DNA of 35,858 nt from positions 1 to 35,858 of IMG/VR virus record IMGVR_UViG_3300042914_001779. The stretch is one strand, 5' to 3'. The DNA is from a virus. The notes below the pieces were generated by a model. The model was not told where the DNA came from. It ran no database searches and saw only the letters and a program-made list of their open reading frames with translations. A program made the translations under genes and the position numbers. Below are positions 1-35,858 of the stretch, in pieces (within the stretch, counting starts at the first letter, position 1; the number at the start of each line of letters is the position of its first letter).

Positions 1-261
1 GTTTGCTCATAAGGTTGGTGGGGGGTAGAGGAAAAGTGCGGGGGGCCCCAGCCTCGGCCCCCTCCCCCTCCCCCGGCTCGAAGGGGGGTAGGGGTCTGGA
101 AACGAAGATGGCCCCGCAGTGCCCCGCGCAGGGCCCTAGAAGCGCGCAGGAGACGCGATCGCAGAGCAGGTCAGGCCAGGGCCCCACCTCAGCCCTCCGA
201 GCGCCCTGGCGGGCCGCTATTCGCGTCGCCCCCTGCTGCCGCCGGCGTGGCTGGCGCCCCC
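1..261. repeat. Left copy of terminal repeat (variant)
   Basis: This stretch aligns without gaps to 35598-35858. Bases 135-261 are identical to 35732-35858 (127 bases), whereas bases 29-134 carry many substitutions and no net length change. Bases 2-10 hold the start codon and next two codons of a second copy of the DUF3310 gene on the minus strand. I infer that the two ends are the same locus seen in two strain variants and that the molecule closes into a circle. The exact 127-base match ending at the window edge also looks like an assembly overlap. Confidence 0.9.
11..188. other. GC-rich non-coding region, terS-DUF3310 gap
   Basis: No convincing gene is seen here. The stretch contains runs of C and G, including three C tracts separated by single T bases at about 58-74, which is a G-quadruplex-type pattern on the minus strand. 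An inverted repeat (GCCAGGGC at 175-182 and GCCCTGGC at 203-210) straddles the terS stop and could act as a terminator. In the closed circle the region lies between the small terminase gene and DUF3310/large terminase, a common place for a packaging site, but no such site can be identified by eye. Confidence 0.5.
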
Positions 262-719
262 TCGGCGACAGATCCCGGATCAATGATCCGGTAGGTGCCG
301 TCGTTTTCCCGTTGCAGATCAAGCACTTGCGCAGGCTGCTGTTCAATTTGTGCCGCAGGCGTGCCCACTTGCCGCTGCGACAACCAGCCCAGCTCCAGCC
401 TGATGCCGCCGTCCACGTTGGCCTGGACCTGCAGCGGCAGCGCCTTGTTGACCATGGCCGCGAAGATCTGCCGGTCGCCGAGGCTGCCCTGCGCGCGCTC
501 CACCAGCCACGCCGCCAGGCCCTTGGTGCCCTTGCTGTCGGTCACCTGGCTGGCCGCAAGCTCGACGGCCTCGCGGATCGTGCGCGTGACCTTGTTGGGC
601 ACGCCCTTGGGGCGCCCGCCCGGCACCGGCACGCCGCCCTTCCCGAGCCGCGGCGCGGATCGATCTTCTGACCGTTGTTTATCGATCACACCAGCGTCCT
701 GATGTTGCGTTTCCATCAT
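189..719 (-). CDS. terS: Putative terminase small subunit
   Basis: A 176-residue protein. The start at 719 is chosen because its ATG overlaps the TGA of the upstream small membrane gene (ATGA). Residues about 30-110 hold a basic GRPKGVPNK motif followed by helices (IREAVELAASQVTDSKG, then AWLVERAQGSLGDRQIFAAMV), the arrangement seen in many short phage DNA-binding proteins annotated as small terminase. The C-terminal third is Ala/Pro/Gly-rich and probably disordered. In a small terminase role it would bind the packaging site and recruit the large subunit. Position supports this: in the closed circle it lies just upstream of DUF3310 and the large terminase on the same strand. The sequence match is generic, so another DNA-binding role is possible. 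Confidence 0.6.
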   Translation of the reverse strand: MMETQHQDAGVIDKQRSEDRSAPRLGKGGVPVPGGRPKGVPNKVTRTIREAVELAASQVTDSKGTKGLAAWLVERAQGSLGDRQIFAAMVNKALPLQVQANVDGGIRLELGWLSQRQVGTPAAQIEQQPAQVLDLQRENDGTYRIIDPGSVAEGAPATPAAAGGDANSGPPGRSEG

Positions 720-898
720 GTCCTGATTTTCGCACCCATCGACACCAGCCCGTACAGCGCGATGTACGCGGCGCCGATGTAGCCCCACACCGAATCCGCC
801 TGATGCGCGATCACGAGCGCGCACCCCAGCAGCAGGAACCCCGCCGACCTGAGCTCGCCCGCGAGCAGCTCAGCCTTGAACTCCCAATCGACTTGCAT
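716..898 (-). CDS. Small two-helix membrane protein
   Basis: A 60-residue protein. The start at 898 follows a purine-rich GGGGGTTGAG; a longer reading to 928 lacks a comparable site. After a hydrophilic N-terminus of about 20 residues there are two hydrophobic stretches (AGFLLLGCALVIAH and YIGAAYIALYGLVSM) separated by a short polar turn, suggesting a small inner-membrane hairpin. The stop overlaps the start of the terminase small subunit, so the two are probably co-translated. The topology would fit a holin-like or superinfection-related protein, but a separate holin sits in the lysis cassette at 13951-14181 and no family is recognised. Confidence 0.65.
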   Translation of the reverse strand: MQVDWEFKAELLAGELRSAGFLLLGCALVIAHQADSVWGYIGAAYIALYGLVSMGAKIRT

Positions 899-899
899 C

Positions 900-1138
900 T
901 CAACCCCCAAACGAAAAGGGCCACCCACTTGGGGCAGCCCTCGTTGCGACCCGGTGCGTTTGCCTGCGCTCGCACCTCACTCGCCACACGGCGAGTGTAT
1001 CACAGCTAGCGCAAGCGCTCGCACCCCCTCGCAGGGCCTGGCCCCCGCCTTTGGGCGGCGGGGCCATGCCAGGCCTCCCTGCTGCGTCAGCATGCGCCCG
1101 CACTGCGAGCGCACTGCTAGCGCATGCGAGCGCAGCCC
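900..1138. repeat. Iteron-like repeats, candidate replication origin
   Basis: A 239-base gap without a gene. The decamer TGCGAGCGCA occurs at 1104-1113 and 1125-1134, and in inverted orientation at 965-974 and, with one mismatch, at 1014-1023. The nonamer GCTAGCGCA precedes two of these (1005-1013 and 1116-1124), making two composite 19-base units at 1005-1023 and 1116-1134. The units flank a long hairpin (1035-1075), and a further perfect 8-bp hairpin (CACTCGCC/GGCGAGTG, loop ACAC) lies at 978-997. Repeats beside a RepA-like helicase gene are typical of origins; the origin call is an inference. Confidence 0.5.
1035..1075 (-). terminator. Strong hairpin after primase-helicase gene
   Basis: Arms GGCCTGGC (1035-1042) and GCCAGGCC (1068-1075) pair perfectly and enclose a second GC pairing (CCCCGCC with GGCGG and following G bases) around a TTTG-type turn. 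It lies about 65 bases beyond the stop of the leftward primase-helicase gene. There is no T tract on either strand, so it may be a factor-dependent terminator, an mRNA-stabilising hairpin or part of the origin. Confidence 0.45.
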
Positions 1139-3241
1139 TCATTCAGCCGACTCCTTCCACATCGCCGGAGCCCCTGAACCCTGCGCAGCCCGCATGCGGC
1201 CCACCTCGGTCAGCACCACGCAGCGGTGCTTCTTGCGGTGCTCGTTGATGTATTCCTGCTCCTGCACCAGGCCGTCGCGCTGGAGCTCAAACAGCATCGA
1301 GAACAGCTCGCCGCGGTCGAACCCTGCCGGGAAGTCAGCCGAGCGGCGCAGCACGGTGTAGGCGTTGTTGTTGGACTGCGCCGACAGCGACAGCCTCTGG
1401 CCAGCGCGCTCGGCGTCCATGACCATGCGCAGAATCGCAGCGCGTTGCGTGTTGCGCATCAGAGCAGCCGCAGCAGCATGCCCAGGGATGGTCCCAAAGC
1501 GCTTGAACGTCTTGCTGCCCTGATCGAACTCCAGGCGCAGCTCCTCCTGCAGCGGGCCCAGGTTGCACTTCTCGTGGCGCACGGTGACGACCTGGCCATC
1601 GCGGACCATGGCCCAGCGCGAGCGGGCGCTGTTGTTCCAGGCCGTTGACCCGCTGAAGGTGCTGTTGGTGTCCTGGCCAACGCCCAGGCGAACGCTGGCC
1701 TTGTCGACGTGGGCCAGCAGCATGACCGCGGCCCGAGTGACGTGGGCGATCAGGTTCAGGGCCCTCATGAAGCCCCGCACCGCCGTCCGGTCGTTCTCGT
1801 TGTCCGCGAACACGTCCGAGGCGTTGTCGATCACGATCACCTCGGCGCGCATGCGCACGGCGGTGTCGGCCAGCCACTGCATGCGCTCGGTCGGGTGGCC
1901 ATCGCGCCACAGGACGCAGTCGGCCTGGGTCAGGTCGTAGACGGCCATGCGCCCGGCCAGGTCACGCATGGCCACGCCCTGGTCCTGGCAGATGTTGGCC
2001 ACGCGGAAGTGGACGGTCCTGGCCTCGTCCTCGCCACTGAGCACCAGCACCCGGCTCTGCTTGGTGTCGATGCCCATGAACTGCTGCCCGGTGGCCAGGG
2101 ACACGCCGAGCTGCAGGGACAGGTTGGACTTGCCCACGCCGCCGTTGGCGGCCAGCAGCGTGACCGTGCCCTCGGGCAGCCACCCGTCCAGACGCCACTG
2201 GGTGGGCTCGGGCTGAGTGCCGGCCAAGTTGCCCCAGTCCATGGGCACCAGGTCGCCGGGTTTACTTTCTGTCGGCACTTGTTCGTCGTTGCCGACGTTC
2301 AGGTTGACGGTGATGGTCGGCGGCTTGCGCTCCTCGGGCGCAAACTTCTCCGCGCTCTTGACCGCCCGCTCGATCTCGTCGTACCGGCTCTGCCACCTGC
2401 GCACCTCCTCCTCAGGCCCGGTGGGCTTGACCTGGTGCATCAGGTCGCGCAGGAACTCGACGGCCGCCCCAGGGAACATGCCGTTGGACACCAGGCTAGC
2501 GGCCAGCCGGGTGATGCTGTCGTGATAGACCCGCTCACCCACCGGCGCCGTCAGCCCCGCGATCATCTCGCCGGCGTGCACACCCGTGCCCGGAGTAGTG
2601 GTTGCTTTACTTATCGCCAGCTCTGCGGTGGCCCTGATGTTGTCGAGATCGATCCCGATGGCCGCGCAGGCGTCCTCCAGGGACCAGCGCACCGATGGGT
2701 TCCAGAACTCCAAGGCCACGGTCCACTCGCCAGCGGCTCGGGGCTTGGTGTTCTTCCCTGCTGGCAGCCGGGCATAACGCACCGCGTTGTTACCGCTGCG
2801 GTCGGCCTTGATGAACCCCCTCGTGGCCAAAGACTGCATAAGCGCATCTACTAACTGCCTATTTCGGGCATCGGGATCGTCTAGGTCAATCAAGATGCCG
2901 ACCTGGAACTTGCCCGGACTAGTCTGAATCGCGTAGCTGTAGCCCTGCAGATCCTGCGGTTGCACGTCGTCCAGCACCAGCACGGCAAGCCGAACGAATG
3001 CTGTTTTGACGCGCGCGATCTCGCCACCTTCTCCTGCCGTCAAGACTGACGTGCAGAAGTAGGTGTTGTCCTGCGTAGCCCGATCGATCAGGGCCGCCTG
3101 CTGAGGCGTGCCCTTGTACAAGCGCCCGGCCCACACGGCTGGTGGTGCGTTGCTGGGGTCAGCTCTAAAGCTGCAGACCCAGCCGTGCTGCCCCTCGGGC
3201 AAATCGCCATAGGTGTCGGCGAGGAAGTCGCTGTTGGTCAT
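1139..3241 (-). CDS. Primase-helicase (RepA/RepB-like replication protein)
   Basis: A 700-residue protein. The start at 3241 has AAGGAG seven bases upstream; an in-frame ATG at 3262 has no such site. Residues about 1-200 resemble RepB/AEP-type primases: a hydrophobic strand ending in an acidic pair (LVLDD, 88-92), a SPGKFQ segment (108-113) and a basic NAVRYARLPAGKNTK segment. Residues about 350-590 form a RecA-fold ATPase like plasmid RSF1010 RepA (AAA_25), with Walker A NGGVGKS (366-372), Walker B VIVIDNASD (468-476) and a downstream sensor-like LLAHVDK. The C-terminal 80 residues look like a winged helix. Known members unwind and prime the phage or plasmid origin. The gene follows the Cro-like regulator on the same strand and faces the repeat-rich region at 900-1138. 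Confidence 0.85.
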   Translation of the reverse strand: MTNSDFLADTYGDLPEGQHGWVCSFRADPSNAPPAVWAGRLYKGTPQQAALIDRATQDNTYFCTSVLTAGEGGEIARVKTAFVRLAVLVLDDVQPQDLQGYSYAIQTSPGKFQVGILIDLDDPDARNRQLVDALMQSLATRGFIKADRSGNNAVRYARLPAGKNTKPRAAGEWTVALEFWNPSVRWSLEDACAAIGIDLDNIRATAELAISKATTTPGTGVHAGEMIAGLTAPVGERVYHDSITRLAASLVSNGMFPGAAVEFLRDLMHQVKPTGPEEEVRRWQSRYDEIERAVKSAEKFAPEERKPPTITVNLNVGNDEQVPTESKPGDLVPMDWGNLAGTQPEPTQWRLDGWLPEGTVTLLAANGGVGKSNLSLQLGVSLATGQQFMGIDTKQSRVLVLSGEDEARTVHFRVANICQDQGVAMRDLAGRMAVYDLTQADCVLWRDGHPTERMQWLADTAVRMRAEVIVIDNASDVFADNENDRTAVRGFMRALNLIAHVTRAAVMLLAHVDKASVRLGVGQDTNSTFSGSTAWNNSARSRWAMVRDGQVVTVRHEKCNLGPLQEELRLEFDQGSKTFKRFGTIPGHAAAAALMRNTQRAAILRMVMDAERAGQRLSLSAQSNNNAYTVLRRSADFPAGFDRGELFSMLFELQRDGLVQEQEYINEHRKKHRCVVLTEVGRMRAAQGSGAPAMWKESAE

Positions 3242-3264
3242 CTGTTGCTCCTTGATGACCATGG

Positions 3265-3507
3265 CTACACCTCAACGGCTACCAGCTCCTCGATCTTGAT
3301 GCGGACCTTTTTGTCACGCGCCAGCTTCATCAGCTCCGGCCAGTGCCGCTGCGGGATCTGGCCACCAGTGCCCTCGGGCCGCGGCTGGCACCAGCGGCTC
3401 AGCGTGCTCTTGTCGAGGTTCAGGCGCTCAGCGACCTCGCTTTTGCCGCCCAGGCGCTGGATCACGTCGTAGGCGGGAGAGAGGGTGTGGATCGTGGGTA
3501 TTGGCAT
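3265..3507 (-). CDS. Cro-like HTH regulator
   Basis: An 80-residue protein. The start at 3507 is chosen for GGAG six bases upstream. Residues about 7-40 form a helix-turn-helix (AYDVIQRLGGKSEVAERL, then NLDKSTLSRWCQP), the pattern of small phage Cro/YdaS-type repressors. A PQRHWPELMKLA helix and a basic C-terminal tail follow. It is transcribed divergently from the CI-like repressor and immediately upstream of the primase-helicase gene, exactly the position of cro in lambdoid phages. It probably binds the shared operators between 3524 and 3568, lowering repressor synthesis and committing the phage to replication. The specific regulatory role is inferred from the layout. Confidence 0.75.
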   Translation of the reverse strand: MPIPTIHTLSPAYDVIQRLGGKSEVAERLNLDKSTLSRWCQPRPEGTGGQIPQRHWPELMKLARDKKVRIKIEELVAVEV

Positions 3508-3633
3508 TTGCACTCCGTAATGTTGTTGCCGCAATCTTGAGGGAGCTCATTGTATGAGGTTGACGCAATATGGAGAGACTGCCACTATGTAGACCCTGTT
3601 GATTAAGAAGCGTCTATTTCGCTTTGCGTAGCT
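3508..3633. promoter_or_regulatory. Divergent immunity promoter-operator region
   Basis: The gap between the opposed regulators contains two short near-palindromes of form TTGNCGCAA: TTGCCGCAA at 3526-3534 and TTGACGCAA at 3560-3568. The second overlaps a good -35 (TTGACG, 3560-3565) followed after 17 bases by CACTAT (3583-3588), a plausible rightward promoter for the CI-like gene. On the minus strand TACAAT (3554 to 3549) could be the -10 of a cro promoter, although no clear -35 accompanies it. The first site lies within a 14-base stretch resembling one on the integrase promoter (9605-9618). Confidence 0.5.
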
Positions 3634-4218
3634 ATGAACACACAATGGTTTCGTGATCGGCTTGCCGACAAGAAGTTGTCGCAGAGAAGGTTGGCGAAGA
3701 TGTTGGAAATTGACCCAGCAGCGGTGTCCCTCATGTTCCGAGGCATGCGCCGTATCACGCCCCACGAGGCGCATCAGATCTCGGTCATTCTCGGCGTGCC
3801 CTTGAACGAGGTAATGCGCAACGCCGGCATCGAGGTGACCGAGGACGTCAGGCGCTGCCCTGTGGCCGCGCACGTGGATGAGCACGGTGTGGTTACGTCA
3901 ATGCCCCCGCGGACTCACGACGACGTCATTGGCCCTGGTGATTGTCCTGTTGGGACGTTCGCAATCCAGGTGCGGTCGCACTCCAGCACCAAGGATGGCT
4001 GGCTGCTGTTCGTGACGCCGGCCCAGGTCGAGCCCGCGGAGAACATCGACCAGCTGTGCCTGGTGGCCACGGGCGATGGCCGGCAGATCCTGGCTGTGGT
4101 GCGCCGCGGCTACCGCCGCGACACGCACAACCTGATCATCTGGCCGTCCAACGAGATGATCTCCGACGCGTCAATCGCCTGGACCTCCACGGTCCTCTGG
4201 ATCAAGCCCCTGTATTGA
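3634..4218 (+). CDS. CI-like phage repressor
   Basis: A 194-residue protein. Residues about 5-62 form an XRE-type helix-turn-helix: DRLADKKLSQRRLAKMLEID, then PAAVSLMFRGMRRITP and a helix ending in LNEVMRNAG. Residues about 85-194 are beta-rich and sit where a LexA/CI (S24-like) C-terminal domain would be, including GTFAIQV and DGRQILAVVRRG strands, but I do not see a clear catalytic Ser-Lys pair. The protein would keep the prophage silent by binding operators in the divergent region to its left. If the catalytic pair is really absent, induction may not involve RecA-stimulated self-cleavage. No strong Shine-Dalgarno precedes the ATG, as is common for leaderless cI messages. Confidence 0.75.
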   Translation: MNTQWFRDRLADKKLSQRRLAKMLEIDPAAVSLMFRGMRRITPHEAHQISVILGVPLNEVMRNAGIEVTEDVRRCPVAAHVDEHGVVTSMPPRTHDDVIGPGDCPVGTFAIQVRSHSSTKDGWLLFVTPAQVEPAENIDQLCLVATGDGRQILAVVRRGYRRDTHNLIIWPSNEMISDASIAWTSTVLWIKPLY

Positions 4219-4246
4219 CCTGATCGGGCCTAGGGTATATCCCTAG
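4215..4246 (+). promoter_or_regulatory. Possible early promoter with palindromic operator
   Basis: TTGACC (4215-4220), overlapping the repressor stop codon, precedes an AT-rich TATATC (4236-4241) by a short 15-base spacer. The AT centre lies in an inverted repeat, CTAGGG (4230-4235) and CCCTAG (4241-4246) around TATAT. This could be the promoter-operator of the rightward early operon starting at 4282. The suboptimal spacing keeps it tentative; the hairpin could instead be a weak terminator for the repressor gene. Confidence 0.35.
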
Positions 4247-4281
4247 TAAAAAGTTCGTGTTGGTATTGAGAAAAGCCAAAC

Positions 4282-4542
4282 ATGGAGATACAGTCACTCC
4301 ATCGCAACACGAACCAGAGCCCGAACATGATGCTGAACTTTGACTCTCTTGTGTGCCTTTGGGATTTCGCCATTGCTGTTGGCACCAAAGAGGAAAGCGT
4401 CGTTGACGCCCTGCTCAATGACGGAGTGCGCGTGCTTGAGCTGAACATCAAAAACGACAAAGCTTTCTTTGCAGATAAGGCTGACCTGGCCGCGTATATC
4501 GCCCGCAATGCAAAGGTTCTTGGTCAGGCCAACTGTGCCTGA
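4282..4542 (+). CDS. Hypothetical early protein, 86 residues
   Basis: First gene of the rightward early block, 86 residues, of no recognised family. The middle (DFAIAVGTKEESVVDALLNDG) and C-terminal (KADLAAYIARNAKVLG) segments are predicted helical, suggesting a small globular protein. The start is uncertain: neither the ATG at 4282 nor in-frame ATGs at 4327 and 4330 has a good ribosome site. Its GC content is lower than that of its neighbours. It lies directly behind the repressor, a position often used for anti-repressor or host-takeover genes, but nothing in the sequence shows such a role. Confidence 0.5.
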   Translation: MEIQSLHRNTNQSPNMMLNFDSLVCLWDFAIAVGTKEESVVDALLNDGVRVLELNIKNDKAFFADKADLAAYIARNAKVLGQANCA

Positions 4543-4651
4543 CACCCCTCCCCCGGTCTGGCCCTTCCCCACCTACAAGGGCCGGCCCTACAAACCGCCC
4601 CGGCAACCAAAGCAAGACCCCTTCAAGAAGTACCCGCCGGCTCCCTTCTGA
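4535..4651 (+). CDS. Possible small proline-rich protein
   Basis: A possible 38-residue product from a GTG at 4535 overlapping the stop of the preceding gene, ending at 4651. About one third of the residues are proline, mixed with Lys and aromatic residues (PPPVWPFPTYKGRPYKPP). An ATG reading from 4508 in the same frame is also open. No convincing Shine-Dalgarno is present, so this may be an untranslated spacer rather than a gene. Confidence 0.3.
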   Translation: MPDTPPPVWPFPTYKGRPYKPPRQPKQDPFKKYPPAPF

Positions 4652-4672
4652 CCCACGACAGGACCCACCACC

Positions 4673-4852
4673 ATGCTTCGACCCTCTCACTTCCGCACGC
4701 CGCGCACCATCCACGAGGCCTGCTTTCTCGACTGTAGCTACATCTACCGCACGCCTGGCGAGCGCCGCATCGCCAAGGCCACTGACGTCGCGGTGGCCGT
4801 GGGCCTCGGCCTAGCGGGCGCGGTGACGCTGTTCTATTGGCTCAGTCGTTGA
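4673..4852 (+). CDS. Small single-span membrane protein
   Basis: A 59-residue protein with a good AGGA site nine bases before the ATG. The first 37 residues are polar and basic (RPSHFRTPRTIHEACF, RTPGERRIAKATD); the last 20 or so are hydrophobic (VAVAVGLGLAGAVTLFYWL), a likely C-terminal membrane anchor. Not recognised as a named family. It sits in the early operon between two small unknown genes. Short anchored proteins of this kind are common in phage early regions, sometimes in exclusion or host membrane effects; there is no direct evidence for that here. Confidence 0.6.
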   Translation: MLRPSHFRTPRTIHEACFLDCSYIYRTPGERRIAKATDVAVAVGLGLAGAVTLFYWLSR

Positions 4853-4896
4853 GCCACTTTGATGCGATTCTGGCAACTAATCAACAGGAGCACAAC

Positions 4897-5142
4897 ATGA
4901 GCATCAACTTCCAACCGCTCGACGAGTACCGCAAGTCGCTGCAGAGCTTCGACTGGCTCTACGACTACAGCGACGACCACGCTTTCTGGGCCAAGTCCAA
5001 GCGCGAATACGACCGGCTGTGGGACCAGGCGCGCATCAGCGACGACCACCGAAAGGTGTGGGACGAGGAGCAGCGCCGCCGCAAGGAGGAGATGGAAAAG
5101 CGCGACGCCGAGATTCGCGCCAGCTTTAAGCCCAGCTACTGA
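4897..5142 (+). CDS. Hypothetical charged helical protein
   Basis: An 81-residue protein with AGGAG seven bases before the ATG at 4897; an earlier in-frame ATG at 4837 overlaps the preceding gene and lacks a ribosome site. The N-terminal half is rich in aromatic and acidic residues (SFDWLYDYSDDHAFW). The C-terminal half is a highly charged helix with a basic-acidic repeat pattern (EEQRRRKEEMEKRDAEIRA) likely to form a coiled coil. No family is recognised. It is followed 11 bases later by the next early gene. Confidence 0.65.
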   Translation: MSINFQPLDEYRKSLQSFDWLYDYSDDHAFWAKSKREYDRLWDQARISDDHRKVWDEEQRRRKEEMEKRDAEIRASFKPSY

Positions 5143-5153
5143 AGGACCGCACC

Positions 5154-5576
5154 ATGTTTGACCTTGTGTCCACACGCCCTGGCGTCGACCCGCAGTCGGC
5201 AGCCTGCGCTCGCCTGCTTGAGACGGTGATCGCAGACGCGATCGACCAGGCGCGCACGCCGATCAATCAGCGCGAGATCAAGCGCTACCGCAACATCGAC
5301 AACCAAGACCACCACCCCGCCCTAAGCATCTGGTTTCTGTTTGACGACGAGTCGCCGTTTAGGGAGTACGCGCACCTCATCGGCCTGAGCGCTGACGAGA
5401 CGAGACGAGCACTGCTAGGCAGCCGCATGCTCGACGACCCCGTCAGGCCGCTGTTTTCCTACCGCGACCGCGAGGTCATCAAGCTCCGCTACCGCATGTA
5501 CCAAGCTGAAAAAGAGCTCAAGCAGACGGGCGCAAACGCAATGCAACACACCGAGGAATACTTCCATGGCATTTGA
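5154..5576 (+). CDS. Hypothetical early protein, 140 residues
   Basis: A 140-residue protein preceded by AAGGA. Its 3' end overlaps the start of the Sak4-like gene by 11 bases, so translation is probably coupled. It looks like a soluble mainly helical protein: a helix with LLETVIADAIDQARTPIN, an aromatic strand segment (PALSIWFLFDDESPF) and a C-terminal EVIKLRYRMYQAEKELKQTG helix. No motif of a known enzyme is visible. Coupling to the recombination genes suggests a role in DNA metabolism, but this rests on position only. Confidence 0.7.
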   Translation: MFDLVSTRPGVDPQSAACARLLETVIADAIDQARTPINQREIKRYRNIDNQDHHPALSIWFLFDDESPFREYAHLIGLSADETRRALLGSRMLDDPVRPLFSYRDREVIKLRYRMYQAEKELKQTGANAMQHTEEYFHGI

Positions 5577-6315
5577 TCTTTCATCCATTCGCCGCACCAA
5601 GCGCCTGCGCGCGCCCAAGATCGTCATCGCTGGGCCCGGCAAGATCGGCAAGACGACGTTCGCCGCCAGCGCACCCAGCGCGATCGGCATCCTGACCGAG
5701 GACGGCGCCGACGCAGTTGACGCGGCCGCCTTCCCCCTGGCCACTAGCCTGGCCGACGTCTACCAGGCCATCGGCACGCTGCTCAACGAGGAGCACGACT
5801 ACCAGACGGTGTTCCTGGATTCACTCGATTGGCTGGAGCCGCTTGTACACACACATGTGTGTACACAGAACAAGTGGGCCACGATCGAGGCCGCCGGCTA
5901 CGGCAAGGGCTACATCGCCGCGGCCGAGGAGTGGCGCACGCTGCTGCAGGGTTTTGAGGAACTGCGCGCTCAGCGGAACATGGCCGTGATCCTGATCGCG
6001 CACGACAAGATCAAGCGCTTTGAGTCACCGCTGCACGACGGGTACGACCAGTACGTCCTAAAGCTCCACGACCGCGCCGGTGCACTGGTGCAGGAGTGGG
6101 CCGACGTCATCGGCTGGGCCAACTACCAGATCGTCACCACCGAGTCGGACGCCGGCTACGGCAACAAAGAAACCAAGGCCCGCACGACGGGCAAACGAAT
6201 CCTTCACGTCGAGCCGCACCCCGCGCACATGGGCGGCAACCGATTCGGCCTGAAGAACATGCCCCTGGACTGGGAGGCATTCGCCGCGGCTGTGTCCGCA
6301 TCTCAAAACGCCTAA
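5566..6315 (+). CDS. Sak4-like RecA-fold recombination ATPase
   Basis: A 249-residue P-loop ATPase of the AAA_24/Sak4 type. Walker A is GPGKIGKTT at residues about 23-31, and the Walker B-like strand TVFLDSLDWLE lies near residues 85-95. A conserved AGYGKGY segment and a sensor-like VILIAHDKIKRF follow. Known Sak4 proteins are minimal RecA/Rad51-like single-strand annealing proteins that work with a phage single-strand binding protein. The next gene encodes a DUF669 protein, the usual partner, and a PD-(D/E)XK nuclease follows shortly after, giving a complete recombination module. The start has GAGGAA upstream and overlaps the preceding gene. Confidence 0.82.
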   Translation: MAFDLSSIRRTKRLRAPKIVIAGPGKIGKTTFAASAPSAIGILTEDGADAVDAAAFPLATSLADVYQAIGTLLNEEHDYQTVFLDSLDWLEPLVHTHVCTQNKWATIEAAGYGKGYIAAAEEWRTLLQGFEELRAQRNMAVILIAHDKIKRFESPLHDGYDQYVLKLHDRAGALVQEWADVIGWANYQIVTTESDAGYGNKETKARTTGKRILHVEPHPAHMGGNRFGLKNMPLDWEAFAAAVSASQNA

Positions 6316-6334
6316 ACCATAAGGAACTGGAACC

Positions 6335-6814
6335 ATGGCAACACTGAACTTCAAAGCATCTGAAATCCAATTTGAGGAGCGCGCCCCCAAGAGCTTTGAT
6401 CCTCTGCCCGCGGGCGACTACGAAATGATGATCACGGCGTCGGCCAGCAAGCCGACCAAGAGCGGCAACGGCGAGTACCTGGAGCTTGAGATGCAGGTCA
6501 TCAGCGGCGAGCACTCTGGCCGCCGGCACTGGGAGCGTCTGAACTTAAACAACCCCTCGCAGCAGACGGTGAAGATCGCGCAGGAGCAGCTGGCCCGCCT
6601 GTGCATGGCTTTGCACTTGGACAACGTCAAGGACAGCAAGGAGATGCACGACACGCCCTTTATTGCTGAGGTCGGCATCAACAAGAAGGACCCGACGAGC
6701 AACGTGATCTGGGGCTACCGCGCGGCCGTCGACGCGCCCGCGGCCAAGCCTGCAGCACCGACCAGGCCGGCACCGGCTGCGGCCGCCGCCAAGTCAGCAC
6801 GGCCCTGGGGTTAA
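6335..6814 (+). CDS. DUF669 protein, likely ssDNA-binding partner
   Basis: A 159-residue protein preceded by AAGGAA. The core (LPAGDYEMMITASASKPTK, then GEYLELEMQVISGEHSGR, RHWERLNLNNPS, and a helix with AQEQLARLCMALHL) matches the DUF669 family as I recall it. An Ala/Pro-rich flexible C-terminal tail of about 30 residues ends in ARPWG. The beta-rich core and acidic or flexible tail resemble single-strand binding proteins, and DUF669 genes commonly sit beside Sak4 or ERF recombinases. Here it directly follows the Sak4-like gene, supporting a role in coating ssDNA for annealing. The biochemical role is inferred. Confidence 0.8.
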   Translation: MATLNFKASEIQFEERAPKSFDPLPAGDYEMMITASASKPTKSGNGEYLELEMQVISGEHSGRRHWERLNLNNPSQQTVKIAQEQLARLCMALHLDNVKDSKEMHDTPFIAEVGINKKDPTSNVIWGYRAAVDAPAAKPAAPTRPAPAAAAAKSARPWG

Positions 6815-6816
6815 GC

Positions 6817-7050
6817 ATGAGCAACAAACAACATTCCGCACCCGTTGAGGAAATGACAGCGTATGTGCACGACGACATCACCTACGTGCCAAAGTACGGC
6901 GAGCCCTCGGTCTACGTCGGGCCCGGCTATCCGAGGCGCAACTCCAAGACGTACAGCGAGGACGAGCTGATTGAAGCCGGCGCTGTGGCCACCAAGCTGA
7001 TGCTGTGGTCGCGCGAGGAGGAGCCGGCACCGGCTCCCGCAGGGGCTTGA
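6817..7050 (+). CDS. Hypothetical small protein, 77 residues
   Basis: A 77-residue acidic protein starting two bases after the DUF669 stop. It contains a Tyr/Pro/Gly-rich central part (YVPKYGEPSVYVGPGYPRR) and a helix with EDELIEAGAVATKLMLW before an Ala/Pro tail. No family recognised. Tight packing between the ssDNA-binding protein and the exonuclease suggests it belongs to the same transcript and perhaps the same complex, but the sequence gives no activity. Confidence 0.65.
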   Translation: MSNKQHSAPVEEMTAYVHDDITYVPKYGEPSVYVGPGYPRRNSKTYSEDELIEAGAVATKLMLWSREEEPAPAPAGA

Positions 7051-7052
7051 AC

Positions 7053-8252
7053 ATGGCGGCGCTGCCTGAAGATCCTCACACCACCAGCGCCGCGATCGTG
7101 CGGTGGTATGAGAGCAAGCCGCAGGAGCACCGCCCCCACATGGGGGCCAGCCTGATCGGCCACGTCTGCGACCGCTACATCTGGCTGACCTGGCGCTGGG
7201 CCATGAAGCCGGAGTTCAAGGGCCGCATCCTGCGACTGTTCAACACCGGCGTGCGTGAGGAGTCGCGCCTGATCGAGGAGCTGCGCGGCATCGGCGCCGA
7301 GGTCTGGGACACCGACCCGGCCACCGGCGACCAGTGGCGCGTGAGCACATGCAACGGGCATTTTGGCGGCTCGCTAGACGGCGTGGCCAAGGGCCTGCCC
7401 GAGGGACCCAAGACGCCCGCGGTGCTGGAGTTCAAGACGCACTCCAACAAGTCCTGGAACGACGTCACGAAGAAGGGCGTGCAGGCCAGCAAGCCGCAGC
7501 ACTACGACCAGATGACGGTCTACATGCAGCTGATGGATCTGGACCGCGCGCTGTACATGGCGGTGAACAAGGACACCGACGACGTCTACACCGAGTGGGT
7601 CCACTTCAACCGCGAGCGGTTCGACCAGCTGATCGAACGCGCCCAGCGACTGCTCGACTCACCGGCGCCGCCGTATCGCATCAGCACGAAAGCAGATCAC
7701 CCCGAGTGCAAATACTGCTCGATGTGGAAGGTCTGCCACGGTGGCCAGGCCGGCGAGCCCAACTGCAGGACCTGCTGCCACTCGACGCCGATCGAAGATG
7801 CGCAGTGGCGTTGCAACCTCGACAACCAAGAAATTTCGCTGGAGATGCAGCGCGCCGGCTGCCAGCACCACCTGATGATCCCGGGCCTGCTGCCCTACGC
7901 CGAGCCGGTGGACGGGGGCGAGAACTTCGTCGTGTACCGGCACACCGAGACGGGCAAGCTGTTCACCAACGGCCCCGATGGCTGCAGCGACCAGGGCCCG
8001 GTGTTCTCAAGCAAGGAGCTGCACCGCTGCCCGGGCTCGCTGATCGGCGAGATGTCTGAGTTTAAGGACCACTTCCCTGGCGCCAAAATCACCAGCGGCG
8101 AGGTGTTCGCGCCTAAGACCGTGGGCACGATCATGGACATGGAGTCGGACGACCTGGACGCGATCCCGACGAAGCCGACTAGCAAGGCGCAGAAGGAAGC
8201 GGCCGCCAAGCGCACGCGCACGGCCAAAGCAATCATGGAGGGCAAGGTATGA
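7053..8252 (+). CDS. PD-(D/E)XK exonuclease (Cas4/RecB-like)
   Basis: A 399-residue protein. The start at 7053 follows an AGGGG site; an upstream in-frame reading overlaps the previous gene. The nuclease core is visible: GVREES (E70), GSLDG (D109), VLEFKTH (E126, K128) and HYDQMTVYMQL (Q153), the order D-ExK-Q typical of RecB/Cas4-type nucleases. A Cys cluster at about 234-263 (CKYCSMWKVC, then CRTCC) could bind zinc or iron-sulphur. A second domain after residue 270 is less familiar and a Lys-rich tail ends the protein. It probably resects DNA ends for the Sak4-like annealing protein. Confidence 0.8.
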   Translation: MAALPEDPHTTSAAIVRWYESKPQEHRPHMGASLIGHVCDRYIWLTWRWAMKPEFKGRILRLFNTGVREESRLIEELRGIGAEVWDTDPATGDQWRVSTCNGHFGGSLDGVAKGLPEGPKTPAVLEFKTHSNKSWNDVTKKGVQASKPQHYDQMTVYMQLMDLDRALYMAVNKDTDDVYTEWVHFNRERFDQLIERAQRLLDSPAPPYRISTKADHPECKYCSMWKVCHGGQAGEPNCRTCCHSTPIEDAQWRCNLDNQEISLEMQRAGCQHHLMIPGLLPYAEPVDGGENFVVYRHTETGKLFTNGPDGCSDQGPVFSSKELHRCPGSLIGEMSEFKDHFPGAKITSGEVFAPKTVGTIMDMESDDLDAIPTKPTSKAQKEAAAKRTRTAKAIMEGKV

Positions 8253-8413
8253 GCTGCACAGGACCCTGCAACCAGGGCCGCAAGCCCTGCCCTACCCCCG
8301 AGGCCTGCGAGAGCCCGATCATCATCGATGGCGGCATGGAGCTGCTGGGGGTGCTGTTCATCTACGTCATGGGCGTCATCACCGGCTTGCTCGGGGCGAT
8401 GATCTTTCTGTGA
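8249..8413 (+). CDS. Small Cys-rich, membrane-anchored protein
   Basis: A 54-residue protein whose ATG overlaps the stop of the exonuclease gene (ATGA). Four cysteines lie in the first 20 residues (SCTGPCNQGRKPCPTPEAC), a knuckle-like spacing that could bind a metal. The C-terminal 25 residues are hydrophobic (GVLFIYVMGVITGLLGAMIF) and should span the membrane once. I recall similar short Cys-rich leaders in many phage early genes, but no function is established. Translational coupling suggests co-expression with the recombination genes. Confidence 0.65.
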   Translation: MSCTGPCNQGRKPCPTPEACESPIIIDGGMELLGVLFIYVMGVITGLLGAMIFL

Positions 8414-8423
8414 GGTGATGCGA

Positions 8424-8918
8424 ATGCAGCAACTCGTTGAGATGATCCGCTCGCGCTGCGAGGAGGTAGGCGACTGCTGGGAGTGGCAGGGCTACACGCA
8501 CGTGGTCAGTGGCATGCCAGTTATGAGCTACCAGGGCCGCAACAACCGAGTCAGGCGCGTGCTGGCCATGGGCTTGGGCATGAACTGCTGCGGCAAGGTC
8601 GTCACCAATACCTGCCGAAACATGCTGTGCGTCAACCCAGAGCACCTGCAGCTCATGCTGCGCCAGTCGTTCAACCGCCGCAACGCGAAAGAGCACGCCG
8701 GCCTGTACATCAACCCGGCCCACCGGGCCAAGAAGGCGAAGATCATGCGCGCCCGCTCACGGTTGACGCCTGAGATCGTCGAGGCCATCCGAAACGATCC
8801 CAGGCCGCAGAGAGTCATCGCCGAGGAATACGGCACCACGCAGCCCACCGTCAGCCACATCAAACGCGGCCACACCTGGCGCGACTACACCAACCCATTC
8901 ATCCAACTCATCAAATGA
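8424..8918 (+). CDS. HNH-derived DNA-binding protein with HTH
   Basis: A 164-residue protein from the ATG at 8424 (GAGGTG six bases upstream; starts at 8415 or 8418 are possible). The N-terminal half matches the HNH_3 scaffold: GDCWEWQGY, an RRVLAMGLG helix, then VVTNTCRNMLCVNPEHLQL. The usual catalytic Asp-His dipeptide before CxN is replaced by Thr-Asn, so nuclease activity is doubtful. The C-terminal half holds a helix-turn-helix (RLTPEIVEAIRND, then RVIAEEYGTTQPTVSHIKRG). A DNA-binding regulator derived from a homing endonuclease is the simplest reading. Its stop overlaps the start of the next gene. Confidence 0.72.
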   Translation: MQQLVEMIRSRCEEVGDCWEWQGYTHVVSGMPVMSYQGRNNRVRRVLAMGLGMNCCGKVVTNTCRNMLCVNPEHLQLMLRQSFNRRNAKEHAGLYINPAHRAKKAKIMRARSRLTPEIVEAIRNDPRPQRVIAEEYGTTQPTVSHIKRGHTWRDYTNPFIQLIK

Positions 8919-9088
8919 AGTGCCCGCAGTGCGAGGCCTGGACCGAGGTGCGCGAGACACGACAGCGCACCGATGGCACCAAGCGCCGGCGCTACGAGTG
9001 CGCGAACCTGCACAGGTTCACCACCGTCGAGCGCATCGAAGAAGCAAAGCGCGGCCGCCTGCCGCGTCAGAAGGACCAAGCAACATGA
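8915..9088 (+). CDS. Small zinc-ribbon protein
   Basis: A 57-residue protein whose ATG overlaps the stop of the upstream gene and whose own stop overlaps the RuvC-like start. The N-terminus has MKCPQCEAW, then RRRYECANLHRFTTVERI, resembling the zinc ribbon of NrdR/Ogr-type regulators (CxxC followed by C and a His where the second CxxC would be). The remainder is a basic tail. It probably binds nucleic acid or acts as a small transcription factor. Tight coupling on both sides indicates co-production with the resolvase. Confidence 0.68.
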   Translation: MKCPQCEAWTEVRETRQRTDGTKRRRYECANLHRFTTVERIEEAKRGRLPRQKDQAT

Positions 9089-9567
9089 GCCAGTACATAT
9101 TCGGCATCGACCCCGGCGCCAGCGGCGCGATCGCCATCATCCAGTCCGACACCGGCAAGCTGATCGACGTCATCGACATGCCGGTCACTGAGCTTGAGGT
9201 CGGCGGTAAGACCAAACGGCGCGTGTCGCCGGTGTTCCTGCAGTCCGAGCTCGCGTTCTACGCCGACGACGCCCGCGCGGTGGTCGAGCTAGTGAACGCG
9301 ATGCCTGGCCAAGGCGTCACCTCCATGTTCGCGTTTGGCGAGGCCCTGGGCATCGTCCGCGGCGTGCTGGCCGGCATGAAAGTGCCGGTGGACCTGGTGA
9401 CGCCGGCCAAGTGGAAGCGCGACCTGAAGCTCAACCCCGGCAAGGACGGCGCCAGGGCCATGGCCGCCAACCTCTGGCCTGACAAGGCTGACCTGTTCAA
9501 GCGTGCCAAGGATGACGGCCGGGCTGAGGCGGCGCTGATTGCTCATTGGGGTAGGTCAAGTCCCTAG
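9085..9567 (+). CDS. RuvC-like Holliday junction resolvase
   Basis: A 160-residue RNase H-fold nuclease. The expected acidic residues appear in order: D9 in FGIDPGASG, E68 in ARAVVELVNAMP, and D143/D144 with E148 in KDDGRAEAALIAHWG. The FGEALGIVRGVLAG and LVTPAKWKRDL segments are also RuvC-typical. Its length is close to that of cellular RuvC (about 170). It would cut four-way junctions produced by recombination or replication before packaging. It is the last gene of the rightward early operon; its stop precedes the integrase promoter by about 20 bases. Confidence 0.85.
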   Translation: MSQYIFGIDPGASGAIAIIQSDTGKLIDVIDMPVTELEVGGKTKRRVSPVFLQSELAFYADDARAVVELVNAMPGQGVTSMFAFGEALGIVRGVLAGMKVPVDLVTPAKWKRDLKLNPGKDGARAMAANLWPDKADLFKRAKDDGRAEAALIAHWGRSSP

Positions 9568-9618
9568 TTTTGTGCCAGGAAATACTGTTGACAGACCCCT
9601 ACACTGTTGCGACAATCT
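9568..9618 (+). promoter_or_regulatory. Integrase promoter with operator and arm-type site
   Basis: A near-consensus sigma-70 promoter: TTGACA (9588-9593), a 17-base spacer and GACAAT (9611-9616). A 14-base motif TGTTGCGACAATCT (9605-9618) covers the -10 and resembles TGTTGCCGCAATCT at 3524-3537 in the immunity region (12 of 14 bases), so the phage repressor or Cro may control int directly. Just upstream, TTTTGTGCC (9568-9576) is the inverted form of GGCACAAAA, the repeat found around the probable attP, suggesting that the integrase may bind its own promoter region. Confidence 0.6.
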
Positions 9619-9648
9619 CAACACAACAACACAGCAAGGACCCACGAC

Positions 9649-10605
9649 ATGACCCTCAAACTCCGCAACGACACTTACTGGATCGACGTCCAGATCAACG
9701 GCCAGCGCATCCGCGAGTCGCTCAAGACGACCGACAAGAAGCAGGCCCAGGCCCTCTATGACATCCGGCGCGCCGAGCTCTGGCGGGGCCGCATGCTCAA
9801 GGCCAAGCCCAAGAAAACCTTCCGCGAGGCCTGCGCCCGCTGGACAGTGGAGCGCGCCCACAAGAAGTCGATCCAGGGGGACAAGGAAAAGATCAGCTTC
9901 TTCCTGCCGAAGCTGGGCGATCGCCAGCTCTCCACCATCACCCGCGACGACATCGAGGACTCGCTGCCGCAGGACCTCAAGCCGGCCACCCGCAACCGCT
10001 ACCGCGCCTTCATCCGCGCCGTGCTGCGTGCGGCCGAGCGCGAGTGGGATTGGATCGACCGCGCCCCGGTGCTGCGCACTGAGGCCGAGCCCAAGCGCCG
10101 CGTCGCGTTTCTGTCACGCGAGCAAGCCGAGGTTTTGGTCGACTCTCTACCAGAAAAGTACCGGACTCCCGTCCGTTTCGCTTTACTCACCGGGTTGAGA
10201 AGATCTAATGTGTTCAACCTTACCTGGGACAAGGTGGATCTGGAGCGCGGGATGGTGATCGTGGAGGCCGACGAGGCTAAGGCCGGCCAGCGCATCCTGG
10301 TGCCCCTGAACAGCCAGGCCAAGGCGATCCTGGCCGCCCTGCCGGAGCCCCGCACCGGCCGCGTATGGGGTGACCTCACCCGCGTGTGGTGCAACACCTG
10401 GAAGGCCTCGTGCAAGCGCGCCGGCGTACCTTGGCTGCGGTTCCATGACCTGCGCCATACCTGGGCCAGCTGGCACGCGATGGCCGGGACCCCGCTGTCG
10501 GTGCTGCAGGAGCTGGGCGGCTGGCACTCGCCGCAGATGGTCCAGCGCTACGCGCACCTGTCGCCGGAGCACCTGGCTGCGGCTGCGGAAAGGGTGGGGC
10601 TATAA
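9649..10605 (+). CDS. int: Tyrosine-recombinase integrase
   Basis: A 318-residue site-specific recombinase. The start at 9649 has AAGGA upstream; an in-frame ATG at 9607 lies inside the promoter. Residues 1-50 form a small arm-binding domain, about 55-140 the SAM-like core-binding domain (TFREACARWTVERAH onward), and 150-318 the catalytic domain. Catalytic residues are R184 (TGLRRSN), probable K211, H266 and R269 (HDLRH), H293 (GGWHS) and nucleophile Y301 (RYAHLS). It integrates the circular phage genome into the host chromosome, probably at a tRNA-His gene given the adjacent att-like region. It has its own promoter and a terminator at 10703. Confidence 0.95.
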   Translation: MTLKLRNDTYWIDVQINGQRIRESLKTTDKKQAQALYDIRRAELWRGRMLKAKPKKTFREACARWTVERAHKKSIQGDKEKISFFLPKLGDRQLSTITRDDIEDSLPQDLKPATRNRYRAFIRAVLRAAEREWDWIDRAPVLRTEAEPKRRVAFLSREQAEVLVDSLPEKYRTPVRFALLTGLRRSNVFNLTWDKVDLERGMVIVEADEAKAGQRILVPLNSQAKAILAALPEPRTGRVWGDLTRVWCNTWKASCKRAGVPWLRFHDLRHTWASWHAMAGTPLSVLQELGGWHSPQMVQRYAHLSPEHLAAAAERVGL

Positions 10606-10702
10606 AAAATTTTCTGCAATTTGTTGATTTTTCATCCTAATTTGATAAGATTGCGTTGCGCTCACCTAAGGGCGCCAGGTTTGACAGCCTGAACACAGCG
10701 GC

Positions 10703-10732
10703 AAGCCAAGCCGCACGAGCTTGGCTTTTTTG
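10703..10732 (+). terminator. Rho-independent terminator after int
   Basis: Perfect 8-bp stem AAGCCAAG (10703-10710) and CTTGGCTT (10720-10727), nine-base loop, followed by a T run on the plus strand. It ends the integrase transcript about 100 bases beyond the stop codon. Confidence 0.85.
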
Positions 10733-10744
10733 TTTGGTGCCCAT

Positions 10745-10840
10745 TTTTGGGCGGCTGAACGGGGGAGCTCTAGGGCTCGCCGGTCGCTGTGCCGGTCTGT
10801 CAACCCTGTTCAGTCGCCCGCCCCGGTTGACGCGGGGCTT
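10745..10840 (+). ncRNA. C4 antisense RNA-like structure (candidate)
   Basis: The segment folds into a closed multibranch structure. GGGCGGCTGAAC (10749-10760) pairs with GTTCAGTCGCCC (10808-10819), 12 pairs with one G-U, extended inward by GGG with CCC and enclosing small GAGC/GCTC and CCGG/CCGG hairpins. A second hairpin, GCCCC (10820-10824) with GGGGC (10834-10838), follows; its loop GGTTGAC (10825-10831) is complementary to GTCAACC (10799-10805). Sequence and position agree with my memory of the C4 antisense RNA family of phages P1 and P7, which sits on the same transcript as and represses a downstream anti-immunity gene. The family name is from recall. Confidence 0.5.
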
Positions 10841-10862
10841 TAGAAACACAGCGGAGCACCAA

Positions 10863-11045
10863 ATGCAAGAAATCACCACCCCCAAGCACGACGCCGAGCA
10901 CATCGTTCTGACGGCTAGCGGAATGTTGTCATCCCTGATCTTGTTGCTTACCTCATCTGAGGGCGATTGCGTTTCAAGGCGGGTGCTGATTCAGGCCTTG
11001 GAAGGGGTCAATCTGCTGCTTAATGAAGCAGCCCCAAAGGACTAA
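10863..11045 (+). CDS. Small protein downstream of C4-like RNA
   Basis: A 60-residue protein with GGAG six bases before the ATG at 10863. It is predicted helical with a hydrophobic middle (HIVLTASGMLSSLILLLTS) and a C-terminal VLIQALEGVNLLLNEA helix. Size and pattern recall short DUF3077-like proteins found after similar RNA structures in Pseudomonas phages, but I cannot confirm the family. Its place just after the C4-like structure makes it the candidate gene controlled by that RNA. It ends against the tRNA-His gene, which faces the other way. Confidence 0.6.
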   Translation: MQEITTPKHDAEHIVLTASGMLSSLILLLTSSEGDCVSRRVLIQALEGVNLLLNEAAPKD

Positions 11046-11122
11046 TGGGGTGGCTGATGGGGCTCGAACCCACGACCACTGGAATCACAATCCAGGGCTC
11101 TACCAACTGAGCTACAGCCACC
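11046..11122 (-). tRNA. tRNA-His (GTG anticodon)
   Basis: Read on the minus strand, the 5' acceptor GTGGCTG pairs with CAGCCAC, with an extra 5' G (position -1) opposite discriminator C as required for tRNA-His, followed by an encoded CCA. The D arm holds AGCTCAGTTGGTAGAGC, the anticodon stem CTGGA/TCCAG encloses TTGTGAT (anticodon GTG), and the T arm contains GGGTTCGAGCCCC. It appears intact. It abuts the integrase-side att region, so it may be part of attP as well as or instead of serving translation. Confidence 0.92.
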
Positions 11123-11187
11123 TCTGACTGCTTGGAATGGCACAAAAACGGCACATTCCTGAATTTTTAACCCTGCGGCGCCTTATA

Positions 11188-11254
11188 AATCAATAGGTTA
11201 GCGAGACAAAGTACCAGAATCACAATCGGTATATGCCATCCTAACCTATTGATT
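11188..11254. repeat. 14-bp inverted repeat around an anticodon-loop copy
   Basis: AATCAATAGGTTAG (11188-11201) and CTAACCTATTGATT (11241-11254) are perfect inverse complements separated by 39 bases. The centre contains GAATCACAATC (11217-11227), identical to the tRNA-His segment at 11082-11092, flanked by TACC and GGTA. This may be a recombination core or a binding site for integrase or excisionase. Confidence 0.85.
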
Positions 11255-11323
11255 GAGCGTTTCTCAGCGTTGAGTGACGCATGCCGTGTCACGTTTGTGC
11301 GGCACAAAAGTGGCACAAAAAAA

Positions 11324-11343
11324 TGCCCCGGCTGAGCGGGGCA
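11324..11343 (-). terminator. Terminator of the leftward late block
   Basis: TGCCCCG (11324-11330) and CGGGGCA (11337-11343) form a 7-bp GC-rich stem with a six-base loop. On the minus strand the stem is followed by seven T bases, a classical rho-independent terminator closing the late transcript after the last small gene at 11373. AAAA on the other side could give weaker termination on the plus strand. Confidence 0.85.
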
Positions 11344-11372
11344 AAACCTCGTGTTGGCAACTGCGAGGTGTT

Positions 11373-11519
11373 CTATCTTGTCGCCAGGACGTACAGGCCG
11401 ACGTTGCTGAAGGCGTAGCCCGCGTACACCACGCACATGGGCAGATTCCCCTTCAGGCCCTGCTCTAGGGCGATCCAGGCGTAGATGGCGCCGGTCAGCG
11501 CGATCAGGCAGCCGCTCAT
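11373..11519 (-). CDS. Small two-helix membrane protein, 48 residues
   Basis: A 48-residue protein whose ATG overlaps the stop of the preceding gene (ATGA). It has two hydrophobic stretches, LIALTGAIYAWIAL and VVYAGYAFSNVGLYVLA, joined by a short EQGLKGNL linker, indicating a membrane hairpin. It is the last gene of the leftward late block before the terminator at 11324. No family recognised; its end-of-operon position and topology fit an accessory lysis or membrane protein, but this is only suggestive. Confidence 0.65.
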   Translation of the reverse strand: MSGCLIALTGAIYAWIALEQGLKGNLPMCVVYAGYAFSNVGLYVLATR

Positions 11520-11719
11520 TGGCGCGGCTGCCTGGCGGCCAAGCGCTGCATGATCTCATCAGCCTCGTCATCCGGCACCGGCTTGGACTGCTCAAAGATG
11601 GACCCGTCCTCGACCATGGAGCGCAGCATGGCGATGAACTCCTGCAGCTCCTCCTGGGTGCCGTCAAAGTCGTCGAACGCGCCAGGGGCGATAACCAGTT
11701 TTGGCTTGTTGTCGTCCAT
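11516..11719 (-). CDS. Hypothetical acidic protein, 67 residues
   Basis: A 67-residue acidic protein with GGAG six bases before the ATG at 11719. Asp/Glu are abundant, and two likely helices (TQEELQEFIAMLRSMVEDG and DDEADEIMQRLAARQ) are linked by a short Pro-containing loop. No family recognised. It lies one base from the phosphoesterase stop and its own stop overlaps the next start, so it belongs to the same translational unit. Confidence 0.65.
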   Translation of the reverse strand: MDDNKPKLVIAPGAFDDFDGTQEELQEFIAMLRSMVEDGSIFEQSKPVPDDEADEIMQRLAARQPRQ

Positions 11720-11720
11720 G

Positions 11721-12707
11721 TCAGTCTCCGTAAAGCTTGCCGCGGAAATAGGCCCGGCCGTCATCGCGCACGGCGCAGAACTCCGGGTGCAGCAGCACAC
11801 CCTCCTTCCATGTCAGCACCGCGAACCCTGACTGCCAGTTGAACCCTGGCTTGCCCAGCCGGTAGTCGAACTCCTGCTGGTCGTCATCGGCCAGCATCCC
11901 CGTCTTGATGCCGTAGTGCGTGCCCTTGAAGCCTTTATGTGCTTTGCAGCCTAGCTCATGGGTGTGGCCGGTCACTGTATGACAGCCACCCTTTAATACG
12001 TCGTTCCAGCCGCTGTGGATGCCCGCGTGCCAGTCGTGGATGATGACCATATCGTCGTTGACGTCGATGCGGTCGGAGTCCATCCACTGCGGCAGGTGGT
12101 CGCGCAGGGTGAACCCGGCGATGCCCTCATACTGCGGCACCATCGACGACAGGCGCGACTCAAACCGCGCGCAGTGGTTGCCGTAGGTGCGGAACAGGTG
12201 CGTGCCCGGCACGATCGCCCGCTCGATGTCGCCGGTGCGCTCCAGGACAGCCTCCAGCTCCTGCTTGACCGTGGGCGCCTGTTTCCAGCGGATCCTGGGG
12301 TGCCGGCTGATGCTGCCGCCGTCCAGGATGTCGCCGTTGAGCACCACGGCCTTGACCTCGCGGCCGAGCTCGGTGATCAGGTTGCACATGGCCTTGTGCG
12401 CCACCGGGATCACGCCTGGCGAGTAGTGGGCGTCCGAGCCCACTAACACCACGCCCTCGTGGATCTCCAGCCGGTTGACGTCCCGGCGCGAGGACATGAT
12501 CGCCCGCAGGGCCGTGGGGTCGTGCTTTGTGGCCTTGGGACTGTTGGCCACCAGGGCGATGCCGTGGCGCTGCTCGATCGATTCGCGCCGCAGGTAGATG
12601 GCGCGAATGCTTAAGCCCAGCTGCTCGCTCAGGCGTGCTGGCGACCCGCCGGCCGCGTGCCAGGCTGCAATGAACTGCTCATCCCTTTTCTTGCTGGGGT
12701 ATCCCAT
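11721..12707 (-). CDS. Calcineurin-like metallophosphoesterase with HTH
   Basis: A 328-residue protein starting at 12707 (GGAG six bases upstream). Residues 1-50 resemble a helix-turn-helix (FIAAWHAAGGSPARLSEQLG, then SIRAIYLRRESIE). Residues 85-310 hold the phosphoesterase motifs in order: SDAHYS (D92, H94), NGDILDG (D126), GNH (176-178), HDWH (224-227) and GHTH (247-250), so both metal sites look complete. Related phage proteins act on nucleic acids or nucleotides, but the substrate here is unknown. The gene follows the metalloprotease-like gene with a 29-base overlap. A nuclease or phosphatase used late in infection is plausible. Confidence 0.8.
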   Translation of the reverse strand: MGYPSKKRDEQFIAAWHAAGGSPARLSEQLGLSIRAIYLRRESIEQRHGIALVANSPKATKHDPTALRAIMSSRRDVNRLEIHEGVVLVGSDAHYSPGVIPVAHKAMCNLITELGREVKAVVLNGDILDGGSISRHPRIRWKQAPTVKQELEAVLERTGDIERAIVPGTHLFRTYGNHCARFESRLSSMVPQYEGIAGFTLRDHLPQWMDSDRIDVNDDMVIIHDWHAGIHSGWNDVLKGGCHTVTGHTHELGCKAHKGFKGTHYGIKTGMLADDDQQEFDYRLGKPGFNWQSGFAVLTWKEGVLLHPEFCAVRDDGRAYFRGKLYGD

Positions 12708-13077
12708 CGACCGCTCCAAACAGGACCGTTTCAAGCACGTTGATCACCCCATGCTCTGCAGCTTCAAGCTGGTCAGGGGTGGCGCCACGGTCCTGCGCAG
12801 TGGCGATCAACTCGTAGAGAAAGACATGCAGCACCTCATGGAGCGCCGTCTGGGAAAGCGACTGTTCGTTGATGGTCGTCGCACCGAAGTCGCCGAGTCG
12901 GTACGTGGCCAGCTTGGCCTGGTCGTTCATCAGGACCGAGGCCATGGCATCTACTGCGGGCTTTGTGCCGCGCTCAAGGCGCCAACGCTGCAGCCCTAGC
13001 ACTGCTTGCCAGTGCTTGATGTATTGGTCGAACTGTTGGGCTTGTTCGCGGGTGGGGGCGTTTACTGCTTTTGACAC
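12679..13077 (-). CDS. HExxH metalloprotease-like protein
   Basis: A 132-residue protein, probably from the GTG at 13077 behind GAGGGG. The defining feature is ALHEVLHVFLYEL, a zincin HExxH motif (H80, E81, H84) inside a helix, with a further acidic or His-rich helix downstream (LEAAEHGVINVLE) that could supply the third ligand. The N-terminal part (YIKHWQAVLGLQRWRLERG) resembles the lead-in seen in phage SprT-like or unnamed peptidases. The start overlaps the Rz stop by 16 bases. Role unknown; possibly processing a virion or host protein. An inactive structural homologue cannot be excluded. Confidence 0.62.
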   Translation of the reverse strand: MSKAVNAPTREQAQQFDQYIKHWQAVLGLQRWRLERGTKPAVDAMASVLMNDQAKLATYRLGDFGATTINEQSLSQTALHEVLHVFLYELIATAQDRGATPDQLEAAEHGVINVLETVLFGAVDGIPQQEKG

Positions 13078-13511
13078 ACGCCCCTCACGTAAGCCTGCAG
13101 TCCTATGACCTGCGCCGCCAGTCGGTCAGCATCTTCTGCCACTCCAACAAGAGCTGATGCACACGCTCCGAGTAGTTGGGCCTCGGGGGATCCACCATCA
13201 ACTCGGATGGGGGTGGCGGGAGTTGTGGGGGCGGCACCACGGGCGGCGAGCTGGTCGCGCAGCCGGCCAAGCTCAGCGCGAGCACCAGCAGCGGCAGCCT
13301 CTGCCTTGCGTTTGTCTTGCACATATCTGTCCTCCAGCTTCTTGCGCTCGGCCACTAGCTCCTGCTCGCGCTCACGGGCGGCCTTCTCCGCGGCCAGCTC
13401 CTTGGCCTGGTACTCAGAGCGCACGGCCTTCTTGCCGTTGGTGTAGGCCTTCCAGTGGGTGCCGGCTAGGACGACCGCCACGATGGCCACGATCACGAGC
13501 CGGATGTACAT
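13062..13511 (-). CDS. Rz: Rz-like inner-membrane spanin
   Basis: A 149-residue protein with a single N-terminal membrane span (residues about 3-18, LVIVAIVAVVLAGTHW) followed by a long periplasmic coiled coil rich in Glu, Lys and Ala (KELAAEKAAREREQELVAER and beyond), the i-spanin architecture. The C-terminal part (EAQLLGACASALVGVAEDAD, then LQAYVRGVC) resembles DUF2514-type Rz proteins. AGGAG precedes the ATG, which overlaps the endolysin gene by 19 bases. The nested lipoprotein gene in another frame confirms the assignment. Together they fuse inner and outer membranes in the last step of lysis. Confidence 0.87.
   Translation of the reverse strand: MYIRLVIVAIVAVVLAGTHWKAYTNGKKAVRSEYQAKELAAEKAAREREQELVAERKKLEDRYVQDKRKAEAAAAGARAELGRLRDQLAARGAAPTTPATPIRVDGGSPEAQLLGACASALVGVAEDADRLAAQVIGLQAYVRGVCQKQ
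13103..13324 (-). CDS. Rz1: Rz1-like outer-membrane lipoprotein spanin
   Basis: A 73-residue lipoprotein fully nested in the Rz gene in a different frame. GGAGG precedes the ATG. The signal peptide (RQRLPLLVLALSLAG) ends in lipobox LAGC with Cys22 as the lipid site, and the mature part begins with a proline-rich segment (SPPVVPPPQLPPPPSE), characteristic of o-spanins, before a C-terminal helix (VHQLLLEWQKMLTDW). Complete nesting is the lambda-type arrangement. It would pair with the Rz periplasmic coil to bridge the envelope. Confidence 0.9.
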   Translation of the reverse strand: MCKTNARQRLPLLVLALSLAGCATSSPPVVPPPQLPPPPSELMVDPPRPNYSERVHQLLLEWQKMLTDWRRRS

Positions 13512-13951
13512 AGTCGGTACTCCTGCTGCCGCCTGATCGTCAGGCCCCGTAGTGGTTGCCCTTTGAATTTGTCCCAGCGCAGGATCTCCGCGCAGGCGCC
13601 GGCGTAGTCCTCGGCGTTGAGCTTCCTGACCAGGGTGCTGCCGCAGAACGCGGTCGGGCCGATGTTGTAGGACAGACTGATGTAGGCGTCGTACTCATGC
13701 TGGTGCAGCGGCACCTTGACGCAGCGCTTGAGGGCGCCCTCAAACTTCTGAACGTCCTGCAGGGCCCTGATCAGGGCCTTGGGTGGGGTGATCGTGTCGC
13801 CGGCCTTGACGCCGTCGGTGGTGCCGAATCCGATCGTCGGGACATCGCCCGGCACCGGGATGTAGGCCCGGTCGCTGTAGCCCTCGTGAAGCGCAATCCC
13901 GACTAGTGCTGTAGCACTTAGTGCTAGGCCGGCGAGCTTCACGCGGTCCAT
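13493..13951 (-). CDS. SAR endolysin, phage lysozyme (GH24)
   Basis: A 152-residue lysozyme. The ATG at 13951 overlaps the holin stop by one base (TGATG). Residues 5-21 (KLAGLALSATALVGIAL) are a weakly hydrophobic Gly/Ala-rich signal-anchor-release segment, directly followed by the catalytic region HEGYSDRAYIPVPGDVPTIG with E23 and probable D36/T39. AYISLSYNIG and FCGSTLVRKLN are typical of GH24 muramidases. The enzyme would be exported by Sec, remain tethered and be released when the membrane is depolarised by the holin. It is part of the holin-endolysin-Rz/Rz1 cassette. Confidence 0.9.
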   Translation of the reverse strand: MDRVKLAGLALSATALVGIALHEGYSDRAYIPVPGDVPTIGFGTTDGVKAGDTITPPKALIRALQDVQKFEGALKRCVKVPLHQHEYDAYISLSYNIGPTAFCGSTLVRKLNAEDYAGACAEILRWDKFKGQPLRGLTIRRQQEYRLCTSGS

Positions 13952-14181
13952 CACTCGTCCCGCATTCGTTTGTCGTGCTCTGCCTGGCGGCGCCGATCTT
14001 CTTTGTGCTTGTAGTACCAGTTGACGATCAGGCCGCCGACGCCAAGGGCTATACCGGCCAGCATGCCGAATTCAGAGGACAGCATCCAAGCAACGACGCT
14101 TGTACTTGCGCCCGTGTAGGTCGCTTTGCTGCCCGCGGCCGCCAGGGTGGCGTCAAGTGTTGCGTGGTGCTCGGTTGACAC
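13951..14181 (-). CDS. Holin
   Basis: A 76-residue protein from a GTG start at 14181 with GAGGAG six bases upstream. A short polar N-terminus precedes two hydrophobic segments (YTGASTSVVAWMLSSE and FGMLAGIALGVGGLIVNWYY) and a strongly charged C-terminal tail (KHKEDRRRQAEHDKRMRDE). This is the usual plan of small class II holins or pinholins. It is the first gene of the lysis cassette and is translationally coupled to the SAR endolysin, a pairing in which small pinholins trigger endolysin release by depolarising the membrane. Confidence 0.82.
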   Translation of the reverse strand: MSTEHHATLDATLAAAGSKATYTGASTSVVAWMLSSEFGMLAGIALGVGGLIVNWYYKHKEDRRRQAEHDKRMRDE

Positions 14182-14217
14182 TGCGATCTCCTCATCTCGG
14201 TGCTATTTTCCCACCAG

Positions 14218-14661
14218 TTAGGTCGGCATTTCGGGCCACTGGACATCCCACGGGAACCCCGCCTGCGCGGTGACATCGCGCAGCGCCTGGCGGTAGGTCG
14301 CCCAGGCCGCCTTGTCCACGGGCGCGTCTAGCACCTGCGTCCAATCGCTGTCCTTGAGCTTCTGGTTGCGTTGCTCGCGCACGGCCTTGGCCTGGTTGGC
14401 ATCGACCGCAGCCTTGGCCTCATCGTCCATGTCGGCCACGCTGGACTTGGTGAACCACTTGCCGTCGATCTGCTCGACGCCATCGCCGAACGCGACCTGG
14501 TAGCGCGTGGGCTGCGCTTGCGGGCCCTCGAACACCACGTCACCGCCGAAGTCGTTGATGATTTCCTCGGTGAGCTGCGGCGGGAACCCCGTGTTGGGGA
14601 ACAGCGCCCGGAACTCGCTGTGGGTTACCAGTGCGCCATCGGCGCGAAGTCGGATGTTCAT
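14218..14661 (-). CDS. Phage tail-fibre assembly chaperone
   Basis: A 147-residue protein starting at 14661 (AAGGAG seven bases upstream). The C-terminal third matches the tail-assembly chaperone signature: RNQKLKDSDWTQVLDAPVD, then AAWATYRQALRDVTAQ ending in FPWDVQWPEMP. The N-terminal part is a small beta-rich domain (NIRLRADGALVTHSEFRALF). Such proteins help fold or attach fibres and normally follow the fibre gene, as here, where it lies 10 bases after the repeat-rich fibre gene. Confidence rests mainly on the C-terminal pattern. Confidence 0.8.
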   Translation of the reverse strand: MNIRLRADGALVTHSEFRALFPNTGFPPQLTEEIINDFGGDVVFEGPQAQPTRYQVAFGDGVEQIDGKWFTKSSVADMDDEAKAAVDANQAKAVREQRNQKLKDSDWTQVLDAPVDKAAWATYRQALRDVTAQAGFPWDVQWPEMPT

Positions 14662-14671
14662 GCTTTGCTCC

Positions 14672-16606
14672 TTATGCGATGGCGAGGAAGATGTAGAGTC
14701 CGCCACTAGCGTTCAAATCAAACGTGGCATCTTGATTCACTATGAATCCGCTGCTATCGGCATCAACTGCATCAACACCTGTGACTTGAGCGGCGGTCGA
14801 GTTTAAATAAAGGGCAGGATCGTTCCCCGCAACGATTCCTCTCGCACTATCAAAAACAACCCAATTTCCAGTTGTCAATGAATCTGTGCGCTTGATGAGG
14901 ACGAATCGAGCGCCGCCAGTGAAGCCGCAATTGGCCGTCAGGCTAGTGCCGTTGCCGGTGTAGGAGCCAACTTTGCTCACGCCGGGGCAGGAGGCGAAGA
15001 GGTATGCGACAAAAGTGCCGCCGGAAGCGTTCGCGTCAGCTAAAGTGCCCAACGTAAAAACTGACGCTGTTGGGTCAGTAAAGTCCAAGAACGTTGAGCT
15101 GAACGCCGCCGCACTAGTTTGGTTCAGGTACAAGACGTTAGCGGAATTTGTGGGAGCAGAATAAACAGCCCACGCACCTGTTGAATTCCTGCGTTTAAAG
15201 ATCATCAACTCAGGCACAACGCCTAAGTTATGACTCACGGTGCGGTTAGCACCCGTCCCCGTATAGCAAACCACATCAAAGAAGCCGGGGGCGCGGCGGA
15301 AGTTCCAGTAGATTCGTCCCGGCCCCACGTTGCCAAAAGCGCCATCAACATAACCAGTGTTGTTGTCAAATCCCAAACCAACACCCGAATTTACTTCGGC
15401 AGCGGTGCCTGAAGAGACAAGTCTTGGCCCACCTGTCGTGGAACTTCCACGAAGTCGGTCATACCATGTTGGGGGGGCAAGTGCGTTGTCCGCTTGTTTG
15501 GAAACCGCAAGATCAACAGGAAAATTAGTTGTGACGGTGCCGCCTCCTGCTTGACTCACACCCGTATACACACTCGTCCCCGTCGTCGGAGTTTTCATCG
15601 GGCCGCGACGGATGGCGATGTAGATGTAGGTTTGGCCGTTAGCGTTTACATCTGTATCGCCAGCATTTCTGATCTGAAACCCAGTGCTTGATATCCCTAC
15701 GGAATCTCCAGCCGCATATTCAGCGGCTGAAGAGTTTGCCAACAAACTTGGCGCTGTTGGTGTAGATGAGTTGGTTGTTAAACCCCGCATCGAGTCAACC
15801 ATGTTCCAGCCGCCCGTCCGTGTGGCTGCCTTAATCATCACCCACTGCGGCTCATAGCCGAGCGTAACCGTCGGGCCTGTCGCGCTGCCGTTACCCGTGT
15901 ACGACCCACACGAAATCACATTGTCCGTACCCGTCAGGCCAAAGCCTCCTGCGTCGTGGGCGAACAGGTAGGCGACGTAGGTGGAGCCGGAGTCATTAAA
16001 TCCAGTGTTGGTGCTAACACTAAATGCCGTGCTTGTTACGCTTGCAAAGGCATCAGCGTCAGCAGACGATGCATTTGTGTAATTTAAGAAAATGCGATTA
16101 CCTGTTCCAATACTTCTGTGGTAACAAAGCCAATCACCAGTGCCGCTGGTTTTCTTTAGAACAATAAATCCCGGCACAGAACCCAAACTATGCGATATTG
16201 AACGGCTTGTTGCGCCATTCCCCGTATACGTCACCACATCAAAGAACTTCGGCTGCTTGCGGAATGTCCATGAGGCGAAGTTGTACCCAGAGTCGTTTCC
16301 CGCCGAGTACGAAAGCGAGAATCCGTTAGAGTTAAAGGAACTGAGTTGAGTTAAAGAAGAGTCACCCTGGGCGGCTGCACTGATTGTTTCTAAGTATTTG
16401 GCCGCTCCTCTGGCCGTGTCGTATACAAAACTATAGCCAAGGCCCGCACTTCGGGCCTTCTGAAAGACCATTCCACCCTTACCGGCCAGATCAATCCCGT
16501 TGGTGATGGTCTGTGTAGAGCCGTTGCCGGTGTAGAGCCACGTCGAGAACACGTCCTCAACGAACACCTGATCCTGCGCGACTTGTGAAGTGTTAGAGCT
16601 AAACAT
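14672..16606 (-). CDS. Tail fibre of six tandem ~100-residue repeats
   Basis: A 644-residue protein with GAGGTG upstream of the ATG. After 24 residues the whole chain is six tandem units, each opening with YTGxG and containing a hydrophobic strand near Lys (such as WVMIK, LMIFKR, FVLIKR), a W...D..RG segment, an LN or SS turn and a closing strand ending in YIYIAI or FVAYLFA. Units begin near residues 25, 127, 237, 347, 448 and 549. The pattern matches the DUF7483 type I recall from aquatic phages. It probably forms a receptor-binding fibre. Its gene is visibly less GC-rich than neighbours, suggesting exchange. It precedes the fibre-assembly chaperone. Confidence 0.75.
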   Translation of the reverse strand: MFSSNTSQVAQDQVFVEDVFSTWLYTGNGSTQTITNGIDLAGKGGMVFQKARSAGLGYSFVYDTARGAAKYLETISAAAQGDSSLTQLSSFNSNGFSLSYSAGNDSGYNFASWTFRKQPKFFDVVTYTGNGATSRSISHSLGSVPGFIVLKKTSGTGDWLCYHRSIGTGNRIFLNYTNASSADADAFASVTSTAFSVSTNTGFNDSGSTYVAYLFAHDAGGFGLTGTDNVISCGSYTGNGSATGPTVTLGYEPQWVMIKAATRTGGWNMVDSMRGLTTNSSTPTAPSLLANSSAAEYAAGDSVGISSTGFQIRNAGDTDVNANGQTYIYIAIRRGPMKTPTTGTSVYTGVSQAGGGTVTTNFPVDLAVSKQADNALAPPTWYDRLRGSSTTGGPRLVSSGTAAEVNSGVGLGFDNNTGYVDGAFGNVGPGRIYWNFRRAPGFFDVVCYTGTGANRTVSHNLGVVPELMIFKRRNSTGAWAVYSAPTNSANVLYLNQTSAAAFSSTFLDFTDPTASVFTLGTLADANASGGTFVAYLFASCPGVSKVGSYTGNGTSLTANCGFTGGARFVLIKRTDSLTTGNWVVFDSARGIVAGNDPALYLNSTAAQVTGVDAVDADSSGFIVNQDATFDLNASGGLYIFLAIA

Positions 16607-16614
16607 CAGTCACC

Positions 16615-19476
16615 TCACGCGCTGTAGTTCTGACCGGCGTTGCTGCCATACCAGCGCGTGCCGTCGCAGGTAAAGACGTACTTGTCTGTTCTGCTTGCAG
16701 TCGCGGTAATTGTCGGCGCTGTGCCGCCAGGCCACCGCACCGCAGAAGGCCAAGTCACCGTGCGCGAGCCGGTGCCGTCCTGACGCAGCAGCAGGATGAA
16801 GCTCTCGCCAGCCACCGCAGTCGGGAACGTGAACGTGCAGTTGCCAGTCAGCGTCAGGATCTGCACCGTGCCGTTGCTGATGTTGATGGTGTACGCGGTG
16901 CCGGTGTTGGCGGTGACCACGGCCTCCTTGTAGTCGCTGGCCAGGGTCAGCGTGCCGGCCTGCGTGATCCGCAGCCGCTCGGTGGGGCCAGCCCCGCCGT
17001 CAGGAGTCGTGCCAAACACGAGGTCGGACGGCATGTCGTTGCCGCCAGGCGCGGCGCTCACGACGGCGTTGATAAACGCGCCCTGCAGGTAGTTGGTGCC
17101 GTCGAATCCTCGGAACACCAGGTTGCCAAGCACGTCGCCGTTCTGCACCACCGCGCCGTTGCGGTTCTTCTCCAACACCACGTAGGACGCATTGCCGTCC
17201 GCAGTCGTGTTCCGCTGCACCAGCTGCGGGTAGTAACCGCTGTTGGACACCAGCGCGATGCCGGCCGACGTCACGTTGTCTGGCGTTGTCGTGCCGATAC
17301 CCAGCACGCCGGTGGACGACACCACGAACGGCGTAGCGTCAGACGCCACATCCTCGATGTAGAGCGCGTTGCCCGAGCCGTTCTGCGTGATGCGCAGCGC
17401 ATCGTTTGACGTGTTGGCCGTGATGGTCTGGTTGGCCGTGAAGGTGTTGGCCGAGGCCAGCGCTGCGTAGCCGGCCGCCGGCAGGTAGGCAGCCACCCAG
17501 GCCGTGCCGTTGTAGATCCGCGTCTCGTTGGCCACCGTGTTGAAGTACAGGTCGCCCGCGCTCACCGGGTTGCCGTTGCCGTCGACCGTCGGGTCAGACG
17601 CCAGCGGGCCTAGGTACTGGGCGCGGAAGTTGAACAGCGCCGTGGACGCGGTGCTAGCCGAGCTAGAGGCGCTCGACGCGCTTGACGATGCGCTAGAGGC
17701 GCTTGAGCTGGCCGACGATGCACTGGCTGAAGCCGCAGCAGCAGACGCAGCCGCCGAGGCCGTCGAGCCGAAGATCGTGTCAATGTAGTTCTTGGTCGCG
17801 CCGTCCTGCGCGTTGACCGGGTCACCCATGCCGGTGATGCGGTTGGTGCCCATGGCCAGGGCGCCGGTCATCGTGCCGCCCGACAGCGACAGCTTGGCGT
17901 TCAGGCCGGTGTCGGTGTAGTTCTTGGTGGCGGCATCCTGGGCGTTGGTCGGATCACCGAGGCCGGTGATCCTGTTCGTGCCCATCGCTAGCGCGCCCGA
18001 CATCGTGCCGCCAGTCAGCGAGAGCTTGCCCGCCAGCAGCGTGTCGGTGGCCGTCGAGGTGTAGGCGTCGGTGATGCCGTAACCTGCCAGCGTCGTCGGG
18101 TTGGTGCCCGCCGTCGTGCGGCCATAGATGTCCACCGTCACCGACCGATAGGTGCCGGCACTCACGCCCGTGGTCGCCAGGTCAATCTCGTCGGCACCCA
18201 CCACGATGCGAGAGGTTGACGCCGACTGCACATTGAGCGTGTTGCCGACCTTGACCATACCGGCGCCAGCAGTGATCTGCCCCGCGCCAGAGAACTGCTC
18301 AAACGTCACCGCGGTCGAGCCCAGCGTGCCACCAGGCGCCACCGTGCAGACCCAGCCGCTGTTGTCGTTGGTCGTGCCGTCCTCGATGAACACGAACGCA
18401 CCGACCAGCTCGTCCCAGGTGTTGGCGTCAGCCGCCCGCGACCAGGAGCCCGCAGCGGCCACATAGATGCCGTTCTGCGACGCCGTCGACTGGTCCTTGA
18501 CCAGCACCCGGTCGCCCGCGATCACGGCCACGCCGTCGATCGTCTGCGTGCCGCTCAGGGTGATGTTGCCGGTGGTAGCAGCGCGGCAGGAGGCCTTGAC
18601 GTCCAGGCCCTGCGCCACGCTGTCGACGTAGGCCTTGGTGGCCGCGTCAGCGTCTGCCGTCGGAGTGCCCAGGCCCGTGATCTTGTTGGTGCCCATGGCG
18701 ATAGCACCGGACATCGTCCCGCCGGCCAGCGGCAGCCGCGTGGCAACCTGGCCATCGACATAGGTCTTGTTGGTCGCGTCGCCACCAGACACCGGCGTGC
18801 CCAGCCCCGTCACCAGGTTGTTGCCCATGGCGAGGTTGCCGCTCAGGGTGCCGCCGGTCAGGTTGAGCTTGAGCGCGTCCTGCGTGTCGACGTAGTCCTT
18901 GTTGGCCGCGTCGCTGGCGTTGGTCGGGTTCGACAGCCCGGTGATGGTCGCGGAGCTGCCGGCCACCATATCCAGCGAGCCGTTGATCGTGACGTTGTTG
19001 AACGTCGACGTGCCGCTGGCCGCGGTGATGTTGCCAAGAACTCCACCCGTTGCGGTAAGGGCACCAGTCAGGGCAAGCGTAGAGCTGAAGGTGACCGCGC
19101 CGGTCACGCCCAGAGTGCCGCCCACCAGGGCATTCCCCTGCGCGTTGAGCGTGCGAACGCTGGGGATCGTCACCGCCGTCGTGTTCATCTGCAGCGTGTT
19201 CACGCCCAAGATCGAGAACGCGGTCGAGCCAGCGCCGGCCCGGTAGAAGCCGCTATTGGTTTCGTTCAGGAACGACAGGCCCGGCCCGGTGACGTTGCCG
19301 TCAGCGATGCGGAACGGGGCCAGCATGCCGCCCGCGCCCGTGCGGCTCAAAGAGTTGGTCAGCTCGTTGGAGATGTCGTCTAGCGTGGTGTTGGCCCAGG
19401 TCGCGTCGATTGTGGTGCCAGGCACCACAGGGTTGCCTGCGGGCAGGGTGTAGACGCCGGATAGGTTGCGGGGCAT
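16615..19476 (-). CDS. Long tail fibre protein
   Basis: A 953-residue protein from the ATG at 19476 (AGGAG seven bases upstream). N-terminal residues resemble a virion-attachment domain (MPRNLSGVYTLPAGNPVVPG). The central part has about five phage fibre repeats of the form ITGLGxPTxAxDAATKxYVDT...LSGGTMSGALAMGTN, interrupted by a RVLVKDQSTASQNGIYV domain common in fibres. An Ala/Ser-rich heptad segment (SASSASSSASSASSS, around residue 585) should form a trimeric coil. A C-terminal beta domain ends in the YVFTCDGTRWYGSNAGQ type often seen in receptor-binding tips. It very probably mediates host recognition. DNA repeats in the central part are strong. Confidence 0.88.
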   Translation of the reverse strand: MPRNLSGVYTLPAGNPVVPGTTIDATWANTTLDDISNELTNSLSRTGAGGMLAPFRIADGNVTGPGLSFLNETNSGFYRAGAGSTAFSILGVNTLQMNTTAVTIPSVRTLNAQGNALVGGTLGVTGAVTFSSTLALTGALTATGGVLGNITAASGTSTFNNVTINGSLDMVAGSSATITGLSNPTNASDAANKDYVDTQDALKLNLTGGTLSGNLAMGNNLVTGLGTPVSGGDATNKTYVDGQVATRLPLAGGTMSGAIAMGTNKITGLGTPTADADAATKAYVDSVAQGLDVKASCRAATTGNITLSGTQTIDGVAVIAGDRVLVKDQSTASQNGIYVAAAGSWSRAADANTWDELVGAFVFIEDGTTNDNSGWVCTVAPGGTLGSTAVTFEQFSGAGQITAGAGMVKVGNTLNVQSASTSRIVVGADEIDLATTGVSAGTYRSVTVDIYGRTTAGTNPTTLAGYGITDAYTSTATDTLLAGKLSLTGGTMSGALAMGTNRITGLGDPTNAQDAATKNYTDTGLNAKLSLSGGTMTGALAMGTNRITGMGDPVNAQDGATKNYIDTIFGSTASAAASAAAASASASSASSSASSASSSASSASSSASTASTALFNFRAQYLGPLASDPTVDGNGNPVSAGDLYFNTVANETRIYNGTAWVAAYLPAAGYAALASANTFTANQTITANTSNDALRITQNGSGNALYIEDVASDATPFVVSSTGVLGIGTTTPDNVTSAGIALVSNSGYYPQLVQRNTTADGNASYVVLEKNRNGAVVQNGDVLGNLVFRGFDGTNYLQGAFINAVVSAAPGGNDMPSDLVFGTTPDGGAGPTERLRITQAGTLTLASDYKEAVVTANTGTAYTINISNGTVQILTLTGNCTFTFPTAVAGESFILLLRQDGTGSRTVTWPSAVRWPGGTAPTITATASRTDKYVFTCDGTRWYGSNAGQNYSA

Positions 19477-19486
19477 GTCTTTGCTC

Positions 19487-21244
19487 CTAATCGTTTCCAA
19501 CTGCTGCGCCGTAGTTGCGCAGCGCTTCAATCAAATACGGGCTGTACTGACGCACGCCGCCCTGCAGGCCGTATTTTCCCATCAGCAGGTTCTGTCCAGT
19601 CTGCGTGCCGAGCAGCGCGGTCGCGCCGGCATCCATGCCGAGCATTGGCAAACCCATCCCGACAAACGGCAGCAGCTTCTCGGCAGTGCCAGGCCCGACA
19701 TCCGGGAGCTGGTTGCCGTACACCTGCTGCGCCGTCAAGGCCTGCTGTTGACCAGGCGCCGTGCCGCGGGAGAATGCAGCCTTGTCGGGCGTCTTATCGC
19801 GGGCGCGGATAGCATTGAGCTGCTGCGCAGGTGTGACGACGCCAGCCTGCTTCTGGGCGCCCAACGCACTAGACGCGCGGCTAAGGGTCTTGAACTTGGC
19901 GTAGGCCCTGTTGATCTCGTCAGCCTGCGCGGCAACTTCCGGCGGCAAACCCCTAGACCGCAGGGATTCGATAGACGCGCGCACCGCAGTCAGCGCCTCG
20001 GCCTTTTCGCCGTTCCCGCTCTTGTACGCCGCCGTGATGGCGTTGTTGATGTCGTCCAGCGCCGTCTTGACATTGGTGTGTGGCACGACTTCGCGGCCCA
20101 GATCCACCGTCTGCGTGACGGGAGTTTTAATGCGCGAGCTGACGATGCCCTTGCCAACCGTCTGGCCGCCCTGCTTTGTGACGGTCGGAGACGTCAGGCC
20201 CATCAAGGTGTCCTCGGCCCGACGCACGGCGCCAGCGACATCGTCGGCCACGCCAGGCATATAGGCCTTGGCGTCGTTGACGATTCCCTTGAGTTGCGAC
20301 ACAAACGTCTGGTCGACCGGCACGCCGCGGCTGCCGTACAGGGCGCCGTAGGCGTCGTTAAAGCGCTTGGACAACTCCTGCAGTCCTTCGCTGCCGACAG
20401 CCGTGACCGGCTTGTCGTACTCAAAGCGCAGAACGCGGCCCGCGTCATCTAGCACCGGCATCGGCGGCGTTGCATCACGCATCAGGATGCGGTTCCAAGA
20501 CTCAATCCCCGCGCGCTCTTGGCCCCTCACCATGTCACCGGCCACCGGCAGCACTTTGGCTCTTTCGGCGGCGTTGCGCAGCACGCGGCCAGAGCGCGTC
20601 GTGTCGTCGACAGCCTTCCACATCGGCACGTTGGCGCCCTGGTCCATCAGCTCACGAGCTGCTGGCGTGACCTTGTCAGACACCACGCCACCAAGTGCTC
20701 GCGTCAGCACACGACCAGCAACTTCACCAGCAGCACCGCCAGCCGCGCCGCCATAGAACGCGCCAACGCGGTCCTCGGGAGCAAACGCAGCGGAGGTGGC
20801 GCCGCTGGCCAGCGCGGCGCTGGGCAGTCGACCGGCCACGAACTGAGCAGCCCTGGGCAGCATTTGGCCGGCAGCCATGATGGCCTGCTGTCCGCGAATG
20901 GCCGGCGCAGCCATCATGGCCGCATCGGCCGCGATGTTGCCGACCGTAGCGGCCGTGCCGCCCTGCTGAGTGAATGCCTTTCCCTGCTCAAGCAGCGCCT
21001 TGTCCTCCGGCGTCAGGTCGGTGAACATGCCCTTGAGGCCGAGCGCAGCGCGGTCCCAAGCGGCCTTTGCGCCGCCCAGGCCTCGCATTACCGATCCCAT
21101 CTGGTTGACATCCTGCCCGGCATAGGTGTTGGCCTGAGCCGCTTGCCTTTGTTTGCGCACCTCGCCAAGATCTTGAGACGCCAGGCGGCGCTCAAGGTCC
21201 TCAAGCCGACGCAGTTCCTCAAGCTCTTGGCGCGGATCCATCAT
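19487..21244 (-). CDS. Internal virion (DNA-ejection) protein, 585 residues
   Basis: A 585-residue protein. Two adjacent ATG codons (21244, 21241) follow GGGAGG; the second has better spacing. The N-terminus is charged and coiled (EELRRLEDLERRLASQ). Residues about 95-190 are Ala/Gly-rich and amphipathic (AADAAMMAAPAIRGQQA, then YGGAAGGAAGEVAGRVL), as in ejection proteins that cross the envelope with the genome. Later parts are helical with a VKTALDDINNAITAAYKSG segment. The length and position between virion genes and fibres match the internal virion protein set of BPP-1-like or P22-like podoviruses. No lytic or peptidase motif is visible. Confidence 0.68.
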   Translation of the reverse strand: MMDPRQELEELRRLEDLERRLASQDLGEVRKQRQAAQANTYAGQDVNQMGSVMRGLGGAKAAWDRAALGLKGMFTDLTPEDKALLEQGKAFTQQGGTAATVGNIAADAAMMAAPAIRGQQAIMAAGQMLPRAAQFVAGRLPSAALASGATSAAFAPEDRVGAFYGGAAGGAAGEVAGRVLTRALGGVVSDKVTPAARELMDQGANVPMWKAVDDTTRSGRVLRNAAERAKVLPVAGDMVRGQERAGIESWNRILMRDATPPMPVLDDAGRVLRFEYDKPVTAVGSEGLQELSKRFNDAYGALYGSRGVPVDQTFVSQLKGIVNDAKAYMPGVADDVAGAVRRAEDTLMGLTSPTVTKQGGQTVGKGIVSSRIKTPVTQTVDLGREVVPHTNVKTALDDINNAITAAYKSGNGEKAEALTAVRASIESLRSRGLPPEVAAQADEINRAYAKFKTLSRASSALGAQKQAGVVTPAQQLNAIRARDKTPDKAAFSRGTAPGQQQALTAQQVYGNQLPDVGPGTAEKLLPFVGMGLPMLGMDAGATALLGTQTGQNLLMGKYGLQGGVRQYSPYLIEALRNYGAAVGND

Positions 21245-22491
21245 TACCTCCCGTGCTTGGCGCGCAACTTGGCCAATTCTTCCATCTCGGCCGGGGTCAA
21301 CCCTCCCGCGCCAGGGGCGGCAGGCGCATCGCCAGATCGAGCTTTTGCAGCACCCTGAACGCCCGGGCTATAGCGGCCGACCTGCGTTTGGGCCCAATCG
21401 CGCGCTGCCTTGAGCTTGCTGATCAGCATCTCAGGCGGGTCGGACGGGTTTGGCAGGAACGTGTTGGCGCGGGCCTGCTCGCCCATCGACAGCGCAGCGC
21501 CATACAGCTCGTTGATCTCCTGCGCAGCCTGGCGCAGCACGGTCGACCTGGCCTCAAGCTGCTGGGGCGTCAGGCCTACGGCCTTGGCCGCATAGCCCTG
21601 CACAGCGCCCGGCATTGTGGCCACAGCAGCGCTACGCAAGCCGAACGCGTCCGGGTTTGCCTCCACCATGTCAACCAGAGTGCTGGCCCGGCGCGCGACC
21701 GCGGAAAGATCTCCCGCTGCCGTCACTTCCTTGTCGAACGTGGCCTTGGGGATCATCGCCCCTTGGTATGGGGTGTAGTTGGGCGTGCCATCAGGCTGGA
21801 CAGTCAGCAGATAGCTGACGCCGCTCTTGGTGTTGGTGACAACCTGCTGGCCCTGCGGCGTAAATCCGGCCGGCGAGAAGGATCCAACCTGGCCGCCAGC
21901 CTTATCTGCAGCGCGCATATCAGCAATGCGCTGCTGCAAACTCAAGCCCTGCTGCCGGAAATCGTTGGCGATTGCGTCCTGGCGCAGTCGGTCCTGGCGG
22001 TCGCGCTCGGCACGTTCCTGCGCTTCAATCTGCCGCTCCAAGCCCAAGGCCTGGCGCTCAACTGATGCGCGGCGCGCATCACGCGAAGCAAACGGGTCCT
22101 TGATGAACTCGCCCGCCGGCGTCAGCATGCCGCCGCCCACCTTCATGGGCTCCTGCGCAGCCGCTGCTCGCTTCAAAAACTGAGCCTGCACTGGCTGGAA
22201 GCTGTCGCCAGCGTACTGCGCGGCTAGCGCGTTGAGCATGGCCTGCTCGCCTGCCTGACCTTGCTGACGCGCAAAGTTCTGCAGGGCCGACATGTCGACA
22301 TCTTTTTTGTCCATGTCGTCCATTTCCTGGTACAGCTTGCCCAAGCGCTGGCGCGTCGTAAGGGGCAGCGCCTGGCCAGGCTGCACGCTGTTAGACAGCG
22401 TCCCGCCAGGCGACACTAGCGAGCTCATGGCCATCGGCAGCATGGCCCGCTTGCGCAGCTCGACGTCCTCGGAAAAGGTCAGCGGATCCAT
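21244..22491 (-). CDS. Probable internal virion protein, 415 residues
   Basis: A 415-residue, mostly helical protein. The stop TAA overlaps the ATG of the downstream gene (TAATG). Residues about 60-200 are Gln/Ala/Arg-rich with coiled-coil character (FARQQGQAGEQAMLNALAAQ, then GLERQIEAQERAERDRQD). A compact segment follows at 205-250 (FTPQGQQVVTNTKSGVSYLL), then more helices and a Pro/Gly tail. Sequence family not recognised. Translational coupling with the Ala/Gly-rich ejection-type protein suggests both enter the virion together and work at DNA delivery. Confidence 0.62.
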   Translation of the reverse strand: MDPLTFSEDVELRKRAMLPMAMSSLVSPGGTLSNSVQPGQALPLTTRQRLGKLYQEMDDMDKKDVDMSALQNFARQQGQAGEQAMLNALAAQYAGDSFQPVQAQFLKRAAAAQEPMKVGGGMLTPAGEFIKDPFASRDARRASVERQALGLERQIEAQERAERDRQDRLRQDAIANDFRQQGLSLQQRIADMRAADKAGGQVGSFSPAGFTPQGQQVVTNTKSGVSYLLTVQPDGTPNYTPYQGAMIPKATFDKEVTAAGDLSAVARRASTLVDMVEANPDAFGLRSAAVATMPGAVQGYAAKAVGLTPQQLEARSTVLRQAAQEINELYGAALSMGEQARANTFLPNPSDPPEMLISKLKAARDWAQTQVGRYSPGVQGAAKARSGDAPAAPGAGGLTPAEMEELAKLRAKHGR

Positions 22492-22493
22492 GA

Positions 22494-22847
22494 TCAGTAC
22501 CCCGCCAAAGGATCGCGGTCGCCGTAGTCCATGACGCCGGTGCCGGTGATGCCCTGGCGCCGGCGGCGCATGTCATCAAGCGCCTGCCGCTGGCGCTGGT
22601 TCATGCCAGCCATGCCAGCGTCCACGCCCTTCTGCTGCTGCCCGGCCATGTAGGCGGTGCCCATCTGCGCGATCGCGTTGGCGATGCCGGGCGCCACGTA
22701 GTGCTTGCCCACCATCTGGCCCTGCATGGGCTCCATGGCGCGGCCACGCAGTGCGTCAACCATCGCCTGCTTGCGGCGCATCTCGTCCTGCTCAGGACGC
22801 ATCGCGCCCATCTCCAGCAGGTAGTCGAACATCAGGTTGTCGTTCAT
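22494..22847 (-). CDS. Small virion-associated helical protein
   Basis: A 117-residue protein rich in Met, Gln and Arg (QDEMRRKQAMVDALRGRAME, then MNQRQRQALDDMRRRRQG), predicted to be helical throughout apart from a Gly-rich end. Its start overlaps the stop of the S74-containing gene and it precedes the internal virion proteins by two bases. The composition resembles small internal virion components but no family is recognised. Confidence 0.62.
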   Translation of the reverse strand: MNDNLMFDYLLEMGAMRPEQDEMRRKQAMVDALRGRAMEPMQGQMVGKHYVAPGIANAIAQMGTAYMAGQQQKGVDAGMAGMNQRQRQALDDMRRRRQGITGTGVMDYGDRDPLAGY

Positions 22848-24307
22848 TGCAGGCCTCCGTAGTTCACCATCAGGTAGCCGCTGGCGTGGCGCTTGACCAA
22901 GTCAGGGCGCACGCGCTCCACCTCTTGCGCAATCACACCGCGTTGCGGCATTCCCATCATCGTGTAGTCGTAAATGCCAACACCGATCGAATGAGTGCCA
23001 ACCCGCTTGAGGTTGGACTTCAGACGACGGTCAGAGAACATAAACGCGGCCGAGCCGAGCTGCGCGCCGGCGCCTAGCAAGTTGCCGAATGCGGCGTTCT
23101 GCGCGTTGGCAGCGCCTAGCGCGGCGTCGTAGCCCATCTGCGTGGCGCCCAGGATGTTGGGCGTCTCGGAGCGCTGCGCAGCTGCAAACGACGGCATGTT
23201 GGGCATGTTCACCTGCTGACCCGAAAGCAGCGCGTTCATCTCGTTCAGCGACATGCCACGACGCTGCATCTGCTCCGCGATCGCCTGCTGGCGCAGACGG
23301 TTCTGCGCGTCGGCGAACTGCTGGTTCAGCCCGTACTGCTGACCGATGGCCTGGTTCTGTGCCTGCATGCGCGCCAGGTCCAGCGCCTGGGCCTGACCCA
23401 GCGCCTGGTTCTGGAACTGCGCAGAGCCCAGGCCCTGGCTGTAGTCCTGGCCGATAGCCTGGTTGCGGAACTGACCGGCCTGCAGGCCTTGGTTGAACGC
23501 TTGGTTGGCGGCCTGGTTGTAGAAGTTGCCGCCGGTGACGTCCTCGTTGAACGCCTGCTGACGCGCGCCCATCTGCATACCGAACAGGCGCTGCGCCTCG
23601 TTGCCGGCCTGGTCAAGCGCGTTGAAGCGCTCGTTGGCCTGACGCTGCTGCAACTCGGTCAGCGCGCGGTTGTAGGCCTCAGATCCCTGCGTGAATCCCT
23701 GGTTGGCCAGGCGCGTCTCAAGCTGTTGCTGCTGGAAGCTGTGCACCGGCTGCATGCGTTGCATGAGCTGGTCGGCAACACGGTCGCGGTACCCTGAATC
23801 CACCTGCGGCAGCATCGGGTTGTCACCCGTGTCCAGTCCGCGCTGCAGCGATTCGGTCTGCACATTACCCTGCGGACGGCCGAAACCGAACGCGGTCGTG
23901 ATGCCCGGCGTGTAGTCGGTCGTGCGCGTCTGCAGCGGCTGCGCCATGTTGGCCTGGGCCATCTGCGGCAGCGACTGGTAGTCGAACGGGCGAGAGTATT
24001 CGCTGGACACGCGGTCCATGAAGCTGCCAGCCAACTGCGAGCGCTCGTTCTGCAGGCCAATTTGCGCGTTCAGCGCGTCCTGCAGGCCAGGCGCCAGGGT
24101 GTTGTTTTGCGTCCACGACGTGACGTACTGACCTGTTGCGGGGTCAGTCGTCGCCGACGTCATCCAGGACTGCGAACCGAACGGCGTGTTGATCGTCGGC
24201 CGGTTGGCAAAGTTCTGAATGTTGGTCAGCTCCTTAGAAGCTGCCGCCTGCGTGTTCGCCGCGCCGATGTAATCAGGCGGCGGCGGTGCTGATCCTTTTC
24301 CGCCCAT
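22844..24307 (-). CDS. Gln/Asn-rich virion protein with S74 chaperone end
   Basis: A 487-residue protein from the ATG at 24307 (AAGGAG upstream). It opens with GGKGSAPPPPDYIGAANTQA, an N-terminus I associate with podovirus internal virion proteins. Residues about 200-390 are Gln/Asn-rich with quasi-repeats (ANQAFNQGLQAGQFRNQAIG, QNQALGQAQALDLARMQAQ). The last 65 residues are a short Peptidase_S74 domain: FSDRRLKSNLKRVG, GVGIYDYTMMG and RGVIAQEVERVRPDLV. S74 domains act as self-cleaving intramolecular chaperones that trimerise a preceding fold, with cleavage just before the Ser of SDxRLK. It is usually found on fibres or spikes, so its place on this protein is notable. Confidence 0.78.
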   Translation of the reverse strand: MGGKGSAPPPPDYIGAANTQAAASKELTNIQNFANRPTINTPFGSQSWMTSATTDPATGQYVTSWTQNNTLAPGLQDALNAQIGLQNERSQLAGSFMDRVSSEYSRPFDYQSLPQMAQANMAQPLQTRTTDYTPGITTAFGFGRPQGNVQTESLQRGLDTGDNPMLPQVDSGYRDRVADQLMQRMQPVHSFQQQQLETRLANQGFTQGSEAYNRALTELQQRQANERFNALDQAGNEAQRLFGMQMGARQQAFNEDVTGGNFYNQAANQAFNQGLQAGQFRNQAIGQDYSQGLGSAQFQNQALGQAQALDLARMQAQNQAIGQQYGLNQQFADAQNRLRQQAIAEQMQRRGMSLNEMNALLSGQQVNMPNMPSFAAAQRSETPNILGATQMGYDAALGAANAQNAAFGNLLGAGAQLGSAAFMFSDRRLKSNLKRVGTHSIGVGIYDYTMMGMPQRGVIAQEVERVRPDLVKRHASGYLMVNYGGLQ

Positions 24308-24713
24308 GAGCGTTCTCCTTGATCCAGCGGCACTCGTCGTGCCGCATTTCAAACATCACACAATCGACTGTCTCGGCAATCCTGCGGAAGCCAAGCTTTT
24401 CATTCATGTGCAGGGCATCGTCCAAATTCTTGGGCGTCAGACCGTACACAGCTTCCATGCCGCATTTTATGAAGGGATACTCAAAGGCGGCCCGCCAGAG
24501 CTTGCGCGACAGCGAGTGCGGCCCGTCAAACGCGACGTGCATCCAGCACGAGGACATCGTCCAAGCGTTGTAGGCGACCGCGCAGGAAATCGTGCCGTCG
24601 TCCCGCATGCACCCGATCGTGCGCACGTCACTGCTCCACGGCAGCCGCGTGCGCTTATTCATCCACTCCCAAACGAGTGGATACTGACCGGGCTGATCGG
24701 TAACGAGGGTCAC
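24273..24713 (-). CDS. GNAT-like acetyltransferase-fold protein
   Basis: A 146-residue protein with the beta-alpha pattern of a GNAT domain: an N-terminal segment, a RTIGCMRDDGTISCAVAYNA hairpin, an aromatic strand (SCWMHVAFDGP), a helix preceded by LSRKLWRAAFEY and ending in the AVYGLTPKNLDDALHMNEKL and GFRRIAETVD strands typical of the acetyl-CoA-binding end. The consensus pyrophosphate-binding loop is not clear, so it may be inactive. Similar GNAT-like genes sit among virion genes in other podoviruses and could encode a minor internal virion protein. It overlaps the S74-containing gene by 35 bases. Confidence 0.65.
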   Translation of the reverse strand: MTLVTDQPGQYPLVWEWMNKRTRLPWSSDVRTIGCMRDDGTISCAVAYNAWTMSSCWMHVAFDGPHSLSRKLWRAAFEYPFIKCGMEAVYGLTPKNLDDALHMNEKLGFRRIAETVDCVMFEMRHDECRWIKENAHGRKRISTAAA

Positions 24714-25309
24714 ACCAGCCCCGCGTTGTACAGGGCAAGGGCCCGATTAAAGTCAGCGTCGCTGACGCCTAGCTTGGTGATGGCCCCCTGGCGCGTCTGA
24801 TCAACATTGAACCCCTGACCAATCGACTCAGAGATCGCAGTGGCAAGCCGCTTATCCAACGCGCTGTTGAACTGCGCCTCGGTCGCACCGAGCTTTTCCA
24901 TCGACCCCTGCTTGGTCAGCGGAATGTTGAACCCCTGCTCATACGACTCATAAATTGCTTGGCCAAGTCGATCGTCTAGCGCCGCATTGAATTGCTCTGG
25001 CTTGACGCCGTACTGCGACTGCAGGCCAGCCTGGATCTGCGGCAGCTTGTAGCCCTGTTGGTACGACTCAAAAATGGACTGTCCAATCTGGTTGTTTGTA
25101 AACGGCCTGAGCGGAGGCGCCGTCATCGACGGCATTTGAGACAGCGTCGGGTTGAACAGGTTGTTGCCGAACTGCATCCGGCGGCCTATCGCCTGGCCAT
25201 TCGGGGCGTTCTCAAACATCGTGACGCCAGGATTGTCAGATCCGGCAGGCGACGCGCTGCGTAGCGATTCGATTAGCGAGCTGACATATTGAGGTTGTGC
25301 GTTGTTCAT
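24710..25309 (-). CDS. Virion-region protein with three 40-residue repeats
   Basis: A 199-residue protein from the ATG at 25309 (GGAG upstream; the ATG overlaps the preceding TGA). Residues 75-114, 115-154 and 155-194 are three tandem repeats of exactly 40 residues. Each opens with (I/L)GQxIxES(Y/I)xQG(Y/F), continues through a hydrophobic-basic LTKQG or TRQG segment to KLGxxxxxFNxAL and ends in a basic or acidic cap. The unit looks like two helices joined by a turn, suggesting a rod or a repeated binding surface. The N-terminal 70 residues are low-complexity with Pro, Asn and Ser. No family recognised; position implies a minor virion component. Confidence 0.7.
   Translation of the reverse strand: MNNAQPQYVSSLIESLRSASPAGSDNPGVTMFENAPNGQAIGRRMQFGNNLFNPTLSQMPSMTAPPLRPFTNNQIGQSIFESYQQGYKLPQIQAGLQSQYGVKPEQFNAALDDRLGQAIYESYEQGFNIPLTKQGSMEKLGATEAQFNSALDKRLATAISESIGQGFNVDQTRQGAITKLGVSDADFNRALALYNAGLV
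24728..25087 (-). repeat. Three tandem 120-bp coding repeats
   Basis: Units at 24968-25087, 24848-24967 and 24728-24847 encode the three 40-residue repeats. They are in phase, equal in length and without insertions, but diverged at the DNA level, so the duplication is old or under selection at the protein level. Confidence 0.85.
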
Positions 25310-26922
25310 CACATCACTCCACCAGTTTCAAATAGGACATGCGAGCTGGTGAACACCGTCTGCGGCAGGCCGCGCACCTTCATGCGCAGCGAACCGTAGT
25401 AGCCCAGGCCGTTGGTGCCGGCCCAGCCTTGGTAGGTGTTCTGCCCGGCCCATGTCGCCACGTTCCAGACTGCTGCGCTCCACACACCGCTGTCGTCGGC
25501 CAGGTAGAACGGCGAACCGCCCACCGGCGACAACTGGAACTGCGTGTTGATCGCAAGCTTGACCGAGGGCGCCGACAGCGCAATGAAGATCGGCCGCACC
25601 ATGCTGAACTTCTTGTTCTGCGCGGGCGTGCCAAAGTGCGAGAAAGCTGTCTGGACGTCGCCCTCGACGTAGTTGCCGCCAGCGCCCACGGTGTCCACAC
25701 CGTCGCGGTCGCCGAACAGGCCCTTGCATGTCAGACCATCGTCGGTGCCGAAATAGAGCTGGCCGCCGATCACCGTCGCGCAGCGCATCGGCATGCCAAC
25801 GAACTCGCACCAGGCGCCGGTGGTGACGTTCATGGCGAACTGCCGGAACGTGCCGCCGTCGTTTGGCAGCTTGATCACCAGCACCTCGGACGAGGGCACC
25901 ACGAACACGTTGAAGTAGCGGTTGTTGCGCAGCTTGCGCACTAGGGGCGCGAACACCGACTGGATCTTGGACGCAGGGCCGCCGGCCTGCACGTCCTGCG
26001 AATACTGACCCGTGATCAGGCGCGACATCGGCACCAGGCCGAGCTCGCTGACGATCATCACGTCGCCGCCGAACGGGGTGAAGTAGCTGCCGAACTTGGG
26101 CACCGGGCCCACGTACCAGACGCCCTTCAGGCCGAACGTCGTCGCGCTAGTCGGGTCGGTTCCCTCCCACACGGCCACATCGCCCTCGGTCCCCACGGCG
26201 ATCAGGAAGTCATCGACGGAGAAACCGGCGTCGATCGTCCAGTTGAACAGCGCGGAAACCGAGCCGCCGTTACGCAGGATCGAGCCCATGGGGAACGACG
26301 TCACGGTGCCCGTGATCGCGTCCACGGTGTCCATGTAGCCGACGTTTGAGCTGCCCTCAAACGTGAACCAGACGCGGCGTTTCCACACGGCAACCGTGCG
26401 CACCGCCGTTGTCATGCCGGTCACGGTTCCAGTGCGGTTGACCCAGCCGGAGGTGGTGCTGTAGGTCCAGTACCCGGCGCCAGGCGAGACGGCCAACAGG
26501 AACGTGTCTGCGGCCGTCGAGAATTGCGTCGTCCACCAGTCGTCGTTGGTGCTGCCGGTGCCCGTCACTGCAAGCACCGGCGCGCCGCTGGCCGTCACGT
26601 CGTAGATGTTGCCGTTGGCGGCCATGAACACCTTGTTGTTGGCCGGGTTGGGCGCGGTGTACGAGAACACCGAATCCACGGCCTGCGGCACGCTGGCGAC
26701 GGTGACCGCGGTGGCGTGCACCTGGTAGCCCTTGCGCAGCTCCACGCCCTGCTGGCGCGGAATCATGTTGGTCAGAACCAGCGCGTCCTGCGGCGACATC
26801 GCCGAGATGGGGTCGCGGTAGTTCAGGCCGCCAGTCGGTGCCGGGATGACAACTGATTGCGCAGTTTGTGCGGCGGCCGCCCTTCGCGGAGTCTTGAAGG
26901 GCCTGACGGGGACCAACGGCAT
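25309..26922 (-). CDS. Tail nozzle/hub-like beta-rich protein
   Basis: A 537-residue beta-rich protein. A GLNYRDPISAMSPQDALVLT segment near residue 32 and the following NMIPRQQGVELRKGYQVHA are typical of podovirus tail proteins of the T7 gp12 or P22 gp10 kind, which build a propeller-like nozzle. Repeated strands with NKVFMAANGNIYDVTA and FMAAN-like patterns support a propeller. The C-terminal 100 residues (AINTQFQLSPVGG, GYYGSLRMKVRGL) look like another beta domain. It directly follows the adaptor-like protein, matching the head-tail gene order of podoviruses. Assignment is from fold pattern and position, not a clear family signature. Confidence 0.72.
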   Translation of the reverse strand: MPLVPVRPFKTPRRAAAAQTAQSVVIPAPTGGLNYRDPISAMSPQDALVLTNMIPRQQGVELRKGYQVHATAVTVASVPQAVDSVFSYTAPNPANNKVFMAANGNIYDVTASGAPVLAVTGTGSTNDDWWTTQFSTAADTFLLAVSPGAGYWTYSTTSGWVNRTGTVTGMTTAVRTVAVWKRRVWFTFEGSSNVGYMDTVDAITGTVTSFPMGSILRNGGSVSALFNWTIDAGFSVDDFLIAVGTEGDVAVWEGTDPTSATTFGLKGVWYVGPVPKFGSYFTPFGGDVMIVSELGLVPMSRLITGQYSQDVQAGGPASKIQSVFAPLVRKLRNNRYFNVFVVPSSEVLVIKLPNDGGTFRQFAMNVTTGAWCEFVGMPMRCATVIGGQLYFGTDDGLTCKGLFGDRDGVDTVGAGGNYVEGDVQTAFSHFGTPAQNKKFSMVRPIFIALSAPSVKLAINTQFQLSPVGGSPFYLADDSGVWSAAVWNVATWAGQNTYQGWAGTNGLGYYGSLRMKVRGLPQTVFTSSHVLFETGGVM

Positions 26923-26925
26923 GGT

Positions 26926-27675
26926 TTAGCCCCCCATGCCCGTGTCGGGCGTATTGATCAGCGGCTGGATGTAGGGGAAGCGGAAGTCGCGCGCCATCGA
27001 CAGCACTGGCGCGCCCTTTTCGGTGTTCTTGCGGTTGTCGAACGCGATGTTGAAGTCGCGCATCGCGGCACTGCTATCAAGGCCCTTCATTTCGAGCCAC
27101 TTGACTCGTGTGTACAACGTGATGACAGTGGCGTCGAGCAGCGACACGTCGCCGTTCTTGGTCATGCGGTTCTTGTACAGCGTGCTGTCGTCCTGGTCGC
27201 GGACCCAGCCCGCAGACAGGTAGAACACGCTCATCGTCTGCGGCGCGCTCGGGGGCGCCAAGACGTAGATCTTGTTGTCGCGGACCTGCCAGTAGAACGA
27301 CAGCGTCGGCAGAGTCGTGCGGATGAGCAGCTGCTGCCACATCTGCGGCGACACCGGGCCCAGCGACGGGAACTGCGTGGTCGCGTTCCAGTTGGTCTGG
27401 TCGATCCACTTGAACAGATCCTCGGGCAGGTCAAACGCGCGCTCGCGCTGATTGGCCTCCGAGGCCTGGATCGTCATGGCGTGACGCTTGATCAGCTCCT
27501 GCCAATCAAACATCGACAGCAGCTCGTTGCCGGCCATGTTGGCCGCCTGCACCATCTGCTGAATCGCGGGATCCTCAGAGCCCGCAGCATCGGTCGGAAC
27601 GGGGTAGGCCACCATCCCGGCCACGTTTTGCACGATGGCCGAGAGGGTCGATTCGTTGACGATTTGGAAGGCCAT
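26926..27675 (-). CDS. Head-tail adaptor / tail tubular A-like protein
   Basis: A 249-residue protein preceded by GGGGGACGGGG. It begins MAFQIVNESTLSAIVQNVAG, followed by AIQQMVQAANMAGNELLSMF and DWQELIKRHAMTI, a helical start typical of T7 gp11 or P22 gp4-type adaptors that attach to the portal ring. The middle has beta-rich FPSLGPVSPQMWQQLL and VRDNKIYVLAPPS, and the C-terminal half is helical (ATVITLYTRVKWLEM). It lies immediately before the nozzle-like gene. Together they would form the short tail below the portal. Confidence 0.75.
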   Translation of the reverse strand: MAFQIVNESTLSAIVQNVAGMVAYPVPTDAAGSEDPAIQQMVQAANMAGNELLSMFDWQELIKRHAMTIQASEANQRERAFDLPEDLFKWIDQTNWNATTQFPSLGPVSPQMWQQLLIRTTLPTLSFYWQVRDNKIYVLAPPSAPQTMSVFYLSAGWVRDQDDSTLYKNRMTKNGDVSLLDATVITLYTRVKWLEMKGLDSSAAMRDFNIAFDNRKNTEKGAPVLSMARDFRFPYIQPLINTPDTGMGG

Positions 27676-27690
27676 CCCCGTCCCCCGGTG

Positions 27691-28299
27691 TTACTCAGCG
27701 TCTGCGGTCGCAGCCACGTTGCGCTTGCTAGGCTTTGCCTGCGCCTGGAGCGCTTCGATCATGGCGCGCATCTCCTCAATCTGCGCGTCACGCTTTTGCA
27801 GCTCCTCGTTCATCTTCTCGATCGGGGCATTGTTGGCCGCGACCTGCATAAACGCCTTGGCGCGCGACTTGTCCTGCTGGAAGCCCATGAACTTCTGGCC
27901 CAGGTTGTCAGGCGCATCAGCGAGCTGCTCGACCGTGATGATCTTGAAGAACTTGTATTCCTCAGCCTTGGCCGGCGTGATGCCAGGCAGCGCCGTCAGG
28001 GGCGTGCCCGTCACCGCCTCCTCCTGGCCAGCCTTCCACTTGTTGTAGCGGTCGCCAAAGCGCTGAATGTCCAGGGCATTGATCGGCTTGTCGATCACGC
28101 TGCTCTTGTCACCCGGCGTGTGGATGCGGATGTAGTCCGTCTCCACATAAATGGCGCGGCCGGCCTCGCGGCTTTGCGCCTCGTGCAGGACCGGCTTGCG
28201 GTAGAACTCGACGTACAAACGAGAATCGTGGGAAAAACGATTCTCGTTGGGTTGAGGTAGTGGAACCTCGGCGAACATAGTGGGTGTCGTGGGTTGCAT
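27691..28299 (-). CDS. Conserved head-region protein with HhH-like motif
   Basis: A 202-residue protein with AAGGA before the ATG. Residues about 30-75 are beta-rich (HDSRLYVEFYRKPVL, IYVETDYIRIHTPGD). A helix-hairpin-helix-like segment follows (LTALPGITPAKAEEYKFF, then VEQLADAPDN). The C-terminus is a coiled coil (KMNEELQKRDAQIEEMRAMI) with a basic tail. It lies between the decoration-like protein and the adaptor, so it is probably a head-completion or minor head protein. I do not recognise the family. Confidence 0.68.
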   Translation of the reverse strand: MQPTTPTMFAEVPLPQPNENRFSHDSRLYVEFYRKPVLHEAQSREAGRAIYVETDYIRIHTPGDKSSVIDKPINALDIQRFGDRYNKWKAGQEEAVTGTPLTALPGITPAKAEEYKFFKIITVEQLADAPDNLGQKFMGFQQDKSRAKAFMQVAANNAPIEKMNEELQKRDAQIEEMRAMIEALQAQAKPSKRNVAATADAE

Positions 28300-28318
28300 G
28301 GTTTTCCTTTTTTAGTGA

Positions 28319-28771
28319 TTAAGCGCCGGGACCGTCACCAGTCTCGACCTTCATGTCGGTCGTCGTTGCCGACGCCCCGATCCGCTGGCCACTGATGCTG
28401 GCCTCATCCGCGCCGGTCGGGTTGATGCCCTGGCACACAGCGCCGAGGCCCTGTGATGCAGCGGTATCAAGCACCGTCTTTGCGTTGGCGCTCACGGCAG
28501 CGCCATATCCGATGGTGTAGAACGTGAACTCAGCCACGGCCGACGGGTCGTTGCCATCGCTTGTGGCGTAGGCGCGGACGACGACGGATTGGCCAGAGGC
28601 GGCGGGCAGCGTGACCGCGCCCGAGTAGGTCGTCCAGCCGGTGTTGGCCGGAGCGGTCCCGTAGGTGTAGCGAATGGTCGCGCCTTCAGTGGCACATGCC
28701 AGCGTGAAGGTCGATCCAGGATTGACCTGGCCGCCAGAGGGCGACGCGGTCGGAGTTGCGGTTGCCGGCAT
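28319..28771 (-). CDS. Head decoration protein, Ig-like domain
   Basis: A 150-residue protein with AGGAG six bases before the ATG. Residues 10-85 resemble a chitobiase-C-terminal/FN3-type beta sandwich: PSGGQVNPGSTFTLACATEG, ATIRYTYGT, SGAVTLPAASGQSVVVRAYA and AVAEFTFYTIG. The C-terminal 60 residues (LDTAASQGLGAVCQGINPTG) are different and may anchor to the capsid. Ig-like surface proteins next to the capsid gene often decorate phage heads and bind carbohydrate. It lies 85 bases downstream of the capsid gene, with a structured RNA element between them that may reduce its expression. Confidence 0.7.
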   Translation of the reverse strand: MPATATPTASPSGGQVNPGSTFTLACATEGATIRYTYGTAPANTGWTTYSGAVTLPAASGQSVVVRAYATSDGNDPSAVAEFTFYTIGYGAAVSANAKTVLDTAASQGLGAVCQGINPTGADEASISGQRIGASATTTDMKVETGDGPGA

Positions 28772-28789
28772 GTTGATCTCCTGAATGGC

Positions 28790-28841
28790 AAAAAACCCAA
28801 GGGGTGTGGGTCACCCCAGCCCCTTGGGAAGGGTGACCCAC
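28790..28841 (-). terminator. Interleaved stems: attenuator or pseudoknot
   Basis: Two perfect stems interleave. GTGGGTCACCC (28806-28816) pairs with GGGTGACCCAC (28831-28841), and CCCAAGGGG (28796-28804) pairs with CCCCTTGGG (28820-28828). On the minus strand the second stem is followed by six T bases (28790-28795), so it is a rho-independent terminator; the first stem uses part of the same span and would be an anti-terminator or form a pseudoknot with it. The element lies between the major capsid gene and the decoration gene. Confidence 0.8.
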
Positions 28842-28855
28842 GACAGGCCCACCAA

Positions 28856-29830
28856 TTAGTTCTGCATGCGGCCCTGGAACTGAGCACCCGAGCAGGTCAG
28901 GTTGCCAGCCCATGCCAGGATCTGAACCTCGGCATCCTGGTTGATCGCGTAGCGGCGATTCGGCGACAGCGGGACCATGTTGCGGTCCTTGTGGGGACGC
29001 CACTTCAGGTACTTGGTGTTCAGGAAGAAGCCGGTGTTGGCCGGGCAGAAGCCACCAATACCGCCGTCCAGCACCACGTCAGCGTCCATGAACTTGATGG
29101 ACGGGAAGCCGAGGTTGCCGGTGTCGGGAGAGGTGAAGCGCTGCTGAGCCTGCAGGCTGGCCAGGTAGAACGACCAGTAATTGGTGTCCAGCACGATCAG
29201 GTCAACACGATCAGATCCGCGGGTGGTTTGGGCCCACAGGTTGTTCATGCCGGCCTGGATGTTGGCAGCCGAAGCGTTGCCACCAGCGCTGGTGCTGAAG
29301 TCGTACAACTTGGAACGCCAGAACGTCCAGGTAGCGCGATCGATGCCACCGTAGGTGCCGGTGGTGGGGTCAGAAGGCACGCCAGCGTCGAGGCCGGTCA
29401 CTTCCTTGCCACCAGAGCCGGTGCCGTTGGAGTAGATCGACTGCGACAGCTCGTTCATCATCGTGCTCTCGGCCACGTTCAGACGGGCCTCCAGCAGGTC
29501 GATGAACTGTTCCTTGCCGCTGTTCTGCAGCATCTCCAGGCCGCTCATAACGACCGGGACAGCGTACTGCTTGATCTGGAACTCGGCAGCCGAGATCACG
29601 TCCTGAGCAGCCACAGGCAGCAGGTCGTAACCCGAGTAGAAGCCGCCGTTCGCGTTCTCAGCGAAAGACAGTTCTTCAAAGATCACGTTACCGCCGCTGA
29701 TCGTGCGGACGTTGCCGCGCTGGTTCAGCTTGGCCAGGATGGCGTTGTTCTTGGTGACGTTGTCCGCGATCTGACGCGAACGGTTTTGAATCGTCGTTGC
29801 GACGATGTCTGAGACATTTGGGAATGCCAT
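28856..29830 (-). CDS. Major capsid protein
   Basis: A 324-residue protein with GAGGAG seven bases upstream. It begins MAFPNVSDIVATTIQNRSRQ and has capsid-like features: an E-loop region with FEELSFAENANGGFYSGYDL, a helix with AEFQIKQYAVPVVMSGLEML, a long A-domain and a late DLIVLDTNYWSFYLAS strand-turn. The pattern resembles the capsid of BPP-1 and related podoviruses with an HK97 fold. A scaffold gene precedes it, a structured element and a decoration gene follow. No delta domain or protease cleavage site is obvious, consistent with a separate scaffold. Confidence 0.88.
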   Translation of the reverse strand: MAFPNVSDIVATTIQNRSRQIADNVTKNNAILAKLNQRGNVRTISGGNVIFEELSFAENANGGFYSGYDLLPVAAQDVISAAEFQIKQYAVPVVMSGLEMLQNSGKEQFIDLLEARLNVAESTMMNELSQSIYSNGTGSGGKEVTGLDAGVPSDPTTGTYGGIDRATWTFWRSKLYDFSTSAGGNASAANIQAGMNNLWAQTTRGSDRVDLIVLDTNYWSFYLASLQAQQRFTSPDTGNLGFPSIKFMDADVVLDGGIGGFCPANTGFFLNTKYLKWRPHKDRNMVPLSPNRRYAINQDAEVQILAWAGNLTCSGAQFQGRMQN

Positions 29831-30017
29831 GATTAACTCCTCATCTGAGTTGGGTTGTTACGGGCTTACGCCCACCAGTTCAGATGCGCCGACGCGAACC
29901 GATCTCAGTCCGTCTATGTCGTGGGTGGGACGCGGTGCGTCTCCCAGGAGCTGCGGTGGCTGGGGTGCTTGGGCACACCAAGGGAGAGTTGCCCCTCCCT
30001 GTGGTGTCAATTATCCA
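29831..30017. other. Gap between scaffold and capsid genes
   Basis: A 187-base gap with no gene. A hairpin lies at 29975-30007: ACACCA with TGGTGT and AGGGAG with CTCCCT, one bulged base between the two parts, about ten bases after the scaffold stop. It has no T tract, so it may stabilise mRNA or act as a partial terminator. A capsid-specific promoter may lie downstream of it, but I see no convincing -35/-10 pair. Confidence 0.5.
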
Positions 30018-31160
30018 TCACCTTGCGGCTTGAACAATGGCCGCTTCGATCGCAGACCGCACGTCGGTGGACGGTTGCTGCAGTGCGCCCTTGGGCGCGG
30101 CCCCCGAAACGCTGACCGCTGCAGCCTTGGCGCGCTGCGCGGCCTGGGTCTGCTGTTGCGCGCCCTGGGCCTGCAGGCGGCCCTGCAGCACGGTGCGCAC
30201 TCGGTCATTAAGCAGGCAGGCCTTCTTGTAGGCCTCCTCCAGCGTCAGGTTTTGGCCGCGCTTGGAGGCCGTTTCCATCAGGTCGGCCATGTCCTCGCGC
30301 ACGTCGTTGCCGAACTCGGCGCGGTCAATGAAGCGCTCGACCTCGTTTTGCGCTTCCTGCGCCACGCGCTCCTGCTGGGCAAGCTGCGCCTGCTGGAACT
30401 GCGACAGCATCTGCTGCACGGGCGCCAGGCGCTGATTGATCACCTGCTCCACCGCGGCGGCCTGGGGGTCCGCCACGGGCGACTGCCCAGCCAGTGCGGC
30501 GTCTAGCGCCTGAATGAACCCGTTACCGAAACGGCCAACGCCAAACTGGTTGACGATGCCGGCCACCATCGTGGCCAGCTCGGGCGCGGTGCCCGTGCGC
30601 AGCTTGGCCGCCGTGGCCATCAGGTTGTCGATCGCCTGGATGGGGTTGGAGCCCTCGGCGCGGATGAACGCCTCGTAAGGCGCCACCGTGCGCATCACCG
30701 CGTCGTAGTTCTTGCGGGCCTCGGCCGACTCCTGCAGCGTGCGCTGCACCTCAACCTCGCGGCGCTGGATCTCAGCGCGCACCGTCTCGGGCAACTGAGC
30801 CCAGTGCTCGCGCACGTCGGGACGCCAAGATGCCGGGGCACGCTCGCCTTGCTGCTTGGGCCCTGACTTTGGCCCCGGCTGAATACCCTCTTCCTTGGCT
30901 TTGAATCGCCCGCTTTCATCGCGCTCCTGTAGTGGCGCAGACTCGTTATCAGCACCCTCGGGGGCCTCGGCAAGCGCGTTCAGGTCTTGGCCGGCAGCGG
31001 CGGGCTCATCTTGAGCTGGTGCTTCAGCGGGTTCCGACGCCTCGACGGGCGCAGGCGCCGGATCAGCGGCCGCCGGTGCGGGCGCGGCTTCAGGAACGTC
31101 AGGAGGGGTCGTTTCAATCGCGGCCTCAATCTGGTCGCGCAGGGATGTCGTGGGTTCCAT
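30018..31160 (-). CDS. Scaffolding protein
   Basis: A 380-residue highly charged, helical protein. The N-terminal 90 residues are low-complexity, Ala/Pro/Glu-rich (APAPAAADPAPAPVEASEPA) and probably disordered. Then come a basic SGRFKAKEEG segment, an REHWAQLPETVRAEIQRREV helix and long coiled regions (QQMLSQFQQAQLAQQERVAQ). The C-terminus ends in a basic helix (RSAIEAAIVQAAR), as needed for binding capsid subunits. The acidic or coiled composition and position directly before the capsid gene match scaffolding proteins of P22-like podoviruses; it would guide procapsid assembly and leave before packaging. Confidence 0.82.
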   Translation of the reverse strand: MEPTTSLRDQIEAAIETTPPDVPEAAPAPAAADPAPAPVEASEPAEAPAQDEPAAAGQDLNALAEAPEGADNESAPLQERDESGRFKAKEEGIQPGPKSGPKQQGERAPASWRPDVREHWAQLPETVRAEIQRREVEVQRTLQESAEARKNYDAVMRTVAPYEAFIRAEGSNPIQAIDNLMATAAKLRTGTAPELATMVAGIVNQFGVGRFGNGFIQALDAALAGQSPVADPQAAAVEQVINQRLAPVQQMLSQFQQAQLAQQERVAQEAQNEVERFIDRAEFGNDVREDMADLMETASKRGQNLTLEEAYKKACLLNDRVRTVLQGRLQAQGAQQQTQAAQRAKAAAVSVSGAAPKGALQQPSTDVRSAIEAAIVQAAR

Positions 31161-31162
31161 GG

Positions 31163-31489
31163 TTATCTCTTGTTTTGGAGTTGATGAATCGCGCGCTCTA
31201 CGTCGCGTCGTGAGAACGTGCCACCGTTTTGTCGGTAGTGGTCACGCTGCTCCTGGGCCTTGGCCCAGGTGTTCTTAAAATCGTCCATCGTCGCCAGGCC
31301 GTTTGCTTTCATGTACTCGCGGTGCTTGGTCCGCGAGCTGATGTCGGTGCCGTCAGTGGCACGCAGGCCGTCATACGAACGATCGCCCCACAGCGCGCCG
31401 GAGTCGGTGCGCAGCTCGGCCTGGTAGTCGGGCGTGACCTCGATCAATTCACCCGTGATGCGGTCCTGAATCCAGCGGCGTCGTGTCAT
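31163..31489 (-). CDS. Conserved podophage protein, 108 residues
   Basis: A 108-residue basic protein whose ATG overlaps the stop of the preceding small gene. The segments RRRWIQDRITGELIEVTPDY and DGLRATDGTDISSRTKHREY, followed by GLATMDDFKNTWAKAQEQRD, form a pattern I recall from many podophages next to the scaffold gene, where it has no assigned function. The RRDVERAIHQLQ end is helical. A nucleic-acid-binding or assembly accessory role is plausible from the charge but not shown. Confidence 0.68.
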   Translation of the reverse strand: MTRRRWIQDRITGELIEVTPDYQAELRTDSGALWGDRSYDGLRATDGTDISSRTKHREYMKANGLATMDDFKNTWAKAQEQRDHYRQNGGTFSRRDVERAIHQLQNKR

Positions 31490-31641
31490 TTGTTCTCAGG
31501 TTTGGCGGTTTTGGCAGCGTCCTTGAAGTCCTGCCGCGTCGGGGCGCCGGGCGAGCCGGGCTTGCGCATGCGCTCGCCGCTGCCGTCTGCGATGCGCTCG
31601 CGCTTGCGCAGGATGTTTGCGTAAAGGCCTTGCTTGTTCAT
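31486..31641 (-). CDS. Conserved small basic protein, 51 residues
   Basis: A 51-residue protein with GAGGA before the ATG at 31641. It reads NKQGLYANILRKRERIADGS, then GERMRKPGSPGAPTRQDFKD and a Lys-rich tail. The LYANI..KRERI..GSGE.MRKPG pattern is one I recognise from short conserved proteins in the structural region of many podoviruses. Its stop overlaps the next start (ATGA). Function unknown; the basic charge suggests binding to nucleic acid or an acidic partner such as the scaffold. Confidence 0.75.
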   Translation of the reverse strand: MNKQGLYANILRKRERIADGSGERMRKPGSPGAPTRQDFKDAAKTAKPENK

Positions 31642-31648
31642 GTCGTCC

Positions 31649-32017
31649 TCACTTGAGCATGCGCAGCTTGTAAAGAGTCGTCTGGTAGAGCTTGACGACC
31701 TCGTCGATCGTGTTCTGCAGCGACGTGTCGTCGCGGTCGCAGACCTTGTAGCGGTTGGCTTCGACCCACTCGCACGACAGCTCCAGCATGTCGTCGATGC
31801 CGTCAGCGCTCACTGACAAGGCCACGACCTTGGGCTCCATACGTTTGGCGTAATACCCTTGGTACTGCTCGACAAACCCGTCGACCAGGCCCACCACCGC
31901 GTCGTAGAACTCAGCCAGCGCAACGTGCGCCGAGTAGCTGCCCGTGGCCCAGTGCGCCACGTGCGCGGCCGACCGATCGGCCAGCAGCTTGGTGACCAAC
32001 TCGTTTGCTTTTTCCAT
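31649..32017 (-). CDS. DUF5856-like helical phage protein
   Basis: A 122-residue all-helical protein. The N-terminal segment (RSAAHVAHWATGSYSAHVAL) with AEFYDAVVGLVDGFVEQYQG matches the DUF5856 pattern as I recall it, with repeated His, Trp and Glu residues reminiscent of a four-helix ferritin-like fold. The C-terminal helices (DDMLELSCEWVEANRYKV, TIDEVVKLYQTTLYKLRML) complete a bundle. GAGGTG precedes the start. The gene lies between the portal and the scaffold. Its role is unknown; metal binding is a possibility from the His/Glu placement. Confidence 0.68.
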   Translation of the reverse strand: MEKANELVTKLLADRSAAHVAHWATGSYSAHVALAEFYDAVVGLVDGFVEQYQGYYAKRMEPKVVALSVSADGIDDMLELSCEWVEANRYKVCDRDDTSLQNTIDEVVKLYQTTLYKLRMLK

Positions 32018-32025
32018 GCGTCACC

Positions 32026-33957
32026 TCACTGCATCGGCCCGCCAACGGGCGGCATTTGGGGGGCGGCAGGCGGGAGCTGGGGCTGCGGCTGCAGGATTCC
32101 CATCTGCGCCGCCTTCATCCGCGCATCCATCTCGGTGTTGGCCGCCTTGGCCATGCGCTCGCGGGCGCCGGCCTGCTTTTCGGCCACCTCAGCCTCTTGC
32201 AGCGGGTTGGGCTGCGGCTGGGGCATGCCCTGCTGCTTGAGCGCGCCGATCGCCTGGTCAAGCACGCCCTCGATCTGCTGCGACACGCGGAACTTGGACA
32301 CGCTCCACTGCAGCAGCGACAGCAGGACGGGTGCGGCCTGGGGCACCGACTGCGCCATGGGCGCCACCTGGGAGATGAACGCCCCCAGGCCCTGCATGAA
32401 CTGCACCGCGGCGTCGCGCTCGGCGGCCCAGTCCAGCGCGGCCATGCTGTCGGCCTCGACGTTGACCCGATACTGCGCCATGTGCTCGTCCTTGAGCAGT
32501 GCGATCGCGTCCATGGCCATCATCGCGTCGGGCGTGCGCTCGATGTTCGACCGCTTGACGATCGTCTCGGGCTGCCAGTGCTTGCAGATGATCTCGGCCT
32601 TGATCCGCAGCGCCTGCGAGATCCAATCGGCGATGTAGAACTGCATGAGCTGGATGCGGGTCGATCCGAACTGCGCCTTGATCTGCTGCGCGGTGGCCGT
32701 CTCGCTGGCGCGGCTCGAGCCCCGCATCACGTCGGAGATGCCCAGCACCTCGTAGATCTGCATCACCTTGTCCTGCCGGTACTGGCGCAGGCGCTCGATG
32801 CAGTTGGTCACCATGTCAATCGGGGCCCAGTCGACCTGGCCCTTGATGCCGCCCTTCTCAGCGAACAGCGCCCAGTTATCCACAGGAATCAGGTTGTTCT
32901 CCGAGCCCTGCTGGAACATGCGCTGCACGCCGTCGGCCGACTTGTCGTACACGCCCACGACCTTGGCCGCGCGGGTCAGCCAGGTGATGCGGGTGTTGAT
33001 CTCGTCGAGCTCGTTGAACTGGTCCTGCGCGAAGATGTAGTCGGCGCGGGGCATGAAGTTGGAGCTGGTGACGTTGGCCGCCAGGGGTTTGGGGCACGGA
33101 AAGAATCCGTCCAGGCCCAGAGGGTCGTCCTTGACGTCCAGGATCACGTCCGACCCCTTGGCGTACCAGTAGACCTTCTTGTTCTCCTTGCACCAGATCT
33201 CAAACACCTCAGCCTTGGACCAGGGGTCGTGCTTGGGCGACTGGTCGTTGACGTCGGCCTTGCGCACCTGCGTGCCCATCGGGACGACCTTGGCGATCTC
33301 CTCGCCAAACCGCTCCACGAGCTGGTCCTTGGTCATCCACACGCGGCGGGCGACCCACCGAACCTCGGGCCAGGTCCGCGCCGGCGAGTAGTAGAAGTCC
33401 TCCCAGTAGATGTAGTCCACCGGGGCGTCCTCGTCGACGATCCGCTCGGCCTCCTGCTCGGGCACGATCTCCATGCCGGTCAGGGGATCGAACTCGGCCG
33501 GGATGATGTAAGGCTCGGTCTTGACCTCGTAGCGCAGCCAGATCTGGCCCATGCCCACGATCAGCCAGTCCTCAATGCCCTGCCGCACCGCCGCGTCCCA
33601 CACCGAGACGTTCTCGTCGAAGCCGCGGTTCAGGATCCGCTGCAGCATCAACCCGGCCACGCGGGCCTGGTCGTCCTCAAAGTCCTGGAACGTCCTGCTG
33701 ACGTCGGCCTTGGGTGGCCGCGCGTACAGCATCGACAGCAGCACCTTCATCGTCGACCAGAACAGGTTGACCTTGCTCTCGTCCTTGGCGTAGGCGTCGC
33801 GCCGGTCCAGGTAGCGCTGCGTGATGCGGTTGGCGTCCTTGTGGAAGTTGCCAAGCTCCTGCTGCGCGGCTTGAATTTCGGTGTTCCAGCGCTGCGCCAA
33901 ACCAGCCGGGCTGGAATCGAAATCGCTCGCGCTGGTGATCTTGGCGGTGCTGTCCAT
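32026..33957 (-). CDS. Portal protein
   Basis: A 643-residue protein. The ATG at 33957 overlaps the terminase stop by one base (TGATG), with AGGA upstream. Diagnostic segments include RRDAYAKDESKVNLFWSTMK, then VLLSMLYARPPKADV in the clip/wing region, DYIYWEDFYYSPARTWPEVR, NELDEINTRITWLTRAAKVV and a stem helix region around VMQIYEVLGISDVMRGSSRA. The C-terminal 120 residues are Gln/Pro/Met-rich with a coiled segment, as in podoviral portals. It forms the dodecameric DNA gate on the capsid vertex, docking terminase and later the adaptor. Order terL-portal-scaffold-capsid supports the call. Confidence 0.92.
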   Translation of the reverse strand: MDSTAKITSASDFDSSPAGLAQRWNTEIQAAQQELGNFHKDANRITQRYLDRRDAYAKDESKVNLFWSTMKVLLSMLYARPPKADVSRTFQDFEDDQARVAGLMLQRILNRGFDENVSVWDAAVRQGIEDWLIVGMGQIWLRYEVKTEPYIIPAEFDPLTGMEIVPEQEAERIVDEDAPVDYIYWEDFYYSPARTWPEVRWVARRVWMTKDQLVERFGEEIAKVVPMGTQVRKADVNDQSPKHDPWSKAEVFEIWCKENKKVYWYAKGSDVILDVKDDPLGLDGFFPCPKPLAANVTSSNFMPRADYIFAQDQFNELDEINTRITWLTRAAKVVGVYDKSADGVQRMFQQGSENNLIPVDNWALFAEKGGIKGQVDWAPIDMVTNCIERLRQYRQDKVMQIYEVLGISDVMRGSSRASETATAQQIKAQFGSTRIQLMQFYIADWISQALRIKAEIICKHWQPETIVKRSNIERTPDAMMAMDAIALLKDEHMAQYRVNVEADSMAALDWAAERDAAVQFMQGLGAFISQVAPMAQSVPQAAPVLLSLLQWSVSKFRVSQQIEGVLDQAIGALKQQGMPQPQPNPLQEAEVAEKQAGARERMAKAANTEMDARMKAAQMGILQPQPQLPPAAPQMPPVGGPMQ

Positions 33958-35300
33958 CACCCGATCCTTGTGCTCTGTTGGGGACCACAGTCCCAGATGT
34001 CGTCAAGGGCGAACGCATAGTGCGCCCCCTTGGTCGACGGTGTTGCGATTTTAGGACCGGGTTGAGCTTTGGCCTTCACTGGGCGCGCGGCAAGGGCCAG
34101 GTATCGGAACGAGTCCGCAGCGTGCGAGTGCTGATCGTGCTTGGGGCGGTTGCGGTAGGTCTGGGTTTTCTCGTCCCACTCCCGCATGTACGCCCGCAGG
34201 TGGTCGACGCCGTCGTAGGTCGACTCCTCGTGGAAGTGGCACTTGGGCAGGATCAGGCGCGCGGCCTCGATCCCGTCCTGCAGCGACATCTCCGGCACCA
34301 AACGCGGCCGGATGCCGTTGCCCATGAACTGCTCAATGATCGATTTGCCCGTCTGCAACGACTTGGCACGGGCATCGTGGGGCAAAAAGATGCCCTCCGC
34401 GTTGACCCGGTACGGGCGCGACTTTACCCAATCGATGTAGTGCTGGATCGGCTGGTTGTCGTCCTCGTAGAAGTCGACAACGCGATACCCGTCGCGCGTC
34501 TCCTGCCAGGCCCACCACGAGCAGGAGTCGGTAAACCCCAGGTCGGCCACCAGGTTCACCGGGAACTCGGGATCAACCGGGAAAATTCCCACCCGCCCCT
34601 GGTCATACGCGTCGCCGATCTGCTTGGCGTAGTACGCCCCAGGCACCGCCGCGTCGAATGAGCACTCGTACTCAACCTCAAACGCCTCGGGCGTCATCTG
34701 CGCCTTGGCGTCGCGCAGCTCGTCGGGGTGAATGATCCCGGTCTTGGACGCGGGTAGCTCCAGCAGCATGTGGCTGCCCGGGTTCATCCGCGCCTCCTCG
34801 CGCAGATTCCAAAACAGGTTCTTGCCGCGGGGCGTGCCAGCGAAGATGGCCCAGCCGCGGCGGTCTGACAGCGCCGGCCGGATCACCGTGTACCAGGCCG
34901 AGGGCCGCATGTCGCCCACCTCGTCCAGCACCGCGCCGTCAAAGTACATGCCGCGCAGGGCGTCATAGTTGTCAGCGCCCGCCACGTAGATCGTCGACTC
35001 GCCTTTGTGGCCGTTGTTCATCGTGATCTTGAGCTCGGACTCGTTGGGCGGCTTGGACCAGAACGGCCGCGTCAGGTCCTTGAGGTAGCCCCACGCCACC
35101 CGCTTGGCCTGGTCGCGCTGGGGCGCGAGGTAGGCGAACTGCGGCTTGGGCAGACTGGTTTCGAGCGCCCCCAGCACCAGATCAGCGCACATGGCCACCG
35201 TCTTGCCGCACCGCCGATGCGCCACCACCACCGTCCAGCGCTTGTCGCGGTTGTGCAGCGGGATGAACACCTGCCGCGGTTGGTACTCGCGCAGGTCCAT
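33957..35300 (-). CDS. terL: Terminase large subunit
   Basis: A 447-residue packaging motor. The N-terminal ATPase has Walker A-like HRRCGKT (28-34) and Walker B VLDEVGD (D126, E127), with a coupling-motif-like GTPRGKN after it. The C-terminal nuclease domain shows VADLGFTDS with the first metal-binding Asp, and late HDQHSHAADSFRY with the last. The length is close to P22-like enzymes. It powers DNA translocation into the procapsid and cuts the concatemer. It starts one base after the DUF3310 stop and is coupled to the portal gene. Confidence 0.95.
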   Translation of the reverse strand: MDLREYQPRQVFIPLHNRDKRWTVVVAHRRCGKTVAMCADLVLGALETSLPKPQFAYLAPQRDQAKRVAWGYLKDLTRPFWSKPPNESELKITMNNGHKGESTIYVAGADNYDALRGMYFDGAVLDEVGDMRPSAWYTVIRPALSDRRGWAIFAGTPRGKNLFWNLREEARMNPGSHMLLELPASKTGIIHPDELRDAKAQMTPEAFEVEYECSFDAAVPGAYYAKQIGDAYDQGRVGIFPVDPEFPVNLVADLGFTDSCSWWAWQETRDGYRVVDFYEDDNQPIQHYIDWVKSRPYRVNAEGIFLPHDARAKSLQTGKSIIEQFMGNGIRPRLVPEMSLQDGIEAARLILPKCHFHEESTYDGVDHLRAYMREWDEKTQTYRNRPKHDQHSHAADSFRYLALAARPVKAKAQPGPKIATPSTKGAHYAFALDDIWDCGPQQSTRIG

Positions 35301-35301
35301 G

Positions 35302-35607
35302 TCAGGTTTTCGTCAGCCGCTTGATCTCGCGGTTGATGTACCAGGCGGCCTTCTTCAGGTCCTCCACCGGGTTGGGGCTTTTGATCCCGGCGCGCCAGAC
35401 GTACTTGATCGCGTTGCCCAGGTTGAAGTTGTAGTGCTCGGTGACCTGGATGCACTCGACCCCACTTGGGTGGCTGGTGTAGTGCACGGGATGGTTTATC
35501 AAGTCGGGTTTTGCGGTGGACGCGGGCTCGTACTTGGCCCCGCAGTCGCAATCGCGCCCGCTGCCGCGCAGGGATGCGCAGTCGGTGTCGTGGTGAGGTT
35601 TGCTCAT
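35302..35607 (-). CDS. DUF3310 protein
   Basis: A 101-residue protein from the ATG at 35607. The core (LINHPVHYTSHPSGVECIQV, TEHYNFNLGNAIKYVWRAG, DLKKAAWYINREI) is the DUF3310 signature, often annotated as a SaV-type phage nucleotide kinase although activity is not well established. The N-terminal 35 residues add a Cys/His-rich stretch (HHDTDCASLRGSGRDCDCGA) of unclear role. No Shine-Dalgarno precedes this ATG; the upstream bases are C-rich, so translation may be inefficient or use another mechanism. It sits directly before terL. Its first codons are repeated at the left edge of the window. Confidence 0.85.
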   Translation of the reverse strand: MSKPHHDTDCASLRGSGRDCDCGAKYEPASTAKPDLINHPVHYTSHPSGVECIQVTEHYNFNLGNAIKYVWRAGIKSPNPVEDLKKAAWYINREIKRLTKT

Positions 35608-35858
35608 AAGGTTGGTGGGGGGTAGGGAAAAATGAGAGGGGGCCCCAGCCTCGGCCCCTCCCCCCGCCCCCGGCTCAAGGGGGGGGTGGGGGTCAGGAAT
35701 CGCCCGCGGCCGGCAGTGCCCCGAGCAGGGGCCTAGAAGCGCGCAGGAGACGCGATCGCAGAGCAGGTCAGGCCAGGGCCCCACCTCAGCCCTCCGAGCG
35801 CCCTGGCGGGCCGCTATTCGCGTCGCCCCCTGCTGCCGCCGGCGTGGCTGGCGCCCCC
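35598..35858. repeat. Right copy of terminal repeat
   Basis: Matches 1-261 without gaps, exactly for 35732-35858 and imperfectly for 35626-35731. It includes the first three codons of the DUF3310 gene and the GC-rich non-coding stretch beyond it; no gene is seen in 35608-35858. It is read here as the true junction sequence of the circle, with the left copy being a variant. C tracts and a long G tract are again visible. Confidence 0.9.

Follow-up and report, generated by a model that had tools for sequence, protein, structure and literature searches.

The 35,858-bp window, the whole stretch of DNA analysed here, is an IMG/VR phage record in which structural, replication and packaging genes are present. 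This phage very probably relies on tRNA-dependent lysogeny: its integration would split the host tRNA-His gene, and a complete tRNA-His carried by the phage would replace it. Tyrosine integrase, short core without tRNA rebuilding and complete tRNA of the isotype of the core, the hallmarks of such lysogeny that can be read from sequence, were all found.

Anatomy of the attP region

Downstream of the tyrosine integrase gene, the window contains an attP of the lambda type. The following features were located.

9607..10605, plus strand: tyrosine integrase (Pfam PF00589, E 5.6e-24; PHROG_1, E 2.1e-66)
11046..11121, minus strand: complete tRNA-His(GTG) (ARAGORN; Rfam RF00005, 67.6 bits; compensatory changes in 10 distinct phage copies)
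11139..11147, plus strand: arm-type site, first of the left pair (GGCACAAAA), -80 from the core, kept in relatives
11150..11155, plus strand: arm-type site, second of the left pair (GGCACA), -69 from the core
11188..11200, plus strand: IHF-consensus site (WATCAANNNNTTR), left half of the inverted repeat, exact match
11217..11227, plus strand: attP core, 11-bp copy of the tRNA-His anticodon region (GAATCACAATC), assigned from the invariance of ATCACAA and its place between the arm pairs
11219-11225, plus strand: predicted 7-bp overlap ATCACAA, invariant in 34 attPs
11242..11254, minus strand: IHF-consensus site (WATCAANNNNTTR), right half of the inverted repeat, exact match
11301..11309, plus strand: arm-type site, first of the right pair (GGCACAAAA), +82 from the core
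11312..11320, plus strand: arm-type site, second of the right pair (GGCACAAAA), +93 from the core
11324..11343, minus strand: terminator-like hairpin (consensus scan)

The initial annotation had placed arm-type repeats at 11139, 11301 and 11312. These coordinates are correct, and a fourth arm-like site, GGCACA at 11150, had been missed. Within each pair (11139/11150 and 11301/11312) the spacing is 11 bp. Counted from the first base of ATCACAA, the offsets -80, -69, +82 and +93 are shared by almost every related locus of the window's class. Elsewhere in the 35.9-kb window, GGCACAAAA is found only at 9568, on the opposite strand. This extra copy (9568-9576) is inverted, lies just ahead of the integrase start and is possibly a site of Int autoregulation, or a chance occurrence.

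A 14-bp inverted repeat around an 11-base copy of the anticodon region had also been described. The repeat is indeed present (11188-11201 and 11241-11254, 100% complementary), and GAATCACAATC occurs twice, at 11082-11092 inside the tRNA and at 11217-11227 within the repeat. Both halves of the repeat match exactly the IHF consensus WATCAANNNNTTR as quoted in PMC7581858, at offsets -31 and +23 from the core. Two such sites in the attP segment were obtained in 5e-5 of shuffles. The left site is kept where integrase identity is at least about 85%, both sites only where it is at least about 93%, and the sites are not conserved in more distant members. Since they are kept only among closer relatives, assignment of the inverted repeat to two putative IHF sites is likely, not certain. 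The recurring arm offsets, the invariant ATCACAA and the rarity of the IHF pair in shuffles show that the attP elements exceed chance.

Of 44 attPs, 29, including that of the window, have a terminator-like hairpin ahead of the core. At 11324-11343, it would halt leftward late transcription ahead of attP and the tRNA.

The crossover core is predicted at the second anticodon-loop copy

ATCACAA corresponds exactly to the anticodon loop. Apart from a few single positions nearby, it is the sole fully invariant block in 34 related attPs. In prophages of distant relatives, with integrases 41-43% identical, direct repeats cover the tRNA gene from its 3′ end up to the anticodon-loop edge for tRNA-Thr and tRNA-Asn; for tRNA-Met, the repeat extends two bases past this edge. 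One related prophage (integrase 43% identical) is located in tRNA-His; one of its ends holds a rebuilt tRNA, the other only positions 31-76. The arms flanking at fixed offsets, the invariance of ATCACAA and the prophage repeats edged by the anticodon loop argue that the second copy (11219-11225) is the crossover core. This had been one of two options in the initial annotation, and the arm pairs do flank this copy.

Crossover in the anticodon loop of the complete tRNA itself would leave a complete tRNA at both prophage ends and would make the second copy a relic or a decoy. The tRNA does include those 11 bp, and a long stretch of it could pair with the host tRNA-His, but all four arm sites are on one side of it, whereas the two arm pairs have the second copy halfway between them. 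Moreover, in many relatives the integrase ends about 10 bp from the tRNA, leaving no space for a left arm on the far side of the tRNA, and L035-L040 carry a classical tRNA 3′ half at the core position. We regard this alternative as highly unlikely. The complete tRNA was rejected as the crossover site on the placement of the arms, outside of which it lies.

An attP aimed at another target, with a fortuitous match to the anticodon loop, is hardly credible. In its favour are the shortness of the match and the lack of any observed lysogen; however, next to an identical core, relatives with integrases about 74-79% identical match the tRNA-His 3′ half at 34 to 38 of 38 positions, and related integrases are located at tRNA genes in genomes. 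We retain ATCACAA as the predicted core, with tRNA-His as its probable target.

A complete tRNA-His lies outside the arms

The initial annotation had proposed a complete tRNA-His, which the ARAGORN call and the Rfam score bear out, and we agree that a complete tRNA at this place is unusual. It had also been described as a full tRNA in attP. The tRNA is complete, but it sits just outside the left arm pair and not in the recombining attP, as would a ready-made replacement. No other tRNA is encoded in the window. G-1 is encoded at 11122, base 73 is C and the CCA end is encoded.

In all, 41 complete tRNA-His copies were collected, 40 of them next to related integrases and one in the contig L119, and represent 10 distinct sequences. 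All 41 have G-1, GTG, C73 and an encoded CCA. Across the 10 sequences, 210 of 210 stem pair cells are standard and five pairs are altered on both sides. Judging from these alignments, the phage tRNA-His is well-formed and under constraint. The complete phage tRNA is always of the His isotype, matching the core, and always lies between the integrase and the left arm.

Integration would split the host tRNA-His gene

The attPs were joined in silico to bacterial tRNA-His genes from six usable hosts, a seventh being left out because its tRNA was mis-extracted. In none of the six hosts was tRNA-His rebuilt by the window attP or by those of five same-class relatives. The attPs of L036, L037, L039, L040 and L079 rebuilt tRNA-His in six of six hosts and that of L028 in four of six. 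The window attP matches the tRNA-His 3′ half at 12 of 38 positions, as compared to 34-38 in canonical relatives. Because it has only about 11 bp in common with tRNA-His, it cannot rebuild the host tRNA. The other option of the initial annotation, restoration of a complete host tRNA on integration, is not supported on this ground.

Host copy number was examined in nine genomes, each giving one complete tRNA-His match (one genome was only partly aligned). In eight of them this match was the single one; the ninth contained the complete gene and a displaced 3′ half. With one complete tRNA-His per tested genome, single-copy hosts of this kind would probably not survive loss of the gene.

In the proposed mechanism, the integrase would bind the paired arm sites and IHF would bend the DNA at the two inverted sites. 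Recombination would take place between the core and the matching anticodon loop of the host tRNA-His gene. As the window attP holds no 3′ tRNA half, the host gene would be split and not rebuilt, and the missing tRNA, needed by the lysogen, would be supplied by expression of the complete phage tRNA-His outside the left arm pair.

Read along the tRNA strand, attL would consist of the host promoter, the host 5′ half, the left arms and the phage tRNA. The phage tRNA would thus follow the host tRNA-His promoter and the broken 5′ half at a distance of about 100 bp, in the same orientation, and could be read from this promoter. Such capture of the host promoter is plausible. Between the core and the tRNA, no convincing promoter of the tRNA's own and no signal above chance were detected. 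A further proposal, which we advance only tentatively and consider somewhat doubtful, is that the phage tRNA is promoterless, stays silent in the free phage, shielded by the upstream terminator, and is switched on only by integration behind the host tRNA-His promoter. If so, the act that breaks the host gene would also activate its replacement.

Canonical, intermediate and putatively dependent states in one phage family

Related integrases were found in 79 viral loci and a few further ones. Three states were found with one integrase type and one target. In the canonical state (L028, L039, L040, L079 and the distant L002), only the tRNA-His 3′ half is present, at the core. In the intermediate state (L035-L038), a complete tRNA outside the arms accompanies the 3′ half at the core. 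In the dependent state, that of the window and most others, the complete tRNA is associated with a bare core, and the left arms are about 22 bp, or two helical turns, nearer to the core.

The intermediate L036 and the canonical L039 share about 96% identity in the integrase and the upstream DNA. They are set apart by some 90 bp between the integrase and the first arm, a block that holds the tRNA. The three states and this close pair make the order of events testable; they fit a series in which the tRNA was acquired before the 3′ half was lost.

In the integrase trees, canonical lineages are interspersed among dependent ones and L002 has a long branch. Parsimony on these trees gave three to four changes of the dependent-state label, and the strongly supported branches are compatible with one origin. 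Taken alone, the integrase tree may also be compatible with the reverse order.

The tRNA-His might be ordinary cargo that aids translation or replaces tRNAs cleaved by host anticodon nucleases; its agreement with the attB isotype would then be a coincidence, or merely a by-product of capture from the integration site. Phages often carry tRNAs, and a counter-defence role is discussed in PMC10865867. In addition, L035-L038 have the tRNA though their own attP would rebuild the host gene, so the presence of a complete tRNA does not imply that rebuilding requires it. Against this, the tRNA is alone in the window, is always His and always has the same place between integrase and left arm. No complete cognate tRNA was found in relatives with tRNA-Cys, tRNA-Ser or tRNA-Asn attPs, and the 3′ half is lacking only where a complete tRNA is present. 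We consider the cargo explanation unlikely and favour a replacement role for the phage tRNA-His.

Two other tRNA-related arrangements were observed among the relatives. L053 carries a tRNA-Leu(GAG) (7702-7796) about 1.8 kb downstream of the integrase; its attP has a tRNA-Cys 3′ half, so this tRNA is non-cognate. In L066-L070, L075 and L076, reading by eye indicated an apparent tRNA-Ser 5′ half, not a 3′ half, downstream of the integrase, with which restoration would need to proceed from the opposite side.

Search for integrated copies

No integrated copy of the window phage or of a close relative in the dependent state was found in the viral contigs or the sampled genomes. Search of the viral contigs for hybrid attL/attR patterns returned only intact tRNA-His genes (L119, L120) and no true hybrid. 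In about 770 genomes, from the order and the class to which one distant relative belongs, no integrase match exceeded 50% identity, and in 399 of these genomes the hybrid pattern matched only intact tRNA-His genes. As these searches cover a sample only, the absence of a copy is weak evidence. As no integrated copy was found, we infer attB, the host and the lysogenic junctions from the free-phage records and their relatives; distant relatives and the tRNA sequence suggest a proteobacterial host.

Comparison with known systems

tRNA-dependent lysogeny was defined by three traits together: a core that is short, a tRNA gene that is not rebuilt and a phage tRNA that is cognate (Guerrero-Bustamante & Hatfull 2024, PMC10865867). 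The actinobacteriophages of that study, Fionnbharth, LeBron, Gaia and Mollymur, resemble the window phage by their tyrosine integrase, their pairs of arm-type sites, a core of about 10 bp unable to rebuild the tRNA and a complete phage tRNA of the core-matched isotype; they also have relatives with a canonical attP. However, phages and hosts are unrelated, and the tRNAs are Lys, Ile2 and Leu there, His here. The Fionnbharth tRNA has a strong promoter of its own, whereas none is evident for the window tRNA. The need for the tRNA was tested in the actinobacteriophages; in the window phage it is predicted from sequence. Unlike those systems, the window phage family includes an intermediate (L035-L038) in which a complete tRNA and a 3′ half occur together. 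The family bears on the evolutionary relation of dependent to canonical, tRNA-restoring integration, which PMC10865867 left open together with the prevalence of dependent systems beyond actinophages.

In Sinorhizobium meliloti, prophages like Mesorhizobium phage vB_MloP_Lo5R7ANS integrate in the middle of a tRNA gene and inactivate it, and the prophage carries a similar tRNA (PMC11476347). That case concerns tRNA-Leu(UAG), an alphaproteobacterial host and integrated copies, whereas the window family is represented by free-phage records only.

Canonical anticodon-loop integration, in L039, L040, L028 and L079 and in prophages of G184, G044, G131 and G259, involves related integrases and an anticodon-loop core; the four viral relatives also share the GGCACA-type arm pairs of the window. 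These systems differ from the window in that the 3′ half in attP rebuilds the host tRNA, and in having no complete tRNA copy.

The same layout was observed in L119 (2600-4562 of a 41.9-kb viral contig), with a complete tRNA-His, a second TATCACAATC copy and an IHF-like inverted repeat. Its tyrosine recombinase is very different (about 24% identity over 111 aa), and L119 is possibly an independent case.

Integrase neighbourhood and genome ends

The start codon of the integrase is uncertain, with an alternative ATG at 9646. The gene is followed by a small ORF (10656-11045), without family match, and then by the tRNA-His. Between integrase and tRNA, a strong match to C4 antisense RNA was found at 10743-10825 on the plus strand (Rfam RF01695, 67.9 bits), overlapped by this ORF. 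C4 RNAs are known in P1/P4-type immunity. The slot between the integrase stop and the tRNA (10606-11045 in the window) holds differing small ORFs in L005, L006, L015, L017 and L029 and is empty in L009 and L011; from its contents, we view it as a variable cargo site.

Finally, the two ends of the record (1-261 and 35598-35858) are similar but not identical, with 230 of 261 positions matching without gaps, an observation that points to a circular or terminally redundant genome whose overlap varies.
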